From positions 1 to 64,000 of the forward strand of contig JAIRTL010000034.1 of assembly GCA_031254915.1 (NCBI GenBank): DNA of 64,000 nt. Direction: 5' to 3'. Positions 1-64,000 of this stretch are shown here, piece by piece. Position 1 is the stretch's first letter, and every line of letters starts with the position of its first letter. A model generated the notes under the pieces. It did no database searches. It saw nothing but the letters and a program-made list of their open reading frames with translations, and was not told where the DNA came from. Source of the DNA: Planctomycetota bacterium (lineage in GTDB: Bacteria > Planctomycetota > SZUA-567). The translations under genes were made by a program, and so were the position numbers.

Positions 1-798
1 CTCGACCATGCCGTCGACATGCTCGATGAACTCGCCCGGTGGCTGCCCGAACATGACTTCCGCCGTGTCGCCGACGGGGCTTATGCTCCCTTGGCCGGAA
101 GACTGCCGCCCCGGGTCACCCTCGTCTCACGATTGCGGGTGGATGCCGCCCTATACGAGCTGCCATCGCCTCGAAAGCCAGGCGAGCGTGGGAGACCACG
201 CCTCAAGGGCGCCAGACTTCCGAAGCCGTCGGAATCGGCAAGGACGCCTCCAGTGAGCGAATGGATGCTGCTGCAAACCTGCGAACGGGGAAGCATCCGC
301 GAACGTCTGCTGTATGTCCGGCAAGTGCTGTGGGCATCGGTGTCGAAGAAGCCCATCCTCCTCATCATCTCCCGCGATGCGGCGGGGAAGGAAGCGGATG
401 ACTTCTTCTTCTCGACCGACGTGACCGACTCCCCCGCCTTGTCGGCGAGCGACTTCTCCGACCGCTGGTCGGTGGAGGACACTTTCCGGAACGTGAAGCA
501 GTATCTGGGAGCCGAGCAACCCCAAAGCTGGAAGAACATAGCGCCGGAACGGGCGGGAGCGTTTTCATACCTGGTGTGTGGGGCGGTCTGGCTGGTCCGG
601 ATAGAGCGTGAAGGCGAAAAGACCGCCGCCATCCTACGCGAATGGTACGGGGAGAAGGATTGCGTCTCCTTCCTCGATGCACTGGCCGATGCGCGCCAAC
701 AGCTATGGCGCGAGAGAATTATTGCCATGTCGTCCTCACGCTCCGACCTTACGATAATTCAGGAATTGCTTGTCAATACACTCGTTTGGGCAGCATAA
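1..798 (+). CDS. DDE transposase, C-terminal part (IS701/IS4-like), cut by the window edge
   Basis: The reading frame is open from base 1, so the N-terminus lies outside the window. Seen: a VADGAYA segment near the start (probable second catalytic Asp) and RWSVEDTFRNVKQYLG about 150 residues later, the usual third-acid block of IS701/IS4-type DDE transposases (catalytic Glu in VEDTF). These enzymes cut and join insertion-sequence ends. The stop at 796-798 overlaps the tail of a degenerate minus-strand gene, and I could not identify terminal inverted repeats to the right, so the element's right boundary is unknown. It is either the intact 3' end of an IS or a remnant. The family call is from motifs only. 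Confidence 0.75.
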   Translation, partial: LDHAVDMLDELARWLPEHDFRRVADGAYAPLAGRLPPRVTLVSRLRVDAALYELPSPRKPGERGRPRLKGARLPKPSESARTPPVSEWMLLQTCERGSIRERLLYVRQVLWASVSKKPILLIISRDAAGKEADDFFFSTDVTDSPALSASDFSDRWSVEDTFRNVKQYLGAEQPQSWKNIAPERAGAFSYLVCGAVWLVRIEREGEKTAAILREWYGEKDCVSFLDALADARQQLWRERIIAMSSSRSDLTIIQELLVNTLVWAA

Positions 799-975
799 TT
801 TCTAAAAGTCCACTAAAGAATAGGTTATGATTTTCACTATAACGAAAACCTCCCGCTTTTATCCATTCGAGTAAAACTTCGCAAATTCTTGGTAAAATAA
901 TCTCCGGCGGTTCGCAAAAATAAGAACCGCGTTCGTCCTTCTTAACCAGAACGATTTTGAATGGTCGATGGACAT
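773..975 (-). pseudogene. Small hypothetical gene broken by a one-base deletion in an A-run
   Basis: An ATG at 975 has a strong ribosome site (GGAGGGG, about 7 bases upstream on the minus strand). The frame from this ATG soon meets stops, but adding one A to the four-A run read at 958-955 joins MSIDHSK to IVLVKKDERGSYFCEPPEI and continues as a plausible 60-70 residue protein ending at 773. This composition (Leu/Ile core, charged surface) looks coding; the product is not recognised. Its 3' end runs 26 bases into the convergent transposase gene. Either a true frameshift mutation or an assembly error in a homopolymer would explain it. Moderate to low confidence that it was ever a gene. Confidence 0.4.
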
Positions 976-1077
976 GAATTACCCCTCCGCGCCGGGAATT
1001 TCGCGAGAAGTAGAAAGGGGGGCATGCGGTCGCGGAACCGCTGTTCGGGCCGACACCCTAGCCCCCCGAATGATGCG

Positions 1078-1469
1078 CTATTTCCTCTGCATTCTCCCAG
1101 TATTCGCGAGGTTCGTCAACCGCTTCCCTTTTCGACGTTCCCTTGCCCGAAGCCATTTAAAGGATTCGATTACCAAATTCTCCGCATAATTCAACGATTT
1201 CCCATGCTCATCAGGCATAGCCGCCAGCGCAACCGGTTGTTGCCGTTCACCTTTTTTCGAGAGAAAAAACACCCGGCGGATGTCCCGCCCCAAAAATTCG
1301 CCCGCCGCCTCGATGACAAATCTTATATCCGAATGATCGGACATGAATATTGGTTTTCCATTATTGTTTTCATGCTTCACCCAATGGTTGTCCAGGTGAA
1401 CATAACATAAGGCTCGCCCTCGAAATCGGACTCGGCGACGAAACCCTTGGGCAATTCGTACTTCAACAT
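1078..1469 (-). pseudogene. Hypothetical gene (about 128 aa) broken by a 5-bp tandem duplication
   Basis: Start ATG at 1469 follows GGAGGAAAGCC, a good ribosome site. The first frame reads MLKYELPKGFVAESDFEGEP and stops after 30 residues; a second frame carries the rest (VKHENNNGKPIFMSDHSD onward, then a Lys/Arg-rich C-terminus). The break falls exactly at a tandem copy of five bases (cataa twice, 1401-1410). Removing one copy restores one continuous frame through YVHLDNHWVKHENNNGK to the stop at 1078. The product family is not recognised. A TATAAT hexamer lies about 40 bases upstream of the start but no convincing -35 box is visible. The two halves could still be translated separately, but the simplest reading is a recently inactivated gene. 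Confidence 0.5.
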
Positions 1470-1553
1470 GGCTTTCCTCCGATCTTTTCGACCATTCCAG
1501 TCGATATTATAATGGGCCGTCCGCCTATCTCCGATCGGGTTGGGCGGTCAAGT

Positions 1554-1604
1554 CTTGGCGAGGTTGCACCCTCGCCAAGGCGCTTTTCTGCGTCACCTGA
1601 CGCA
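1554..1604. other. Two adjacent perfect hairpins between higA and the broken gene
   Basis: CTTGGCGAGG (1554-1563) pairs with CCTCGCCAAG (1570-1579), and TGCGTCA (1589-1595) pairs with TGACGCA (1598-1604). Neither hairpin has a proper T-run on the minus strand, where higA ends at 1754, so a terminator role is weak. The rest of 1470-1753 shows nothing I can call a gene. Confidence 0.45.
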
Positions 1605-1753
1605 ACGGACCCGAAAAATCCTCCTGTCAGTTGTTCGGAAATCCTGAATACCTCAAAAACGGCACACAAGGCCGCGAACCATTCCACCCTGCCCCCCGAT
1701 GCACTTCGAACCAATCAAAACATCGCTACGGGCGTTTGTGGGGGTTTGGCGGC

Positions 1754-2071
1754 CTATTCCGCCAAGGCGGGTTCAAGGGCCTTGACCGGCTTCGGTAACT
1801 TGCGTAGGCGTTTCATATTCTCTCTATCGCGGGTGAAATCATGATCGGCTTGGAGTCTCACCCAAAATTCGGGGCCGGTGACAAGCGCATCGCCCAAAAT
1901 GATCGCCAACTTCGAAGATACTCGCCGTTTGCCCTGAATGATCTCGTTTACCGTAGGGGCTGGAATGCCGGTTTTACGCGCAAATTCCGCTTGGGAAATA
2001 CTCATTGGCTCAAGATAGCCTTCAAGAAGCATTTCGCCAGGATGCATGACAATTCTATTTTTGGGAAGCAT
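1754..2071 (-). CDS. higA: HigA-type antitoxin, XRE helix-turn-helix
   Basis: DNA-binding antitoxin of a type II toxin-antitoxin module. Seen: the family opening HPGEMLLEGYLEPMSISQ, a helix-turn-helix (AEFARKTGIPAPTVNEIIQG), and the FWVRLQADHD segment typical of the HigA/VapI family. I place the start at the ATG at 2071 because AGGAGG sits 7 bases upstream; an in-frame ATG at 2089 lies before that ribosome site and overlaps the toxin's end. Length is 105 residues, normal for the family. It follows the toxin gene by 14 bases, in the toxin-first order usual for higBA. It should neutralise HigB and repress the shared promoter at 2387-2414. Confidence 0.88.
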   Translation of the reverse strand: MLPKNRIVMHPGEMLLEGYLEPMSISQAEFARKTGIPAPTVNEIIQGKRRVSSKLAIILGDALVTGPEFWVRLQADHDFTRDRENMKRLRKLPKPVKALEPALAE

Positions 2072-2085
2072 TATGAAACCTCCTA

Positions 2086-2367
2086 TCAATGATAGTCGAT
2101 GATTTGGACTGCCGCCGGTCCCGTGTCAGTCCATTTGAAAATAATCCGCCATTGGTCATTGATGCGGATACTCCAAAACGCCTTGCCTTTTCCGCGTAGC
2201 TTTTCAAGTCGGTTGGACGGCGGGATCTGGAGGGATTCAACCCGATTCACATAGTTCAACTGTTCAAGGCGAATGACGGCGTTGCGAATGAATTCGGGCG
2301 GAAAGCCTCGGGGTGTATCGCCATCATATATCGCCCGCGTTCGTTTGTCTCCGAATGACTGAATCAT
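2086..2367 (-). CDS. higB: HigB/RelE-type toxin
   Basis: Ribosome-dependent mRNA-cleaving toxin of the HigB branch of the RelE superfamily. The 93-residue product ends with the family hallmark of a WSIRINDQWRIIFKW strand pair followed by VQIIDYH, and carries IPPSNRLEKLRGKGK, matching the usual pattern in which a Leu-x-Gly segment precedes the core sheet. The N-terminal MIQSFGDKRTRAIYDG resembles the family start. GGAGGG lies just upstream of the ATG. The toxin stop overlaps the antitoxin ribosome site, implying coupled translation. The pair looks intact, in contrast to the broken genes on either side. Confidence 0.88.
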   Translation of the reverse strand: MIQSFGDKRTRAIYDGDTPRGFPPEFIRNAVIRLEQLNYVNRVESLQIPPSNRLEKLRGKGKAFWSIRINDQWRIIFKWTDTGPAAVQIIDYH

Positions 2368-2386
2368 TTCGTACCCTCCGATGATT

Positions 2387-2414
2387 AGTATATTATCAAA
2401 ATAGATAATGTCAA
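2387..2414 (-). promoter_or_regulatory. higBA promoter with an operator palindrome between -35 and -10
   Basis: Minus strand: TTGACA (2414-2409), 16-base spacer, TATACT (2392-2387). A perfect inverted repeat, ATTATC (2392-2397) and GATAAT (2404-2409) with six bases between, fills the spacer, overlapping both boxes by one base. HigA proteins autorepress by binding such sites, so this is the likely operator (inference). Confidence 0.75.
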
Positions 2415-2431
2415 GTCATTGCACTTAAAAA

Positions 2432-3013
2432 TCACTGTCCCACCGCATTAAAACGCATCTCCATGGCGACACGCCAGTTGCACGATCGGCATTCGGAAAA
2501 AATATCCCGCCCCTGCGAAAGGGCGGGAGGAAAACAACCGATCGTCCTGTCGACGGCAACGTCATCAAATCCTTCGAGGGGAGTGAAGGAGCAGTCTTCA
2601 CTCCAAGGGAGGTTGTTAACGGACCGGACAACAGTATAATCGTTGCCCATAGCCATACGAACAACCCGTGCTTTTCGGCCGACGATTTGCAGACGCTGTG
2701 CGAGGCGAGGGCCATCAGGAAAATGCACGTGATAGCCTCCGGCGGTCGCGCCTATTCCATTTCTATCGGTGATGGGGAGAGGCCGGACGCGGAGACCTTG
2801 GCGAGGGAGTATAAAAGCGCCACCAAAGAAGCATACAGTTTGATATTGGAAAGATTGACCAAAGGCAAAAATGATTGGGAAGCGGCGATAAAACAGATAT
2901 CCGTGTTTCCACCGAAAAAAAGATATGGCGGGGCGTGTTGCCCGCGCCAAAGCCGGGACGATGCCGCAGGGACGAAAAAGGGTTGTTCCCGGCGGTCTTT
3001 TCCCATAGCATGA
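2432..3013 (+). pseudogene. Start-less remnant with an MPN/JAB-like segment (phage head or toxin type)
   Basis: The frame is open from 2432 to the stop at 3013, but it has no ATG or GTG; the first usable start is a TTG at 2687, in the middle of the conserved part. Seen: NSIIVAHSHTNNPCFSADDL followed by KMHVIASGGRAYSISIGDG. This is the HxH-x-N-P-x-FSxxDL block and a YS-strand found in JAB/MPN-like domains attached to phage minor head proteins and polymorphic toxins. The N-terminal part of such a protein would be missing, and the last 30 residues look random. I read it as the 3' fragment of a gene removed by rearrangement. Divergent from higBA. Confidence 0.5.
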
Positions 3014-3077
3014 GAGCATTGGAAGGTCCGGGAGTTGAGTAATGGTTCGGCTTGACGCATGAATCAAGGAGAGCGAA

Positions 3078-3392
3078 GTGAGCCTCAACCTTATTCAGGA
3101 CAATCTCGTCAAGGTGGACATGGTCCAGCATACCCAGCACCGGCACGACGAGGCGGCGCGAAGCCAGGAAATCGCCCTGACGGCGGCGCAGCAGGAACAA
3201 AACCGACAACATGACCAGGTCGTCCTGACGACCCGCGAGACGGAGCAGGCGAACATCAATCCCGACGAGCGCCGCGAGCGGGAGGAGGGGGAAAAGAAAC
3301 GCCGCCGCCAAACCGCCGAGGACGACGAGGAACAGGAGGAAGAGCGGGTCAACCCGCACGCGACCATGCATCGGATCAACATCGTTGTCTGA
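3078..3392 (+). CDS. Small hydrophilic coiled-coil protein, unknown function
   Basis: GTG start with AGGAG six bases upstream. The 104-residue product is almost entirely polar: a helical Gln/Glu/Arg-rich body with a KKRRRQ basic patch followed by an acidic DDEEQEEER patch. There is no signal peptide, membrane segment or recognisable domain. Similar Gln/Glu-rich small proteins with MSLNLIQ-like starts occur near motility genes in other phyla, but that link is only an impression. It stands alone and is followed by a strong terminator, so it is probably a monocistronic, well-expressed gene. Confidence 0.6.
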   Translation: MSLNLIQDNLVKVDMVQHTQHRHDEAARSQEIALTAAQQEQNRQHDQVVLTTRETEQANINPDERREREEGEKKRRRQTAEDDEEQEEERVNPHATMHRINIVV

Positions 3393-3428
3393 CCTGTTGT
3401 CCATATTTGACGCGAATACGCAAGACAA

Positions 3429-3463
3429 GGAACGGGTCCGGTCATCCGGACCCGTTCCTTTTT
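3429..3463 (+). terminator. Strong Rho-independent terminator
   Basis: A perfect 13-bp stem (GGAACGGGTCCGG with CCGGACCCGTTCC), four-base loop, then five T. It ends the transcript of the small gene at 3078-3392. Confidence 0.92.
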
Positions 3464-3482
3464 CACGCTTCGAATCCCGATA

Positions 3483-3977
3483 TCAGGCGAGCTTGTAGAG
3501 GCCGCGCCCGACGTTCTCGATCCTGTCCTTTTTCGAGGCGAGAACGATGGAGACGCGCTTGCGGGCCTCCTTGACGTCCTCGACCTTGAAGCCGGCCCCG
3601 GGAAGGGCGTCGACGATATCGCTGGCGCGCAAGGGTTCGGCGGCCGCCTCGAGCACCTTCATGACGCCTTCCGTGAGCCCTTTCCCGCGCCGCGGCCCCT
3701 TGCGCCGTCCGCGCGGCTTCGCCTCCGCCTTTTTCGGCCTGCCGCGTTTTTTCGCCGCCGAAGGCGCCTTCGCCCCGACGGGCTTCCCGGTCTCCGCCTC
3801 GGGTTCGCCGCCGAACTGGGCGATCCGCCTGTCGATCCTCGCGAGCTCCGCCGCGACTTTCCGCCGCTCCTTGCGGAGCTCCTGCAGCTTCTTGCCGCCG
3901 TCCCTCTTGAGCTGCATCAACTGTTCAAGTTCGCGCTCTGAAAGCTGCTTCGCGATATCGAGCAATTTCCTCTTCAC
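3483..3977 (-). CDS. DNA-binding protein: coiled coil, AT-hook, winged-helix tail
   Basis: The start chosen is a GTG at 3977 because GGAG lies five bases upstream; the frame is open further upstream but without a ribosome site. Of 164 residues, roughly 1-60 form a charged coiled coil (ERELEQLMQLKRDGGKK), 70-105 form a Lys/Arg/Pro-rich linker with the AT-hook core KKRGRPKK, and about 108-164 (LTEGVMKVLEAAAEPLRASD to GRGLYKLA) look like a HARE/winged-helix fold. The domain order suggests a nucleoid-associated or regulatory DNA-binding protein. No partner genes are adjacent; upstream lie two tandem repeats. The exact family is not identified. Confidence 0.72.
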   Translation of the reverse strand: MKRKLLDIAKQLSERELEQLMQLKRDGGKKLQELRKERRKVAAELARIDRRIAQFGGEPEAETGKPVGAKAPSAAKKRGRPKKAEAKPRGRRKGPRRGKGLTEGVMKVLEAAAEPLRASDIVDALPGAGFKVEDVKEARKRVSIVLASKKDRIENVGRGLYKLA

Positions 3978-4081
3978 GGAATCTCCTAACGTAAAATAGA
4001 CAACGCTGCTTTTCTCCACGACATGTCCACGATAAACGAACGGGAGATCGATGTCAATCTCTTCGTCGCCAAAAAATAGAA

Positions 4082-4314
4082 ATATGGCGTTCACGGTCCG
4101 GAGTCGCTATTCCCTCAACCGAACGCGGCCATGAAATGGCTGGCGCATCGTAACCAATTGTTGCGAATGGCACGGCGTTTCGGGATGCGATGGGACAAAC
4201 CGAAATGCGCTATGGAATGTCTATTCAGATTCGCAAAACGCCCCAAGGGAAACGGATGCGGAACAGGGCGGCGCCATTCACCCGTTTTCACAATTTTAGG
4301 CCGCGCCCGGCATA
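4082..4314 (+). repeat. Dispersed repeat A, long form, copy 1
   Basis: 233 bp beginning ATATGGCGTTCACGGTCCGG and ending near CCGCGCCCGGCATA; the ends are imperfect inverted repeats. It is nearly the same as the copy at 4348-4581. It contains the palindromic core GGCCATGAAATGGC, a middle block (GGCGTTTCGGGATGCGATG) found only in long copies, and the GGGAAACGGATGCGGAACAG block shared by all copies. Confidence 0.9.
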
Positions 4315-4347
4315 ATTTGAGTTGTCACCAATCACCGGCCATGATAT

Positions 4348-4581
4348 ATATGGCGTTCACGGTCCGGAGTCGCGATTCCCTCAACCGCGCGCGGCCATGA
4401 AATGGCTGGCGCATTGTATCCAAATGTTAAGAAAGACACGGCGTTTCGGGATGCGATGAAGCAAGCCGAAACGCGCAATGGAATGTCCATTCAGTTTCGC
4501 AAAACGCCCCGAGGGAACGGATGCGGAACAGGGCAGCCCCCCATTCCCCATTGTCACAATTTCGGGCCGCGCCCGGCATAC
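4348..4581 (+). repeat. Dispersed repeat A, long form, copy 2
   Basis: 234 bp, in direct orientation 33 bp after copy 1 and with the same layout. It ends about 70 bp before the SPFH gene start, so that gene's promoter must lie in or just after the repeat. Other copies are at 30133, 33924, 48719, 50443 and 62672. Confidence 0.9.
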
Positions 4582-4651
4582 TATCCGCATCGCGCCGCCG
4601 GCCCCGTTCCGGCGGCGCGACGTGAAGGCCGTCTCTACGAAGGGAAAGACC

Positions 4652-5779
4652 ATGAGCATATTCGAAAGCTTGAAGAACAAGGCGCTCGGGCAGTTCATCG
4701 ACGTCATCGAATGGGTCGACGCCGCCCGCAACACCTTGACCTGGAAGTTCCCGCGCCACGACAACGAAATCAAGAACGGCGCCCAGCTGATCGTGCGCGA
4801 AAGCCAGGCGGCCGTGTTTCTTCACGAGGGGGAGCTTGGCGATGTCTTCGGTCCGGGGCGCCACGAACTCACCACCAACAACATCCCGATCCTTACCACC
4901 CTGAAAAGCTGGAAATACGCCTTCAACTCGCCCTTCAAGGCCGACGTTTATTTCGTCAACACGCGCCAGTTCGTCGACCAGAAGTGGGGCACCGCCAATC
5001 CGATCATGATGCGCGACGCGGAATTCGGCCCCGTCAGGCTGCGGGCGTTCGGCAGCTACAGCTTCAAGGTCGTCAATCCGGGAGTTTTCATCAGGGAACT
5101 GTCCGGCGCCGCGCCTGAGCTGGTGTCGGAAGAGGTCGCCGGGCAGCTCCGGAACATCCTCGCGAGCCGTTTCGCGGACGCCCTCGGCGAAGCGAGGATT
5201 CCCGCCCTCGACCTCGCCGCGCAATACAACGAAATGGGCGAACTCCTGCGCGGCATCATCCAGAAGGATTTCGACGGCTACGGCATCGAAATTTCAAAAT
5301 TCCTCATCGAGAACATCAGCCTGCCGCCGGCGGTCGAGGAAGCCCTCGACAAGCGCACCCAGATGGGCGTCCTCGGCGACATGAACAAATACACCCAGTT
5401 CCAGGCCGCCAACGCACTCGGCGACGCCGCCAAGAATCCCGGCGCCGCCGGCGGCATGGTGGGCATGTTCGCGGGAATGAACCTCGGTCAGACCATAACC
5501 GGCAACGTCCAGGCCGCCAACGCCCAACCCGCCGCCGCGCCCGCCGCTGGAGGAACGCCGCCTCCCCTGCCCGACGCGAAGACCTGGTACGCGGGCATAA
5601 ACGGCCAGCGGGAGGGGCCGTTCCACGAAGGCGTTCTCAAGACCAAGATCGACGCCGGCGAGATGGACCGCGACACGCTTGTCTGGTCGCAGGGCATGGC
5701 CGGCTGGGTCAAGGCCGGCGACGCGCCGGAGCTGTCCGCCCTGTTCGACAGCATGCCGCCGCCCCTGCCCCCGGCGTAA
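4652..5779 (+). CDS. SPFH-domain protein with C-terminal GYF_2 domain (virion core protein/YdjI-like)
   Basis: A 375-residue protein. The N-terminal 1-260 matches the SPFH (band 7) type fold of the YdjI/virion-core-like family: MSIFESLKNKALGQFIDVIEW, then ESQAAVFLHEGELGDVFGPG, then YGIEISKFLIENISLPPAVE. A Gly/Ala-rich linker (about 265-310) leads to a GYF_2 domain (about 318-365) with WYAGINGQREGPF and LVWSQGMAGWVKAG, which usually binds proline-rich peptides. No signal peptide or membrane helix is seen, so membrane contact would be peripheral. ATG at 4652 follows GAAGGGAAAGACC. The next gene encodes a zinc-ribbon membrane protein, a common partner of this family; the two probably work together at the membrane. 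The detailed role is unknown. Confidence 0.85.
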   Translation: MSIFESLKNKALGQFIDVIEWVDAARNTLTWKFPRHDNEIKNGAQLIVRESQAAVFLHEGELGDVFGPGRHELTTNNIPILTTLKSWKYAFNSPFKADVYFVNTRQFVDQKWGTANPIMMRDAEFGPVRLRAFGSYSFKVVNPGVFIRELSGAAPELVSEEVAGQLRNILASRFADALGEARIPALDLAAQYNEMGELLRGIIQKDFDGYGIEISKFLIENISLPPAVEEALDKRTQMGVLGDMNKYTQFQAANALGDAAKNPGAAGGMVGMFAGMNLGQTITGNVQAANAQPAAAPAAGGTPPPLPDAKTWYAGINGQREGPFHEGVLKTKIDAGEMDRDTLVWSQGMAGWVKAGDAPELSALFDSMPPPLPPA

Positions 5780-5840
5780 CCGCCAGGCGCACGCTCTCTT
5801 TCGCGGACAACGGAACGACCGGCGGTCAGGAGTCCGAACC

Positions 5841-7097
5841 ATGCCCTACGACAGCGCGGCGGGGCCCCCCCCGTTCGACCCAGCCCAACCCGGCGGCGTT
5901 CCGCCGGGAGAACGGGGCTGCCATGCCCGCACGCACGGGCATCCCGCCGCCGGGGCGCCGGACATGGAACCGGCGGCGGCCGGGCAGGACGGCGACATCC
6001 CCGCGGGCGCCAGGCGCTTCGCCTGCGGGAACTGCGGCGCGTCCCTGGTGTTCACGCCCGGCACGGCCTCCGTCGAATGCCCATACTGCGGGACGAGCAA
6101 CGAGATCCCGGACATCTGCGCGGACGGCGCCTATCTCCGGGAACACGACTACCTCGAGGCGCTCGAACGCGAAGAGCAAAAGCAGAGCGACGACTCGCCG
6201 ACGACGGAAGCTGTGCATTGCCCCGCCTGCGGCGCGAACACGACGCTGTCGCCGGAGCGCACCTCCGACCGCTGTCCGTATTGCGGAAGTCCCCTGGCGA
6301 CGCAGAACCATTATTCGATAAAGCTCAACGTCCAGGCGCTTCTTCCGTTCGTCATCCCGTACGACGGGGCGATGGCGATCTACAGGAAATGGGTGGCGTC
6401 GCGCTGGTTCGCGCCGTCCGATTTCGCGCGCCGGGCGACGCGCGAAGAGGCCCTGAACGGCGTCTACATGCCCTACTGGACCTACGACGCGAACACGACG
6501 ACAAGCTACCTGGGCGAGCGGGGCGACGCGTATTACGTCACGCGGACGGTGTACGTCGTGGAAAACGGCAAGCGGGCGCCCAGGCGGCAACAGGTCCGCC
6601 AGATCCGCTGGAGCCCGGCGTCCGGCGCCGTCGGCGTCGTCTTCGATGATATTCTCGTTCCGGCGTCCGGCTCGCTGCCGTCGCATCTCGCCGAGCAACT
6701 TGTCCCCTGGAACCTGTCGCAACTCAAGCCGTTCGACCAGGGGTACCTTTCCGGCTTCGTGACGGAATCGTACCAGGTCGGCCTCGAGGAAGGCTTCCAG
6801 GACGCCAAGCGCCGGATGGAATCGTCCATCGACCACGCGATCCGCCGCGACATCGGCGGCGATGAACAACGCGTCCACCAGAAGCGGACGAATTACGCCA
6901 ACGTCACCTTCAAGCACATCCTCCTGCCGGTGTGGCTGTCCGCCTACGCCTACGGCGGCAGGACGTACCGGTTCATGGTGAATGCGCAAACCGGCTCCAT
7001 CTCCGGCGACAGGCCGTGGAGCGTGTGGAAAATCGCCCTCGCCGTCGCCGCCGGCATCGCCGCCGCCGCGGCATCCGTCCACTTCCTCGCCGGGTGA
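5841..7097 (+). CDS. Tandem zinc-ribbon protein with C-terminal membrane anchor
   Basis: A 418-residue product; ATG at 5841 with AGGAG eight bases upstream. After a Pro/Gly-rich N-terminus come two CxxC...CxxC zinc ribbons: CGNCGASLVF with CPYCGTSNEI (about residues 58-85) and CPACGANTTL with CPYCGSPL (about 127-155). A long central region has YMPYWTYDA and WNLSQLKPFDQGYLSGF, and a hydrophobic segment (about 396-415) ends the chain. This architecture is known from bacterial TFIIB-type zinc-ribbon proteins encoded beside SPFH/YdjI genes, sometimes mislabelled as primosomal protein N'. Likely cytoplasmic and tail-anchored. Function inferred only from the neighbour. Confidence 0.8.
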   Translation: MPYDSAAGPPPFDPAQPGGVPPGERGCHARTHGHPAAGAPDMEPAAAGQDGDIPAGARRFACGNCGASLVFTPGTASVECPYCGTSNEIPDICADGAYLREHDYLEALEREEQKQSDDSPTTEAVHCPACGANTTLSPERTSDRCPYCGSPLATQNHYSIKLNVQALLPFVIPYDGAMAIYRKWVASRWFAPSDFARRATREEALNGVYMPYWTYDANTTTSYLGERGDAYYVTRTVYVVENGKRAPRRQQVRQIRWSPASGAVGVVFDDILVPASGSLPSHLAEQLVPWNLSQLKPFDQGYLSGFVTESYQVGLEEGFQDAKRRMESSIDHAIRRDIGGDEQRVHQKRTNYANVTFKHILLPVWLSAYAYGGRTYRFMVNAQTGSISGDRPWSVWKIALAVAAGIAAAAASVHFLAG

Positions 7098-7130
7098 CGA
7101 TTGAACGAAAGTTTGCGGCGCGGAAAGACC

Positions 7131-7159
7131 GCGGCGGACCGGTCGATCCGGTCCGCCGC
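7131..7159. terminator. Bidirectional hairpin between convergent genes
   Basis: A perfect 12-bp stem GCGGCGGACCGG / CCGGTCCGCCGC with a five-base loop lies between the stops at 7097 (+) and 7186 (-). T-runs are weak on both sides, so it may block RNA polymerase or stabilise 3' ends rather than act as a classic terminator. Confidence 0.55.
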
Positions 7160-7185
7160 GCCGTTCATATCCCCGCTTCGGATAT

Positions 7186-9750
7186 TTACCGGAGAAGTTG
7201 CAGCACATTCTGCGCCATGGAGTTCGCCTGCGTCAGCATGCTCACGCCGGCGTTGGAGAGGATCTGGTTCTTGGTGAACTCGGTCATCTCCGCCGCCATG
7301 TCGGTGTCGCGGATGGCGGATTCGGTCTTGGTGATGTTCTCGATCGCGACGCGCAGGTTGTTTTCGTTGGTCTGCAGCATGTTCGACTGGACGGCGCCGA
7401 GCTGGGCGCGAACGGACGCGACGTCGCTGATCGCGACCTCGATGATCTTCATCGCCGACACCGGGTCGGTGCCGAGCGCCGCGAGTTGCCCGCCCATGAC
7501 GTCCTTCACGGCGAGCGTCCTCGTCTCGATGACGGCGCGGTCGGGATCGAACTGCTGGGTCAACTTGATGCGCCCGAGGCTGGCGGTGGACAGCGACTTG
7601 ATGCCGAGGACGGTGCGCTCCTGGTCGCCGGATCCTTCGCCGAGCTGCAGCTGCATGCCGCCCTGGAAGTTCTTCACGTTTTCATTCGTGTTGTGACAGG
7701 CGTTGTTGAGAAGCGCGGTGAAGCCCTCGTTGTTGACCGCGTTGGATCCCTGGTCCGCCTTCGCGATTCCCGATTGGTCGAGCGCGTGGGTGAAGGTGAG
7801 CGCGGTGGCCTTCGTGAAGATCGTGCCTTCGTTGTACCCGACCTGCGCGATCGTGGTGGTGCCGGTATGGCCGGAGTTGAACTGGATGTCGGCCATGATG
7901 TCGGCGGTCGCGAGGTTGAGCTTGAGGCCCTTGGTCTTCATCTGCGCGCCGTTGACGTTCAGGGTGGCGTCCTGCCCGAACTTGCGGTAGGTGACGCCGC
8001 TGCCGCCCGCGTCGATCAATTTCGCGCTGTCGTAGTTGCCGGGTTCGTCGTAGTTGACGAACAGGCCGCCCGTGAACTGCTGCACCTGGATGAAGGCGTC
8101 GGAACCGTAATCGCTCGAAGAGACGCGCGCGCCGAGCTGAAGGAACTGGACCTCCATCGTCTGCGAAGTGTTCGTCAGAGTCGGAATGGCGTTGACGGCG
8201 AGGGTCAGGCCGAGGCCGGTCGCCGCCGAGTGTTCCCGGTTCCAGATTTCGTCGAGGACGATGCTGCTGCCGACCGCGAGGTCAGCATTGGGAATGTAGT
8301 CGGCGGTCTTCGCGACCAGGTGCTTTTCGTCATAGCTGTCGTCGTTGTAGGCGGCGACCATGACGTTGCCGGCGGCGTCGAAGGTGGTCTTGATGAAGAT
8401 CTTGCCGCTCGAACTGGTGTTGATTCCGAGCTGCACGCCGGCCGCGGTGGAGTTGTCAAGCGCGAACATGGTCGACGCGTTGCCGGAGGCGGAGGCGGAA
8501 ACGCCGTCGAGCGCGATGCTGCCGAAGGACAGCTTGAGGACGTCGCCGTAACTGGCGCTTGCGGTCAGGTCGACCTTGAGGGACAGGCCGGAGTTGTTGT
8601 GCTGGTTCGAGGGGGAGCCGCCGACTCCGGAACCGATCAGGGATTCCTTCGAAAGGCTCGCGTCCTTGTACAATTCGTAGCCGGCGTTCGCGCCGTTGCC
8701 GATGATCTTGACGTAGACGCTGCCGTGGCCGTCGGTGTTTTTGCCGTAGATCACATCGCCGCTGTCGATGGAGGCGCTGTCGGCGACCAGGTACTGCGTG
8801 CCGGTCGTGGTGTCGGTGGTGTAGTTGTTGTACATCGTAATCGCGCTGGGCGCCGAAGTCGTCGCGACGCCGACGTTGCCGGCGGCGGCGGCGTCGGTCG
8901 CCGCGTTGATCTGCTGGTCGCGGTTGAAGATCAGGCTGGCGTCGATGCCGGTTGATCCGGAGACGTTGTTGATCTGCGAGACCAGCGTCGACACGTGGGT
9001 GCCGGCGGACATGTTGAACTGGCGGGAACCGAGGGTTCCGGTGAGGATGAACGACTGCGCCTGGGTGAGGTTGCCGTCCTTGTCGACCTGGGAAATCGAT
9101 TCCGGGTAGGCGTCGACCTCGAGGTAGGATTTCATGGCCTGGGTGTTCATCGCGGCGTCGCCGATGCCGGTGGCGGCGTTGGCGCCGATGGCGCCGGTGA
9201 AGCTGAAGGACACCTGATAACCCTGGCGCTTGAAAATCTGGTTGAAGGTGGACATGCCGGTGTCGACAAGCTGGTTGTTCTGCGTGCCGCGGATGTCGGT
9301 GCTGACGTTATAGGTGATTTCCTTCGAGCCGTTGAGAAGGAACTGGTCGGAATATTTGGTCGTGTTGGCGATGCGCTCCAGAGTCTGGATGCCGGAGTCC
9401 ATTTCGGCCTGGTCGGCCGCGACCTGCTCGGGACTGGTGATGCCGTTGTTGGCCGCGTGAATGGCGAGAGCCTTCATCTTCTTGAGGATGCTGTTCATTT
9501 CGTTCAACGCGCCTTCGGCGATGGAGAGGACGTTGATGGCTTCGGTGGTGTTGCGCACCGCGCGTTCGAGGCCGTGCGCCTGGGCGCGCAACTGCTCGGA
9601 AATGACGAGGTCGGCTGGAGCGTCGGCGCCGACGTTGATGCGGTAGCCGCTCGAGAGCTTCTCGAGAGACTTGTTCATCATGCGGTTGGAGCCGTAGAGG
9701 TTCTTGTTGGTGTTGATGGCTGCGAGATTGTGGGCGACAATCATGGACAT
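7186..9750 (-). CDS. fliC: Giant flagellin 1
   Basis: Filament subunit, 854 residues, nearly twice the usual flagellin length. ATG at 9750 follows GGAGGAAAGAACC. The N-terminal D0/D1 region (AINTNKNLYGSNRMMNKSLE, then LSSGYRINVGADAPADLVIS) and the C-terminal D0 (EFTKNQILSNAGVSMLTQAN to MAQNVLQLLR) are canonical, and the central about 570 residues form the surface-exposed D2/D3 domains rich in Thr, Ser, Gly and Asn. It is closely related along its full length to the flagellin at 10230-12767, pointing to tandem duplication. It is secreted by the flagellar export apparatus, part of which is encoded at 14413-21947. No cysteine pair or glycosylation island genes are seen nearby. Confidence 0.97.
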   Translation of the reverse strand: MSMIVAHNLAAINTNKNLYGSNRMMNKSLEKLSSGYRINVGADAPADLVISEQLRAQAHGLERAVRNTTEAINVLSIAEGALNEMNSILKKMKALAIHAANNGITSPEQVAADQAEMDSGIQTLERIANTTKYSDQFLLNGSKEITYNVSTDIRGTQNNQLVDTGMSTFNQIFKRQGYQVSFSFTGAIGANAATGIGDAAMNTQAMKSYLEVDAYPESISQVDKDGNLTQAQSFILTGTLGSRQFNMSAGTHVSTLVSQINNVSGSTGIDASLIFNRDQQINAATDAAAAGNVGVATTSAPSAITMYNNYTTDTTTGTQYLVADSASIDSGDVIYGKNTDGHGSVYVKIIGNGANAGYELYKDASLSKESLIGSGVGGSPSNQHNNSGLSLKVDLTASASYGDVLKLSFGSIALDGVSASASGNASTMFALDNSTAAGVQLGINTSSSGKIFIKTTFDAAGNVMVAAYNDDSYDEKHLVAKTADYIPNADLAVGSSIVLDEIWNREHSAATGLGLTLAVNAIPTLTNTSQTMEVQFLQLGARVSSSDYGSDAFIQVQQFTGGLFVNYDEPGNYDSAKLIDAGGSGVTYRKFGQDATLNVNGAQMKTKGLKLNLATADIMADIQFNSGHTGTTTIAQVGYNEGTIFTKATALTFTHALDQSGIAKADQGSNAVNNEGFTALLNNACHNTNENVKNFQGGMQLQLGEGSGDQERTVLGIKSLSTASLGRIKLTQQFDPDRAVIETRTLAVKDVMGGQLAALGTDPVSAMKIIEVAISDVASVRAQLGAVQSNMLQTNENNLRVAIENITKTESAIRDTDMAAEMTEFTKNQILSNAGVSMLTQANSMAQNVLQLLR

Positions 9751-9792
9751 GGTTCTTTCCTCCGTGAAAGAATAGTGTGTTCGTTCCTTGCT

Positions 9793-9843
9793 GGCGGCGT
9801 CCGTGCCGCCGAATATCCGCTTCGCATCCATGCCCGGCGCGGA
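9793..9843 (-). repeat. Flagellin leader element, copy F1
   Basis: 51 bp, 43 bases upstream of the flagellin 1 start. On the minus strand it reads TCCGCGCCGGGCATGGATGC..., then a GGCGGC-6-GCCGCC hairpin. The same element sits at the same distance before flagellin 2 (12808-12858) and a third copy has no flagellin (14035-14083). The conserved position suggests a 5'-untranslated RNA element, for example for translation timing or mRNA stability (inference). The remaining AT-rich bases 9844-10130 hold no gene. Confidence 0.75.
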
Positions 9844-10130
9844 TAGGTGCCGGTCAATGCAATTACGCAATTACATACCGCAATACATATCCATAGCTAC
9901 AATTAGTTATGAATAAAACACAACTTAAATTTTACTTTTATAGACTACCAAATTTCCCCTATTTTGACCTCCTCTCTTTTTCGGTTACGCATCTGTTTAC
10001 GGAGAAGCGGGTTAAAACTTGAGTATTTTTGTTTTCGAGCGAGCGCCTCGAAACGTCATCCACAACAAAATAGCGGGGTTGCGGGAAAATGAAAAAATGG
10101 AAAAATTCCGTTTCCAGCCGCGTCCGACGC

Positions 10131-10163
10131 AAAAAAGGCAGACTGTCCGTGGACAGTCTGCCT
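10131..10163 (-). terminator. Rho-independent terminator of flagellin 2
   Basis: On the minus strand a perfect 13-bp stem AGGCAGACTGTCC / GGACAGTCTGCCT with a two-base loop is followed by six T. It separates the two flagellin transcription units. Confidence 0.92.
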
Positions 10164-10229
10164 GATCGTTGGCACTGTAACCGCTACCGCGCAAAGAGCG
10201 CGTTTCCCGGGTTCACGCCGCCGGCTTCA

Positions 10230-12767
10230 TTATCTCAGAAGCTGGAGGACGTTCTGCGCCATGGCGTTGGCCTGCGTCAGCATGCTCACGCCGGCGTTCG
10301 AGAGGATCTGGTTCTTCGTGAACTCGGTCATCTCCGTCGACATGTCGGTATCGCGGATATCCGATTCCGTCTTGGTGATGTTTTCGATCGCGACCCTCAG
10401 GTTGTTCTCGTTGGTCTGGAGCATGTTCGACTGGACGGCGCCGATCTGGGCGCGGGTCGCCGAGACGTCGGAGATCGCCTGCTCGATGATCTTCATCGCC
10501 GACACCGCGTCGTTGCCGAGGGACGCCACCTGACCGCCCATGATGTCCTTCACCGCGAGGGTCTTCGTTTCCACGACCGCCAGGTCCGGATCGAACTGCT
10601 TGGTGATCCTGATCCGGCCGAGGGTGGCGGTGGAGAGAGCCTTCAAGCCGATGACCGTCCGTTCCTGGTCGCCGGAACCTTCGCCAAGCTGCATCTGCAT
10701 GCCGCCCTGGAAGTTCTTGATGTTCTCGTTGGTATTGTGGTTCGCGTTGTTCAGAAGCGCGGTGAAGCCGCCGTTTTGGTCCTTATTCGTACCGGTATCC
10801 GTGACAATATCGGCCAGCGTCAGCGCGGTCGCCTTGGTGAAGACCGAGCCTTCGTTGTACCCGACCTGGGCGATCGTGGTGGTGCCGGTCTTGCCCGCGT
10901 TGAACTGGATGTCGGCCATGATGTCGGCGGTGGCCAGGTTGAGCTTGAGGCCGTTGGTCTTCATCTGCGCGCCGTTGACGTTGATCGTGGCGTCCTGGCC
11001 GTACTTCCGGAACGTCACGCCCGTGCCGCCGGCGTCGATCAGCTTGGCGCTGTCGTAATTGTCCTTTTGGTCATAGTCGACGAAAAGACCGCCGGAGAAC
11101 TGCTGCACCTGGACAAACGAATCGCTGCCGTAGTCGCTCGCCGATATGCGGGCGCCGAGCCGAAGGAACTGGATGGTCATCTTTTCCTCGGTGCTCTGTA
11201 GACCGACCGCCTTGCTGTCGAAATTCAGCATCAGGCCAAGGCCGGTGGACGCGGTCTTGTCCTTGTTCCAGATTTCACTGAGAATGGCGGAGGCGCCTGC
11301 TGCAACGTTGCCAGCCGCGATCTTTTCCGATTTCGCCACAAGCGACTTGGCGTCCATGGCTTCGTCGTTGTACGCGTAGATGGTCAGGTTGCCCGACTGG
11401 TCGTACACGGACTTGACGTAGATCTTGCCGTCCGAACTGGTGTTGACGCCGAGCTGCACGCCAGCGGCGACCGATTTGGTTACGTCGAACAGCGTGCTGG
11501 CGTTGCCGGTTGTCGATGCGGTGGCGGCGTCGAGCGCCACGTTGCCGAAATTGAGCTTGACGACGTCGCCGTAGGCGGCGTTGGTGTTAAAGCTCAGGTT
11601 GAGCGTAAGGCCCGAGTTGTTCAGCGCTGTGGAAGTCGACCCGCCCCGACCCGAACCGACGAGCGATTCCTTCGACAGGCTCGCGTCCTTGTACAGTTCG
11701 TAGCCGGCGTTCGTGCCGTTGCCGATGATCTTGACGTAGACGTTGCCGTGGCCGTCGGTGTTCCGCCCAAAGGTGGGGGGGGCCGAGACTGATGCATTGG
11801 TAATGATCTGCACGGGGGTGCCGCCACTGCCGAACTTGGAGTTGTTGTACACGCCGATCGTCGACGCGGTGGCGCCGGACGCCACACCATTAGCACCGAT
11901 TGTCGCGCCGCCCGCACTGGTGTTGATCTCCTGGTTGCGGTTGAAGATCAGGCTGGCGTCGATGCCGGTCGAACCGGAGACGTTGTTGATCTGCGAGACA
12001 ACCGTCGAGACGTGGGTGCCGGCGGACAGGTTGAACTGACGGGAACCGAGCGTGCCAGTGAGAATGAACGACTGCCCCTGGGTGACGTTGCCGTCCTCGT
12101 CGACCTGGGAAATCGATCCCGAGTAGGCATCGACCTCGAGATACGCCTTCATGGCCTGGTTGTCCATGTTGGCTTTGCCGATGTTGGTCGACGGGTCCGC
12201 ATTGATCGCGCCGGTGAAGCTGAAGGACACCTGGTAGCCGTCACGCTTGAAAATCTGGTTGAACTTGGACATGCCGGTATCGACGAGGGCGTTGTTCTGG
12301 GTACCCTTGATCTCGGTCTGCTGGTTGTAGGTGATTTCCTTGGCGCCGTTGAGCAGGAACTGGTCGGAGTACTTCGTGGTGTTGGCGATGCGCTCGAGGG
12401 TCTGGATGCCGGAGTCCATCTCGGCCTGGTCGGCCGCGACCTGTTCGGGGCTGGTGATGCCGTTGTTGGCGGCGTGGATGGCGAGAGCCTTCATCTTCTT
12501 GAGGATGCTGTTCATCTCGTTCAACGCGCCTTCGCCGATCGACAGGACGTTGATGCCTTCGGTGGTGTTGCGGACGGCGCGTTCGAGACCGTTGACCTGG
12601 GAACGCAACTGTTCGGAAATGACCAGGTCGGCGGGGGCGTCGGCGCCGGTGTTGATGCGGTAGCCGCTCGAAAGCTTCTCGAGAGACTTGTTCATCATGC
12701 GGTTGGAACCATAAAGGTTCTTGTTGGTGTTGATTGCCGCGATGTTGTGCGCAATGACCATAGACAT
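10230..12767 (-). CDS. fliC: Giant flagellin 2
   Basis: Filament subunit, 845 residues; ATG at 12767 preceded by GGAGGAAACACCC. D0/D1 ends are almost the same as in flagellin 1 (LVISEQLRSQVNGLERAVRN at the N-side; ENNLRVAIENITKTESDIRD at the C-side). The central part aligns throughout with flagellin 1 but carries scattered substitutions and short indels, so the duplicates have diverged mainly in the exposed domains. It has its own leader element and terminator, so the two flagellins can be expressed separately. Which one is the main subunit cannot be told from sequence. Confidence 0.97.
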   Translation of the reverse strand: MSMVIAHNIAAINTNKNLYGSNRMMNKSLEKLSSGYRINTGADAPADLVISEQLRSQVNGLERAVRNTTEGINVLSIGEGALNEMNSILKKMKALAIHAANNGITSPEQVAADQAEMDSGIQTLERIANTTKYSDQFLLNGAKEITYNQQTEIKGTQNNALVDTGMSKFNQIFKRDGYQVSFSFTGAINADPSTNIGKANMDNQAMKAYLEVDAYSGSISQVDEDGNVTQGQSFILTGTLGSRQFNLSAGTHVSTVVSQINNVSGSTGIDASLIFNRNQEINTSAGGATIGANGVASGATASTIGVYNNSKFGSGGTPVQIITNASVSAPPTFGRNTDGHGNVYVKIIGNGTNAGYELYKDASLSKESLVGSGRGGSTSTALNNSGLTLNLSFNTNAAYGDVVKLNFGNVALDAATASTTGNASTLFDVTKSVAAGVQLGVNTSSDGKIYVKSVYDQSGNLTIYAYNDEAMDAKSLVAKSEKIAAGNVAAGASAILSEIWNKDKTASTGLGLMLNFDSKAVGLQSTEEKMTIQFLRLGARISASDYGSDSFVQVQQFSGGLFVDYDQKDNYDSAKLIDAGGTGVTFRKYGQDATINVNGAQMKTNGLKLNLATADIMADIQFNAGKTGTTTIAQVGYNEGSVFTKATALTLADIVTDTGTNKDQNGGFTALLNNANHNTNENIKNFQGGMQMQLGEGSGDQERTVIGLKALSTATLGRIRITKQFDPDLAVVETKTLAVKDIMGGQVASLGNDAVSAMKIIEQAISDVSATRAQIGAVQSNMLQTNENNLRVAIENITKTESDIRDTDMSTEMTEFTKNQILSNAGVSMLTQANAMAQNVLQLLR

Positions 12768-12807
12768 GGGTGTTTCCTCCGTGAAAGACTGGTATTCATT
12801 CCGTGAC

Positions 12808-12858
12808 GGCGGCATCCGTGCCGCCGGCGATCCGCTTCGCATCCATGCCCGGTGCGGA
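12808..12858 (-). repeat. Flagellin leader element, copy F2
   Basis: 51 bp, 41 bases before the flagellin 2 start, with the same GGCGGC-6-GCCGCC hairpin and GGCATGGATGCGAAGCGGAT block as F1. Flanking bases (TTCACGG before the ribosome site) are also shared with F1 and partly with F3. Confidence 0.75.
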
Positions 12859-14034
12859 CCAAGACCGGTTCGATTCGTTCACTTCCTTTTTTTACCTGAA
12901 ACACAACTTCATTCGTAACCGAAAAAAAGAATGCCCAAACAATCTCCCGTACGTGTTCAGCGTCTCAGTTTCGCCCTCCTTTCGAATTATCGTCATTTTT
13001 TATACATGCATGGAACATCACACGCTTTGCGTTGACCATGATTTCGAATTCAAATGTATTAGCGGACGAATCAACGCCGAACTTTAGCGACATTTCACTT
13101 TTTTTCGCCAGCACATCAAAATCGCAACAATACACCATCACTACATATTGACGCTCTTCCGATAATGCCGGAGTCCGGCGACAATTGTCGATTTCATCGC
13201 ATGAGACATGCCATCACGCCTGGTATATCCGGGTAAAACCGCTCATTTTCGCAATCCAACAATCACATTATATGTCTTATTTTCAGTACGCAAACAAAAT
13301 AGTATCGGACCGCATCGTCAGGACGCGCCTCTCCCGCCACAGGCGGAAACTCTCCGTCCCGCACTCAGGACCGATCCCGGCGACCCAACCGCTTCAGCAC
13401 CCGAATCCCCGCGGCCATTGTTGATGTCAACCGGACGCGACACCCCGCTCCCACATCCGTATTCGGGAAATGAGAAAAGACGACAGGATGAGACGCCATT
13501 GGCCAAATACCAGCCCGCGCCGCTCGGCGGCGGAGAAAAATCGCATCCTGACGGCGGCGGCGGATCCGCCTGGTGGCCCGATCGGGGTCGCCTCACTGCA
13601 TGTAGGCGTGTCAATGTCCGCCCTGGCGGCGATTGCGAACGGAGAGTGAGGGAATCACCCGGCGGCGAACCCGGCGGAGCGCCGCCATGCGGTTTGCGTC
13701 GATGGAATGCAATGCATCTCTTCGCCCGAGACACGGGGCGCGAACGGGTAGTCCGGACGGAACCAGGCAATGCCGGTCCCCCGTTGCCGCCGCTTGGGGC
13801 TATCGCGCGTGACGGAAAACAACCGGAAACGATGGGTATTCCGCAACGCGTTCGCGCCGGCGGTCGATAGGCGGCAAAGTGGAAAAACAACCGAAGCGGT
13901 CCGCGCGCGTCGATTGGCGGATCGCTGGCCGAAAGGCGTTTTGGAGTGGGATCGTGCCCTTGTGCCGCGAGCGGCGGGGCATTCACCATTCTCATGAGGC
14001 GGTCATCCTTGACGCAACGCTCTATTCCGTGAAG
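12859..14034. other. About 1.2 kb without a convincing gene
   Basis: 12859-13300 is AT-rich and probably holds the flagellin 2 promoter (minus strand), but I could not match it to a clear sigma-28 or sigma-54 consensus; ACGATAA near 12981 is the nearest -10-like match. 13300-14034 is GC-rich with long open frames on both strands, all of random-looking Pro/Arg/Gly-rich composition and lacking ribosome sites. It may be decayed coding DNA. Confidence 0.55.
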
Positions 14035-14083
14035 GGCGGCGTCCATGCCGCCCAATCCGCTTCACATCCATGCCCGGCGCGGA
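14035..14083 (-). repeat. Orphan flagellin leader element, copy F3
   Basis: 49 bp matching F1 and F2 in the same orientation, including the GGCGGC/GCCGCC hairpin and adjacent TTCACGGAATAGA. No flagellin follows it on the minus strand: the expected GGAGG and ATG are absent. It is probably a relic of a lost third flagellin or a mobile hairpin unit. Confidence 0.65.
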
Positions 14084-14357
14084 AACAGCCGGTCGCCAAG
14101 TCTTTCCTTCCCCGGGAAGGCATCCTGCCTCGGACGGGAAGAGACCAGTGGCTCTCGTTATTAGCGGCGGCCCGAGTGGATCCTTGAGCGATTTTTCTTT
14201 TCTCGAGGAAGAATCTTCCTCTTGCCGCATCCGCAAACGGCAAATGCCGCCGGAAGAACGCCTTCACATCGCCGAAAACAATGCCGGGCGAAATCATCAA
14301 ATCCACAACAAATTGCGAAACAAGGCATTACAAATAATTCATCCAGGGAGGGCACAA

Positions 14358-14373
14358 TGGCAATCGCATTGCT
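14358..14373 (+). promoter_or_regulatory. Sigma-54 (RpoN) promoter of the flagellar cluster
   Basis: TGGCAATCGCATTGCT fits the -24/-12 consensus (TGGCA...TTGCT) with the required GG and GC exactly ten bases apart. Transcription would begin near 14385, leaving a leader of about 28 bases with GAGGAG before the flgB ATG. Sigma-54 control of basal-body genes is well known in several phyla. A competing short reading frame starting at 14357 overlaps this site and is judged less likely. Confidence 0.72.
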
Positions 14374-14412
14374 TTCTTTGCCGACAACAGATTGCGCTCG
14401 AGGAGAAAAACA

Positions 14413-14856
14413 ATGGCGGTATGGGTCGAAGGGCTTATTCAGCGCGAGTCGGCGCCTCTTCTCGAAGCGGCGATGAGCTTTTCGTTCCAGCGCCATCTCA
14501 ACATCATAAACAACATCGCCAATGTCGAAACGCCGTACTACAAGCGAAACGTATTGCCGGAGGAAGGGTTCAAGCGCGCGATGGAAAACGCCCTCGAGGA
14601 GCGCCAGCGTTCGCACTGGAACGAATTCACCCCGCGCGCCGGTATGGGCGTCGATTTTTATCTCAACCACCTGCCCCGCGTCAACGCCCGCGAAGGCCGG
14701 GAGTGGGGACCGGAAAGGCACGACGAGAACAACGTCGTCATCGAGAAGGAAATGGCCGACCTGGCGAAAAATTCCGCGTACATGGAAACGCTGCAACAAC
14801 TGTTCAAGAGCAAGACCAACGGGCTGAAGAGCGCGTTACGCGACAGGATTGCATAG
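14413..14856 (+). CDS. flgB: Flagellar basal-body rod protein FlgB
   Basis: Proximal rod subunit, 147 residues, close to the usual 130-140. ATG at 14413 with GAGGAG seven to eight bases upstream. Seen: the rod-protein N-terminal helix and motif RHLNIINNIANVETPYYKRN (the conserved A-N-x-x-T-P-x-Y-K pattern), and the C-terminal helix ending LFKSKTNGLKSALRDRIA. The middle segment RVNAREGREWGPERHDENNV contains the expected D-x-N-N-V block. It is exported across the inner membrane by the flagellar type III apparatus. First gene of a cluster running to fliI. Confidence 0.96.
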   Translation: MAVWVEGLIQRESAPLLEAAMSFSFQRHLNIINNIANVETPYYKRNVLPEEGFKRAMENALEERQRSHWNEFTPRAGMGVDFYLNHLPRVNAREGREWGPERHDENNVVIEKEMADLAKNSAYMETLQQLFKSKTNGLKSALRDRIA

Positions 14857-14900
14857 CCGCCCTCCCCCGACGGAGCGAAATCGGTACGAAAGGACGCGAA

Positions 14901-15230
14901 ATGATCACCCTGTGCGACGAACCCACCGCCAAATTCATGAGCGAATCCCTCGCCAACCACGCCCGGGAAATCCGCCGCTACGCCCACACCTACCCGGAGG
15001 CGTGCGCCGCATTGCCCGAGGCGGAGCGGGAACGGCTGATGGGAGCGTTCGTCGAGAACGTGGACCGGATGGTGAACGAGATGTACTCGCTCATGCTCAT
15101 GGCCAGGCACCGCGGCATCTCCCGTTACTGCAACCATGAACAGATCGAAGCGTACATGATGGACGCCTATTCGGTTATCGAAGCGCTGCGCGCGAAGCGG
15201 GCGGACCTGGTCCCCGCCTCCCTGAACTGA
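14901..15230 (+). CDS. Unknown helical protein between flgB and flgC
   Basis: A 109-residue product; ATG at 14901 with AGGA six bases upstream, 44 bases after flgB and 25 before flgC. It is predicted mostly helical: FMSESLANHAREIRRYAHTY, then ENVDRMVNEMYSLMLMARHR, with no signal peptide or membrane segment. I do not recognise a family. flgB and flgC are normally adjacent, so a gene wedged here with good ribosome sites on both sides very likely acts in rod assembly or export, perhaps as a chaperone or an adaptor. That role is inferred only from position. Confidence 0.75.
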   Translation: MITLCDEPTAKFMSESLANHAREIRRYAHTYPEACAALPEAERERLMGAFVENVDRMVNEMYSLMLMARHRGISRYCNHEQIEAYMMDAYSVIEALRAKRADLVPASLN

Positions 15231-15255
15231 CCACGACTTCCGGAAAGGAACGCCC

Positions 15256-15702
15256 ATGTCCATGCTGGTCGGCGGCATCTTCACCATGTTCGACGTCAGC
15301 GCCTCGGCGCTCAGGGCGGAACGCGCGCGGATGAACGTCCACGCCAACAACCTGGCGAACATCAACACGACCCGGGACGAAAACGGCAACCCGAATCCGT
15401 ACACCAGGAAGCGCGTGTTTTTCCAGGAAGGTGCGCCGGAAATCACCGGTTCGCCGCGGCTTGGCGTCCGCGTCGCGAAGGTCGAAGAGGATTACGAAAC
15501 GCAATACCAGATGAAGTACGAGCCGACGCACCCGGATGCGATCCAGGAAGGGGAATGGGCCGGCTACGTGAAGCTTCCCAACGTCCATGTGGCTGTGGAA
15601 ATGGTGGACATGATGATGGCGTCCCGCGCCTACGAGGCGAACCTGACGACCATGGACACGGCGAAGCAGATGCATCAGGGAGCGCTGCGGATAATCGCGT
15701 AA
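15256..15702 (+). CDS. flgC: Flagellar basal-body rod protein FlgC
   Basis: Proximal rod subunit, 148 residues, typical length. Seen: the N-terminal FDVSASALRAERARMNVHAN and NLANINTTRDENGNPNPYTR, the classic ANN-L-A-N-x-N-T motif, and a C-terminal EMVDMMMASRAYEANLTTMD followed by TAKQMHQGALRIIA, the conserved helix that packs in the rod. AAAGGAACGCCC precedes the ATG. It works with FlgB and FliE to connect the MS ring to the distal rod. Confidence 0.97.
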   Translation: MSMLVGGIFTMFDVSASALRAERARMNVHANNLANINTTRDENGNPNPYTRKRVFFQEGAPEITGSPRLGVRVAKVEEDYETQYQMKYEPTHPDAIQEGEWAGYVKLPNVHVAVEMVDMMMASRAYEANLTTMDTAKQMHQGALRIIA

Positions 15703-16026
15703 TGCCTTGTGAAGTGGATTCGCCCCCCGTTTTCCACGCGCGCAGCGCCGGTGAAAACGCATACAAGGGGAACATCCCCCTTTCGCCAAGTCGGCATGGA
15801 CGCGAAATATGGGGCTGGGCGAAAATTAGCCTTGAAATCGGCCAACGCTTTTCGGATAGTAAACGATGTGTCGCGCACAGCCTTGTCGATACGCCGGAAG
15901 TTGCGGATGGCGATCGGCGGCGGGTTTTCGAATCCGGAGGGTTAAGCGCGGAGACGTCGCGACCGTATACGTATATGTATGCTGTAACGGAACGACGTTC
16001 GCGATTCGCGCGGGGAGATCTACGCC
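15703..16026 (+). other. 324-bp gap between flgC and fliE
   Basis: No gene seen. AAGGGG (15765-15770) and CCCCTT (15777-15782) form a small hairpin followed by one more T, a weak terminator candidate. The tail has a TATACGTATATGTATG alternating stretch near 15964 that could be part of a promoter for fliE, but no clear -35 box is visible. Confidence 0.45.
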
Positions 16027-16332
16027 ATGGCCATCGATCCAACGACCGGGAGAATGGAAGGACTGGGCCGCGCGGCCGAGCGCGCGCCGCGGCACACCGA
16101 ACCCGCGTCCGGCGTGGAGTTCAAACAGTTCCTCCTCGACAATCTCAACAAAGTCAACACCATGCAGCAGGATGCGGGCAAGCTCGTCTCCGATATGGTC
16201 ATGGGGAAGGAACAGGACATCACCAAGGTCGTGACGGCGATGGAAAAAGCCGACGTCGCCTTCCAGACGCTCATGGCTGTCCGGAACAAACTGGTCGAGT
16301 CGTACCAGGAAATTCTCCGCATGCGGATTTGA
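16027..16332 (+). CDS. fliE: Flagellar hook-basal body complex protein FliE
   Basis: A 101-residue rod/MS-ring adaptor, standard length. Seen: the conserved FKQFLLDNLNKVNTMQQDAG, then KLVSDMVMGKEQDITKVVTA, MEKADVAFQTLMAVRNKLVE, and the terminal SYQEILRMRI, matching the family end (A-Y-x-E-I-x-x-M-x-I/V). GGGGAG lies upstream of the ATG. It is followed directly by a strong terminator, so fliE probably ends its own transcript rather than continuing into fliF. Confidence 0.97.
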   Translation: MAIDPTTGRMEGLGRAAERAPRHTEPASGVEFKQFLLDNLNKVNTMQQDAGKLVSDMVMGKEQDITKVVTAMEKADVAFQTLMAVRNKLVESYQEILRMRI

Positions 16333-16344
16333 CCGTATTTCTTT

Positions 16345-16372
16345 CGGCGCGGCGCGACCGCGCCGTTTTTTT
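16345..16372 (+). terminator. Rho-independent terminator after fliE
   Basis: Stem CGGCGCGG / CCGCGCCG, five-base loop, seven T. It splits the rod genes from the fliF-fliI genes. Confidence 0.9.
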
Positions 16373-16678
16373 GCGTTGCGCGCAGTTTTTATCGGACCAC
16401 GAAAAGCGCGTTATCGGACGGAGCGCGCGTCCGAGGAGGAACCGCAGGCGTCCCGCTGCGAAAGCGAAACGTTCGTTCGCCGGCGGGTTGTCCGCGTTGC
16501 CGCGCGGCCAAGGGGAAATTCGCCGATTTCGTCGTGGGGGCGGGGGAATCGGGGAAAACGCGGCGCGGCGTGGGAGTCGGGAGCGGACAGGCGCGTCGCC
16601 GGAAAGCGGGGCATATCGCGGCGCGTCCCCCTCTTGACGACCGGCATCCCGTGATCCGCCACTTCCGGGGGAATCGCC
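16373..16678 (+). other. 306-bp leader region of fliF
   Basis: GC-rich, no gene seen. A TTGACG at about 16642 could be a -35 box but no good -10 follows. A promoter for the fliFGHI genes must lie here if the fliE terminator is efficient. Confidence 0.4.
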
Positions 16679-18361
16679 ATGGATATTCTCAGACAGCTGT
16701 GGCAGGACGCGCAAACCGTCCTGAGGGACATGTCCACCACGCAACGGGTGGCGGTGACGTTTCTCATCGTCGCGGTCGCGGGTTGGTTCACGTTCGCGGC
16801 CTGGATGGGCGCGACGCCGTCGGAGGTCGGCCACAGGCCGCTGCCGATGCAGGTGGAGCCGGGCGACGTCAACGACATGTTGGCGCGCCTGAGGGAAAAG
16901 GGCGTGGCGTCGGCGGAATACGATTTCGATTCGCGCCGCATCCTCGTGAGCCAGGACGAGGAGAAAAAAGCCGTTATCGCCCTCGCCGAGGAAGGGCTTC
17001 TTCTCGGAGCGCACCAGTACGGCTTCGAACAGATGCTCGAACGCTGGTCGTTCGCGGACACGCGGTTGAAGTCGGAAGAGGCGATGCGCCTGGCGCGGTC
17101 CCACGAGGTCGCCCGCCTCATCGAGCAGCTCGATCCCATCGCCGAGGCGCAGGTCATCTACTCGGACGAAGTGCGCACAACCCTTTTCGGGCCGGCCCAA
17201 AAGAAAAGCGCCTCCGTCCGGGTGACGACGAAACTGCAAAAGCCGCTCACCGACGACGCCGCCAACACCATCATCGCCGTCGTCTCCGCCGCCAAAGCGG
17301 GGCTTGATCCGCGCGATGTCGTCGTCACCGACCAAAAAGGCAACAAATTCCACGCCAGCAGCGGCAATTCCCTCGGCGCGGTCGCGAAGCAGAAGTGGGA
17401 CACCGAATTCGCGCTGAACGAGGAACTGCGCCGCAAACTTGAAAACCTCATGCGCACCTTCGTGCCGAACATCCAGTACGAAGGGGACGTCAACGCCTTT
17501 CCCAAGCACGAGGTCGATTTCGATCTCACCGAAGTGATGTACCACGAAGTCCTTCCCGGCCAGCCTTCCCGCGTCCTCAGCGAAAAGCAGAGCGCCCGGA
17601 GTTCGAGCCGACCCTACGAGGAACCGGGCGTCAATCCGAACGTCCGCCGCGTCGCCAATCTCAACAACAACGCGTCGTTCTACGTCACGGAGACGAGCGA
17701 GGACCGAAAGCTGGGCGACCGCTCGAACCAGAATTCATGGCGCCAGACCGCGACCAAGGTCGGCCCCAAAGTGACGAACCTCACCATTTCCGCCATCATC
17801 CATCTCCCCTACCGGTTGAAACGCGACGCCGAAGGCAAGGCTGTCCAGGCGATGAACGAGTTCGGCGAAGCCATCATCGATCCGGAAACAAACGCGCCGA
17901 TGTGGGAGAAGGAGACGATGGATCCGATCTCCGACGACCGGGTCGGGGAATTGAAGCGCCAGATCGCGCACGCCGCCGGCATTCCGCTGGCCGAGATTCC
18001 CGAAAAAATCGAGATCAGCCAGGTGCCGTGGACGGCGCCCGTGTACGCGCCCACCGGCGCGGAATCCTGGTTCGCCAGGAACCTGCGGATGCTCAAGGAC
18101 AACACCGGCAACATCGTCCTGCTCGGCGTCTTCGCGCTGGTGATCCTGGTCGCCGTCTATTTCTTCAGGCGGCCGATCCCCACGGAAGTCGACGAACCGC
18201 TCGACGAGGGCGAACTGTCGCTCGCGCTCACGGCCGAAGACGAGGACGAGGACCTCGTCGACGACGAATGGGAAAGCCTGCGCGCCAAGGTCGCGACCGC
18301 GATCGCCGAGGACCCGAAACGCGCCGCCAACCAGGTGAAGCGCTGGATGCGGAAGGATTGA
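16679..18361 (+). CDS. fliF: Flagellar MS-ring protein FliF
   Basis: 560-residue inner-membrane ring protein, usual length. A first membrane helix (VAVTFLIVAVAGWFTFAAWM, about 22-42) is followed by the secretin-like ring-building domains: EPGDVNDMLARLREKGV, then FDSRRILVSQDEEKKAVIAL, LTDDAANTIIAVVSAAKAGL and DVVVTDQKG. A second helix (NIVLLGVFALVILVAVYFFR, about 478-497) leads to an acidic linker and a C-terminal tail (WESLRAKVATAIAEDPKRAA) that binds FliG. ATG is preceded by a G-rich stretch. It is immediately followed by fliG with a 3-base gap, consistent with their direct contact. Confidence 0.97.
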   Translation: MDILRQLWQDAQTVLRDMSTTQRVAVTFLIVAVAGWFTFAAWMGATPSEVGHRPLPMQVEPGDVNDMLARLREKGVASAEYDFDSRRILVSQDEEKKAVIALAEEGLLLGAHQYGFEQMLERWSFADTRLKSEEAMRLARSHEVARLIEQLDPIAEAQVIYSDEVRTTLFGPAQKKSASVRVTTKLQKPLTDDAANTIIAVVSAAKAGLDPRDVVVTDQKGNKFHASSGNSLGAVAKQKWDTEFALNEELRRKLENLMRTFVPNIQYEGDVNAFPKHEVDFDLTEVMYHEVLPGQPSRVLSEKQSARSSSRPYEEPGVNPNVRRVANLNNNASFYVTETSEDRKLGDRSNQNSWRQTATKVGPKVTNLTISAIIHLPYRLKRDAEGKAVQAMNEFGEAIIDPETNAPMWEKETMDPISDDRVGELKRQIAHAAGIPLAEIPEKIEISQVPWTAPVYAPTGAESWFARNLRMLKDNTGNIVLLGVFALVILVAVYFFRRPIPTEVDEPLDEGELSLALTAEDEDEDLVDDEWESLRAKVATAIAEDPKRAANQVKRWMRKD

Positions 18362-18364
18362 CGC

Positions 18365-19390
18365 ATGGCCAAACAAGCGAAGGCCGAGGGCCTCACCGGC
18401 ATCAGGAAAGCGGCGGTTCTCATGATTTCGCTCGACATGGAATCGAGCGCGAAGATCATGGCCAACCTCGAGACCGACGAGATCGAGCGCCTGTCGATGG
18501 AGATCGCCCGCATCGACGACGAAATTTCCCCCGAAGTCAGGGACGCCGTCGTGCGCGAATTCTACCAGACGCACATGGCGTCGAAGTACCTCGAAGTGGG
18601 CGGCATCGAATACGCCCGCCAACTGCTCGAAAAAAGCCTGTCGCCGGACGAGGCGGCGAAAATCCTCGCCGCGCTCGAGAACACCATCCAGCAGGCGCCG
18701 TTCCACTTCCTCAAACAGGCGGACAGCGAACACCTGCTCATGTACATCCAGGACGAGCATCCGCAGACGATCTCGCTCATCATGGCCCACCTCCCGCCGA
18801 AGCAGGCGTCCGAGATCCTCAGCGGCCTGACCCCGAAAAAGCAGCTCGAGGTGGTCAAGCGCATCGCCAGGATGGAACAAACGACGCCGGAAGCGATCCG
18901 CCTGGTCGAGCAGGGGCTGGAATCGCGCCTCGCCTCCATCGTCACCCAGGACCTCGAATCCGCCGGCGGCGTGCAGTCGGTGGCGGAAATCCTCAACCTC
19001 TGCGACCGCACGACGGAAAAGGGCATTCTGGAGAATCTCGAGGAAGCGGACCCGGACATGGTGGAGCAGATCCGCAAACTCATGTTCGTCTTCGAAGACG
19101 TCATCCTCGTCAACGACAAGGGCATCCAGTCCGTCCTGCGCGAAGTGGAGAACGACGAGCTCGCCGTCGCGCTCAAGACGGCGTCCGAAGCGCTCCAGGA
19201 AAAGATTTTCAAGAACATGTCCACCCGCGCCGCCGAAATGATCCGCGAAAACATGGAATTCATGGGCCCCGTCCGCCTCTCGGACGTCGAACAGGCGCAA
19301 CAGCGCATCGTCGACATCGTTCGCCGGCTCGAGGAGACGGGCGAAGTGATCATCTCCGGCCGCGGCGGCGACGACAACGTCGTCGTTTAG
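18365..19390 (+). CDS. fliG: Flagellar motor switch protein FliG
   Basis: 341 residues, typical. N-domain: LTGIRKAAVLMISLDMESSA; middle domain with the EHPQ motif (YIQDEHPQTISLIMAHL, about 128-144) that binds FliM; C-domain with FEDVILVNDKGIQSVLREVE and NDELAVALKTASEALQEKIF, the charged helix region that meets the stator. It sits on the cytoplasmic face of the MS ring and converts ion flow into torque and switching. The last residues (GRGGDDNVVV) are family-like. It lies 48 bases before fliH. Confidence 0.97.
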   Translation: MAKQAKAEGLTGIRKAAVLMISLDMESSAKIMANLETDEIERLSMEIARIDDEISPEVRDAVVREFYQTHMASKYLEVGGIEYARQLLEKSLSPDEAAKILAALENTIQQAPFHFLKQADSEHLLMYIQDEHPQTISLIMAHLPPKQASEILSGLTPKKQLEVVKRIARMEQTTPEAIRLVEQGLESRLASIVTQDLESAGGVQSVAEILNLCDRTTEKGILENLEEADPDMVEQIRKLMFVFEDVILVNDKGIQSVLREVENDELAVALKTASEALQEKIFKNMSTRAAEMIRENMEFMGPVRLSDVEQAQQRIVDIVRRLEETGEVIISGRGGDDNVVV

Positions 19391-19438
19391 CGCGTAGGTC
19401 GCGGGGCGCTTTCACGAACCGCCGATTGGAAGAACCTC

Positions 19439-20569
19439 ATGTCGGACTCGCGCGTCTTCAACAATTCGGACGACTTCCGGCCGATGCCGCTGCCGGGCGG
19501 CGTGGTGCCGGGCGAAGACGCGGAAAAACTCACCCCGGTGCCGTTCCAGTTTTCCGACATCCGCGCCCTCGCCGCGCGCATACTCAAGCGCGCCCAGGAA
19601 CAGGCGGAACAAAAGCTCGCCGCCGCCCGTTCGCAGATCGCGGAAATGGAGAAGGCCGCGCGGGACAAGGCGTACGGGGATGCGTTCCCGAAAGGCGAAC
19701 AGGCGGGCTTCGCGAAAGGGGAAAAGGAGGCCAAGGCGGCGGGCGAGGCTGAAGTGAGGAGGCGCCTCGACGACGAGCTGGCGGCCTTCCGCACCGAAAC
19801 GGAACCGGTCGGGAAAATGCTCGCCGGGCTGATGAATTCGGTGAACGAGCACCGCCAGTTCCTCGCCGCCCAGGCGGAGGCCGACCTGCTTCTCCTTTCC
19901 GTCGACATCGCCAGGCGCATCGTCGGCCACGAATTGTCCTTCGACCCGGAGGCGATCCGCCCGCTCGCGGTCGAGGCGATCGGACTGGTCGCCGAACGCT
20001 CCAACATCCGGATGCGCGTCAACCCGGAAGACCTCGCGGTCATGGAAAAGGAGCTTCCCGACCTGCGCGCCACCTTCCCCGATCTCGGCGCTGTGCGGCT
20101 CGAGGCGGATCCCGCGATCGAACGCGGCGGGCTTGTCGCCGCGACGCGCGAGGCGGAAGTGGACATGCGGCTGGCAACGCGGCTCGCCGCGTTCGAGGAG
20201 GCGATTCTCGGCTTTTCCGGCAAAGAGGCCCAAGCGCCGTGGTCGATCATTTCGCCGCGGTTCGCGCCTCCCGCGGAAGCGGCGCCGGCAATCCCGCCCC
20301 AGCATGCGCCGGCGCCGACGGATTTGCCGGACAATCCGGAACAGCCGCCCGGCGCGGCGCAACCGTCCGCCGAGGCGGCTTCCGCGCGGACGGCGGAAGG
20401 GGCGAAGGGGTCTGCCCCGATTCCGCCCGAACCGGACGTGCCGCAAGCCGAACCGGATACTCCGGATTCGCCGGCTTCCAAAGCCGTCCCGCCGGACGAC
20501 GCCATTCTCGACGCCGAATCCAACCGGCGGCGCACGGAGATTTTCGGCGCGGCCGATACGGAAGCGTAA
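19439..20569 (+). CDS. fliH: Flagellar export ATPase regulator FliH with Pro-rich C-terminal tail
   Basis: 376 residues. The FliH region (about 25-270) includes a long charged coiled coil (ARILKRAQEQAEQKLAAARS, then GEQAGFAKGEKEAKAAGEAE) and the conserved C-domain (LLLSVDIARRIVGHELSFDP, later MRVNPEDLAVMEKELPDL). Beyond about 270 comes a roughly 100-residue tail rich in Pro, Ala and Glu that most FliH proteins lack; it is probably disordered. FliH binds FliI and restrains its ATPase activity at the export gate. The stop is seven bases before the fliI ATG. Confidence 0.93.
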   Translation: MSDSRVFNNSDDFRPMPLPGGVVPGEDAEKLTPVPFQFSDIRALAARILKRAQEQAEQKLAAARSQIAEMEKAARDKAYGDAFPKGEQAGFAKGEKEAKAAGEAEVRRRLDDELAAFRTETEPVGKMLAGLMNSVNEHRQFLAAQAEADLLLLSVDIARRIVGHELSFDPEAIRPLAVEAIGLVAERSNIRMRVNPEDLAVMEKELPDLRATFPDLGAVRLEADPAIERGGLVAATREAEVDMRLATRLAAFEEAILGFSGKEAQAPWSIISPRFAPPAEAAPAIPPQHAPAPTDLPDNPEQPPGAAQPSAEAASARTAEGAKGSAPIPPEPDVPQAEPDTPDSPASKAVPPDDAILDAESNRRRTEIFGAADTEA

Positions 20570-20576
20570 GGCTGAC

Positions 20577-21947
20577 ATGTCCGTTTCCATGTACGAATAC
20601 AAGCGCCAGCGCCTCGCCAACATTCTCCCCGCCCGCGTCTCCGGCCGGGTGCGGCGGGTGACGGGGCTTGTCGTCGAGACGACGCCCCTGCCCCTGCCGG
20701 TCGGCAGCCTTTGCCGTATCCACTCCCGCCTGTCCAGGGAAACGGTCGAGGCGGAGGTGGTCGGATTTCGCGAAAACGCGACTTTGATGATGCCGCTCGG
20801 CGAAATGCGCGGCATTGGTCCGGGGGACAGGGTCGTATCGTCCACCACAGAACAAGTCGTTCCGGTCGGTCCCCATCTTCTTGGCAGAATCATCGACGGC
20901 ATGGGCAGGCCCATGGACGGCAAGGGGCCGATTGTGGCGACCGCGACCTATCCAGTCTACGCCGATCCTCCGGACCCCGTCCTCCGGCCGCGCATCGCCG
21001 ACATTCTCTCCACCGGCGTCCGCACGATCGACGCCTTCATGACGGTCGGCAAGGGCCAGCGCATCGGCATCATGGCCGGCACCGGCGTCGGAAAATCCGT
21101 CCTGCTGGGCATGCTGGCGCGATACACCGAATCGCAGGTATCGGTGATCTCCCTCGTCGGCGAACGCGGGCGCGAAGTGCGCGACTTCATCGAGCGCGAC
21201 CTCGGAGAGGAAGGGATGAAGCGGAGCGTCGTCGTCATCGCCACCAGCGACCAACCCGCCCCGGTCCGCGTCAAGGCGCCCTTCGTCGCGACGGCGGTCG
21301 CCGAATTTTTCCGCGACCAGGGCCTCGACGTCACCCTTCTCATGGACACGGTGACCCGCATGGCCATGGCCCAGCGCGACATCGGCGGATCGATCGGGGA
21401 AGTCGCCGCCGCCAAAGGCTATACGCCTTCCACCTTCGCCCTTCTGCCGCGCCTGATGGAACGCGCCGGACGCAGCCCCCAGGGATCGATCACCGGCTTC
21501 TACACCGTTCTCGTCGAAGGCGACGACATGAACGAGCCGATCTCCGACGCGACGCGCGGCATTCTCGACGGACACATCCTGCTGTCGCGCCGGCTCGCGC
21601 ACCGCAACCAGTACCCGGCGATCGACGTCCTCGAATCCATCTCCCGCGTGCAATCCGAGATCGTCCCGCGCGATTTCCTCCAGGCCGCGCGCCGCCTCCG
21701 CGAATGCCTCGCCACCTACAAGGACGCGGAGGAACTCATCAACATCGGCGCCTACGTCGCCGGGGCGAACCCCGAAATCGACAAGGCCCGCAACGTCATG
21801 CCCAAACTCCTCGAATTCCTCAAACAGGACATGACCGAATCCACTTCCTTCGAAGACACGCGCACCCTGGCCGCGGAACTCGCCAAATTGAGCGAACAGG
21901 AAGTCCAAATCCGCCGCCAGCCGCCTCCCGGGCCACCGAGACGGTAA
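20577..21947 (+). CDS. fliI: Flagellum-specific export ATPase FliI
   Basis: 456 residues. ATG at 20577 is chosen because the protein begins with the expected YEYKRQRLANILPARVSGRV. Walker A GIMAGTGVGKS (about 166-176), Walker B VTLLMDTVTRMAMAQRDIG (about 251-269), and the family blocks SLVGERGREVRDFIERDLG and AYVAGANPEIDKARNVMPKL are all present. It forms a hexamer at the base of the export gate and hydrolyses ATP to unload chaperones from substrates. No fliJ follows; the cluster ends here. No clear terminator is visible in the next 90 bases. Confidence 0.97.
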   Translation: MSVSMYEYKRQRLANILPARVSGRVRRVTGLVVETTPLPLPVGSLCRIHSRLSRETVEAEVVGFRENATLMMPLGEMRGIGPGDRVVSSTTEQVVPVGPHLLGRIIDGMGRPMDGKGPIVATATYPVYADPPDPVLRPRIADILSTGVRTIDAFMTVGKGQRIGIMAGTGVGKSVLLGMLARYTESQVSVISLVGERGREVRDFIERDLGEEGMKRSVVVIATSDQPAPVRVKAPFVATAVAEFFRDQGLDVTLLMDTVTRMAMAQRDIGGSIGEVAAAKGYTPSTFALLPRLMERAGRSPQGSITGFYTVLVEGDDMNEPISDATRGILDGHILLSRRLAHRNQYPAIDVLESISRVQSEIVPRDFLQAARRLRECLATYKDAEELINIGAYVAGANPEIDKARNVMPKLLEFLKQDMTESTSFEDTRTLAAELAKLSEQEVQIRRQPPPGPPRR

Positions 21948-22024
21948 CGCCGCCCACCGCTGCCGCGTTCACCTCCGTTTGGTAAGAAATTTCACCAATT
22001 CGGAACTTTTTCGAAGAAAACGCT

Positions 22025-22064
22025 TGCGAATCCGGCAATGTTATATTATGTTAATTATAACATT
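22025..22064 (+). promoter_or_regulatory. Promoter and operator palindrome of the DeoR-family gene
   Basis: AATGTTATA (22037-22045) and TATAACATT (22056-22064) form a perfect 9-bp inverted repeat with a ten-base spacer. TTGCGA (from 22024) and TATGTT at 17-base spacing could be the -35 and -10, with the palindrome over the -10. DeoR-type repressors often bind such sites and control their own genes (inference). Confidence 0.55.
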
Positions 22065-22097
22065 TTCGAACATTGATCCGGATATCGGAGCCGCATC

Positions 22098-22847
22098 GTG
22101 ACCAGCCTCGCCCGCGCCCGGCAAAGCGAAATCGCCAGGCATATCGATGCCGGCGGACAGGCGATCGTGTCGGAATTGGCGAAGCGGTTTTCAGTGTCCG
22201 AAATGACCATCCGCCGCGATCTTCGGGCGCTCGAGGACCAGGGTTTGGCGGTCCGGGTGCACGGCGGCGCATTGGCGGCCGAAAAATCCCGCTTCTCGAA
22301 CCGGTTGTCGAGCAACCTGCGCCTGAAGGCGAAGGCGATCGGCAAACTGTCCGGGTTCATCCCCGACCGGGGCTGCGTCTATCTTGACGGGTCCACCACC
22401 ATGCTCAATCTGGTCAAGCATTTCAAGGGAAGAGCCGGCCTCAACGTCGTCACGAACAACGTCGAGACCTTCAACCGCCTCGCTTCCCTTCCCGGACCGA
22501 CGCCGCTTCTCCTCGGCGGCGGTCTCGACTTGCGTACCGACAACCTCATCGGCCCGCTCGCCATTCGCTCGGTCGGGTCGCTCGCCTTCGACGTCGCTTT
22601 TTTCAGCGCCTGGGGTTTGGACGCGGCGACCGGATTGAACGAGGTGACGGTCGAGGACGCGGAAGTGAAGGAGCATGTCGCGCGCAGGGCGCGCGCCGTG
22701 CGCGTCGCCGTCGACCACACCAAGATCGGCGTCACTGCGGGCGGCGTGTGGAACCACGACTCCGGAAAGGCGGTCCTCGCGACCGATTTGGCGCCGGGCA
22801 ATCCGTCGCTGGCGCCGTTTGCCGGAATGTTCAAACGGATCATATGA
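22098..22847 (+). CDS. DeoR/GlpR-family transcriptional repressor
   Basis: 249 residues; GTG start with GGAG seven bases upstream. N-terminal DeoR helix-turn-helix: RQSEIARHIDAGGQAIVSEL, then FSVSEMTIRRDLRALEDQGL and VRVHGGALAAE, the standard family signature. The C-terminal sugar-phosphate sensor has YLDGSTTMLNLVKHF (family D-x-G-T/S-T), NVVTNNVETFNRLA and a DHTKIG motif. These regulators respond to phosphorylated sugars. The downstream genes encode a 2-oxoacid dehydrogenase complex in the same direction with a 42-base gap, so it may control that complex, which would be an unusual target for this family. Confidence 0.93.
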   Translation: MTSLARARQSEIARHIDAGGQAIVSELAKRFSVSEMTIRRDLRALEDQGLAVRVHGGALAAEKSRFSNRLSSNLRLKAKAIGKLSGFIPDRGCVYLDGSTTMLNLVKHFKGRAGLNVVTNNVETFNRLASLPGPTPLLLGGGLDLRTDNLIGPLAIRSVGSLAFDVAFFSAWGLDAATGLNEVTVEDAEVKEHVARRARAVRVAVDHTKIGVTAGGVWNHDSGKAVLATDLAPGNPSLAPFAGMFKRII

Positions 22848-22889
22848 CGCTTTTTCTTGTCGGCGATTTTCAGCGAAGAGAGGAAAGTG

Positions 22890-24248
22890 ATGGCCACAGC
22901 AGTCCAAATGCCGAAGCAGGGCAACACGGTTGAAGAATGCCTTCTTGTGGAGTGGCGCGTCAAGGAGGGGGACTCGGTCAAAAAAGGCGATATCCTGTGC
23001 GCCATCGAAACGGACAAGGCCTCGTTCGAGGTCGAATCCACCGCCGACGGCGCGGTGCTGAAATTGCTCGCGCAGGCGGGCGATCTCGTTCCCGTCCTCA
23101 CGGACATCGCCATCATCGGCGTAGCCGGGGAAAAGGTCGACGCCGCGGCCGCGCCCGCCGCCGGAAAGCCCGCCGAAGCCCCCTCCCCGGCCCGGGCCGG
23201 GGCGAAACCGGCCAAGCCCGCCGCCGCGGCCGCGAGCCAGGCGAAGGACGGCGCGCCCGTATCCCCCCGGGCGCGGAAGCTGGCGGAAAAACTCGGCGTC
23301 GACGCGTCCGCGATCCCCGGCTCCGGCATCAACGGCAGGGTGACCTCCCGCGACGTCCAGAGCGCGGTCGATTCCGGCGCCGCCAAGCGCGCCACCCCCC
23401 TCGCCCGCGCCGAAATGAAGGAAAAGAACCTCGCGCCCGCCGCCGCCACCGGCATCGGCGGCGTCGTCCGCGCCCGCGACCTGGCGGAAAAGCGCGCCGG
23501 AACGGCGCGTCCGACCGCTTCGGCCGCCGCGGCCAAAGCGCCGGAAGTCGTCCCATACAAGGGCATCCGCAAGCTGATCGGCGACCGCATGCACGCGTCC
23601 CTCATGGACCACGCGCAACTGACCCTGAACAGCGGCGCCGACGCGACCGCCATGATGGCGCTCCGGAAAATGATCAAGGAGCACGGCGAGGCGATGGGCC
23701 TGCCGCGCATCACCCTGAACGACATGGTGGCGTGGGTGGCGGCGCGGACGCTCCCCGACTTCCCGGAAGTGAACGCCGTCTTCGACAAGAAGGCCGCCAC
23801 GCTCACGAAATACGGCCAGGTCCAGCTCGGCATGGCCATAGACACGCCGCGCGGCCTGATGGTGCCGGTGATCGCGGACGCGCATACCTTGTCCCTGGCG
23901 GAAATGTCCGTCGTCATCGCCCGGTACGCCGAGGATTGCCGCAAGGGCTCCATCAACCCGGATCTCCTGACCGGCGGCACCTTCACGATAACCAACCTCG
24001 GCAACCTCGGGGTCGAGACTTTCACGCCCGTCCTCAACTCGCCGCAGGTCGCCATCCTCGGCGTCTGCGCGATCAAGGACACGCCCGTCAAGACGCCGGA
24101 CGGATTCAGGTTCCAGCCGCGCATGGGCCTGTCCCTGACGATCGACCATCAGGTCGTCGACGGCGCACCCGGCGCGCGCTTCCTCCAGGCCGTCGCCAAG
24201 GGGATCGAAACCATCGACGCCAGCCTGGCCCTTCTGGGCGCGTTCTAG
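22890..24248 (+). CDS. 2-oxoacid dehydrogenase E2 (dihydrolipoyl acyltransferase)
   Basis: 452 residues; ATG at 22890. Lipoyl domain 1-80 with the lipoylated Lys in IETDKASFEVEST (about Lys42). After an Ala/Pro linker comes an E3/E1-binding domain (VSPRARKLAEKLGVDASAIP, then GSGINGRVTSRDV). A second similar unit follows (TPLARAEMKEKNLAPAAATG, then IGGVVRARDL), so there appear to be two binding domains, which is unusual. The catalytic core has the active-site TIDHQVVDGAPGARF (His about 420). The enzyme transfers the acyl group from lipoamide to CoA. Substrate (pyruvate, branched-chain or acetoin-derived) is not decided by the sequence. Confidence 0.93.
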   Translation: MATAVQMPKQGNTVEECLLVEWRVKEGDSVKKGDILCAIETDKASFEVESTADGAVLKLLAQAGDLVPVLTDIAIIGVAGEKVDAAAAPAAGKPAEAPSPARAGAKPAKPAAAAASQAKDGAPVSPRARKLAEKLGVDASAIPGSGINGRVTSRDVQSAVDSGAAKRATPLARAEMKEKNLAPAAATGIGGVVRARDLAEKRAGTARPTASAAAAKAPEVVPYKGIRKLIGDRMHASLMDHAQLTLNSGADATAMMALRKMIKEHGEAMGLPRITLNDMVAWVAARTLPDFPEVNAVFDKKAATLTKYGQVQLGMAIDTPRGLMVPVIADAHTLSLAEMSVVIARYAEDCRKGSINPDLLTGGTFTITNLGNLGVETFTPVLNSPQVAILGVCAIKDTPVKTPDGFRFQPRMGLSLTIDHQVVDGAPGARFLQAVAKGIETIDASLALLGAF

Positions 24249-24258
24249 GGGTCGAATC

Positions 24259-24738
24259 ATGGAACAGGACCTTGCCATCCGCGAAGGCGTTGCGGAAGAC
24301 TATCCCGCGGTGCTCGACATCCAGCGCCGCGCCTACAGGGAAAAGGAGGCGCCGCTGTACGGCGAGAACCTCCCCCCCCTGTTCGAGACGCCCGAAACGC
24401 TGGCGGAGGAATTGGCGGCGGGAAAACGGTTGCTCGTCGGCGTCTATGACGGCAGGATCGCGGCGTCGTTGCGCATGAAAACGCTCGAGGACGGTTCGGT
24501 GTATTTCGGCCGCCTCTCGGTGGACCCCGACCTCCAGGGCAAGGGGATCGGCAAGCGCATGGCGCTCGCGGTCGAGGACTGGCACCCGGAGGCGGCGGTT
24601 TTCGTCCTCGATTGCGGCGAAAAGAGCGAGGAAAACCGCCACATCTACGGAAAGATCGGATACCGGGAGACGGGCGAAGTCGTCGAGGTCGAGTACGGAC
24701 CGCGCTGCGTCGTCATGAAAAAACGGCGGAATATTTAA
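24259..24738 (+). CDS. GNAT-family N-acetyltransferase
   Basis: 159 residues, ten bases after the E2 gene and in the same direction. Seen: the acetyl-CoA-binding motif A LSVDPDLQGKGIGKRMALAV, with preceding strand SVYFGR, and the C-terminal YGKIGYRETGEVVEVEYG (conserved Tyr near the thiol). Its position inside a dehydrogenase gene set hints at regulation or use of the acyl-CoA product, but GNAT enzymes are too diverse to assign a substrate. Confidence 0.88.
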   Translation: MEQDLAIREGVAEDYPAVLDIQRRAYREKEAPLYGENLPPLFETPETLAEELAAGKRLLVGVYDGRIAASLRMKTLEDGSVYFGRLSVDPDLQGKGIGKRMALAVEDWHPEAAVFVLDCGEKSEENRHIYGKIGYRETGEVVEVEYGPRCVVMKKRRNI

Positions 24739-24742
24739 GCTT

Positions 24743-24939
24743 GGTTCGCAGTGCGTACTGCGTGGGCAAACCGCGGGCCGCGCTCTACAGCGTTTTCGCA
24801 AATTGTCGGTCTTTCCACGGCGCGTTCCCGGTTGGCGCAATTGAGCCCGAAAACGCAGCGGCAAGGCCGACAATTTCCGAAAAACCGCTAAGCGAATGCG
24901 CGACGAAAACCACGAATCACGCACTAGGCACTGCGAACC
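24743..24939. repeat. Palindromic element B, copy 1
   Basis: 197 bp bounded by the perfect inverted repeat GGTTCGCAGTGC (24743-24754) and GCACTGCGAACC (24928-24939). Inside, 24789-24889 is an imperfect palindrome whose arms are AGCGTTTTCGCAAATTGTCG and, on the other strand, AGCGGTTTTTCGGAAATTGT. The inner 101 bp recurs, inverted, at 62704-62801. No protein coding. It behaves like a MITE or large REP-type unit placed between the acetyltransferase and E3 genes. Confidence 0.8.
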
Positions 24940-24984
24940 GCGAACCAATCGAAGGTTTCACTCAATGATAAAGGGGTGCTGAAA

Positions 24985-26325
24985 ATGTACGACCTCATAA
25001 TCCTCGGCGCGGGCCCGGCGGGATACGTGGCGGCGGAGCATGCGGGGCGGTTGGGCAGGACGACGCTTCTCATCGAGAAGGACCTCCTGGGCGGCGTCTG
25101 CCTCAACTGCGGCTGCGTCCCGACGAAGAGCTTCCTCCATTCGGCGAAGCTGTACGCGCACGCGCTCCATTCCGAGGCGTTCGGCGTCGCCGTCAAGGAG
25201 GCGCGCTTCGACTACGGCAAAATGAAGGCGCGCACCGAGAAGATCCAGGACACGCTCAGGAACGGCGTCGCCGGCATGATGAAACGCCACAAGGTCGAGG
25301 TCGTCGTCGGCGACGCGACGGTCGAGAGTGCGAAAGCGGTTCGCGTCGGCGACACGGTCCATGAAGGCGCCAACCTGCTTCTGGCGAGCGGCTCCTCGCC
25401 GGCGCACCCGCCCATCCCCGGGCTCGCCGGCAACCCCTACGTCGTGGACAGCACCGGCATGCTCTCCGCGGGACAGCTTGTCGACCATCTCGCCGTCATC
25501 GGCGGCGGCGTCATCGGCATCGAATTCGCCAGCTTCTACGCCCTCGCCGGCAAAAAAGCGACGGTCCTGGAAATGCTGCCGCAGATCTGCGGCTCGACCG
25601 ACAAGGAGCTCGCCGCCATTCTCCAGCGCAAGCTCGAGTCCATGGGAGTCTCCATCCACGTCGGCGCCAAGGTGGTGCGGGTCGAAGGCGACGTCGTCCA
25701 TTTCGAGGACAAGAACGGCAAAACCGAGACCGTCAAGGCCGACATGATCCTTTCCGCCACCGGCCGAAAGGCGAACGTCGACGGCCTCGGCTGCGAAAAG
25801 ATCAACCTCGACTTCGACAAGCGCGGCATCAGGGTCAACGAACGCGCCGAGACGAACGTTCCCGGCGTCTACGCCGCCGGCGACGTCACGGGCAGGATCC
25901 AGCTCGCGCATTTCGCGAGCCGCCAGGGGATCGTCGCCGTCAACAACATGTTCGGCCATCCGGACATCTGCCGCGAGGACGCCATCCCGGGCGTCATCTA
26001 TTCCGACCCGGAAATCGCCGGCGTCGGCCTCACCGAGGCCCAGGCCAAGGAGCGCGGCATCGAGTGCAAGACGCTCAAAATGCCCCTGGCCGCCTCCGGC
26101 CGGTTCCTGGCGGAAACGGAAGGCGGGCGCGGCGTCGTCAAGGCGGTCGTCGGCGCGCGCGGCGAGGTGCTGGGCATGCACGTCGTCGGCAGCTACGCCT
26201 CCGAGATGATCGGCGCGGCGGCGATCATGATCGAGGCGGAATTGCGCGCGCGGGACGTCCAGGACATCGTTTTCCCGCATCCGACGGTGTCGGAAATCAT
26301 GCGCGACGTGATGTTCATGTACTGA
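24985..26325 (+). CDS. lpdA: Dihydrolipoyl dehydrogenase (E3)
   Basis: 446 residues; the ATG at 24985 is chosen because AAGGGG lies eight bases upstream (a GTG at 24976 overlaps that site). FAD site [20 protein letters not shown], redox disulfide [13 protein letters not shown] (about 37-49), NAD site [16 protein letters not shown], second FAD motif VYAAGDVTG, and the C-terminal HPTVSEIM catalytic His-Glu pair are all present. It reoxidises lipoamide on E2 with NAD+. It partners the E2 upstream and fused E1 downstream. Confidence 0.96.
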
Positions 26326-26333
26326 CCGGCGTT

Positions 26334-26383
26334 CCGCCCTCGCCCCATCCCCTCCCCCGGGGGAGAGGCCGGGGTGAGGGCGG
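26334..26383. repeat. REP-like GC-rich palindrome
   Basis: CCGCCCT (26334-26340) pairs with AGGGCGG (26377-26383) around further complementary C-rich and G-rich tracts centred on CCCCCGGGGG. Similar CCCTCxCCCC...GGGGTGAGGG palindromes occur between genes in many high-GC bacteria. It lies between the E3 and E1 genes and may slow exonuclease or polymerase. Confidence 0.65.
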
Positions 26384-26501
26384 GACTGAAAAAACACCCC
26401 CCCCGGAGCGATACCGGGAGAATTCGAATTGCGGCGCCGGCGGCAAATTACATACGACAGCTTTTCCTTCTGCGCATATTTTTCTTTTGAAAGGATCGAC
26501 C

Positions 26502-28967
26502 ATGGTCAAGGAAATCGTCCTCCATCCCGACGACATCCGGGCGAAAGGCAAGCTCAAGTTCAAGGACATCGAACTCAACGCGTACGACACGCCGTTCGAG
26601 AAGGCGGCGAAGAGGTTCCCCAAGGCCGACCTCGTCCGCATGCACCGCGACATGGCGATCCTGCGCGAGTTCGAGACCATGCTCGACCGCATCAAGAAGG
26701 AAGGCAGGTACGAGGGGATCGAATACAGCCACAAGGGGCCGGCGCACCTCTCGATCGGCCAGGAATCGCTGTCGGTCGGCCAGGCCTACACCCTGACGAC
26801 GGACGACTGCTCCTTCGGCAGCCACCGCTCGCACTCGGAGATCCTCTCCCGGGGGCTGCGCTCGATCGCGCAGCTCGACGAGCCGAAGCTCATGGACATC
26901 ATGAAGAACTACATGGGCGGCCTCACCCTGTCGCGCGTCGAGAAGGACGCCAGGGGCGGCGTGCGCGAACTCGCCGACGACTTCTTCATCTACGGCACGC
27001 TCGCGGAAATCTTCGCGCGCGAAACCGGCTGGCACAAGGGACTCGGCGGCTCCATGCACGCCTTCTTCCCCCCCTTCGGCGTCTACCCGAACAACGCCAT
27101 CGTCGGCGGCTCCGGCGACATCTCCGTCGGGGCGGCCCTCTACAAGCGCGTCAACCGCAAGCCCGGCATCGTCGTCGCCAACATCGGCGACGCCTCCCTC
27201 GGGTGCGGCCCGGTGTGGGAAGGCATCTGCTTCGCGACGATGGAACAGTGCCGCACCCTGTGGGACAAGGGCTTCAACGGCGGCCTGCCGCTCATCTTCA
27301 ACTTCGTGAACAACCTCTACGGCATGGGCGGCCAGCCCAACGGCGAAACGATGGGCCTCAAGGTCCTCGCCCGCCTCGGCGCCGGCGTCAACCCGGAACA
27401 GATGCACGCAGAACGCGTCGACGGCTTCAGACCGCTGGCCGTCATCGACGCCTACGAGCGCAAGCGCAGGATTCTCGAGGAAGGCAAGGGCCCGGTCCTC
27501 CTCGACACCATCACCTACCGCTTCAGCGGCCACTCCCCCTCGGACGCGATGAGTTACCGCACCAAGGAGGAGCTCGACGAATGGCTCGCCGAAGACGCCA
27601 TCCCCGCCTTCGCCGACAAACTCGTCAAGGCCGGGATCGCCGCCAGGGAGGAGATCGAAGCCAACCTCGCGCTCGCCAAGGAACTGGTGTTCAAGGCCTT
27701 CACCAAGGCGATCGACCCCAAGGCGTCGCCGTACCTCGATCCGGCCAAGGACCCGATCATCGAAAACGTCATGTTCTCGAACAACCGCAAGCTCGTCCTC
27801 GACGACCGCAAGCCGGAAGTGACGATTCCGCTCGCCGACAACCCGCAGATCCAGCGCCTCGCCAAGAAGTCCCGCTTCGGGCTTGACGAAAACGGCAAGC
27901 AGCTTTCGGGCATGAAGACGGTCGTCTACAAGGAAGCCGTTTTCGAAGCGATCATCGACCGCTTCTACGAGGACCCCACCCTCTGCGCCTGGGGCGAGGA
28001 AAACCGCGACTGGGGCGGTGCCTTCGCCGTCTACCGCGGCATGACGGAAAGCATCCCCTACCACCGCCTCTTCAACAGCCCGATCAGCGAGGGCGCCATC
28101 GTCGGCGCCGGCGTCGGCTACGCGCTTTCGGGCGGCAGGGCGATCGTGGAAATCATGTACTGCGACTTCCTCGGCCGCTCCGGCGACGAGGTGTTCAACC
28201 AAATGTCGAAGTGGCAGTCGATGTCGGCGGGCGTTCTCGAAATGCCGCTGGTGCTTCGGGTGTCGGTGGGCGCCAAGTACGGCGCGCAGCACTCGCAGGA
28301 CTGGACAAGCGTCTGCGCCCACGTCCCCGGCCTCAAGGTCGTCTTCCCCGCCACCCCGTACGACGCCAAGGGCATGATGTACACCGCGCTCGCCGGCACC
28401 GACCCGGTGGTGTTTTTCGAATCACAGCGCCTCTACGACACGCCCGAACTGTTCGAAAAGGACGGCGTGCCCGCCGGCAGGTACGAGATCCCCTTCGGCG
28501 AACCCGCCCTGCGCCGCCCCGGCAAGGACCTGACGATCTGCACCATCGGCGCGACCCTCTACCGCGCGCTTGCGGCGGCGAAGATTCTCGAGGAAAAGTA
28601 CGGCGTCTCGGCGGAAGTGTGGGATCTGCGCAGCCTCAACCCGCTCAACTACGAACCGATCATCGAAAGCGTCAGGAAAACCGGCAACGTCCTCCTGTCC
28701 TCCGACGCCTGCGAACGCGGTTCGTACCTCCACACGGTCGCGTCCAACATCACCGCCCTCGCTTTCGACCACCTCGACGCCCCCGTCGCCGTGGTCGGCT
28801 CGAAGAACTGGATCACCCCCGCCCCCGAGCAGGAGGATTCGTTCTTCCCGCAGGACTTCTGGATCGTGGACGCGGTGCACCAGCGCATCCGCCCGCTTCC
28901 CGGACACCAGGCGCAGTGCAATTGGACGGACGGCGAGATGTATCGTATAAACCGGAAAGGCGTCTGA
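26502..28967 (+). CDS. 2-oxoacid dehydrogenase E1, fused alpha-beta
   Basis: 821 residues. Residues about 1-400 are the E1-alpha (thiamine-diphosphate) half: [34 protein letters not shown], and the TPP/Mg site [13 protein letters not shown] with [11 protein letters not shown] about 30 residues later. Here the usual GDG is GDA, and the gap to the final NN is longer than normal. Residues about 450-821 are the E1-beta half: [60 protein letters not shown] and a transketolase C-terminal domain. AAGGA precedes the ATG. Such fusions are known but less common than separate subunits. It decarboxylates a 2-oxoacid and acylates E2. Coming last, after E3, is an uncommon gene order. Confidence 0.93.
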
Positions 28968-28997
28968 GGTTAAACGGGAAATCCTTCGACACCGTTT

Positions 28998-29024
28998 CCC
29001 CGGCCCCGCGGCCGGGGTTTTTTT
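28998..29024 (+). terminator. Rho-independent terminator after E1
   Basis: CCCCGGCC / GGCCGGGG stem, four-base loop, seven T. It ends the dehydrogenase operon. Confidence 0.93.
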
Positions 29025-29168
29025 GGTCGTCCGATAAGGCGTTAATTTTAAGGTCCGATAAACTACAGTAAAATTTGGTTGAGTAAACCGGTAAAAGCGG
29101 CGCACTTGTGCGCACGCATGGTGAAAAATGCAAGAATATCGTTTTTTTTCCTGTAAAATAAATAATTA

Positions 29169-29197
29169 TTGACGCGCGGCAGGTGAAAATGTACTAT
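29169..29197 (+). promoter_or_regulatory. Sigma-70-type promoter of the Cys-rich surface protein
   Basis: TTGACG (29169-29174), 17-base spacer, TACTAT (29192-29197), in an AT-rich stretch; TATACT overlaps at 29196. This implies a leader of about 120 bases. The remaining bases 29025-29326 hold no gene. Confidence 0.6.
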
Positions 29198-29326
29198 ACT
29201 GACGTTGGCGCGGCCGGATTCCCGGGGAGTGGAGCCGCCCGCCATGGTCGTTAACTGCCACTCGTTAAGTTACTATTTACTGTTTGCGTCACAATCGATG
29301 CGAGAGACAAGACAAAGGAGAGATGA

Positions 29327-30106
29327 ATGAAAAAGATCATGATGCTTGTTGCGGTCGGCATCGTCATGACCGGCGTGGCTTCCGCGTACGATCCATGCGG
29401 AACCTGCGCCCCGAATCCCTGCGCGAAGCCGAAGATCAAGTATGTCGAGGTCTGCGAGACGATCCAGGTCGAGGTCCCGGTGACCGAATACGTCGAGGAG
29501 CCCTGCGAGGTGAAGGTCACCAAGATGGTGCCCTGCGAGAAGGAAGTCGAAGTCTGCGAAGGCAAGTGGGTCTTCGAAGAAAGGATAATCCCCTACAAAA
29601 AGCAGGTCATCGAGTGCGAGGAATACACCGCCTACGAGACCCGCACCGAGATGCGCAGGGAAACGCGCACCCGCAAGGTCTGCCGCGAAGTCCCCGAGAC
29701 GATCATGAAGACGGTCTATGAAGACGTCTGCGTCGAGGAATGCGACGCCTGCACCGGCAAGGCGAAGGCCGTCCACAAGAAGATCTGCAAGGAAGTCCCG
29801 GTCACCGTCATGAGGAAGGTCTGGGAAGAGGAATGCTACGAAGTCGACGTCCCCTGCAAGGTGAAGGTCCCCGTCACCAGGACCCGCCAGGTCTGCAAGC
29901 TGGTCGACGCCGAGAAATGCGTCCGCACCCCCGTCTTCAAGCAGTTTATGACCACCAAGAAGGTCACGGTCATGGTGCCCCAGGAAACGACCAAGACGGT
30001 CATGAAGAAGCGCGCCGTCTGCGCCACCAAGACGGTCGAAAAGGTCGTCCGCAAGAAGGTGCCGGTCGAAGAGCCCTGCACGCCCTGCCCCGCGCCCGCC
30101 TGCTGA
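29327..30106 (+). CDS. Secreted Cys/Val/Lys-rich short-repeat surface protein
   Basis: 259 residues. A clear signal peptide (MKKIMMLVAVGIVMTGVASA, cleavage before YDPCG). The mature chain is built from loose repeats of 12-25 residues of the kind ExxxxVxVPVTxxVEEPCEV, VCREVPETIMKTVYEDVC, ICKEVPVTVMRKVWEEEC, ending EEPCTPCPAPAC. Cysteines recur regularly, and Glu/Lys/Val alternate as in beta-strands. It resembles the style of Val/Tyr/Cys repeat proteins described in planctomycete cell walls (YTV-like), but I cannot prove homology. AAAGGAG precedes the ATG and it has its own promoter and terminator, so it is probably abundant. Likely a disulfide-crosslinked envelope protein. Confidence 0.75.
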   Translation: MKKIMMLVAVGIVMTGVASAYDPCGTCAPNPCAKPKIKYVEVCETIQVEVPVTEYVEEPCEVKVTKMVPCEKEVEVCEGKWVFEERIIPYKKQVIECEEYTAYETRTEMRRETRTRKVCREVPETIMKTVYEDVCVEECDACTGKAKAVHKKICKEVPVTVMRKVWEEECYEVDVPCKVKVPVTRTRQVCKLVDAEKCVRTPVFKQFMTTKKVTVMVPQETTKTVMKKRAVCATKTVEKVVRKKVPVEEPCTPCPAPAC

Positions 30107-30132
30107 CGACGCAAGCGGTTTGAAGCGCCAAC

Positions 30133-30242
30133 TGTATTGTGCGCGGCTCGAAATTGCGGAAATGAGGGTTTGGGGGGCCTCATTCCACGTTCGCTTCCCG
30201 AACGCATCGCTTGCCGCGCACGGTCCGGGGGATCGCGATTTC
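30133..30242 (-). repeat. Dispersed repeat A, diverged short copy
   Basis: Inverted relative to the 4 kb copies. Recognisable by TTGTGCGCGGCTCGAAATTG, CATTCCACGTTCGCTTCCC and GCCGCGCACGGTCCGG. More diverged than the others. Confidence 0.6.
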
Positions 30243-30264
30243 AAGGTGCTAACAGCATATCCAC

Positions 30265-30294
30265 GAGGGTCCACATCGCAGTGGACCCTCTTTT
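30265..30294 (+). terminator. Rho-independent terminator after the surface protein
   Basis: Perfect stem GAGGGTCCAC / GTGGACCCTC, six-base loop, four T then C. It lies 159 bases after the stop, beyond the repeat copy. The rest of 30107-30449 contains only this and the repeat. Confidence 0.85.
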
Positions 30295-30449
30295 CATTTT
30301 ACACGCATTGCGCGGAGCGGTACCATTATCGTCTTCATCATGCGGCGGGCGAAGCCGCCCGCAGGGCAAAAAATAGGGTATTGCATGAGGATGACGCCAT
30401 CGAATTTTGCAACGGCCGGCGTTCGCGCCGCCGACCCGGAGAAACGAAA

Positions 30450-31937
30450 ATGACGAGAATAGCGTTGGTGCAGATGAACCCCACGGTCGGCGATCTCGAG
30501 GGGAACGCGGCGAAGATGCGGTCGATGTTCGCGGCCGCCATGGCGAAAAAGGCCGGCGTCGCGGTTTTTCCGTCCGGAGCGTTGTCGGGGGCGCCTGTCC
30601 TCGGACTGCGTCACGACCGCGACTTCCGCGAACGCGGGAAAACGCTGCTAAAGCAGCTTGCGGGCGAGTTCTCCCGCCAGGCGTTTTTCAGCGAATTCTT
30701 CGGCGCCACCGTCAACCCCTCGGTCGAATCGAAATTGACCGTGCGCTCGAGCGCCCTACCCTATTACCGCGGCTCACCTGAGGCGGTCTGGCGGGAAGGA
30801 GCGCGGTTCAGCGCCGACAACGGCGTCTGGCTGGCCGAATGCAACCTCGTGGGCGGTCAGGACGACGTCGTTTTCGCCGGCGGCAGTTACGTCGCCGGCC
30901 CGGACGGCACGATCGCCAAGGCGTCCGTGTTCAGCGAGGACATTCTCGTCTTCGATCTCGAATTCCCGCTCGAACCCGACGCCCGCGCGCTCGACGACAC
31001 CCTCTACCTCAGCCGCGGGGAGACCCCGATGGAGGAATTCCACTTCTCGGCGAAAGGGAGCAGGGAGACGCACCCCGAGGGCGTGGCGGAACTTCACGAC
31101 GCCCTCGTCATGGCGATACGCGACTATATCGAAAAATGCCGCCTCCCGGGAGCGGCGGTGTCGCTTTCGGGAGGCGTCGATTCCGCCGTCGTCCTCGCAC
31201 TGACGGTGGACGCGATCGGCGCCGACAGGGTGCGCACCCTCACCCTGCCCGGCCCGTTCACCAGCGCCGATGCCCTCCGCGACGCCAAACTGCTTGCCGA
31301 GAATTTCGGCGTGCCGATCGAGGAAATTTCCATCGTCCCCGCCTACGAGGCGGCGAGGCAATCGCTGGGGACGCTTTTAGCCCGGGGGCTGGCCGACCCG
31401 GAGGACGTCGCGGGGCAAAACCTTCAGGCGCGGATTCGCGGCATGTACATCATGGCCCTCGCCAACCGCCACAACTACCTGGACATGAATTGCTCGAACA
31501 AGAGCGAGGCGATGACCGGATACGGCACGCTGTACGGCGACCTGGTCGGCGGTTTTTCGCCCCTCTGCGACGTGTGGAAGACCGATGTCTGGAACCTCGC
31601 CAGGCATAATAACGCCGCCGCCGGGCGCGAGCGGATTCCCGTCTCCATCATCGAGCGCGTGCCCTCGGCGGAACTGCGCCAAAATCAGGAGGACAGGCAT
31701 TCCCTGCCCGACTATCCGATTCTCGACGCCGTGCTGGGCGCATTCGTCGATCGCGGGGAATCGTACAGCGAACTCCTCGAGGCGGGCTTCGATCGGGAGA
31801 CGGTGGAGAAGTGTCTGAGCCTCCACTACCTAAGCGCCTTCAAGCGCCAGCAGGCCCCCATGGGGCCGTGCGTCACCGGCAACGCGGCCGGACGCTGGGA
31901 AGCGCCGCCGATCGTCAACCGGTTCAGGCCGTGGTGA
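30450..31937 (+). CDS. nadE: NAD+ synthetase with a degenerate glutaminase (nitrilase) domain
   Basis: 495 residues; ATG at 30450 with GGAG upstream. The C-terminal synthetase half (about 215-495) is intact: P-loop AVSLSGGVDSAVVLALTVDA, LDMNCSNKSEAMTGYGTLYG, DLVGGFSPLCDVWKTDVWNL. It makes NAD+ from deamido-NAD+ and ATP. The N-terminal nitrilase-like half starts normally (RIALVQMNPTVGDLEGN) but where the family has FPEL the sequence reads FPSGAL, so the catalytic Glu is missing. The stretch that should carry the catalytic Lys and Cys (G-x-x-x-C-E-D) is deleted; the chain jumps to ALPYYRGSPEA and CNLVGGQDDVVFAGGS. The enzyme therefore probably uses free ammonia, although its domain type is the glutamine-dependent one. 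Confidence 0.9.
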   Translation: MTRIALVQMNPTVGDLEGNAAKMRSMFAAAMAKKAGVAVFPSGALSGAPVLGLRHDRDFRERGKTLLKQLAGEFSRQAFFSEFFGATVNPSVESKLTVRSSALPYYRGSPEAVWREGARFSADNGVWLAECNLVGGQDDVVFAGGSYVAGPDGTIAKASVFSEDILVFDLEFPLEPDARALDDTLYLSRGETPMEEFHFSAKGSRETHPEGVAELHDALVMAIRDYIEKCRLPGAAVSLSGGVDSAVVLALTVDAIGADRVRTLTLPGPFTSADALRDAKLLAENFGVPIEEISIVPAYEAARQSLGTLLARGLADPEDVAGQNLQARIRGMYIMALANRHNYLDMNCSNKSEAMTGYGTLYGDLVGGFSPLCDVWKTDVWNLARHNNAAAGRERIPVSIIERVPSAELRQNQEDRHSLPDYPILDAVLGAFVDRGESYSELLEAGFDRETVEKCLSLHYLSAFKRQQAPMGPCVTGNAAGRWEAPPIVNRFRPW

Positions 31938-32106
31938 TGCAATCCCATCCGGGCGTTCTTTTTGTGGGGCACGGGGAAAACGGACATCTTGTCGCTTCGC
32001 GGAACCGTACGCGCTTGACCGCCCGCGAGTCGCCGTTCGGCCTGGCGCGCGAGACGCCGCCGGCCGTACCGGAAAATGCGCGGGAGGCGGGCGCCGAAAA
32101 CGCAAT

Positions 32107-32145
32107 CCGGGGGACGCTTGCGCGTCCCCCGGCGGTTTTCTTTTC
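32107..32145. terminator. Terminator between convergent nadE and the binding-protein gene
   Basis: CCGGGGGACGC / GCGTCCCCCGG stem with TTGC loop, then CGG and TTTTCTTTT on the plus strand. On the minus strand a short TTTT follows about seven bases after the stem. It serves mainly nadE. Confidence 0.8.
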
Positions 32146-32165
32146 GCATTCCCTGGCGCGGTTTT

Positions 32166-33137
32166 TTAGAACGGCGCATCCGGAATGTAGAATTCGCTCG
32201 CGTTTTCCCTGGTCACGAGTTCCGACGGATTGATGATGCGGCGCGGCATGGCCTTGACCTGGTAGATGTCGTCGTTGAGCTTCTTGCCCTGGACGCCGAG
32301 GACGGCATAGGAGATGCCGGCGGCGACGACGGAGTTGGGATAGGTGGAATCGGCTTTGACGAGCGGATGCGAATCGTTCATGATCCACTCGATCACCTTC
32401 TTGAGGCAGCCGCCGCCGAGGAAGTACTTGACGTCGTCGCGGCCGGATTCCTCGAATGCCTGGAGGGCGCCGAGCATCATGTCGTCGTCGGCGGTGTAGA
32501 CGGCGTCGATCTTGGGGTACTTCTGGAGGAAGTTCTCCATCACGGAGAGGGACTTCTGGAGGTTCCAGTCGCCGGGCTGCTGGTCGAGGATCCTGATCCC
32601 GGGATATTTGTCGGCGACCGACTTGATGCTGGCGGTGCGGACGGTGTCGATGGGGGACGGGGTGCCGGTGATGAGAATGACGTCGCCCTGGTAGTTGAGC
32701 TGCTTGCACAGCCACTCCATGCCCTTGAGCGTGTAGTATTCGTCGTCGTTGGTGAGCCAGATGTCGTAGACGCCTTCCTTGCTCACGCCGCGGTCGAGGA
32801 CGACGGTGTAGACGCCGTCATTGTAGGCGCGTTCGACGATGTTGGTCACGGAGGTGTCGTGGGGGAAGACGACGAGGGCGTCGATGCCCTTGACGAGGAG
32901 GTCCTCGATGTCGGCGACCTGCTGGGTGACGGTGCCGGAGAACTTGAGTTCGATCTCGACGTTGGGGGCTTTTTTGGCCCAGTCCTCCTTGGCGCGGTTG
33001 GCCCACCAGTTGGCGTTGCCCATCCAGCCGTGAGTGGCGCTGGGCATGGAGACGCCCACATAGTAGGACTTTTCCCCCGCCGGCGCGACGGCGAGCGTCA
33101 ACAGCAGCGCGATCAACAGTGCGGCACACTTCTTCAT
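32166..33137 (-). CDS. Periplasmic sugar-binding protein (Peripla_BP_4/TorT-RbsB type), orphan
   Basis: 323 residues with signal peptide MKKCAALLIALLLTLAVAPA. The mature part begins KSYYVGVSMPSATHGWMGN and contains IEDLLVKGIDALVVFPHDTS, YTVVLDRGV and DAVYTADDDMMLGALQAFEE, all typical of the ribose/galactose-binding class (type I periplasmic fold). Such proteins deliver sugars to ABC importers or sensors. No permease or ATPase gene lies nearby, so it serves a distant transporter or a sensor (as TorT does). A STAS protein is encoded 118 bases upstream on the same strand. Confidence 0.88.
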   Translation of the reverse strand: MKKCAALLIALLLTLAVAPAGEKSYYVGVSMPSATHGWMGNANWWANRAKEDWAKKAPNVEIELKFSGTVTQQVADIEDLLVKGIDALVVFPHDTSVTNIVERAYNDGVYTVVLDRGVSKEGVYDIWLTNDDEYYTLKGMEWLCKQLNYQGDVILITGTPSPIDTVRTASIKSVADKYPGIRILDQQPGDWNLQKSLSVMENFLQKYPKIDAVYTADDDMMLGALQAFEESGRDDVKYFLGGGCLKKVIEWIMNDSHPLVKADSTYPNSVVAAGISYAVLGVQGKKLNDDIYQVKAMPRRIINPSELVTRENASEFYIPDAPF

Positions 33138-33255
33138 ACCGGTCTCCTTTTCGCTTCGCTGACCTGGACACGCGTCCGGACGCCGTTCCCGGCCCGGACG
33201 CCCCCCCGCCTCGATGCGCGTCGGACGTCCGGTCGAACCGGGCGCCGTATCGACG

Positions 33256-33540
33256 TTACTTCAAAAGGATATCGGCCAAATTGACCATGCGTAAAAGGTG
33301 AGTGACTTTGTCCGATGCGTTGACGACGCGCAGCGTCTTCCCCTTTTCGTGAAGACGCTGGTATACGGCGAAGATGGATCCCATCGCCATCGAGCTGATC
33401 ATCCTCGTGCCGCCAAGATCGAGAACGAGTTCGTTGAAGTCCTCCTTCTCGCAGACGGTATTGAGGTAGTTCGCAAAGGTATCCGACACCGGTCCCGAGA
33501 TTTCCGGGAATTTCGAACCTATTTCGAGAACGAGATCCAT
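33256..33540 (-). CDS. STAS-domain anti-sigma factor antagonist
   Basis: 94 residues; ATG at 33540 just after GGAGGGGG. The fold is a single STAS domain: ISGPVSDTFANYLNTVCEKE, then FNELVLDLGGTRMISSMAMG (Ser at the usual phosphorylation position after the D-L-G strand), then HEKGKTLRVVNASDKVTHLL and MVNLADILLK. Proteins like SpoIIAA switch a partner by Ser phosphorylation, but no kinase or sigma gene is adjacent. It could also sit in a stressosome-type or motility pathway. Confidence 0.85.
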   Translation of the reverse strand: MDLVLEIGSKFPEISGPVSDTFANYLNTVCEKEDFNELVLDLGGTRMISSMAMGSIFAVYQRLHEKGKTLRVVNASDKVTHLLRMVNLADILLK

Positions 33541-33923
33541 GCCCCCTCCATCCTGGCCATGCGTTGGCCACGCAAAACGAATTTCGACCGGCGCCGCGGC
33601 GAAGTGGACAACCGCATCCGAATATAGGGAGGAACCCGCGCCGGTCAAGCGGGAAACACCCTTTGAATGCAACAGCATTACAAAATACACTGCGGGAAAT
33701 CAAATAAAAAATACGTTTTTCGTCAGTCCCACATTCTTGCTTCCTCTGATTTACAATGAAATTACAGGTAATTGGACGACACGCCGCAGGGACATGACGC
33801 TATCGCAACCGATTGATCGAAATCGTCGCCTTGCCCGGCATGTCACGCATTTTTATCCAAAATATTGCCTTTTCCCTCGGATCAATTCCTGGTTTTCGTC
33901 CGATGCCACACGAATTTTTGACA
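33541..33923. other. AT-rich stretch without a gene
   Basis: Upstream of the STAS gene; probably holds its promoter on the minus strand. No good open frame, terminator or known element was seen before repeat A starts at 33924. Confidence 0.5.
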
Positions 33924-34053
33924 GTATAAACTGGGCTCGGTCCGAAATTGTGAAAACGGGGAATGGCGGTTGCCCTGTTCCACATCCGTTTCCCTTGGCC
34001 ATTTCATGGCCGCGCCCAGTCGAGGAAATCACAACTCCGGACCGTGAACGGCA
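33924..34053 (-). repeat. Dispersed repeat A, short form
   Basis: 130 bp, inverted relative to the 4 kb copies. Contains TGTTCCACATCCGTTTCCC, the palindrome GGCCATTTCATGGCC, and ACTCCGGACCGTGAACGGC. The 115-bp middle block of the long form is absent. Confidence 0.85.
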
Positions 34054-34124
34054 TACTAAAGAGGCTCGGCGATCCGCAACCGACTCGATTTCGATATTTT
34101 TATCGCGATTATCCAAGTTCACTG

Positions 34125-34287
34125 TTGCGCTTTCGCGACAGCCATGGTATAATTCACCGGCAGTCGCGCATAATTATGTGCATTGCTCGTTCCTGTCGAA
34201 GCCCAGCCTTCGACGAGGGTGAAGTATATGCGCTCGCAAAAAGCGGTTTTTATGCGGTGGACGCCCGGATCCCGGGCGTTTTTATTT
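34125..34287 (+). promoter_or_regulatory. Promoter plus structured leader ending in a terminator, upstream of oadA
   Basis: TTGCGC (34125-34130), 17-base spacer and a perfect TATAAT (34148-34153) define a strong promoter. The predicted transcript then has a hairpin GTCGAAG-6-CTTCGAC (34195-34214), a small AAAAAGCGGTTTTT hairpin, and a full terminator ACGCCCGG / CCGGGCGT with a T-rich tail (34261-34287). oadA starts 80 bases later with no second promoter visible. This is the layout of an attenuator or riboswitch controlling the decarboxylase operon, or of a separate small RNA about 125 bases long. A 37-codon frame from 34176 also runs through it. I do not recognise a known class. Confidence 0.7.
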
Positions 34288-34366
34288 AGTAGGAAACGCG
34301 GTGTTCTGTTCCGGTTTTCGTTGCGATCTTTTCGCACATGTCGGCACTTTCCACAGGAGGTACTTT

Positions 34367-35749
34367 ATGGCCAAGGTGATGTTCACCGAAACAGTATTGC
34401 GGGACGCCAACCAGTCTCTTATCGCAACACGCATGCCGTTCTCCAAGTTCGAGCCCACGCTCAAGGACTTGGACGACGCGGGATATTACTCCCTTGAATG
34501 CTGGGGCGGCGCGACCTTCGACTCGTGCCTCCGCTACCTGGACGAGGATCCGTGGGAAAGGCTCCGGAAGATCAAGGCGGCGTGCAAGAAGACGAAGCTC
34601 CAGATGCTTCTCCGCGGCCAGAACCTCCTCGGCTACAAACACTATCCCGACGACGTGGTGCGCACCTTCGTCGACCGTTCGATCGACAACGGCATCGACG
34701 TCATCCGCATCTTCGACGCCCTCAACGACCTTCGCAACCTCGAGGTTTCCGTCAAGGAAACGCTCAAGCGCGGCGGCGTCGCCCAGGTCGCGATCTCCTA
34801 CACGACGAGCCCGGTCCATAACATCGAAGCCTACGTCAGGCAGATCAAGGAAATCGAGAACATGGGCGCGACCGCGCTCTGCATCAAGGACATGGCCGGC
34901 GTCATGAGCCCGAAGGAAGCCTACGATCTCGTCAAGGGCATCAAGGAGAACAGCAAACTCCAACTCCACGTCCATACCCACTGCACCACCGGTCTCGCCT
35001 TCATGACCTACCTCAAGTCGGTCGAAGCCGGCGCCGACGTCATCGACGCCGCGATCTCCTGCTTCTCCGGCGGCACCTCGCAGCCGGCCACGGAAACGCT
35101 CGTCTACGCCCTCAAGCAGTTCGGCTACGAAGTGAACATCGACATGGCGATCCTCAAGAAGATCAACGACTTCTACAAGCCGATCCGCGCCGGGTTCCTC
35201 AAGGACGGCACCTTGAACCCGCTCGTCATGGCGACGGACGCCGACGCCCTCAACTACCAGATCCCCGGCGGCATGCTGTCGAACCTCGTCTCGCAGCTCA
35301 CCGCCGCCAACAAGCTGGACAAGCTCGGCGAAGTGCTCGAGGAAACGCCCCGCGTCCGCAAGGACATGGGCTACCCGCCGCTCGTCACCCCGCTGTCGCA
35401 GATGGTCGGCGTCCAGGCCGCGAACAACGTCCTTTCGGGCGAACGCTACAAGACCGTCTCCAAGGAAATCACCGCCTACCTGCGGGGCGAATACGGCCAT
35501 CCCCCGGGGCCGATCGACCCCGACTTCCAGAAGAAGGTCCTCGGCGACGAAAATCCGAACACCGGCCGCTACGCCGAAACGCTCGCGCCCGGCATGGACC
35601 AGGGCAAGAAGGACGCCGGTCCGCACGCCAGGAACGTCGACGACGTCCTCAGCTATATCGTGTTCCCGCAGATCGCGGAGAAGTTCTTCGAGGCCCGCGA
35701 AAAGCGGGAAGAGAACAAGGTCAAGTACAAAATCGAAAAGGCGGGCTAA
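34367..35749 (+). CDS. oadA: Oxaloacetate decarboxylase alpha (carboxyltransferase) subunit
   Basis: 460 residues; ATG at 34367 with AGGAGG six bases upstream. A pyruvate carboxylase/OadA-type TIM barrel: FTETVLRDANQSLIATRM, the active-site LECWGGATFDSCLRYL, ALCIKDMAGVM (Lys about 175, the carboxylated Lys in relatives) and the metal ligands LHVHTHCTTGLAFM. The C-terminal PYC/OADA conserved region is present, but the biotin carrier domain found at the end of classic OadA is missing and is encoded separately two genes later. It moves the carboxyl group from oxaloacetate to biotin. Confidence 0.94.
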   Translation: MAKVMFTETVLRDANQSLIATRMPFSKFEPTLKDLDDAGYYSLECWGGATFDSCLRYLDEDPWERLRKIKAACKKTKLQMLLRGQNLLGYKHYPDDVVRTFVDRSIDNGIDVIRIFDALNDLRNLEVSVKETLKRGGVAQVAISYTTSPVHNIEAYVRQIKEIENMGATALCIKDMAGVMSPKEAYDLVKGIKENSKLQLHVHTHCTTGLAFMTYLKSVEAGADVIDAAISCFSGGTSQPATETLVYALKQFGYEVNIDMAILKKINDFYKPIRAGFLKDGTLNPLVMATDADALNYQIPGGMLSNLVSQLTAANKLDKLGEVLEETPRVRKDMGYPPLVTPLSQMVGVQAANNVLSGERYKTVSKEITAYLRGEYGHPPGPIDPDFQKKVLGDENPNTGRYAETLAPGMDQGKKDAGPHARNVDDVLSYIVFPQIAEKFFEAREKREENKVKYKIEKAG

Positions 35750-35752
35750 GCC

Positions 35753-36121
35753 ATGACGAATCCACTGTCCAACATTTCCCTTGGAGTGGTCGACTCGTTC
35801 GGTATATCGCTCCTCGGCTTCGCCATCGTGTTCATGGTCCTGATCGTGCTCCTGGTCGTCATCAGGATTCTCCGCTCCGCAGTGGAAAGCTTCGAGGCGT
35901 CCAAGGCCGCTCCGGCGGCCGCGGCCGCGGTCCCCGCTCCGGCGGCGGCTTTGACGGCCGCGAAGGACCCGAACATGGTTCCCGCGAAAGGATCCCTCGG
36001 GGACATCAAACTCCACGACGTCGACGACAAGACGGCGGCGCTGCTTATGGCCATTGTCGCCGACGAGATGCAGGCGCCTTTGAACGAACTGCGATTCCTC
36101 TCCATCCGTGAGAAAAAGTAG
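35753..36121 (+). CDS. oadG: Oxaloacetate decarboxylase gamma-like subunit
   Basis: 122 residues, three bases after oadA. One N-terminal membrane helix (SLLGFAIVFMVLIVLLVVIR, about 19-38), an Ala/Pro-rich linker, and a C-terminal soluble part (DKTAALLMAIVADEMQAPLN) as in the larger OadG/MmdD-type proteins. It anchors the carboxyltransferase to the beta subunit. Assignment rests on topology, the conserved GISLLGFAIVF pattern, and position. Confidence 0.85.
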   Translation: MTNPLSNISLGVVDSFGISLLGFAIVFMVLIVLLVVIRILRSAVESFEASKAAPAAAAAVPAPAAALTAAKDPNMVPAKGSLGDIKLHDVDDKTAALLMAIVADEMQAPLNELRFLSIREKK

Positions 36122-36134
36122 GAGATCGACAACC

Positions 36135-36512
36135 ATGAAATACAACGTGACTCTCAACAACAAGGTCTACGAGGTGGAAGTGGAACGCGGCGACGCCATT
36201 CTCGTGAACGTCTCCGAAGTCCAGGCTCCGGTTGCGGCCGCGCCCGTCGCCGCCGCAGCCGCGCCGGCTCCCGCCGCGCCCGCCGCCCAGTCCCTCCAGG
36301 CCGAACCGGTCGCGTCCCCGATGCCCGGCACTATCCTCAAGGTGAACGTCAACGCCGGCGACATGGTGAAGGCCGGCCAGGTGCTGATGATTCTCGAAGC
36401 CATGAAGATGGAAAACGATATTCCGGCCCCTCACGACGGCAAGGTGGTCCAGGTCCTGGTCTCCAAGGGCAGCACGGTCGACACCGGCGCGCCATTGCTG
36501 ACCCTGGCGTAA
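36135..36512 (+). CDS. Biotin carrier subunit of the decarboxylase
   Basis: 125 residues; ATG at 36135 with AGGAG ten bases upstream. N-terminal MKYNVTLNNKVYEVEVERGD, an Ala/Pro linker, then a biotinyl domain (VASPMPGTILKVNVNAGDMV) with the biotinylated Lys in EAMKMEND (about Lys90). Equivalent to MmdC/GcdC. It shuttles carboxybiotin between the alpha and beta subunits. Confidence 0.94.
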   Translation: MKYNVTLNNKVYEVEVERGDAILVNVSEVQAPVAAAPVAAAAAPAPAAPAAQSLQAEPVASPMPGTILKVNVNAGDMVKAGQVLMILEAMKMENDIPAPHDGKVVQVLVSKGSTVDTGAPLLTLA

Positions 36513-36527
36513 GGGGGGAGCGAATCG

Positions 36528-37733
36528 ATGGATATCGGCAATATCATATCAAAACTCGCGCAGGAATCGGGTTTCGCCAACCTGTTCCTGCACTGGGAGA
36601 CGCCGGTGATGATCATCATCGCCTGCGTGCTCCTCTATCTCGCGATCGTCAAAAAGTTCGAGCCGCTCCTGCTCGTCGGCATCGCCTTCGGCATGCTCCT
36701 GTCCAACCTGCCCTTCAACGGCATGATGAACATGGAGCTGTTCCAGGGCGACCCGAAAACAATCGACTACATGAGGATTCTCCATGAGGGCGGTCTTCTC
36801 GACATCCTCTATCTCGGCGTCAAGCTCGGCATCTACCCCTGCCTCATCTTCATGGGCGTGGGCGCGATGACCGACTTCGGGCCGATGCTGTCCCGCCCGT
36901 CCTCGATGATCCTCGGCGCAGCGGCGCAACTGGGCGTCTACTGCGCCTTCATGTTGGCGCTCGGCCTCGGCTTCAACACCAACGAAGCCGCCTCGATCGG
37001 CATCATCGGCGGCGCCGACGGCCCGACCGCGATCTTCCTCACCGCGAAGCTCGCGCCGCACCTTCTCGGCCCCATCGCCATCGCGGCCTATTCGTACATG
37101 GCGCTCATCCCCCTCATCCAGCCGCCCATCATGCGCGCGCTGACGACGGAAAAAGAGCGCAAGACCATCATGAACCAGGACCTCCCCGTCTCCAAGTCGA
37201 CGAAGATCATCTTCCCGATCGCGGTGACGATCTTCATCGTCCTCGTCCTGCCTTCGGTCGCCCCGCTCATCGGCTGCCTGATGCTGGGCAACCTGTTCAA
37301 GGAGTGCATGGTGACGGACCGCCTGTCCGACACCGCGCAGAATGCGCTCATGAACATCGTCACGATCTTCCTCGCCCTGACGGTCGGCGCCACCTCGGTC
37401 GGCCATCTTCAGGGTCCGGACGGCACGAACATCGGCTTCCTGTCGCTTGGAACCGTCAAGATCATCGTCCTCGGCCTTTTTGCCTTCTCGTTCTCCACCG
37501 TGGGCGGCCTCATCTTCGGCAAGATCATGTACAGGCTTACCGGCGGCAAGGTCAACCCGCTCATCGGATCGGCCGGCGTCTCCGCCGTTCCCATGGCGGC
37601 GCGCGTCTCGCAGGTCGAGGGACAGAGGGCGAATCCATCCAACTTCCTCCTGATGCACGCCATGGGCCCGAACGTGGCCGGCGTCATCGGATCGGCGGTC
37701 GCGGCCGGCTTCCTGCTGGCTGTTTTCGGCTAA
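36528..37733 (+). CDS. oadB: Na+-translocating decarboxylase beta subunit
   Basis: 401 residues with about nine to eleven membrane helices. Family blocks GVGAMTDFGPMLSRPSSMIL, GIIGGADGPTAIFLTAKLAP (the conserved GGADGPT ion-site segment), and ATSVGHLQGPDGTNIGFLSL are all present. It decarboxylates carboxybiotin and pumps Na+ out of the cell. It closes the operon alpha-gamma-biotin carrier-beta, as in OAD, methylmalonyl-CoA or glutaconyl-CoA decarboxylases; the alpha subunit decides for oxaloacetate/pyruvate type. Confidence 0.95.
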   Translation: MDIGNIISKLAQESGFANLFLHWETPVMIIIACVLLYLAIVKKFEPLLLVGIAFGMLLSNLPFNGMMNMELFQGDPKTIDYMRILHEGGLLDILYLGVKLGIYPCLIFMGVGAMTDFGPMLSRPSSMILGAAAQLGVYCAFMLALGLGFNTNEAASIGIIGGADGPTAIFLTAKLAPHLLGPIAIAAYSYMALIPLIQPPIMRALTTEKERKTIMNQDLPVSKSTKIIFPIAVTIFIVLVLPSVAPLIGCLMLGNLFKECMVTDRLSDTAQNALMNIVTIFLALTVGATSVGHLQGPDGTNIGFLSLGTVKIIVLGLFAFSFSTVGGLIFGKIMYRLTGGKVNPLIGSAGVSAVPMAARVSQVEGQRANPSNFLLMHAMGPNVAGVIGSAVAAGFLLAVFG

Positions 37734-37759
37734 CGGGGCAATCCCGCCGGCTTAGATCT

Positions 37760-37837
37760 ATCCGAATAGGGGCGCTTTTCGGGATGGACTCATTGAAAAA
37801 TAACGGGGGTACAACAACCATCCCGCCCCACTCGGAT
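37760..37837. repeat. Imperfect 78-bp palindrome after oadB
   Basis: ATCCGAATAGGGGCG (37760-37774) faces CGCCCCACTCGGAT (37824-37837), with an inner pair CGGGATGG / CCATCCCG. It lies just before the operon terminator. The rest of 37734-38081 holds no gene. Confidence 0.6.
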
Positions 37838-37859
37838 TAGGGTCTTAGGGAAATCACCC

Positions 37860-37889
37860 CCGCCCCGGCAAGCCGGGGCGGTTTTTTTT
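37860..37889 (+). terminator. Terminator of the decarboxylase operon
   Basis: CCGCCCCGGC / GCCGGGGCGG stem, two-base loop, eight T. Confidence 0.95.
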
Positions 37890-38081
37890 GAAAAATCCCC
37901 CGCAGGACGAAACAGGGCGTTGTATAGTGTGAGTGCATCGCTTCCCCGACCGGGTCTTTCGCGACAATCGGTCACAATGCGCCGGTCGGCAATCGAATGA
38001 ACGGGGTGCCATGATGAACAGGCTCGGGTGAGGGCAGTCCTATGTCCGGGAGATCCGCTCCCAGGAAGGGAATTTGCGGCA

Positions 38082-38603
38082 ATGAACAGCGCTATAGCCG
38101 ACGCATTCCGTCGGCAGATCATCATCGAGCTGGATTCCTGCTACCTCTATCTCCAAATGGCCCTATGGCTCCAGGAGCAGGCCCTTCCCGGCTGCGCGAA
38201 CTGGATGCGCAAGCAGGCGCACGAGGAAGTCGGGCATGCCTTGATTCTCTATTGCCGCCTCGCGTCGCGTAAGGCGAACGTCGAGATCGGCAAAATCTCT
38301 CCGCCAAAACGCGAATTCGCCACCCTCGAAGGATGCTTCGCGCAATTCCTCGAACATGAAGCGCGGGTCGAGGAAAGCATCGAGCACATTCTTCGCCTCG
38401 CGCGCCACTGCCGCGACGACGGCGCGGCGAATCTTCTCGAGTGGTTCGAAGCGGAGAGCGCCGCCCGCGAGGAAGAGGTTGACGAAATCCTCAAACGCCT
38501 TAAAATAACCAATGGCAAGCGCGGCCCCGCCCTGCTCGACCTGGACGAATCGCTCGCCGAGCGCGAGTTTCGCCTGCCCGAGCCGTTGCGGAAAGGCGCC
38601 TGA
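38082..38603 (+). CDS. Ferritin-like iron-storage protein
   Basis: 173 residues. A four-helix ferritin fold with AFRRQIIIELDSCYLYLQMA (first metal-binding Glu), NWMRKQAHEEVGHALILYCR (E-x-x-H pair), and later EHEARVEESIEHILRLARHC and FEAESAAREEEVDEILKRLK. The start ATG at 38082 lacks a well-placed ribosome site, though AGGAAGGG lies 13 or more bases upstream. It would oxidise and store iron. A thiol peroxidase follows, suggesting an oxidative-stress pair. Confidence 0.87.
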   Translation: MNSAIADAFRRQIIIELDSCYLYLQMALWLQEQALPGCANWMRKQAHEEVGHALILYCRLASRKANVEIGKISPPKREFATLEGCFAQFLEHEARVEESIEHILRLARHCRDDGAANLLEWFEAESAAREEEVDEILKRLKITNGKRGPALLDLDESLAEREFRLPEPLRKGA

Positions 38604-38633
38604 CCGGAGGCGAGGGGGTTTTAGGAGACTGTC

Positions 38634-39158
38634 ATGTTTACCCGAAAAGACGAGCCGCAAGAACACGATAACGTCATCACTTTCCGGGGCAACCCCATGA
38701 CCCTCGTGGGGGACATCCGACGGGCCGGAGACGCGGCGCCGAACTTTCCGGCGGTGAAAAACGACCTGACGGAGATGCATCTGCACGATATTCTCGGCAT
38801 GAAGGCGCTTATCCTCTCGGTGCCGAGCCTGGACACGCCCGTTTGCGACCTCGAGGTCAGGCGGTTCAACCGGGAGGCGGCCAAACTGAAGAACGTCAAG
38901 GTCCTGACCATAAGCATGGATCTGCCGTTCGCCCAGGCGCGCTGGTGCGGCGCCGCGGGCATCGAGAACATCGTCACTCTCTCCGATTACAAATACCGCG
39001 GCTTCGGCCTTTCCTACGGCCTGCTCATCAAGGAGCTGATGCTTTTGACGAGGGCGGTGATCGTCGTCGACGAAAAAGGCGTGATCACCCATCAGGAGAT
39101 CGTCAGGGAAGTGTCGGAGCACCCCAATTACGACGCAGCCATCATCGCGGCGGGTTAG
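38634..39158 (+). CDS. tpx: Thiol peroxidase (atypical 2-Cys peroxiredoxin)
   Basis: 174 residues; ATG with AGGAG seven bases upstream. Tpx hallmarks: VTFRGNPMTLVG, the peroxidatic Cys in SVPSLDTPVCD (about Cys71), and the resolving Cys in ARWCGAAGIENI (about Cys104), then YGLLIKELMLLTRAVIVVD. It reduces peroxides with thioredoxin. An N-terminal extension of about 15 residues precedes the usual start. It converges with the next gene, with 13 bases between stops. Confidence 0.95.
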   Translation: MFTRKDEPQEHDNVITFRGNPMTLVGDIRRAGDAAPNFPAVKNDLTEMHLHDILGMKALILSVPSLDTPVCDLEVRRFNREAAKLKNVKVLTISMDLPFAQARWCGAAGIENIVTLSDYKYRGFGLSYGLLIKELMLLTRAVIVVDEKGVITHQEIVREVSEHPNYDAAIIAAG

Positions 39159-39171
39159 AGCGCTTCCGGGG

Positions 39172-40467
39172 TCAATCCAGCAACGCCTCGATAGCGGACG
39201 GGTCGAAGACGGGAATGCCCGTCTTCCGGCGGACGTCTTCGCGTTCCGCGAAGGAATCGTCCACGAAAATGGCGTTTTCGCCTTCGCTTTCAATGAAATC
39301 GGACTTTGGAGCGTCATCAGGCGCCTCGACGACCAGGTCGAACAGTCCGGCGAGCCGGCGGCGACGCAGGATCGCCCCGACGTCCCCCCGGCGGCGGGTG
39401 AGGAGTACGACCCTGATTCCCCTGTTGAGACATTGGTACACGAGGCGGACGGCGTCGAGGTTGACTCCGCCGCGCACGACGAGCGTGTCGTCGAGATCGA
39501 TGTACAGCGTGTCGTAGGCGACGGGAATCGCGTATTTGCCGGCGAGCGCCCGATCCATCACCACATCCTCGCCAAGCGTCGCGGCAATCTCGACGTCGAC
39601 GTCCATCCGGTCGTAGAGGGAGAGAAGCGCCAGATTGACGCCGCGCGCCCTCTGAATGCCGCTCGCGCCCGCGATGCGGGGAGCGATCTCGAGCAGTCCC
39701 GGTTCGCCGTTGCCGTCCTCCCGCGCCTGGAGGAACCATGCCCCCCGCATCGCGAGTTCCCGGTTGACAGTCTCCGCCATGCGGACCAGCGCCGGCGACT
39801 CCACCGGCTCGGTGCGCACGCTGATGCCGTTGGCGACCCGCGAGCGAAGGCGGGGCGAACAGAATCGGAGCGCGCCGCGGCGGTCAGTGAAGCAGTCGAC
39901 CGTGTACTCGCGCCCGGAAAAATATTCCAGCGCCAGATGACCGGGATATTCGCGCAGCCGCTCCCGCGCAGCCCTGGCGTCGCGGGCGAGAAACGTTCCC
40001 TTTCCGCCCTGCCCCGCGTCCGGTTTGAGAAACACCGGATACGACGCTTCCCCGAGCGTTTCCATGGCGTAAATCGCGGGAGTCCGGAGAAGTCCCGAGA
40101 AGCGGGCGTAGGTCGCCCGCTTGGAGCGGCACAGGGAAGCGGTCCGGGAGTCGGGAACCAGCGCCTCCGCCGCCAGCGCGCCGTCGTCCTGAAGGCGCGC
40201 GAGAAGGGTGAGGACGTCGTCGTGGGCGGGGAAGACGTACCCGATCGCGTTTTCCCCCAGCGCCCGGTTGAACGCGTCGGGGAAAGCGGGATCGTCCGCC
40301 GTGGGAAGGCCGCGGATATAGCGCGAAAAGGCGAATTCGCCATGGTCGGCGACGGATGAAGCGCCGAAAAGGACGACATGGGCGCTGACCGACAGCGATC
40401 TCCCGAGTTCGAGGCCGATTTCGCTGCCGCAGGGAAAAACGAGCGCCCGCTTCGGGAAAGCGTTCAT
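39172..40467 (-). CDS. ATP-grasp ligase fused to a HAD-like phosphatase domain
   Basis: 431 residues. N-terminal ATP-grasp (about 1-295): a pre-grasp Rossmann part ([19 protein letters not shown]), then [40 protein letters not shown] and the metal-site [20 protein letters not shown]-terminal HAD-like domain (about 325-431): [20 protein letters not shown] (DxD), [15 protein letters not shown], and [12 protein letters not shown]. This pairing suggests a ligase that makes a phosphorylated intermediate or a linked ligase and phosphatase, for example in peptide-like or nucleotide-sugar assembly, but the substrate is unknown. Start and the upstream stop overlap as ATGA, so it is translationally coupled to the small Cys-rich gene. 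Confidence 0.82.
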
Positions 40468-40625
40468 AGCCCCGCTTTGACGAGGCACTGGGGAAGCTCC
40501 CCCCGGCTGCGGTGGTGGGTCACGCATTGGCAGCAGACGCCGTGGCGCGAGCACCCGGCGTAGGCGCAGGTGCACGGTTTCTTGTTTTCCGTCCGGTTGG
40601 GGCAGGGTTGAAAGTCGTTCGCCAT
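40464..40625 (-). CDS. Small Cys-rich protein, DUF6485-like
   Basis: 53 residues; ATG at 40625 with AAGGAGG seven bases upstream. Eight cysteines in [20 protein letters not shown] and [20 protein letters not shown] match the DUF6485 pattern (C-T-C...C-x-R-x-G-x-C-C-x-C...H-R...L-P-x-C). Probably a zinc- or Fe-S-binding cytoplasmic protein. Its stop overlaps the ATG of the ATP-grasp/HAD gene. Confidence 0.8.
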
Positions 40626-40711
40626 TTTTCCTCCTTGCGTCGCCGGGAAGCGGCCACTAAAAAGTATAGCGTATAGCATCGCGCGTCACGTGTAAACATT
40701 GGAGGGCAAAC

Positions 40712-41404
40712 ATGAACCTGAAAGAGCTGCGCGACGAGGTGTACGAGGCGAACGTGCGGCTGGTCGAGGACAAGCTCGTCGTGTTGACCTGGGGCAACGC
40801 CAGCGGCATCGACCGCGACAAGGGCATTTTTCTCATCAAACCGTCGGGCGTCCCTTACGCCAAGCTCAGACCCGAACACCTGGTCGCGGTCGACCTCGAG
40901 GCCAAGGTTGTCGAGGGGACGATGAACCCGAGTTCCGACACCCCGACCCATGTCGAACTCTACAAGGCATGGCCGGAGATTGGCGGCGTCGTCCATACCC
41001 ATTCGACCTACGCCACGTCCTTCGCGCAGGCCTGCCTGCCCATCCCCTGCCAAGGCACCACCCACGCCGATTTCTGTCCCGGCGACGTCCCCTGCGTGCG
41101 CGCGCTCACGAAGGATGAGGTGGAGGAAGGCTACGAGAAAAACACCGGCCTCGCCATCATCGAAGACTTCGCCAAGCGGCCGCCAATGGAATGCCCCGGC
41201 GCGATCCTGTCGCATCACGGGCCGTTCACTTGGGGCAAGAACGCCCTGAAGGCGGCGGAAAACGCGGTCATCCTCGAGAACGTCGCCCTGATGGCGCTTC
41301 TCACAAGACAGATCAACCCGGCGATCGGCCCGATCCCGGCGCATATCCTCAACAAGCATTATATGCGCAAGCACGGCCCCGACGCCTACTACGGGCAGAA
41401 GTGA
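40712..41404 (+). CDS. araD: L-ribulose-5-phosphate 4-epimerase/class II aldolase
   Basis: 230 residues; ATG with GGAGGG upstream. AraD/SgbE/UlaF family: LTWGNASGIDRDKGIFLIKP, then PSGVPYAKLRPEHLVAVDLE, zinc ligands VVHTHSTYATSFAQ (His about 95 and 97), and ILSHHGPFTWGKN (third His). It interconverts L-ribulose 5-phosphate and D-xylulose 5-phosphate. No arabinose or ascorbate genes lie nearby, so the sugar pathway is unclear. Confidence 0.93.
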   Translation: MNLKELRDEVYEANVRLVEDKLVVLTWGNASGIDRDKGIFLIKPSGVPYAKLRPEHLVAVDLEAKVVEGTMNPSSDTPTHVELYKAWPEIGGVVHTHSTYATSFAQACLPIPCQGTTHADFCPGDVPCVRALTKDEVEEGYEKNTGLAIIEDFAKRPPMECPGAILSHHGPFTWGKNALKAAENAVILENVALMALLTRQINPAIGPIPAHILNKHYMRKHGPDAYYGQK

Positions 41405-41421
41405 GAAAGGCGGCGAATCGC

Positions 41422-41913
41422 ATGGCGGGCGTGCGCATCGACTGCTTCGCCGGCTCGGACGACCCGCGTTTCGCCGAGGCGCGGACGGTGCGCACCAGGG
41501 TGTTTGTCGAAGAACAGAACGTCCCGCTCGAAGAGGAGTGGGACGAGCTTGACGCGGTTGCGACGCATCTTGTCGCCGTGGCGGACGGGAACGCGGCGGG
41601 GACGCTCCGCTGTTATCGCGAGGGCGACTGGTGGCGGGTCGGACGGGTCGCGGTGCTGCCGGAATACAGGGGCATGGGACTCGCGGCGCGCATGATGGAG
41701 GCGTGCCTGGGGCTGGCGCGCGAATGCGGCATGAAGATGTCGTGCCTCAACGCGCAATCCGACAAAATGGGGCTGTACGAAAAATTCGGCTATGCGCGAA
41801 CGGGCGGCGAGTTCATGGAAGCGTCGATTCCGCATTACCGTATGGAGTTGTTTTTTTCCGGCCGCCGGCCGCGCGGTGACGCGGACGGTCCGGAGTTGAT
41901 AGAGCATTTTTAG
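41422..41913 (+). CDS. GNAT-family N-acetyltransferase (ElaA-like)
   Basis: 163 residues, 17 bases after araD. Motifs: FVEEQNVPLEEEWDELDAVA, ATHLVAVADGNAAGTLRCYR, and the acetyl-CoA loop VAVLPEYRGMGLAARMMEAC, then SCLNAQSDKMGLYEKFGYAR, typical of the ElaA-type branch. The last codon and the TAG stop lie within a 39-bp repeat (41902-41940), so the native C-terminus may have been changed by repeat insertion. Confidence 0.88.
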   Translation: MAGVRIDCFAGSDDPRFAEARTVRTRVFVEEQNVPLEEEWDELDAVATHLVAVADGNAAGTLRCYREGDWWRVGRVAVLPEYRGMGLAARMMEACLGLARECGMKMSCLNAQSDKMGLYEKFGYARTGGEFMEASIPHYRMELFFSGRRPRGDADGPELIEHF

Positions 41914-41940
41914 ACTCTTCGTGAATATCTCAAAATGCCA
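41902..41940 (+). repeat. 39-bp repeat C with short inverted ends
   Basis: GAGCATTTTTAGACTCTTCG then TGAATATCTCAAAATGCCA. The copy at 48719-48756 differs at a few bases and there runs directly into repeat A. GCATTTT and AAAATGC can form a hairpin. It carries the GNAT stop codon. Confidence 0.75.
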
Positions 41941-41958
41941 AACCCGGGAGGACACAGC

Positions 41959-42975
41959 ATGAAGTTGCGCAAACTCGGCAGTTCCGGCATCGACGCGTCC
42001 GTGATCGCGTTCGGCGCCTGGGCAATCGGCGGATGGATGTGGGGGGGAGCGGACGAAAAGGAGGCGATCGACGCCATCCACGCCGCGCTCGACAACGGCA
42101 TCAACCTGATCGACACGGCGCCCATCTACGGCTTTGGCCGTTCGGAGGAGATCGTCGGCAAGGCGCTCAAGGGCGGCTGGCGCAAAAAAGCGGTCGTCGC
42201 CAGCAAGTGCGGCCTTGTCTGGGAAGGAACCGAGGGCATCCATAATTTCGATTCCTCGGAAGCGATCATCGACGGCAATCCGCGGTCCAAGTACCACGTA
42301 TACCGCTTCCTCGGTCCGAAATCGATCCGCCGCGAAGTGGAAAACAGCCTGAAGCGCCTGGGCGTGGACGTCATCGACGTCATGCAAACGCACTGGCAGG
42401 AGTCCACCACCCCCATCTCCGAGACGGCGGGGGAACTGCTGAAGCTGAGGCAGGAAGGTAAAATCAGGGCGATCGGCTGCTCGAACGCCACGCCGGAGCA
42501 GATGGACGAGTACCGCAAGGTCGCGCCTCTCGACGTCGACCAGGAAAAGTACAGCATGCTCGACCTGACGCCCGAAAAGACGAACCTGCCCTATTGCGAG
42601 AAGAACAACGTCGCCTTCTTCGCATATTCGCCCTTGGCGCAGGGCCTGCTCGCCGGAGCCATCGGTCCGGACCGCGTCTTCTCCGACACCGACCAGCGCG
42701 CCCACGACGAACGCTACAGCATCGCGAACCGCAAGCTGATCATGGGTTTCCTCGAAGAGATCAAACCGGTCGCCGACAAGCACGGCCTCACCTACGGACA
42801 ACTCGTCGCCGGCTGGACCGTCTCCCAGCCGGGGTGCTCGCACGCGCTCCTCGGGGCGAGAAGCGTCAAGCAGGTGATCGAGAACGCGAAGGCGGGATCG
42901 GCGAACCTGGACGCGGAGGACCTTGCCGCGATCAGGAAAGCGATGGACGCGCGCCTGGCCAACTTCAAGGATTAG
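41959..42975 (+). CDS. Aldo/keto reductase
   Basis: 338 residues; the start is the ATG at 41959, seven bases after GGAGG. An upstream ATG at 41935 falls in the repeat. AKR barrel with catalytic Asp/Tyr in DTAPIYGFGRSEEIVGKAL, Lys in VVASKCGLVW, His in VMQTHWQES, and the NADPH segment near ALLGARSVKQVIENAKAGSA. Closest in pattern to the YhdN/IolS branch. Likely reduces a sugar or aldehyde. A terminator follows. Confidence 0.94.
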   Translation: MKLRKLGSSGIDASVIAFGAWAIGGWMWGGADEKEAIDAIHAALDNGINLIDTAPIYGFGRSEEIVGKALKGGWRKKAVVASKCGLVWEGTEGIHNFDSSEAIIDGNPRSKYHVYRFLGPKSIRREVENSLKRLGVDVIDVMQTHWQESTTPISETAGELLKLRQEGKIRAIGCSNATPEQMDEYRKVAPLDVDQEKYSMLDLTPEKTNLPYCEKNNVAFFAYSPLAQGLLAGAIGPDRVFSDTDQRAHDERYSIANRKLIMGFLEEIKPVADKHGLTYGQLVAGWTVSQPGCSHALLGARSVKQVIENAKAGSANLDAEDLAAIRKAMDARLANFKD

Positions 42976-42999
42976 GGCGCGACAAACATCCGTTTTCCG

Positions 43000-43027
43000 G
43001 GCCGGGATGGAAACGTCCCGGCCTTTT
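43000..43027 (+). terminator. Terminator after the aldo/keto reductase
   Basis: GGCCGGGA / TCCCGGCC stem, eight-base loop, four T. Confidence 0.82.
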
Positions 43028-43058
43028 GGTTGCCGGATCGCGTTCGCGCCGAATATCC

Positions 43059-43086
43059 TTGACATCGTTTCCCGGTCTACTACAAT
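43059..43086 (+). promoter_or_regulatory. Sigma-70-type promoter
   Basis: TTGACA (43059-43064), 16-base spacer, TACAAT (43081-43086). It reads into the bitopic protein gene 88 bases downstream. Confidence 0.75.
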
Positions 43087-43173
43087 CGCCTGTTTTGCAC
43101 ACCCGGTCTCCGGCCAGGGTGCGTCGGTTATGTCTTGGACCGGGACGGAAACGCCGCCGGGAGTGTCCCGCGC

Positions 43174-44064
43174 ATGGCCAAAGAAGGCAAAAAACTCGAG
43201 CTGTACGAAATTCTCGCGGCCAAACGGGCCAAGGGAAAGCTCTCCATGCCGGTGGACAAGACGGGGCCGATGTACGAGGCGGATCGCGGCCTAGCCTCGC
43301 CGCCTCCCCCGCGGGACAGGAGACACTCGACCGCGGAGGAGCGGCTGGTCATCGTCGACGACGCGGTGAAGCCGGCGCCCGCGTCGGACCGGTCGCCGCC
43401 AAGAACGGAACGCCTGATCCAGCCAAGGGTTGAACTGGCGCCGGAAATGCCCAGGACCGCGCCTGTCGCCGCCTACGTTCCGCAGGAATACGTCGAACCG
43501 ATTCCCGAACCGCGTCGGCGTTCGGCGCGGGAGGTCCATTTCGGGCTGGACACGATCTTCGTCCTGTTCGTCGTCGTTCTGGCGCTGGTGGGCAGCACGT
43601 ATTTCCTCGGCTACAAACGGGGGCAGGAGGAAAGGCCGGCGGGATTGGTCGGCTTGTCGGATATCGAGAACGCGAATCCGAATATGTACGGGTTACGCAA
43701 TTTCAGCCCGGCGGCGCGTTCCACGATCAGGCCGCCGGAACAGGATTTCACGCTGGTGCTGCGAACCGAGCCGGCGACGGACGACCCGCCTGAACGCCTC
43801 GAGATGGAACTCGCGGAGGCGATGGCGCGGGGATCGCGGGAAGTCGGAACCGAAGTCCCCGGATTCCTGTTCCGCAACACCAGAGGGGAGGACGTGCGTT
43901 ACGTTCTCGCCGTCGGCCTCGCCAAAACGGCGAACGACCCGGAGTTGGAACGATTGCTTCGGATATACAATACCATGGAAGGCATATCCCTTTCCCGCGA
44001 ACCGCGCCCGTACATCGGTTGCCAGATCGCGCAGGTCAGGGACCTTGGGACGCCGGTCGACTAG
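43174..44064 (+). CDS. Single-pass membrane protein with disordered N-terminus, unknown function
   Basis: 296 residues; ATG at 43174 after GGGAG. Residues 1-15 (MAKEGKKLELYEILAAKRAK) form a conserved-looking amphipathic start, about 16-120 are Pro/Arg-rich and probably disordered, and one membrane helix follows (IFVLFVVVLALVGSTYFLGY, about 129-148). The C-terminal 145 residues would be periplasmic, with FTLVLRTEPATDDP and RYVLAVGLAKTANDPELERL possibly forming a small alpha/beta domain. Family not recognised. It leads the DUF89 gene by 38 bases. Confidence 0.7.
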   Translation: MAKEGKKLELYEILAAKRAKGKLSMPVDKTGPMYEADRGLASPPPPRDRRHSTAEERLVIVDDAVKPAPASDRSPPRTERLIQPRVELAPEMPRTAPVAAYVPQEYVEPIPEPRRRSAREVHFGLDTIFVLFVVVLALVGSTYFLGYKRGQEERPAGLVGLSDIENANPNMYGLRNFSPAARSTIRPPEQDFTLVLRTEPATDDPPERLEMELAEAMARGSREVGTEVPGFLFRNTRGEDVRYVLAVGLAKTANDPELERLLRIYNTMEGISLSREPRPYIGCQIAQVRDLGTPVD

Positions 44065-44102
44065 ATGACCCGCCTCGCCCTCCGACGAAAGGCCGTGAAC
44101 GA

Positions 44103-44978
44103 ATGAAGCCAATTCCGGACTGCGTGCCCGACGCGTTGAAAATGATCATCGCAACCGCCCGCGCCGTCTCCGACGACGATTTCATTCACCGCAAGGTACT
44201 TATCAAGGTAATGGGCGAGATCGCCGACGACGGCGATATGGGCGCCAATCCGGCGGACTTCTATCTCCTGTGCTGGGAGACCGCCTGCCGGGCGTTGGGC
44301 GTCCGCGACCCGTACGAGAAGGAAAAGGCGCGCGGCAACAAGACGGCGATCGGCATTCTCAAAAGTCTGGCTCAGCGAAACCAGCCGGTTAAAGCGGATC
44401 TGCAGACGGCGGTGAACGTCTCGTTCGCGGGGGCGATGATCGGCTTCAGTGGACTCGGCCGATCGGATATCGAGGAAAAGATCGAGTATTATTGCCAGGC
44501 GAAGCCGGGCGTGAACGAAAGCAAGGCGCTTCTGTCGGCGATCGACAAGGCGGACAGGATCATGCTCGTCGCCGACCGCGCCGGCGAAATCGCCATGGAC
44601 AAGCCCCTGGCGGAACGGCTCAAGGAGATGGGGAAAACCGTCTACCTGGCGGTGTCGGCGAAGCCGGTCTTCACCATGGCGACGGAAAAGGACGCGGAGA
44701 CGGCCGGATTTTCCCCGCCCATCCGGGTGATCAGCCCGGGGACGGCGATGTACGGCCTTGTCCAGGAGCGCGCCTCCAACAGCTTCAGGGAGATATTCGA
44801 CGCCTGCGACCTGGTGATCGCGAAGGGGGACGTCCATTTCTGCTCCATGTCGCCGCACGACAACGCCTTTTTCATCCTCAGGGCGCAGTCGAGGCGGGTG
44901 GCGGAGATGATCGGAGTGGCGCGCGGCGCCGGCGCGATAATCAAGAAGGAACCGGCGGCCGAAGTGCGGTGGAGTTGA
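44103..44978 (+). CDS. DUF89/ARMT1-like metal-dependent phosphatase family protein
   Basis: 291 residues. Family pattern: the DPYEKEKARGNKTAIGILKS segment, then DLQTAVNVSFAGAMIGFSGL, the metal-site block MLVADRAGEIAMDKPLAERL (usually D-N-A-G-E; here the Asn is Arg), and LVIAKGDVHFCSM (usual A-K-G-x-x-N). DUF89 proteins act as damage-control phosphatases on phosphometabolites. The changed residue at a metal-binding position questions activity. The N-terminal CxxC of archaeal relatives is reduced to one Cys. Confidence 0.78.
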   Translation: MKPIPDCVPDALKMIIATARAVSDDDFIHRKVLIKVMGEIADDGDMGANPADFYLLCWETACRALGVRDPYEKEKARGNKTAIGILKSLAQRNQPVKADLQTAVNVSFAGAMIGFSGLGRSDIEEKIEYYCQAKPGVNESKALLSAIDKADRIMLVADRAGEIAMDKPLAERLKEMGKTVYLAVSAKPVFTMATEKDAETAGFSPPIRVISPGTAMYGLVQERASNSFREIFDACDLVIAKGDVHFCSMSPHDNAFFILRAQSRRVAEMIGVARGAGAIIKKEPAAEVRWS

Positions 44979-45102
44979 AATCGTTCGCCGTCGGTTCCGG
45001 CCGTCGGACCGTCGGGGCGCCCGCGACGCGCGGCCACCGGACCGGTGCGGCGGATCGCGGGCGGCGGGCGAAGGGCAGTTGTTTTCACACAGGAGATCGG
45101 TT

Positions 45103-45315
45103 GTGAGCATTCATTCGTCGTTTCGCAGCGGAGGCGGCTCCTCCAGGCACCGTAACGTCCTCACCCGGCTCGAGCGCCTCGAGAAGCTCGAGAACGCCGG
45201 CCGCTGGGACGCCAGGGACCAGGGCCTGTTCGGCCTGCCGAAGGTTCGGTCCATCAAGGTCGCGATGAAGAAGAAGAAGAAGAAAGAGGTCGAGGAAGAG
45301 GACGCCAAGAAGTAG
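45103..45315 (+). CDS. PVC-superphylum small basic signature protein
   Basis: 70 residues; GTG start at 45103, AGGAG seven bases upstream. It begins SIHSSFRSGGGSSRHRNVLT, continues RLERLEKLENAGRWDARDQG, then FGLPKVRSIKVAMKKKKKKE. Length, the R-N-V-L-T-R motif, the GLPKVR motif and the Lys/Glu tail fit the small basic protein family (TIGR04137) restricted to PVC bacteria. It is thought to bind nucleic acid, perhaps rRNA. This is the main lineage marker in the window. It is followed by a terminator. Confidence 0.88.
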   Translation: MSIHSSFRSGGGSSRHRNVLTRLERLEKLENAGRWDARDQGLFGLPKVRSIKVAMKKKKKKEVEEEDAKK

Positions 45316-45358
45316 GCCATGCCGACGGCGTGTCGACCGGTCGTTTGATTGCGTGAAC

Positions 45359-45384
45359 AGGCACGGACGCATCCGTGCCTTTTC
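45359..45384 (+). terminator. Terminator after the small basic gene
   Basis: AGGCACGGA / TCCGTGCCT stem, four-base loop, then TTTT. It lies 44 bases after the stop. Confidence 0.85.
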
Positions 45385-45419
45385 ATCGTATGTCCCGAAG
45401 AGAGAGGCGAACCACCACC

Positions 45420-46526
45420 ATGGCAGAACTCGCGAAGCGCATGTCCGCGATCGAGGCATCCGGCATCCGCCGCATCTTCGACCTGGCCGCGAACCTCGAG
45501 AACCCGGTCAACCTGTCGATCGGCCAGCCGGACTTCGACGTCCCCGAACCGCTCAAGGAAAAGGCGGTGGAGGCGATGCGCCTGGGCAAAAACGCCTACA
45601 CCCAGACCCAGGGCGGCCCCGAACTCCGCGCGGCGCTGAAAAACGGCCCGCTCAAGGGCTACGCGGACGACCAGATCCTGGTGACGGGCGCGGTTTCCGG
45701 CGGCCTGATTCTCGCCTATATGGCGCTGCTGAATCCGGGCGACGAAATCCTTCTCCCCGATCCGTATTTCGTCATGTACAAGCAACTGGCGCTGATGTTC
45801 GACGCCAAGCCGGTGTTCTACGACACCTATCCCGACTGGAAGCCCGATCCGGCGAAAGTGGAGGCGCTCATCACGCCCCGCACCAGAGCGATCCTGCTCG
45901 ACTCGCCGTCGAATCCCACGGGAGCCGTGTACAGCCGCGAGGAACTGGCGGCGATAGCCGAGATGATCGAGCGCCGGAATCTCGTCGCCGTCTCGGATGA
46001 AATCTACGAGGCGTTCTGCTTCGACGCCCCCTTTGCGAGTCTGCGGGAAATTGCGCCGGAACGCACCGTCTCCCTTGGCGGTTTTTCGAAAAGCCACGCC
46101 ATGACGGGGTGGCGGGTCGGCTGGGCCGCGGGTCCGGCGAACATCATCCAGGCGATGACCAAACTCCAGCAGTTCTCCTTCGTCTGCGCGCCGACGCCGT
46201 TCCAGTACGCGGCCGCGGCGGCGCTCGAATACGGCATGGAGGACCATATCGCCAGCTACAGGAAGAAGCGCGACCTCCTCTATAACGGCCTTATCGACGC
46301 CGGTTACGAGGTCGTCAAGCCGGCGGGGGCGTTCTACGCCTTCCCGAAGACGCCATGGGGCGCCGGCGGCGAGTTCGTCGGGGAATGCGTCAAGAACAAT
46401 CTGCTCTGCATCCCCGGCAACTGCTTCTCCGAGAGGGATACGCACTTCCGCCTCGTCTTCGCCGCCAAGGACGAGACGATCGAGCAGGGAATCGAAATTT
46501 TGAGACGCCTGAAAAAAGGGAAGTGA
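45420..46526 (+). CDS. Class I/II (aspartate-type) aminotransferase
   Basis: 368 residues. PLP fold I signs: NLSIGQPDFDVPEPLKEKAV, YTQTQGGPELRAAL, ILLDSPSNPTGAVYSREEL, LVAVSDEIYEAF (Asp and Tyr near PLP), and the Schiff-base Lys in SLGGFSKSHAMTGWRVGW. The C-terminal domain with FRLVF (substrate carboxylate Arg) is present. It transfers amino groups between an amino acid and 2-oxoglutarate; substrate not defined. 44 bases separate it from the glycyl-tRNA synthetase. Confidence 0.94.
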   Translation: MAELAKRMSAIEASGIRRIFDLAANLENPVNLSIGQPDFDVPEPLKEKAVEAMRLGKNAYTQTQGGPELRAALKNGPLKGYADDQILVTGAVSGGLILAYMALLNPGDEILLPDPYFVMYKQLALMFDAKPVFYDTYPDWKPDPAKVEALITPRTRAILLDSPSNPTGAVYSREELAAIAEMIERRNLVAVSDEIYEAFCFDAPFASLREIAPERTVSLGGFSKSHAMTGWRVGWAAGPANIIQAMTKLQQFSFVCAPTPFQYAAAAALEYGMEDHIASYRKKRDLLYNGLIDAGYEVVKPAGAFYAFPKTPWGAGGEFVGECVKNNLLCIPGNCFSERDTHFRLVFAAKDETIEQGIEILRRLKKGK

Positions 46527-46570
46527 CGGAATCCCTATCCGTCCGCATCAATCACGCAGAGGAATGGACA

Positions 46571-48070
46571 ATGGCTGAAAGCACCATGCAGAAAATCGTG
46601 AGTCTGGCCAAGCGCCGGGGCTTTATTTTCCAATCGTCGGAAATTTATGGCGGCCTCAAGGCATGCTACGACTACGGTCCGTTGGGCGTCGAATTGAAGC
46701 GGAACATCAAGGACGCCTGGTGGCGCGACACCGTGCACCGGCGCGAGGACGTGGTCGGCCTCGACTGTTCCATCATCATGCACCCCGACGTCTGGAAGGC
46801 GTCGGGCCACCTCGCCGGCTTCTCCGATCCGCTCGTCGACTGCCGCAACTGCAAGGAGCGCTTCCGCGCCGACAAGGCCCCGCGCGCCGAACCCGCCTCC
46901 AAGACGTTGTACCGCGAAGGCGGCAAGAAGGACGGCAAGAAGCTCGAAGGCGTCGTCGGCCCGCAGGGGTATGTCTGCCCGGTGTGCGGCTCCGGCGACC
47001 TGTCCCCCGAGCGTCAGTTCAACCTCATGTTCCGGACCTCCCTCGGCCCGGTCGACCCGATGCAGGAAATCCTCGACGCCGTGGACGACATCCACGCGCT
47101 CGACGCCAAGGCGCGGCGGGAAAAGCTGTGGTCCATCATCGAGCAGACCGCCGTGTACCTCCGCCCGGAAACGGCGCAAGGCATGTTCGTCAATTTCCTC
47201 AACGTCCTCAACTCCGCCCGCATGAAGCCGCCGTTCGGCATCGCCCAGTGCGGCAAGTCGTACCGCAACGAGATCACCACCTCCAACCTCACGTTCCGCA
47301 CCTGTGAATTCGAACAGATGGAACTCGAGTTCTTCGTCGAACCGGGCACGGACGAAAAATGGTACGAGTATTGGCGCAAGACCCGTCTTGACTGGTACAC
47401 ATCCCTGGGCATGAATCCCGGACGCCTGCGCCTGCGCGACCACGACCAGTCGGAACTCGCCCACTACGCCAAGGCCTGCGTCGACATCGAATACTTCTTC
47501 CCGTTCGAAAATCCCCAGGGCGGGGGCGAATGGGGCGAACTGGAGGGGATAGCCAACCGCACCGACTACGACCTCAAGCGCCACGCCGAATTCACAGGCA
47601 AGGAGCTGTCGTACTTCGAAACGGAGACGAAGAACCGCTACGTCCCCTACGTCATAGAGCCCGCCGCCGGCGCCGACCGCGCCACCCTGGCCTTCCTCTG
47701 CGACGCCTACGACGAGGAAGCGGTCGACGCGGAAAAGAACGACGTCCGCACCGTGCTCCGCTTCCATCCCAGAATCGCGCCGGTGAAGGTCGCGGTGTTC
47801 CCGCTCGTCAAGAAGGACGGCATGCCGGAAAAGGCGAAGGAAGTGACGCGCGAACTCCTCGCCGAGGGCATCAACAGCTTTTACGACGAATCGGGCGCCA
47901 TCGGCCGCCGCTACCGGCGAATGGACGAGGTCGGCACCCCCTGGTGCGTCACGATCGACACCGACACCCTCTCCAGCGGCACGGTAACGGTCCGCGAACG
48001 CGACAGCATGGAACAGTCGCGCATCCCCATGGGGGGGATTGCCCAATATTTCAGGAATAGGTTGAAATAA
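46571..48070 (+). CDS. glyS: Glycyl-tRNA synthetase, dimeric class II type
   Basis: 499 residues; ATG at 46571 after GAGGA. Eukaryote/Gram-positive-like single-chain GlyRS: IYGGLKACYDYGPLGVELKR, WKASGHLAGFSDPLVDCRNC, a zinc-like knuckle CRNC...CPVCG, motif 2 SYRNEITTSNLTFRTCEFEQ, RPETAQGMFVNFLNV, and motif 3 region near ATLAFLCDAYDEE. The anticodon domain follows (KVAVFPLVKKDGMPEKAKEV). It charges tRNA-Gly. Use of this form rather than the two-subunit glyQS is informative for lineage. Confidence 0.97.
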   Translation: MAESTMQKIVSLAKRRGFIFQSSEIYGGLKACYDYGPLGVELKRNIKDAWWRDTVHRREDVVGLDCSIIMHPDVWKASGHLAGFSDPLVDCRNCKERFRADKAPRAEPASKTLYREGGKKDGKKLEGVVGPQGYVCPVCGSGDLSPERQFNLMFRTSLGPVDPMQEILDAVDDIHALDAKARREKLWSIIEQTAVYLRPETAQGMFVNFLNVLNSARMKPPFGIAQCGKSYRNEITTSNLTFRTCEFEQMELEFFVEPGTDEKWYEYWRKTRLDWYTSLGMNPGRLRLRDHDQSELAHYAKACVDIEYFFPFENPQGGGEWGELEGIANRTDYDLKRHAEFTGKELSYFETETKNRYVPYVIEPAAGADRATLAFLCDAYDEEAVDAEKNDVRTVLRFHPRIAPVKVAVFPLVKKDGMPEKAKEVTRELLAEGINSFYDESGAIGRRYRRMDEVGTPWCVTIDTDTLSSGTVTVRERDSMEQSRIPMGGIAQYFRNRLK

Positions 48071-48129
48071 TTCCTTTTTGCGTATAGCATTGTTGTTGAA
48101 AGACGCTGTGACGACAGGAGAAGCTCCAT

Positions 48130-48276
48130 ATGGAATTCAAGCTGCGCCTCACGAAGAAGCAAAAAGCCCAAAAGACCAAAAACCGCGAGATCGCCGGCTT
48201 CAAGCGGATCAAGATCCGCGGCCGCAAGCGCTGGGTCAAGGCGGCGGTTCAGAAGTCGGATACCGAGAAGGAGTAG
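48130..48276 (+). CDS. 48-residue highly basic protein, unknown
   Basis: ATG at 48130 with AGGAG about nine bases upstream. The product begins MEFKLRLTKKQKAQKTKNRE and continues IAGFKRIKIRGRKRWVKAAV, with more than a third Lys or Arg and almost no acidic residues until the end. It looks like a ribosome- or RNA-associated peptide. It lies 59 bases after glyS and 31 before a STAS-like gene, in the same direction. I know no family for it. Confidence 0.65.
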   Translation: MEFKLRLTKKQKAQKTKNREIAGFKRIKIRGRKRWVKAAVQKSDTEKE

Positions 48277-48307
48277 CCCGCCAGTCAAGGGAAAAAGGGA
48301 TACGTCC

Positions 48308-48700
48308 ATGTCCGAAGACTTCGCAAAGCCGTCTCTGGAACGCTTCAAGGTGTTTGGAAACATCCTGAAGTTGACGGCGCGCTTCGATCCCCGCTACCAG
48401 CCCCGGGTGGGTATGGAAATGATGAACATCCTTTCCAGCCTGGCCGAGGAATGCTCGACGCCGGAGGTGGTGCTCGATATGTCTGACGCCGCCTCGATGC
48501 CGAGCATGATGATCGGCTTCCTGCACGAAGCGAAGGAGCTGACGAACAAAGCGGGAAAACAGCTCCGCATCCGTATAAAAACGGATACCTACAACCGGCT
48601 GCAGCCCCTGGGCGTATGGGGCGATTTCTCGCCGACCCCGAAGGCCGGCGGGGACTCGGGCAGCCTCGAACTCGTACCCGCCGCGCCGCCCGCGGACTAG
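48308..48700 (+). CDS. STAS-like domain protein
   Basis: 130 residues; AAAGGG precedes the ATG. The likely fold is STAS-like: ILKLTARFDPRYQPRVGMEM, then TPEVVLDMSDAASMPSMMIG (Ser positions where STAS proteins are phosphorylated), then FLHEAKELTNKAGKQLRIRI and DTYNRLQPLGVWGDF. A disordered Gly/Pro tail ends it. It could belong with the other STAS protein at 33256-33540 in a partner-switching system, but neither has a kinase nearby. Confidence 0.68.
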   Translation: MSEDFAKPSLERFKVFGNILKLTARFDPRYQPRVGMEMMNILSSLAEECSTPEVVLDMSDAASMPSMMIGFLHEAKELTNKAGKQLRIRIKTDTYNRLQPLGVWGDFSPTPKAGGDSGSLELVPAAPPAD

Positions 48701-48718
48701 TACGCAGACAATGCACTG

Positions 48719-48885
48719 GAGCATTTTTAGAATCTTCGTGAATTTCTTGAAATGCCATACCGTTCATGGTCCGGAGTCGTGATCCCCTCAACTGTGCGCG
48801 GCCATGAAATGGCCGAGGGAAACGGATGTGGGACGGGCGGTCCCGATTCCCCCGTTTTCGCAATTTCGGGCCGCGCCCACCATAC
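48719..48885 (+). repeat. Repeat C followed by repeat A, short form
   Basis: 48719-48756 is repeat C. Then GTTCATGGTCCGGAGTCGTG, the palindrome GGCCATGAAATGGCC, GGGAAACGGATGTGGGACGG and CCGCGCCCACCATAC follow. The 115-bp block of long copies is absent. 48886-48997 holds nothing else. Confidence 0.88.
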
Positions 48886-48997
48886 AGGCGCCGTCCTGTA
48901 CGCCGGAATTTGAACGCTGTCCCGGCAACTGGCCGCGCGGCTATTGACAAAGCCCCGGGGGCGCACTTCAGCTTCGACAGGCAAAAAAGGAATACGC

Positions 48998-49360
48998 ATG
49001 TCCCTCGACGATCTCGGCGCGCCAGCGGAAGGCATGGATCTCGCCAACCTCTACAAGCAGGAAAATTTCACCGACCTCGGCCTCGGAACCATCCAGGTCC
49101 TCTCTCCCGTGACTCCCGACGGCCTCCCGGACGGGACGCGGCAGAAATTGTTCATGGGCACGGCGCAGATCATGACCGCGCACGGTCCCCTGCCCGTCCA
49201 GTGCGACATCCCCGCCGACAATTTCCGCGCCGCGTGCGAGGCTTTCCCCGACGCCATCAAGGCGGCGGTGAACAATCTCGTGGAACAAGCGAAGCAAATC
49301 GAGCGCGAACGCCAGGGCGGCATCGTCATACCGCGCGGCGGCAAGCTCGAACTTCCCTAA
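48998..49360 (+). CDS. Hypothetical 120-residue cytoplasmic protein
   Basis: ATG at 48998 with AAGGA six bases upstream. The sequence begins MSLDDLGAPAEGMDLANLYK and has a beta-rich middle (GLGTIQVLSPVTPDGLPDGT, FMGTAQIMTAHGPLPVQCDI) and a C-terminal helix (ALNNLVEQAKQ-like, at about 92-108). No signal, membrane segment or known motif. The family is not recognised. It precedes the DHH phosphoesterase gene by 56 bases. Confidence 0.7.
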   Translation: MSLDDLGAPAEGMDLANLYKQENFTDLGLGTIQVLSPVTPDGLPDGTRQKLFMGTAQIMTAHGPLPVQCDIPADNFRAACEAFPDAIKAAVNNLVEQAKQIERERQGGIVIPRGGKLELP

Positions 49361-49416
49361 ACCTCGCCTTGACGCGTTTCCGGGCCTGGCCGAGCCGGCC
49401 GGAACGCGCGGACGAC

Positions 49417-50469
49417 ATGGGTACGCTTTTCGTGAAAACACTGCGGGAATCAACCGGCATGGGCATGCGGGACATCCTCGACTTCATTGAACCGCGGCGC
49501 GACGCGCGCATCGCCGTCGTTTCGCACCAACGCCCCGACGGCGACGCCGCCGGCTCGGCATGGGGCATGGCATGGATTCTCCGCGCCCTGGGCGCCGACG
49601 CGCGCCCGGTAAACATCTCCCCCGTACCTCCGAACCTCGGCTTCCTCGTCGATCCCGAAATTGACGCCGTCCACCCGGACGAAGCCTGGCCGACGTTGTT
49701 TGACGCCATGATCGTGCTCGACTGCGGCGAGTGGCAGCGTCTCGACGCGAGAAGCCTCGTCGCCGAAGGGAAGCTCCCGACCGCGAACATCGACCATCAC
49801 GCCACCAGTTCCGGCGTCGGCGAAGCGCGCTGGATAGAGGCTGACGCGAGTTCGACGAGCGAGATGATCGTCCGTCTCGCCGACGCGGCGGGGTGGCCTG
49901 TTTCCCCAAGCGCGGCGCTGGCGTTGTGGATCGGAATCGTCACCGACACCGGCAGATTTTCATACGAGAACAGCACGGCGGCGGCGCTCGAGGCGGCGGC
50001 GGCGTGCGTTCGCAACGGCGCCGATCCGGCGGCGGCCGCGACCCGCATCTACCAGTCGTCGACGCGGAGCGAATTGGCGCTTCGCCTGCGGGTCATGGAA
50101 CACATGGAATTCCAGCAGAACGGCAGGCTGGCGACGTCGTGGCTGTCGCGGAGCGATTTCGCGGAATCGGGGGTCGGCGTCGAAGGAGTGCAGGATCTTA
50201 TCAACATCATCCGCGACGTCGATGGCGTCGAGGCCGCGGCTTTGTTCTACGAAACGCCGGCGCGTGACGGCGTGAAGGTAAGCCTGCGCACCAGAGCTCC
50301 GCACGACGCGACCGCGCTCGCCACCATCCACGGCGGCGGCGGCCACCGCCGCGCCGCCGGCTGCACGGTGAACGGAGCCCTGGACGACGTGCGGCACACC
50401 GTCACCGGCAAGATGACGCAACTCTGGTTCGCGCCTTCTCAATATACTGGGCGCGGCCCGAAATTGTAA
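49417..50469 (+). CDS. DHH/DHHA1 phosphoesterase (NrnA-like)
   Basis: 350 residues from the ATG at 49417; the ribosome site is weak and ATGs at 49459 and 49465 are alternatives. DHH motifs: VVSHQRPDGDAAGSAWGMAW, MIVLDCGEWQRLD, NIDHHATSSGVGEARWIEAD (the DHH triad), IGIVTDTGRFSYENST; DHHA1 C-domain with IHGGGGHRRAAGC. It probably degrades nanoRNA or pApA-type dinucleotides. The last codons (YTGRGPKL and stop) are read from an inverted copy of repeat A, so the original C-terminus has been replaced. Confidence 0.9.
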   Translation: MGTLFVKTLRESTGMGMRDILDFIEPRRDARIAVVSHQRPDGDAAGSAWGMAWILRALGADARPVNISPVPPNLGFLVDPEIDAVHPDEAWPTLFDAMIVLDCGEWQRLDARSLVAEGKLPTANIDHHATSSGVGEARWIEADASSTSEMIVRLADAAGWPVSPSAALALWIGIVTDTGRFSYENSTAAALEAAAACVRNGADPAAAATRIYQSSTRSELALRLRVMEHMEFQQNGRLATSWLSRSDFAESGVGVEGVQDLINIIRDVDGVEAAALFYETPARDGVKVSLRTRAPHDATALATIHGGGGHRRAAGCTVNGALDDVRHTVTGKMTQLWFAPSQYTGRGPKL

Positions 50470-50533
50470 AAACGGGGGATGGGGGTCGCCCTGTTCCGCA
50501 TCTGTTTCCCTTGGCCATTCCATGGCCGCGCAC
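50443..50533 (-). repeat. Dispersed repeat A, short form, fused to the end of the DHH gene
   Basis: Inverted copy beginning TATACTGGGCGCGGCCCG and running through CTGTTCCGCATCTGTTTCCC and GGCCATTCCATGGCCGCGCA. The first 27 bases encode the final residues and stop of the DHH protein. Confidence 0.85.
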
Positions 50534-50639
50534 AGCATGAATCCTCCACGGCCTCGGAAGAACGCGTTCCGGGCGGAACAAATAAATGCCCACGTACTGC
50601 ATCGTCAGTGGAGAAAAGCCGGTTGTCGTCACGAAAAAA

Positions 50640-51077
50640 TCATTCCCATGCTCCGCCCCTGTCCGCCTTGCGTCTGGCCCGACGGCGTTTATCCTCGATG
50701 CGGCGTTCGACGGCCGCGCGACCGGGCCGCGTCGGCCGGCGGACTTTGGGGCGGTAGAGGGCTTCGGCGAGAAGCTCTCGGAAGCGCAGTTCCGCCTGGA
50801 GCATGTTGGCGCGTTGCGACCTGGCGTCGCCGCTCGTCACCCGGAGCACGCCGTCGGCGTTGATGCGGCCGGCGAGCCGCTGCCGGACCAGCCTGCGGTC
50901 GGATGCGGAGAGAGCGGCGCTGTACTCCGGCTGGAAGCACAGGGCGACCCGCGTCGCCACCTTGTTGACGTTCTGCCCGCCCGGGCCGGCGGCGTGCGAA
51001 AACTCGAACCACACCTCGCCCTTCGGAACCGACACGCCAGGGTTTATTGGATAGACGGAACCGCTGTCGTCGCTCAT
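50640..51077 (-). CDS. arfB: ArfB-like peptidyl-tRNA hydrolase (GGQ release factor paralogue)
   Basis: 145 residues from the ATG at 51077. Release-factor catalytic domain: VWFEFSHAAGPGGQNVNKVA (GGQ), with TRVALCFQPEYSAAL, and a Lys/Arg-rich C-terminal tail (VERRIEDKRRRARRKADRGG) that would enter the mRNA channel of a stalled ribosome. It frees peptides from ribosomes lacking a stop codon. It starts 17 bases beyond the rubredoxin terminator. GGAG is only two bases from the ATG, so the start may be the ATG at 51116 instead. Confidence 0.9.
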   Translation of the reverse strand: MSDDSGSVYPINPGVSVPKGEVWFEFSHAAGPGGQNVNKVATRVALCFQPEYSAALSASDRRLVRQRLAGRINADGVLRVTSGDARSQRANMLQAELRFRELLAEALYRPKVRRPTRPGRAAVERRIEDKRRRARRKADRGGAWE

Positions 51078-51093
51078 TTCTCCGTTTTCCCGT

Positions 51094-51132
51094 AAAAAGG
51101 AGGCGCCCGGAACCATCGGCCCGGACGCCCCC
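51094..51132 (-). terminator. Terminator of rubredoxin gene
   Basis: On the minus strand GGGGGCGTCCGG pairs with CCGGGCGCCTCC (one mismatch, one wobble) around a ten-base loop, then five T. Confidence 0.78.
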
Positions 51133-51158
51133 TTGGCGACTCGAAAACTCGCGCGAAC

Positions 51159-51320
51159 TCAGCTCGCCGGGGAGAACGCGTCCTTGCCGGCCCCGCACTC
51201 GGGACAGACGAAGTCGTCCGGCGCCTTTTCCCACGGCGTCCCGGGGGGAACGCCCACGCCGGGAACGCCGGCTTCCGGATCGTATTCCCAGCCGCACACA
51301 TCGCACACGTATTTCTTCAT
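51159..51320 (-). CDS. Rubredoxin
   Basis: 53 residues, ATG at 51320 with AAGGAG upstream. The two iron-binding motifs [15 protein letters not shown] and [16 protein letters not shown] are complete. It is a small cytoplasmic electron carrier, typical of anaerobes and of peroxide- or oxygen-detoxifying chains. It stands alone, ended by its own terminator. Confidence 0.97.
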
Positions 51321-51503
51321 GGCAGTCTCCTTGGAAAAAAGTCGGCCCCTCGGCATGGCATGCCAGCAGCGGGTCGGCGTTTCATGGGCGCTTGCGTAAA
51401 CAAGACGGCCTCGCCGCCGTTCTGGATTGGCTTGCCGCTTCCGCCGCAGTCCACTCTCACGCCTGTCCGCATGATCGTCAAAATCGGCTTCGCGTCAAGG
51501 AAG

Positions 51504-52094
51504 TCACAAAACGCCCTTGCTCGATGGGACGCCGGTCTCGCGCGGATCAAAGCCGACCGCCATGCGCAACGCCCTTCCGACGCCCTTGAAAATCGCCTCG
51601 AGCGCGTGGTGCGGATCGCGGCCGGCGACGAGGTCGACGTGCAAGGTCAGCCCCGCGCCAATCGCCAGGCCGCGCATGAATTCGCGACCCAGACAGGTGT
51701 CGAAGGCGCCGCATTTCTCGCCCGGGATGTCGGCGCGCCATTCGAGGGTCGGCCTCCCGGATAGGTCGAGAGCGACATGGGCGAGCGCTTCGTCCATCGG
51801 CAGCATGAAGAAGCCGTAACGGACGATTCCCCTCTTGTCGCCAAGCGCTTCCAGAAGCGCCCGGCCCAGACAAATGCCAACGTCCTCGACCGTGTGGTGG
51901 GCGTCGACCTCGACGTCGCCGCGCGCCTCGAGATGGATATCGAAGAGGGCGTGCCGGGCGAGGAGGGTGATCATATGGTCGAAAAAGCCGACGCCGGTGG
52001 CGATGACGCCCGAACCCGAGCCATCGAGGTCGAGAGTCAGCAAAATCGCCGTTTCCGCCGTTTTTCTTTCGATGCGGGAAGTTCTGTGGGTCAT
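51504..52094 (-). CDS. hisB: Imidazoleglycerol-phosphate dehydratase
   Basis: 196 residues, normal. Starts MTHRTSRIERKTAETAILLT. Metal-binding motifs FFDHMITLLARHALFDI, VDAHHTVEDVGICLGRALLE and DPHHALEAIFKGVGRALR are complete. Sixth step of histidine synthesis. Its ATG overlaps the stop of the preceding gene as ATGA. No other his genes are in the window. Confidence 0.96.
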   Translation of the reverse strand: MTHRTSRIERKTAETAILLTLDLDGSGSGVIATGVGFFDHMITLLARHALFDIHLEARGDVEVDAHHTVEDVGICLGRALLEALGDKRGIVRYGFFMLPMDEALAHVALDLSGRPTLEWRADIPGEKCGAFDTCLGREFMRGLAIGAGLTLHVDLVAGRDPHHALEAIFKGVGRALRMAVGFDPRETGVPSSKGVL

Positions 52095-52747
52095 GGTCTT
52101 TCCTTGTACAAGCCTGGCGTCCGGCGCGCGGCGACCGCCGCCAGCGCGTCGCCGGCGAGCCGGCGCACCCGCCCCAGCGTCTGCGCGGACGACGTCCCGG
52201 CCGCTGTCCGCTCCCGGTCGGGGAGGTGCGACGCGTTGACGAGGATGTTTATCCGCGCCGCCCGCGCCGCCGCCTCGAGCATAACCGCCGCCACCTCGAC
52301 GTCCGACAACAGGTTGGCGTTGGCGTATTCGGCGAGCCCGGGAAGAAGCATCGCCGCCTCGAGCGCGAGATCGAGCACTTTCTCCGGCACCGCCATCGAC
52401 TGGACGAGCGCGTCCGTGATCGCCCGCTTCCGGGCCGCCCTCCCGGCGTCGTCCGCCTTGGGCAGCTTGTAGGCGGCGGAGATGGAAAGAAAGGCTTCGG
52501 CGTCCGCGTCCACGGCGTCCCGCAGTCCGGAGACGACCGGCGCGAGCGCGTCCACCGTTTTTTTCGCCTTCTCCTCGAACTCGGCGCATTTCGGCCTGCC
52601 GATGGTGAAGTTGGCGGCCATGCTCGCCATTGCGGCGCCAAGCGCGCCCGCGAGCGCGGCGACGCCGCCGCCGCCCGGAGTCGGTTCGCCCGACGCGGCG
52701 AGATCGACGAATTCCGCCACCGGCATTTCCGCGAATCGTTTGGCCAT
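52091..52747 (-). CDS. fchA: Formiminotransferase-cyclodeaminase-type cyclohydrolase (FchA/FtcD-C)
   Basis: 218 residues. MAKRFAEMPVAEFVDLAASG, the conserved PTPGGGGVAALAGALGAAMA, then MAANFTIGRPKCAEFEEKAK and DADAEAFLSISAAYKLPKAD, matching the helical cyclodeaminase/methenyl-THF cyclohydrolase family. It interconverts one-carbon folate forms. It is translationally coupled to hisB (ATGA), which may reflect the shared formimino/one-carbon link of histidine metabolism. Confidence 0.92.
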   Translation of the reverse strand: MAKRFAEMPVAEFVDLAASGEPTPGGGGVAALAGALGAAMASMAANFTIGRPKCAEFEEKAKKTVDALAPVVSGLRDAVDADAEAFLSISAAYKLPKADDAGRAARKRAITDALVQSMAVPEKVLDLALEAAMLLPGLAEYANANLLSDVEVAAVMLEAAARAARINILVNASHLPDRERTAAGTSSAQTLGRVRRLAGDALAAVAARRTPGLYKERP

Positions 52748-52773
52748 CGCTGCTGGTTCCTTGCGTTTAAAAG

Positions 52774-54360
52774 TCAGAAAATGAAACGCGTCCCCATGTA
52801 GAACATCGCGGCGTCGAGGAAGAAATTGTCCGACTTCCCCGCCTTCGCCTTGCGCGACCGCAGCCGCCAGTATTCGTACTGCCATCCGCCCTCGAGCGTC
52901 AGTCCGTCCATAAGTTCGTATTCGAAGCCGAGGTGCAACCGATACAGGTCGTTTCGCCTGGCGTCGCGCCGCCAGTCGCCGCTGGCGACTTCGACCATCG
53001 AGGCGCGGTCGCGGACGCGCAGCCATCCGGCTTCGCCGATGAGGGTAAGGCGCCGCAGCATGCGGTAGGTCAATTCCAGATCGAGGCTGTCGGAACTCAC
53101 GTACTTGTTGAAGCCCTGATTCCAGCCGTGCGCGTACTCGAGGGCGACGGCGAGTTTGGTGTTCGGTATCTCCAGCGCGGCGGCGGCGAAAAACGCCTGT
53201 TCGTTCCGCGTGGAGCCAAATCCCGGGCCGGTTCCCGCATCGCTCCATTGTCCGCTGGTTGCGTCCCATCGCGGATCGCGCCGCCCCGCGGCGCGGTTTT
53301 CCAAAAAATCCATCCGGTACGGACTGTTCGCCCAGTAGCCGATGCCGCGGTTCCGGTTGTACCGGTTCCGGAAGCCGAGCGACAACTCCCAATCCTCCAG
53401 CGGAAGCGCGGTCACGCCGACAAGGAAGGAGCGCAATCCCGGATCGTCCGAACGGAAGCGTCCGCCGCGCGCGCCGACGCCGCGCCCGTCGCGTTCCGGA
53501 TCGTCGATGAAGGCGGCGGCGTAGAACTGAATGACGTCCCGCATTTCATAGGTCGCCATCGCGGCGTATGACGGGTCGATGAACCGCGACGCGTGCGGCA
53601 GCCGCGGCGAAGCGTCCCATGCGAATGGGTGCAGCAGATACGAACCGGCGAAGTCGGGCGCGTCAAGGTACGACTGGACAAAGCGTTCCCGCCGCCCGCG
53701 CAGGCCGAACGGCAGACGGAAACGGCCGATCTTGAACCCGAAACCGGAATGCCCGGCCTTGAGGTACCGCAAGTACACTTCGCCGAGATTGGCGTCGTCC
53801 GCCCCGGGGGCGTAGGGATAGTCGCGTTCCTGTCCGCCGGGAGCGTTGGGGTTGCGCCGCTCGCGAATGCGGTTGGGGCCGTAGTGGCCGTTCAGATTGA
53901 ATTCGAACCGCGCCCGCCAGCGGTCGCCGATCATGGCGTCGACAAACAGCGAAGCGCCGCCGAGAAACAGATCGCCGGTTCGCGCCTTCTCCATGTCGCG
54001 AACGAGGACAAACGGATCGTTCGCGCCGGGACGCATCGTTTTCGAGCGGACCGCGGCGTAGGCGGCGCGGAAATCGCCCCCGACCGCAACGGCGGCGTTG
54101 CCTCGCGGCGAAATGATCCGGGAGTGCGCTTCCGGCGCGTAACGCCGGGAGACGCACCGGTCGAGCGGAATGGAAAGCAACTCCTCCGCTTCGGCGGTGA
54201 CGGCGGCGTAGCGCTCCATCAGGGCGGCGACATCGACATCCTCGGCGGAAGCGACGGCGGGAAACGCCAACGCCGCCAGGAGAAGCAGCATTCTCCCGAT
54301 CGCTGTCACGGCGATATGGCGCGTTTTTCCCGGCACTCCCTCTTTCCCCCATGGAGTCAT
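52774..54360 (-). CDS. Outer-membrane beta-barrel porin
   Basis: 528 residues from the ATG at 54360 (an in-frame ATG at 54390 has no ribosome site). A long signal peptide ends LLLLAALAFPAVASA before EDVDV. After a short helical part come many alternating amphipathic strands: WRARFEFNLNGHYG, GFGFKIGRFRLPFGL, DWELSLGFRNRYNRN, LAVALEYAHGWNQGFNKYVS, and the typical C-terminal Phe (MFYMGTRFIF). It resembles phosphate/carbohydrate-selective porins. Its presence says the cell has an outer membrane. Confidence 0.85.
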   Translation of the reverse strand: MTPWGKEGVPGKTRHIAVTAIGRMLLLLAALAFPAVASAEDVDVAALMERYAAVTAEAEELLSIPLDRCVSRRYAPEAHSRIISPRGNAAVAVGGDFRAAYAAVRSKTMRPGANDPFVLVRDMEKARTGDLFLGGASLFVDAMIGDRWRARFEFNLNGHYGPNRIRERRNPNAPGGQERDYPYAPGADDANLGEVYLRYLKAGHSGFGFKIGRFRLPFGLRGRRERFVQSYLDAPDFAGSYLLHPFAWDASPRLPHASRFIDPSYAAMATYEMRDVIQFYAAAFIDDPERDGRGVGARGGRFRSDDPGLRSFLVGVTALPLEDWELSLGFRNRYNRNRGIGYWANSPYRMDFLENRAAGRRDPRWDATSGQWSDAGTGPGFGSTRNEQAFFAAAALEIPNTKLAVALEYAHGWNQGFNKYVSSDSLDLELTYRMLRRLTLIGEAGWLRVRDRASMVEVASGDWRRDARRNDLYRLHLGFEYELMDGLTLEGGWQYEYWRLRSRKAKAGKSDNFFLDAAMFYMGTRFIF

Positions 54361-54508
54361 ATCGCATCCAAGGAGAGTATAAGAGCGCATATTTTTTTGT
54401 AAAAGAGAAACTTACTGGAAATGGCGGATACAGGAAACGGCGGCGTCCGCGCGCGGACGCCGCTGGCGGAGAAACCGTAATTTTTACAATATCTGTTTTT
54501 CCCCGCTG

Positions 54509-55993
54509 TTAGCTTTTCGGAGAAAGTTGTGAAATATATGCCCGGGCCGTGGCGAGCGCTTCTTCGCGGTCGCTGATCTCGCCTTCCAGCCTGGCGTCCT
54601 CAATACGCGCGAGAAGGCGGCCCGTCTCCGGTCCCGGCGTCATGCCGAGCGCGATAAGGTCGCGGCCGCCGATGATCGGTTCGTGCGGAGGCGGCGTCGC
54701 CAGCTCTTTCCGCCATGCCTCCAGCCCGAACTGCCAATTGGCGAGCATGCGATGAGACGCCATGCAGTCAAGCCGGTGAAGTTCGAGATGGGCGGGGAAG
54801 CCGGGGTCGGCCAGCCAGCGACGGAGCTTGCTGTTGCGCATTTTGCGGAGATTCGCGAAGTGCATATGCCTGGCGATCAGGTCGGAGACGGTCTCGATCA
54901 GCCGGCGCGGGCGCCTTAGGCGGCGGAGCGCCTCCGTCGCCATGAGCGCACCCTCCTTGTCGTGGTTGTTGAACCTGATCCGGTCGGAGACGGAAAAGGT
55001 GGGCGGCTTCCCGATGTCGTGAAGAAGCGCGGCCCAGGCGAGGGAAATCCGGAGATGTTCGTCCATCCTTTCCCGGCTTTCGAGAACGCCCCGCACATGT
55101 TCGTCGGCGCTGAAATCGCCCGTCGTCATTCCCCGGGAGGCGTCGACGTCGCCGAAGGCGGACGGATCGGGCGCCGCCGGCCGGCCGGTGCGAACCTGGT
55201 CCATCTCGTCGAGGAGAAGAAGGGTGTGCTCCCAGACGTCCCCCTCGGGATGGAAATCCGGAGGTTGCTCGACGCCGGCGAGGGCGTCGACTTCGGGCAG
55301 GATGTGGCGGAGCATGCCGCTTTGTTTGAGAAGGTCGAAGGCCGCCCGCGACCTGCCGCCCGTCAGCATGCCTTCAAATTCGGCGGCGATCCGCTCCGGG
55401 GAGACGCATGTCGATTCGCCGCCCATTTCCACAAGCGCGTTCCATGTCGCGGGCTCGATCGCGAATCCGGTGCGCGCCGCGAAGCGAACCGCGCGCAGCA
55501 GGCGCAGTTTGTCCTCCGAAAAACGCGCGCGCGGATCGCCGACGGCACGCAGCCGCCGCATGGCGATGTCGTCGAGGCCGCCGACATAGTCGACCGCTTC
55601 CTTCCGGACCGGATCGTAAAACAGGGCGTTGATCGTAAAGTCGCGGCGCTTGGCGTCCTCCTCCGGAGAGGAGAAGTCCACCCCGTCAGGACGCCTGCCG
55701 TCGGCGTAATCCCGGTCGGTGCGGAAGGTCGCGACCTCGTAAAAGACGTCGCCGTCTCCGCCGACCAGCATGACGCCAAACGCCTTGCCGACGGGAACGG
55801 TCCGTTCGAAGAGGCGCTCGACCTCGTCCGGCGCCGCCGAGGTGGCGAGATCGTAGTCCTTCGGCCGCACGCCCATGAGGGCGTCGCGGACCGCGCCGCC
55901 GCAAAAGTACGCGACATGCCCCGCGTCGCGCAGCCGGGCGGCGATCGCCAGCGCGCCGGCCGGCGGCTCGAGAGTCATCGTTTTCGCAATCAT
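54509..55993 (-). CDS. cca: tRNA nucleotidyltransferase/poly(A) polymerase with HD domain
   Basis: 494 residues; the ATG overlaps the cbiL stop (ATGA). Nucleotidyltransferase head: HVAYFCGGAVRDALMGVRPK, then DYDLATSAAPDEVERLF (DxD-type metal site), RRDFTINALFYDP, DKLRLLRAVRFAARTGFAIE. The C-terminal HD phosphohydrolase has WAALLHDIGKPPTFSV and LIARHMHF. It adds or repairs CCA at tRNA 3' ends, or polyadenylates RNA; the two activities cannot be separated by eye. Confidence 0.93.
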   Translation of the reverse strand: MIAKTMTLEPPAGALAIAARLRDAGHVAYFCGGAVRDALMGVRPKDYDLATSAAPDEVERLFERTVPVGKAFGVMLVGGDGDVFYEVATFRTDRDYADGRRPDGVDFSSPEEDAKRRDFTINALFYDPVRKEAVDYVGGLDDIAMRRLRAVGDPRARFSEDKLRLLRAVRFAARTGFAIEPATWNALVEMGGESTCVSPERIAAEFEGMLTGGRSRAAFDLLKQSGMLRHILPEVDALAGVEQPPDFHPEGDVWEHTLLLLDEMDQVRTGRPAAPDPSAFGDVDASRGMTTGDFSADEHVRGVLESRERMDEHLRISLAWAALLHDIGKPPTFSVSDRIRFNNHDKEGALMATEALRRLRRPRRLIETVSDLIARHMHFANLRKMRNSKLRRWLADPGFPAHLELHRLDCMASHRMLANWQFGLEAWRKELATPPPHEPIIGGRDLIALGMTPGPETGRLLARIEDARLEGEISDREEALATARAYISQLSPKS

Positions 55994-56715
55994 ATCGGTT
56001 CCGGATCGATCAACAGGATGGACATATTCCCAACGCCCGGTTCGTGCGCGTCCAGCGCCGACAAGCCGCGCACGATCCGCTCGCCGTCCAACCCGACCCT
56101 GGCGGCGATGACGGCGCGCTCGAGAAGCCCGCGGCCGTCGAGAAGCGCCGCCACACCCGGAAGCGTTTTTCCGATTTTCATCACCGCCACCACGCCGCCG
56201 AGATCGAGCGCGCGCGCCAGCAGGTCCTGATCGTCGCAACCGGGAAGAATGGTCACCGGCCTTTCGCCTTCGCCAAGGGGAACGCCCGCCAGCGCGGCGG
56301 CGGCGGAGACTGAATCGATCCCGGGGACGGTGCGGATCTTAGCGGCCGGCGGCGCGGCCTCGATTTCGCGGACGAGGTAGGTGAAGGTCGAATAGAGAAG
56401 CGGATCGCCGATCGTGATGTAGACGGCGTTCTTGCCTTCGGCGAGCGCGGCGACGACGGTCGCGGCGTGCTTGCGCCATATGGCGGCGCGCTCCTCCGCG
56501 GCTGTCGACATGCCGTATTCGAGAACCGCGACCTCGGCGCCCGATCGCATATGCGGCCGGGCGATCGCGAGGGCGAGGCTTTCCCCGGAACCTGGCGCTT
56601 TCGGGGCGAAAACGATATCCGCCTCGCGAAGCGTCCGAGCGCCGCGCAGGGTCATAAGCTCCGGATCGCCCGGGCCGACGCCGACGCCGGTCAAAACGCC
56701 TGACATGCCTGACAT
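55990..56715 (-). CDS. cbiL: Precorrin-2 C20-methyltransferase (CbiL/CobI)
   Basis: 241 residues. LTGVGVGPGDPELMTLRGAR, DIVFAPKAPGSGESLALAIA, AVYITIGDPLLYSTFTYLVR, and TVPGIDSVSAAAALAGVPLG are the SAM-binding and family motifs of corrin-ring methylases, specifically the C20 branch. Early step of cobalamin synthesis. It overlaps mnmA by 25 bases upstream and cca by four bases downstream. No other cobalamin genes are in the window. Confidence 0.92.
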   Translation of the reverse strand: MSGMSGVLTGVGVGPGDPELMTLRGARTLREADIVFAPKAPGSGESLALAIARPHMRSGAEVAVLEYGMSTAAEERAAIWRKHAATVVAALAEGKNAVYITIGDPLLYSTFTYLVREIEAAPPAAKIRTVPGIDSVSAAAALAGVPLGEGERPVTILPGCDDQDLLARALDLGGVVAVMKIGKTLPGVAALLDGRGLLERAVIAARVGLDGERIVRGLSALDAHEPGVGNMSILLIDPEPI

Positions 56716-57806
56716 GAAGTTTCGCCTTTCATGATTTCCCCGCCTCCCAGCACCATGCCGTCCGCGTCGTACAGAACGAGGTGCTGTCCCGGCGCCGGGC
56801 CGAAGACGGGATCGTCGAAATCGACGGCCAGGACGCCGCCGGCGGCGCGAACGACGACCGCCGGTCTCGCCGCGCCGCCGGAACGGATCTTCGCGAACAC
56901 CCGCGCCCCCGGCGCGAGTTCGTCGGCGGCGTGCGCGACAACATTCCCCGCCGCCGCCCGCCCGGCCATGACGTCTTCGCGCGCGCCGATGACGACGGCG
57001 TTGTCCGCCGGGATCACCTCCACCACGTACATCGGCTTGCCGAAGCCTTTTTTCAGTCCTTTTCGCTGGCCGACGGTGAAATTCGCGCAGCCGTCGTGCC
57101 GGCCGACCTCACGCCCGGCGGTATCGAGGATGGGGCCGGGGCTGGGGATTGGGCTGGTCAATTCGCGATACTCGCCTCCCGGAAGAAAACAGACGTCCAT
57201 GCTGTCGTCCGCCTCGGCGGCGGCGAACCCGAGGCGGCGGGCGAGCGAACGCACCTCGTCCTTGCCCCCGACGGCGGCGAGGGGAAACAGCGTGCGCCGG
57301 AGATCGTCCGGCGCAAGCCGGTAGAGAAAATAGCTTTGATCGCGGTCAAGCCCGCGATGGCGGAACAGCCGCGCCGCGCCGGCGCGTTCCTCGACGACCG
57401 CGTAATGTCCGGACGCGAGGACGTCGATGCCGAACTCGCTCCGGACAAAACGGCGGGCAAAGCCGAATTTCACCTCCGGATTGCAGTAGACGCACGGGCT
57501 TGGCGTCAGGCCGGAACGGTACGCCTTAGCGAAGGGGTCGATCACCCGCCGGACGAAATCCTCCCCGATGTCGAGGACGGCATGCGGAACGCCGAGGCGC
57601 TCCGCCAGTTCCGCCGCCGATTCGACGGCGCGCGCCGGCGACGAATAGGCGGGACGGCCGTCGCCGTCCCGCCCGGAGTAGCAGGCCAGGCGCAACGTCA
57701 CGGCGACGGGCGTGCGGCCGGCTTCGCGGAGAAGATGCAGCGCGACGGCCGAGTCGACGCCGCCGCTCGCAAGGAGGGCGACGTCGGGACGCGCAGGCGG
57801 CTTCAT
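56691..57806 (-). CDS. mnmA: tRNA-specific 2-thiouridylase
   Basis: 371 residues. PP-loop LLASGGVDSAVALHLLRE, catalytic Cys in SPCVYCNPEVKFGFARRFV, LASGHYAV, RDQSYFLYRLAPDDL, the second Cys in SMDVCFLPGGEYREL, and NFTVGQRKGLKKGFGKPMYV. It thiolates wobble U34 in tRNAs for Lys, Glu and Gln. Its ATG overlaps the ispG stop. The final residues ETSCQACQAF are unusual and overlap cbiL. Confidence 0.95.
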   Translation of the reverse strand: MKPPARPDVALLASGGVDSAVALHLLREAGRTPVAVTLRLACYSGRDGDGRPAYSSPARAVESAAELAERLGVPHAVLDIGEDFVRRVIDPFAKAYRSGLTPSPCVYCNPEVKFGFARRFVRSEFGIDVLASGHYAVVEERAGAARLFRHRGLDRDQSYFLYRLAPDDLRRTLFPLAAVGGKDEVRSLARRLGFAAAEADDSMDVCFLPGGEYRELTSPIPSPGPILDTAGREVGRHDGCANFTVGQRKGLKKGFGKPMYVVEVIPADNAVVIGAREDVMAGRAAAGNVVAHAADELAPGARVFAKIRSGGAARPAVVVRAAGGVLAVDFDDPVFGPAPGQHLVLYDADGMVLGGGEIMKGETSCQACQAF

Positions 57807-58903
57807 TCGTCGCCGCCGTAATCGAGGGCCAGCTTCTCCGCCTCGGCGGCGAGGATTTCCGCCGCGTTCTCGGGCGCGAGCCGCCTTTCCACAACGCCGC
57901 GCCGGAACAGGCGAAAGACGCCCCCGGAGGAGGCGACGCCGATATCGGCAGCCCTCGCCTCGCCGGGGCCGTTCACTTCGCAGCCCATGACGGCGATGCG
58001 CAGAGGCGCCCTGATATGCGCGGTCAATTCCTCGACCTTCGCCACCAGTCCCGCGAGGTCGCCCCTGGTGCGGCCGCAGGTCGGGCAGGCGATAACTTCC
58101 GGCCCGGCGGCGCGGAGTTCGAGCGCGCGGAGGATCTCCACCCCCGCCCTCGCCTCGCCCTCGAGGTCTCCCGTAAAGCCGACGCGCAGCGTGTCGCCGA
58201 TGCCGTCGAGCAGCAGCGACCCGAGCGCGGCGGCGCTCTTCGCCAGCGCCAATCCGCCCCGCCCCGCCGCCGTCACGCCGACATGCAGCGGATACGGGCA
58301 GCGTTCCGCCGCGAGGCGGTTGGCGAGGACGGTTTCACGGACGTTGTGCGCCTTGAAAGAAAGGACGATATCGCGGAAGCCGAAGTTCGACAAAATGCCG
58401 GCCCATTCGAGCGTCCGCCGCACCATGACGTCGACACGCGCCTTGTCATCCGCCGTTTCGCCGGGCGCGAGGACGGAACCGGAATTGACTCCGATCCGCA
58501 CCGGAATGCCTGCCGCGCCGGCGGCGTCGGAAAGGCGCGCCAGGCCGTCCCTGCCCATATTGCCGGGATTGACCCTGACCTTCGCCGCGCCCTCGTTGAT
58601 GGCGGCCAGCGCCGTCCGCCAGTCGAAATGCACATCCGCGACCAGCGGTATCGGCGAAGCGGCCGCGACCTTGCCGAAGAAGGACGCGGCCTTCACGTTC
58701 GGCACCGCCATGCGTCCGATGTCGCACCCCGCCTTCGCGGCCAAGACGAGCTCGCGCAGGTTTCCCTCGACGTCGTCGCAGTTCGAGCGGTTCATGGTCT
58801 GGACGCTGACTTGCGCGCCGCCGCCGACTATGACGCCGCCGACGCGTACGGCCCGCGTCCCGCGCCTCGTCACTTCCAGATCTTCGTTCAATCCGTTCTG
58901 CAA
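57803..58903 (-). CDS. ispG: 4-hydroxy-3-methylbut-2-enyl diphosphate synthase
   Basis: 366 residues; TTG start at 58903, chosen because GGAGG lies six bases upstream. TIM barrel with VQTMNRSNCDDVEGNLREL, PLVADVHFDWRTALAAINEG, KVRVNPGNMGRD; the C-terminal Fe-S domain has EVIACPTCGRTRGDL and IAVMGCEVNGPGEARAADIG (three Fe-S Cys). Penultimate step of the MEP isoprenoid pathway. It leads the coupled chain ispG-mnmA-cbiL-cca. Confidence 0.96.
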   Translation of the reverse strand: MQNGLNEDLEVTRRGTRAVRVGGVIVGGGAQVSVQTMNRSNCDDVEGNLRELVLAAKAGCDIGRMAVPNVKAASFFGKVAAASPIPLVADVHFDWRTALAAINEGAAKVRVNPGNMGRDGLARLSDAAGAAGIPVRIGVNSGSVLAPGETADDKARVDVMVRRTLEWAGILSNFGFRDIVLSFKAHNVRETVLANRLAAERCPYPLHVGVTAAGRGGLALAKSAAALGSLLLDGIGDTLRVGFTGDLEGEARAGVEILRALELRAAGPEVIACPTCGRTRGDLAGLVAKVEELTAHIRAPLRIAVMGCEVNGPGEARAADIGVASSGGVFRLFRRGVVERRLAPENAAEILAAEAEKLALDYGGDE

Positions 58904-58927
58904 GGACCACCTCCGGATGTTGTTGAT

Positions 58928-58955
58928 TTACATTTTCGCCCCAGCCATTATAATG
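58928..58955 (+). promoter_or_regulatory. Sigma-70-type promoter of the PHP gene
   Basis: TTTACA (58928-58933), 16-base spacer, TATAAT (58950-58955). Because ATTATAAT is self-complementary, the same hexamer may serve ispG on the minus strand, though with a poor -35. Confidence 0.7.
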
Positions 58956-59013
58956 ACCGGAACGTGACGCAACCATCCAATTATCCGGCACATACACTGT
59001 CAGGAGACAAATC

Positions 59014-60489
59014 ATGCAAGACGAAGCGCCCGAAGCCATGGATGCGCCCAGGCCAACGGCCGAATCGGTTCGGTTCAACGCAGCCGTCCCGACGGACGCC
59101 TCCAGCCGGTCGGCGATTTCCGTTCGGACCCGGGTTTTCAACCGTATCGCCCCCGCCCTGGAGTCGCTCAACGATTTCGATCCCGCCACGCGGCAAAACG
59201 CGCTGAACGAGCTTCTCAAGGAACTCGCCAACGGCATCGTCAAGCCGGCCGGGGAATCGGGCTGGGTCAATATGCACCTGCATACATTCTTCTCGTTCTG
59301 CTCGGAAGGCTATTCGCCGTCGCGCGTCGCATGGGAAGGCTATATGCGCGGCCTTACCGCCGTCGGCACCACCGATTTCGACACCCTCGACGCCGTGGAG
59401 GAGATTCTGGCGGCCGGCGATCTTCTCGGCATCCGCGCCGCCGCTTCGCTCGAAACGAGGACCTATGTCGCCGACCTGGCTGAAAAAGAGATCAACAGCC
59501 CCGGCGAACCCGGCATTCTCTACTCGATGGGCGCCGGCTTCGTCCGCAGGCCGGAAGCGGGAAGCGCCGCCGCCGAATTCATCGCCTCCCTCGGCGCCCA
59601 GTCGCGCGACCGCAATCTGGCGATGATCGACAGGATCAATCCGGTCATGAACCCGGTGACGGTCGACTACGCGACGGACGTCCTGCCGCTCACGCCGTCC
59701 GGAAACGCGACTGAACGCCACATCTGCGCCGCCTACGACAACAAGTCGCGGACCGTCTTCCAGGACGGCGAGGAGCTGGCGGTGTTCTGGGCCGACGTGC
59801 TCGGCCGTTCGCCCGTGGACGTCGAAAAACTCCTGGCCGACCCCGGCGCCTTCCGCAACGCCATCAGGGCGAAATTGATGAAAAAGGGCGGCGTCGGCTA
59901 CGCGCAACCGTCCGGCGGCGCGTTCCCGGCGATCGAGACCTTCTTCCGCATGGTGCGGGAATGCCGCGCCATCCCCTGCCACGCCTGGCTGGACGGCCTG
60001 TCGGCGGGCGAAGGGGACGCGGGCGCGCTTCTCGACCTTTCCATGAAATGGGGTGCCCTGTCCGTGAACATCATCCCGGACCGCAACTGGAACATCGCCG
60101 ACCCCGAAGCGAAGGCGAAGAAGCTGGCCGCGCTCGACCGCTTCATCAAGGCGGCGCGCGAACGCGACCTGCCGATCCTCGTCGGCACCGAGCTGAACAG
60201 CCCGGGACAAAAGTTCGTGGACAGTTTCGACGCGCCCGAACTCGCCCCCTACGTCGAGGAATTCCTCGCCGCCTCACACTGGCTGTACGGTCATACGGTG
60301 ATGGAGCGCCTCCTGGGGATGGGCGTCGTGAGCGAGTGGGCGAAAACCGCCTTTGGCGGCGACCGCGCCAAATCGAACGCCTTCTACACGGAAATCGGCA
60401 AACGCATCGCGCCCGGGCACGCCGGCAGGAATTGCGCCGCGGCGCTCACGGACGCGATGTCGCCGGCGGACATTCTCGCCGTCCTGTAA
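59014..60489 (+). CDS. PHP-domain metal-dependent hydrolase
   Basis: 491 residues; ATG with AGGAG seven bases upstream. A helical N-terminal region (LNDFDPATRQNALNELLKEL) precedes the PHP domain: WVNMHLHTFFSFCSEGYSPS (H-x-H), TAVGTTDFDTLDAVEEIL, AASLETRTYVADL, and later IPCHAWLDGLS and ILVGTELNSPGQKFVDSF. This fits a stand-alone phosphoesterase-type PHP protein. Substrate unknown. Similar large PHP proteins occur in PVC genomes. Confidence 0.87.
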   Translation: MQDEAPEAMDAPRPTAESVRFNAAVPTDASSRSAISVRTRVFNRIAPALESLNDFDPATRQNALNELLKELANGIVKPAGESGWVNMHLHTFFSFCSEGYSPSRVAWEGYMRGLTAVGTTDFDTLDAVEEILAAGDLLGIRAAASLETRTYVADLAEKEINSPGEPGILYSMGAGFVRRPEAGSAAAEFIASLGAQSRDRNLAMIDRINPVMNPVTVDYATDVLPLTPSGNATERHICAAYDNKSRTVFQDGEELAVFWADVLGRSPVDVEKLLADPGAFRNAIRAKLMKKGGVGYAQPSGGAFPAIETFFRMVRECRAIPCHAWLDGLSAGEGDAGALLDLSMKWGALSVNIIPDRNWNIADPEAKAKKLAALDRFIKAARERDLPILVGTELNSPGQKFVDSFDAPELAPYVEEFLAASHWLYGHTVMERLLGMGVVSEWAKTAFGGDRAKSNAFYTEIGKRIAPGHAGRNCAAALTDAMSPADILAVL

Positions 60490-60490
60490 A

Positions 60491-60732
60491 ATCCCGACGT
60501 GCGGCGGGACCGGAGTGGTATGCCGCCATGACGCTGGCCGCCGTCGACCTCGGGCTGGGATCGCGCCATGTTGTTTCGCCAACGCTGGTCCCGGACGGCG
60601 CGATCGAACTTTCCGCCGCGCTCGGCCTGCCAACCGGGTACAAGCCGCTTTGCGGCGTGCTTTTCGGCCATGCGAACGGCGACGGGCATCCCTTCCGCGG
60701 GGAAAAGGCGGACAACATCGCCTTTGTGCAAC
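60491..60732 (+). pseudogene. Nitroreductase remnant (C-terminal third)
   Basis: In frame from 60491: EWYAAMTLAAVDLGLGSRHV, then ALGLPTGYKPLCGVLFGHAN and GEKADNIAFV. These match the C-terminal FMN-site region of nitroreductases (A-x-x-L-G-L-G-S, then L-x-L-P-x-G-Y-x-P). The N-terminal two thirds and a start signal are absent; the PHP gene stops at 60489. The frame runs on antisense to zupT without sense. Confidence 0.7.
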
Positions 60733-60770
60733 CTGGATATTTATATTCAGCGAACCGTGCGTTCCCGCCA

Positions 60771-61631
60771 TTATGCGAGAAGGAGAAGGCTCAGCGCCAT
60801 GACCGCCATGCCTCCCACCGCCCCGTAGATGGAGAGGTGGTGTTCGCCGTATTTTTCGGCCGAGGGCAGAAGTTCGTCGAGCGAAATGTAGACCATGATG
60901 CCGGCGACGCCGACGAGGATGAGGGGCGACAGTTCCGGCGTCATGAAATGGGCGAGAACAAGGTAGCCCAGAAGTGCGCCGAGAGGTTCCGTAAGGCCGG
61001 AAAGGGACGACCACAGGAACGCCTTGCGCCGGTCGCCGGTCGCATAGTAGATGGGGACCGATACCGCGATCCCTTCCGGAATGTTGTGGATGGCGATGGC
61101 GACGGCGACGGAAAACCCGATGTTCGGGTTCTGGATGGTGGACATGAAGGTCGCGAGGCCTTCCGGGAAGTTGTGAATGCCGATCACGAGGGCGGCGATC
61201 GTGCCCATGCGCATCAGTTTGGCGTTTTTCCGCACCTGCGCGGCCGATTCCGGCAGGCGCATTTCCCCGACCGCCGCCTTGCATCCGGCGCGCGAATGGA
61301 GATCCTCGACCTTCTTCAACTCGTGCGGATTTTCAACCTCCGGCACCAGCTTGTCGATGACCGCGATCATGGCCATGCCGGCGAAGAAGGCGATGACGGC
61401 GCACCATTCGGCGCGATGGGCGTCTTCCAGGAGGAGGGCGAGTTCCCGCCGGGCGCCGTTCAGGAGTTCGGCGAAGGAGACGTAGAGCATGACGCCGGCG
61501 GAGAAGCCGAGGGAGACGGCGAGGAAGCGGGTGTTGGTGCGGTTGGCGAAAAAGGCGATCGCGCTGCCGATGCCGGTGGAAAGGCCGGCAAGCAGGGTGA
61601 AAGCGAATGCCATGAGCGCGTTTTCGTCCAT
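60771..61631 (-). CDS. zupT: ZIP-family metal transporter
   Basis: 286 residues, about eight membrane helices. GGAGG lies five bases before the ATG. Signature helices: FTLLAGLSTGIGSAIAFFAN, ALVIGIHNFPEGLATFMSTI (metal ligands H, N, E) and VAIAIHNIPEGIAVSVPIYY, then GLTEPLGALLGYLVLA. The loop ADDLHSRAGCKAAV-type segment (about 106-130) is cytoplasmic. It imports Zn2+ and other divalent metals. Divergent from purU. Confidence 0.95.
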   Translation of the reverse strand: MDENALMAFAFTLLAGLSTGIGSAIAFFANRTNTRFLAVSLGFSAGVMLYVSFAELLNGARRELALLLEDAHRAEWCAVIAFFAGMAMIAVIDKLVPEVENPHELKKVEDLHSRAGCKAAVGEMRLPESAAQVRKNAKLMRMGTIAALVIGIHNFPEGLATFMSTIQNPNIGFSVAVAIAIHNIPEGIAVSVPIYYATGDRRKAFLWSSLSGLTEPLGALLGYLVLAHFMTPELSPLILVGVAGIMVYISLDELLPSAEKYGEHHLSIYGAVGGMAVMALSLLLLA

Positions 61632-61704
61632 CCCGGCCTCCGTCGGACCCCTCGCGAACCGCCATTAAGATACCCGTTTCCGGCGGCCGCACAACAGATT
61701 TTCC

Positions 61705-61778
61705 TTTTACCGCCCGGCCGGGAAAATATAATGCGTTATGGACAGCGGCGGCCGCCGGCGGGCCGCCGCGTCGTTTTT
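61705..61778 (+). promoter_or_regulatory. purU promoter with immediate terminator-like hairpin
   Basis: TTTTAC (61705-61710), 16-base spacer, TATAAT (61727-61732). About ten bases after the expected start lies GCGGCGGCC / GGCCGCCGC (61745-61769) and a T-run (61774-61778), 32 bases before the purU ATG. This would stop most transcripts before purU unless relieved, so it is an attenuator candidate. Confidence 0.6.
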
Positions 61779-61809
61779 CGTCCATCCGCTTCGGAAGGAA
61801 AAGGGGAAC

Positions 61810-62664
61810 ATGAACACCGCCACGCTGCTTTGCTCCTGCACCGACCGCACCGGCATCGTCGCCGCCCTGACCCATTTCGTCGCCGAATACGGCGGCAATG
61901 TCATCGATCTCGACCAGCACACCGACTCCGAGACGAATCAGTTCTTCATGCGCCTGGTGTGGGATCTCCGGAATTCCGCCCTGTCCCGAGACGACCTCCC
62001 GGACGCGATGGGCATCGTCGCCAAGAAGTTCCACAATATGCACTGGTCGATCTCCTTCTCGACCCCGCTGCCGCGAATCGCCGTCTTCGTCTCGAAAACC
62101 CAGCACTGCCTCGCCGATCTGCTGCTGCGTCATCAGATGGGCGAATTGAACGGGGAGATGGCGCTGGTCGTCGGCAACCACGAGGATCTCGCCGACCTCG
62201 CCGAGCATTTCGGCGTGCCTTTCGTGTACATTCCGGTCCACAGGGAAGGCAAGGAAAAGGCGGAACTGGAGCAGCGGGCGCTCCTGAGCGAAAACAACAT
62301 CGATCTCGTCGTTCTCGCCCGCTACATGCAGATCGTCGGCCCCGGGTTCGTCGAGGAGTGGGCGGGGCGGATCATCAACATCCACCACTCGTTTCTGCCC
62401 GCATTCGTCGGCGCCAAGCCGTACCGCCAGGCCAGGACGCGCGGCGTCAAGATCATCGGCGCGACGGCGCATTACGTCACCGCCGAGCTCGACCAGGGGC
62501 CGATCATCACCCAGGGCGTCACCGGCGTCAGCCACCGCGACGAAGTCGACGACCTGATCCGCAAAGGCCGCGACATCGAGCGCCAGGTGCTGGCCCAGGC
62601 GGTGCGCCTGCACCTCGAGCGCCGCGTGATCGTCTCCGGCAACCGGACGGTCGTGTTTTCATAA
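61810..62664 (+). CDS. purU: Formyltetrahydrofolate deformylase
   Basis: 284 residues; ATG at 61810 after AAGGGG. N-terminal ACT domain (TLLCSCTDRTGIVAALTHFV, FFMRLVWDL), then a formyltransferase fold: IAVFVSKTQHCLADLLLRHQ, NNIDLVVLARYMQIVGP, catalytic INIHHSFLPAFVGAKPYRQA, GATAHYVTAELDQGPII. It releases formate from 10-formyl-THF, balancing one-carbon pools, and connects with fchA in the window. Confidence 0.96.
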   Translation: MNTATLLCSCTDRTGIVAALTHFVAEYGGNVIDLDQHTDSETNQFFMRLVWDLRNSALSRDDLPDAMGIVAKKFHNMHWSISFSTPLPRIAVFVSKTQHCLADLLLRHQMGELNGEMALVVGNHEDLADLAEHFGVPFVYIPVHREGKEKAELEQRALLSENNIDLVVLARYMQIVGPGFVEEWAGRIINIHHSFLPAFVGAKPYRQARTRGVKIIGATAHYVTAELDQGPIITQGVTGVSHRDEVDDLIRKGRDIERQVLAQAVRLHLERRVIVSGNRTVVFS

Positions 62665-62671
62665 CGCCGAC

Positions 62672-62946
62672 TTGCATACTGTGCGCGGCCATGAAACGGC
62701 CGGCGCGTTTGCGGAAATGATCGGCCTCCCTGTTGCGTTTTCGGGCTCAACCGCGCCAACCCCAAACGCGCCGGGAAAAGGTCGACTATTTGCGAAAACG
62801 CTGTGGCGCGTTTCACCCGAACATCGCAGAAGACTTGGCGTTCCGGGATGCGATGAGACAAGCCGAAATGCGCAACGGGATGTCCGCTCGACTTCGCGAA
62901 ACGCCCCAAGGGAAACGGATGTGGAACAGGGCCTCCCCATCCCCCT
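62672..62946 (+). repeat. Dispersed repeat A, long form, interrupted by element B
   Basis: Begins GTGCGCGGCCATGAAACGGCC. At 62704 an element B copy breaks it; A resumes near 62804 with GGCGTTCCGGGATGCGATGA and GGGAAACGGATGTGGAACAG, then fades after about 62946. GGCGCGTTT occurs on both sides of the insert (62701 and 62804), possibly a 9-bp target duplication. 62947-63077 holds nothing else clear. Confidence 0.8.
62704..62801 (-). repeat. Palindromic element B, copy 2 (inserted in repeat A)
   Basis: 98 bp, the inverse of 24789-24889. Arms GCGTTTGCGGAAATGATCGG and, reading back, GCGTTTTCGCAAATAGTCGA form an imperfect palindrome around GAGCCCGAAAACGC-type sequence. The outer 12-bp arms of copy 1 are missing. 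Confidence 0.78.
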
Positions 62947-63077
62947 CGCCCCGTATAATCGTCCTAAACGGGGAAAACGGCGTTTCCAGTGAATTTCCTT
63001 TCCGCCCCGGGAGGGTTCGGGTATATTTATGCATGTTCGCTGGCATGTCGCCGGCGGGAGGATAAAAACCGCACAGC

Positions 63078-64000
63078 ATGAGAACCGAGATGCATCTCCC
63101 CCCCGACATCGAGCGTCAGCGCCTGCTCTTCGGTCCCCATGATTCGCATTTTCGCATGCTCAAGGCAGAACTGGGCGTCAACCTTGTCGCCCGGCGTGGT
63201 CGTCTCATCATCGAAGGCGACGACGACGCCGTCGGCAGGGCGCTGAACGTCGTCGAGCGCATGCTCGAGGCGATCGACAAGGGCCAGGCGTTTGTCCTTG
63301 AGGAACTGTCCACCCTCATGGTGCGCCAGGGCGAGGAGGCGGAACGAAGCCGCCAGGAGGGGGTGATTTTCACCGACCGCCTCAAGATCGCCGCGCGCTC
63401 GCCGAATCAGGCCGAATACATCAAGCTCATCCGCGGGAACAACCTCGTTTTCGGCATGGGGCCGGCCGGCTCCGGCAAGACCTATCTCGCTGTCGCGAGC
63501 GCCGTCGAGGCGCTGCGCTACGGCGAAGTGAAGCGGATCGTCCTCACCCGGCCGGCGGTCGAGGCGGGGGAGCATCTGGGCTTCCTTCCGGGCGACATGC
63601 GCGAAAAGGTCGATCCGTATTTGAAGCCGATCTACGACGCCCTCGACGACATGATTTCCCGGCGCCAGCTCGCCACCTATGTCGAAGCGGGGGTGATCGA
63701 GGTCGCGCCCCTCGCCTACATGCGCGGCCGGACCCTGGCGCGCTCATTCGTCATCCTCGACGAGGCGCAGAACACGACGCCCGGCCAGATGAAGATGCTC
63801 CTCACCCGCCTGGGCGAACATTCGCGCTGCGTCGTCACCGGCGACGTTACGCAGATCGACCTCGCCGGCGCCGCCGCCCAGTCCGGGCTGCTGCACGCCG
63901 CCCGCATTCTTGACGGCATCGGGGGGATCGGCATGATGACCCTCACCGGCGACGACATCGTCCGCCACCGCCTTGTCCGTGAAATCGTCGCCGCCTACGA
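63078..64000 (+). CDS. phoH: PhoH-family ATPase, 3' end beyond the window
   Basis: At least 307 residues, still open at the window end. N-terminal KH-like part (LLFGPHDSHFRMLKAELGVN, RRGRLIIEGDDDAVGRALNV), then the PhoH ATPase: LVFGMGPAGSGKTYLAVASA (Walker A), RIVLTRPAVEAGEHLGFLPG, and FVILDEAQNTTPGQMKMLLT (Walker B), then VVTGDVTQIDL. RNA-linked ATPase, often next to ybeY. The ATG at 63078 has GGAGG too far upstream (about 16 bases); an ATG at 63090 is an alternative. Confidence 0.95.
   Translation, partial: MRTEMHLPPDIERQRLLFGPHDSHFRMLKAELGVNLVARRGRLIIEGDDDAVGRALNVVERMLEAIDKGQAFVLEELSTLMVRQGEEAERSRQEGVIFTDRLKIAARSPNQAEYIKLIRGNNLVFGMGPAGSGKTYLAVASAVEALRYGEVKRIVLTRPAVEAGEHLGFLPGDMREKVDPYLKPIYDALDDMISRRQLATYVEAGVIEVAPLAYMRGRTLARSFVILDEAQNTTPGQMKMLLTRLGEHSRCVVTGDVTQIDLAGAAAQSGLLHAARILDGIGGIGMMTLTGDDIVRHRLVREIVAAY

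Follow-up and report, generated by a model that had tools for sequence, protein, structure and literature searches.

The window analysed here, by which we mean the whole 64-kb stretch of DNA, is part of a metagenome-assembled genome of 2.75 Mb in 137 contigs (G000), from an uncultured Planctomycetota bacterium, and contains an operon with the gene order oadA, oadG, a biotin carrier gene and oadB, as assigned by Pfam, all on the + strand. The first gene, oadA (34367-35749; PYC_OADA and HMGL-like domains), corresponds to the oxaloacetate decarboxylase alpha chain, a carboxyltransferase, and is followed by oadG (gamma, 35753-36121; OAD_gamma), the biotin carrier gene (start at 36108 or 36132, end at 36512; Biotin_lipoyl) and oadB (36528-37733; OAD_beta), with a terminator after oadB at 37860-37881. 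The domains of all four genes bear out the assignment, made in an earlier note on this DNA, of a Na+-pumping decarboxylase operon. The upstream neighbour of the oadA leader is a STAS-domain gene on the - strand (33256-33690), and because this gene is divergent, the + strand terminator that precedes oadA does not belong to the 3' end of a gene further upstream. A 108-aa ORF across the leader (33963-34289) was rejected as a gene, as it has no Pfam domain and no third-position GC bias, and its initial portion belongs to a dispersed repeat.

This repeat (33926-34055) is sharply bounded, about 129 bp long and present in about 80 copies in the genome. The 40 copies read are 80-92% identical, and none was found in 59 relatives. 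The repeat starts with TATAC and ends with GTATA, and its consensus has a branched predicted fold (-59.3 kcal/mol for 135 nt); in its termini and branched consensus fold it resembles ERIC or MITE elements.

Upstream of oadA we identified an extended -10 promoter on the + strand (34125-34153), in which TTGCGC (34125-34130) is separated by a 17-nt spacer from TATAAT (34148-34153), the latter with a TG extension. This is the only TGnTATAAT on the + strand of the window, and by a simple sigma-70 score the promoter ranks third among all + strand positions of the window. It had been described as near-ideal, which overstates what is a good extended -10 promoter, as the -35 matches the consensus at only 3 of 6 positions; because of this poor -35, a consensus promoter scan passed over the site. 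From the -10, we infer that oad transcription starts near 34160. The proposal that this promoter serves the operon was open to challenge by a separate oadA promoter in 34288-34366; no sigma-70-type promoter of comparable strength is present in 34284-34366, where the best score is 3.9, against 12.4 at 34125-34153. Since no other promoter is visible between the terminator and oadA, expression of the operon probably depends on read-through of the leader terminator. An imperfect inverted repeat, CGCGACAGCC ... GGCAGTCGCG (9/10; 34134-34168), straddles the -10 and is a possible operator, with weaker evidence (P 0.0075 for this centre, 0.05 for any position in the 81 bases) than the element at 34085-34109 described below.

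The terminator lies about 105 nt downstream of the promoter, on the + strand at 34259-34283, and consists of GGACGCCCGG-ATC-CCGGGCGTTT, with the stem at 34259-34281, followed by TTATTT. It is one of just 7 strong sites of terminator type in the 64 kb, counting both strands, in agreement with the earlier description of a full terminator before oadA. The predicted leader RNA (34160-34283, + strand) would end in this terminator and measure about 124 nt, counted from the start placed by the -10, and 83 nt separate the terminator end (about 34283) from the oadA ATG (34367); the values first proposed were about 125 and 80 bases. An intrinsic terminator is thus contained in the leader between the promoter and the first gene, and oadA has no sigma-70-type promoter of its own after it, both of which characterise attenuator leaders. 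The same unit, with its promoter, structured body and strong terminator, is self-contained, and could instead be a gene in its own right for a small RNA of about 124 nt, with the start of oadA lying at an unrecognised site. We regard this as unlikely: no oadA promoter is visible downstream, the RNA has no homologue in relatives, and the upstream element that is common with pckG suggests that the promoter serves the oad operon.

The leader had also been credited with hairpins. The full leader does have a fold with z = -2.7, but the terminator accounts for much of this value, and once it is removed the fold is only slightly above chance (z -1.6 to -2.0; shuffle P 0.035-0.085). Two leader folds are predicted at near-equal energy (-51.3 and -51.2 kcal/mol), and at lengths of 110-118 nt the best fold pairs the 5' end of the leader with the 5' arm of the terminator, a possible antiterminator. 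Both predictions would suit a riboswitch or regulated attenuator, in which the choice between two folds, and hence between antitermination and termination, is made by a protein or by a ligand, the latter being Na+ or an intermediate of the PEP-oxaloacetate node. However, the terminator is kept in both equal-energy folds, and no antiterminator was found beyond chance, with shuffled leaders engaging the terminator arm equally (P 0.11 with the start at 34155 and 0.83 with it at 34160). The suggestion of an attenuator fits the promoter-leader-terminator unit and the lack of a separate oadA promoter.

A search of the leader against Rfam 15, at the gathering score and at E <= 10, gave only chance matches far below threshold, so that the leader belongs to no catalogued leader RNA family, T-box included. 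Neither the leader nor the whole genome matches the covariance model of the Na+-I riboswitch (RF03071), a family relevant here because Na+ was one of the candidate ligands put forward. The 6S RNA model (RF00013) has no match at the leader, and a 6S identity was rejected, as the real 6S of this genome lies elsewhere (C115:18857-19038). The sole Rfam match in the 64-kb window is to int-alpA RNA (RF02996), at 1001-1068 on the - strand (37.5 bits against a cut-off of 35.8).

A DNA search (Blast) for the leader among the 59 relatives found it in its own genome only. A covariance model of the leader, which is built on a single sequence and would miss strongly diverged relatives, returned no homologue at credible E-values in 16 family and 392 Planctomycetota genomes, and nothing beyond chance in 55 oadA loci, mostly from Clostridia. 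The covariance search in relatives that had been recommended thus uncovered no homologue of the leader structure in the 16 family and 392 phylum genomes, nor a conserved aptamer fold in related leaders, which any new riboswitch should display together with compensatory changes. Of the two outcomes named beforehand as counting against the proposal, the lack of structural conservation is therefore seen, and the separate oadA promoter is not. With no conserved fold, no Rfam match and no antiterminator better than in shuffled leaders, the riboswitch reading of the earlier note is not upheld.

In the five family relatives with oadA, pckG lies directly upstream of it, with a short, unrelated spacer that has its own hairpin; no resemblance to the oadA leader was seen in the leaders before pckG in relatives. 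The pckG-oadA spacer of the relative G005 (L008 2822-3000) carries long nested inverted repeats, GTATTCCCGTC ... GACGGGAATAC, which enclose two hairpins, unlike the spacers of other relatives. In the one genome of the same genus that was covered, neither gene was found. In the genome studied here, pckG (PEP carboxykinase) is located on another contig (C63) and not beside oadA. This separation, along with the dispersed repeat nearby at 33926-34055 and the failure to find the leader in any relative, would fit a relic of rearrangement, in which pckG and oadA were parted, the promoter is new or captured, and neither leader nor terminator is maintained by selection. Such a history appears rather unlikely, as a strong terminator that served no purpose should not persist on an essential route to oadA, and an upstream element is kept at exact register before both the oadA and the pckG promoters.

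This element, TCGATTTCGATATTTTTATCGCGAT (25 nt; 34085-34109, + strand), is identical at 20 of 25 positions to TCGCGATCGACATTTTTTTCGCGAT, which lies upstream of a putative pckG promoter (TACAAT, 338 nt before the gene). Each of the two ends exactly 38 nt before its -10. No dinucleotide shuffle gave as good an element match, either at fixed register (0/5000) or at free register (0/600). The plain similarity of the two upstream regions is not overwhelming alone, since 6 of 545 real 460-nt pieces taken from the window give a local alignment score as high. The only perfect matches to the core of the element, ATTTTTNTCGCGAT, in the 2.75-Mb genome are these two, at oadA and at pckG, and the same is true of CGAYATTTTTWTCG. 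Three one-mismatch matches to ATTTTTNTCGCGAT were found, all inside long reading frames; near matches to CGAYATTTTTWTCG are about three times as common as for its reversed control, and a comparable -10 at the 38-nt spacing followed none of the 16 that were read. The element is absent from the pckG promoters of relatives and is not conserved beyond this species. When up to one mismatch is allowed, ATTTTTNTCGCGAT has 40 and 47 matches in the family genomes G010 and G006, where controls have 7 and 6, respectively, and 5 in its own genome; the abundant matches in G010 and G006 are perhaps a regulatory site or a repeat proper to those genomes.

Within the element is a palindrome, CGATA-TTTT-TATCG, whose centre lies about 60 bp upstream of the inferred start, a position that would suit an activator. 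A CRP/FNR-type position is the position of Class I activator sites. The arrangement here is like that of such sites both in the distance of the palindrome from the start and in that two promoters of one pathway have the site at a fixed spacing. We know of no nameable operator that matches CGAYA-TTTT-TNTCG, the form of the oadA and pckG element.

A further, weak likeness is found between the oadA and pckG leaders, where GGGTG, TATGCGC, AGCGGTTTT(T)ATG and TGGAC succeed one another alike, with TATGCGC placed 73 and 67 nt after the -10. The shared motif is followed by a strong hairpin in both leaders, and by a T-run at oadA only. About 240-185 bases before pckG, the pckG leader on contig C63 contains an 18-pair perfect or near-perfect hairpin, CTTTTAGAGGAAATCGGGC ... 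GCCCGATTTCCTCTAAAG, with no T-run after it. The motif was first spotted by eye and the statistics came afterwards; its P against shuffles is 0.01-0.09, varying with gap settings, and its score is equalled by 24-129 of 1006 real pieces, such that we treat it as a weak lead only. Alignment of the two leaders was rejected, being weak and dependent on gap settings. In the family genomes, the pattern TATGCGCN{0,25}GCGGTTTT matched, apart from the oadA and pckG leaders, only sites without leader-like context.

The shared motif keeps a mechanism at the level of RNA possible but unproven. It would favour a regulated attenuator, as would the two folds of equal energy and the engagement of the terminator 5' arm described above, but its modest statistics and the lack of any homologue or Rfam match argue the other way, and we consider regulated attenuation rather unlikely. 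That the two leaders are diverged copies of one new RNA, which would sense the PEP-oxaloacetate node and set the transcription of both genes in this lineage, strikes us as very improbable. A further alternative is ribosome-coupled attenuation, in which a short frame from the ATG at 34252 would be translated across the terminator and prevent its formation. In the oadA leader and the pckG leader alike, GCGGTTTT(T) is followed by an ATG, and the reading frame of the ATG at 34252 crosses the terminator and enters oadA (ORF 34183-34497), but the oadA leader has no good ribosome-binding site, the GC3 of the frames is 0.48-0.61 against 0.67-0.91 in the genes of the window, and there is no run of particular codons; we give this mechanism hardly any credence.

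The best-supported reading, which we put forward tentatively, is that oad and pckG are co-regulated at their promoters and that the leader is a species-specific and probably passive attenuator. The extended -10 promoter at 34125-34153 would drive the oad operon and be the main point of its control, with a putative DNA-binding regulator, for which an activator suits the position, recognising the element at 34085-34109. The same putative regulator would control pckG, so that the two enzymes, PEP carboxykinase and oxaloacetate decarboxylase, would be turned on and off as a pair; the adjacency of pckG and oadA in the five family relatives counts in favour of this co-regulation. The transcript would then meet the leader terminator. 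Some of it would stop there, yielding a short RNA (about 124 nt), and the remainder would continue into oadA; the attenuator, specific to this species and lacking a conserved fold that binds a ligand, would reduce expression by a constant proportion. What the analysis shows directly is the sequences of promoter and terminator, the shared element with its spacing, and the absence of both a second sigma-70-like promoter and any homologue; the regulator and its sign, the read-through and the passive nature of the attenuation are what we infer. Against a passive attenuator, it can be said that a strong terminator would be an expensive arrangement if read-through were purely passive.

The locus invites comparison with several known systems. 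The Na+-I riboswitch (DUF1646 motif) controls the oxaloacetate decarboxylase gene pycB in Acetivibrio cellulolyticus (PMC9337991). The oadA leader shares with this family (RF03071), some members of which control oxaloacetate decarboxylase genes, a leader RNA with an intrinsic terminator, but differs in that neither it nor its genome contains a match to the model, and no fold that would exclude its terminator does better than shuffles. Attenuators whose 5' leader contains an intrinsic terminator have the same succession of promoter, leader (here about 124 nt), terminator and operon with no second promoter, whereas the oadA leader has no demonstrated antiterminator, leader peptide or sensor. One predicted fold of the leader is, like 6S RNA, a long closed rod with a side hairpin, but the leader is too short for a 6S RNA and, as noted above, has no RF00013 match in a genome with its own 6S elsewhere.

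The presence of a promoter-terminator leader ahead of a Na+ pump gene does not in itself point to a riboswitch. Should this leader RNA sense a metabolite after all, it would represent a new class, placed at a central branch point of carbon metabolism. If our preferred reading of promoter-level control is right, PEP carboxykinase and the Na+-pumping oxaloacetate decarboxylase, whose genes are adjacent in relatives, would be co-regulated here despite their separation, and the shared promoter element would be the means of this co-regulation in a little-studied lineage of Planctomycetota.
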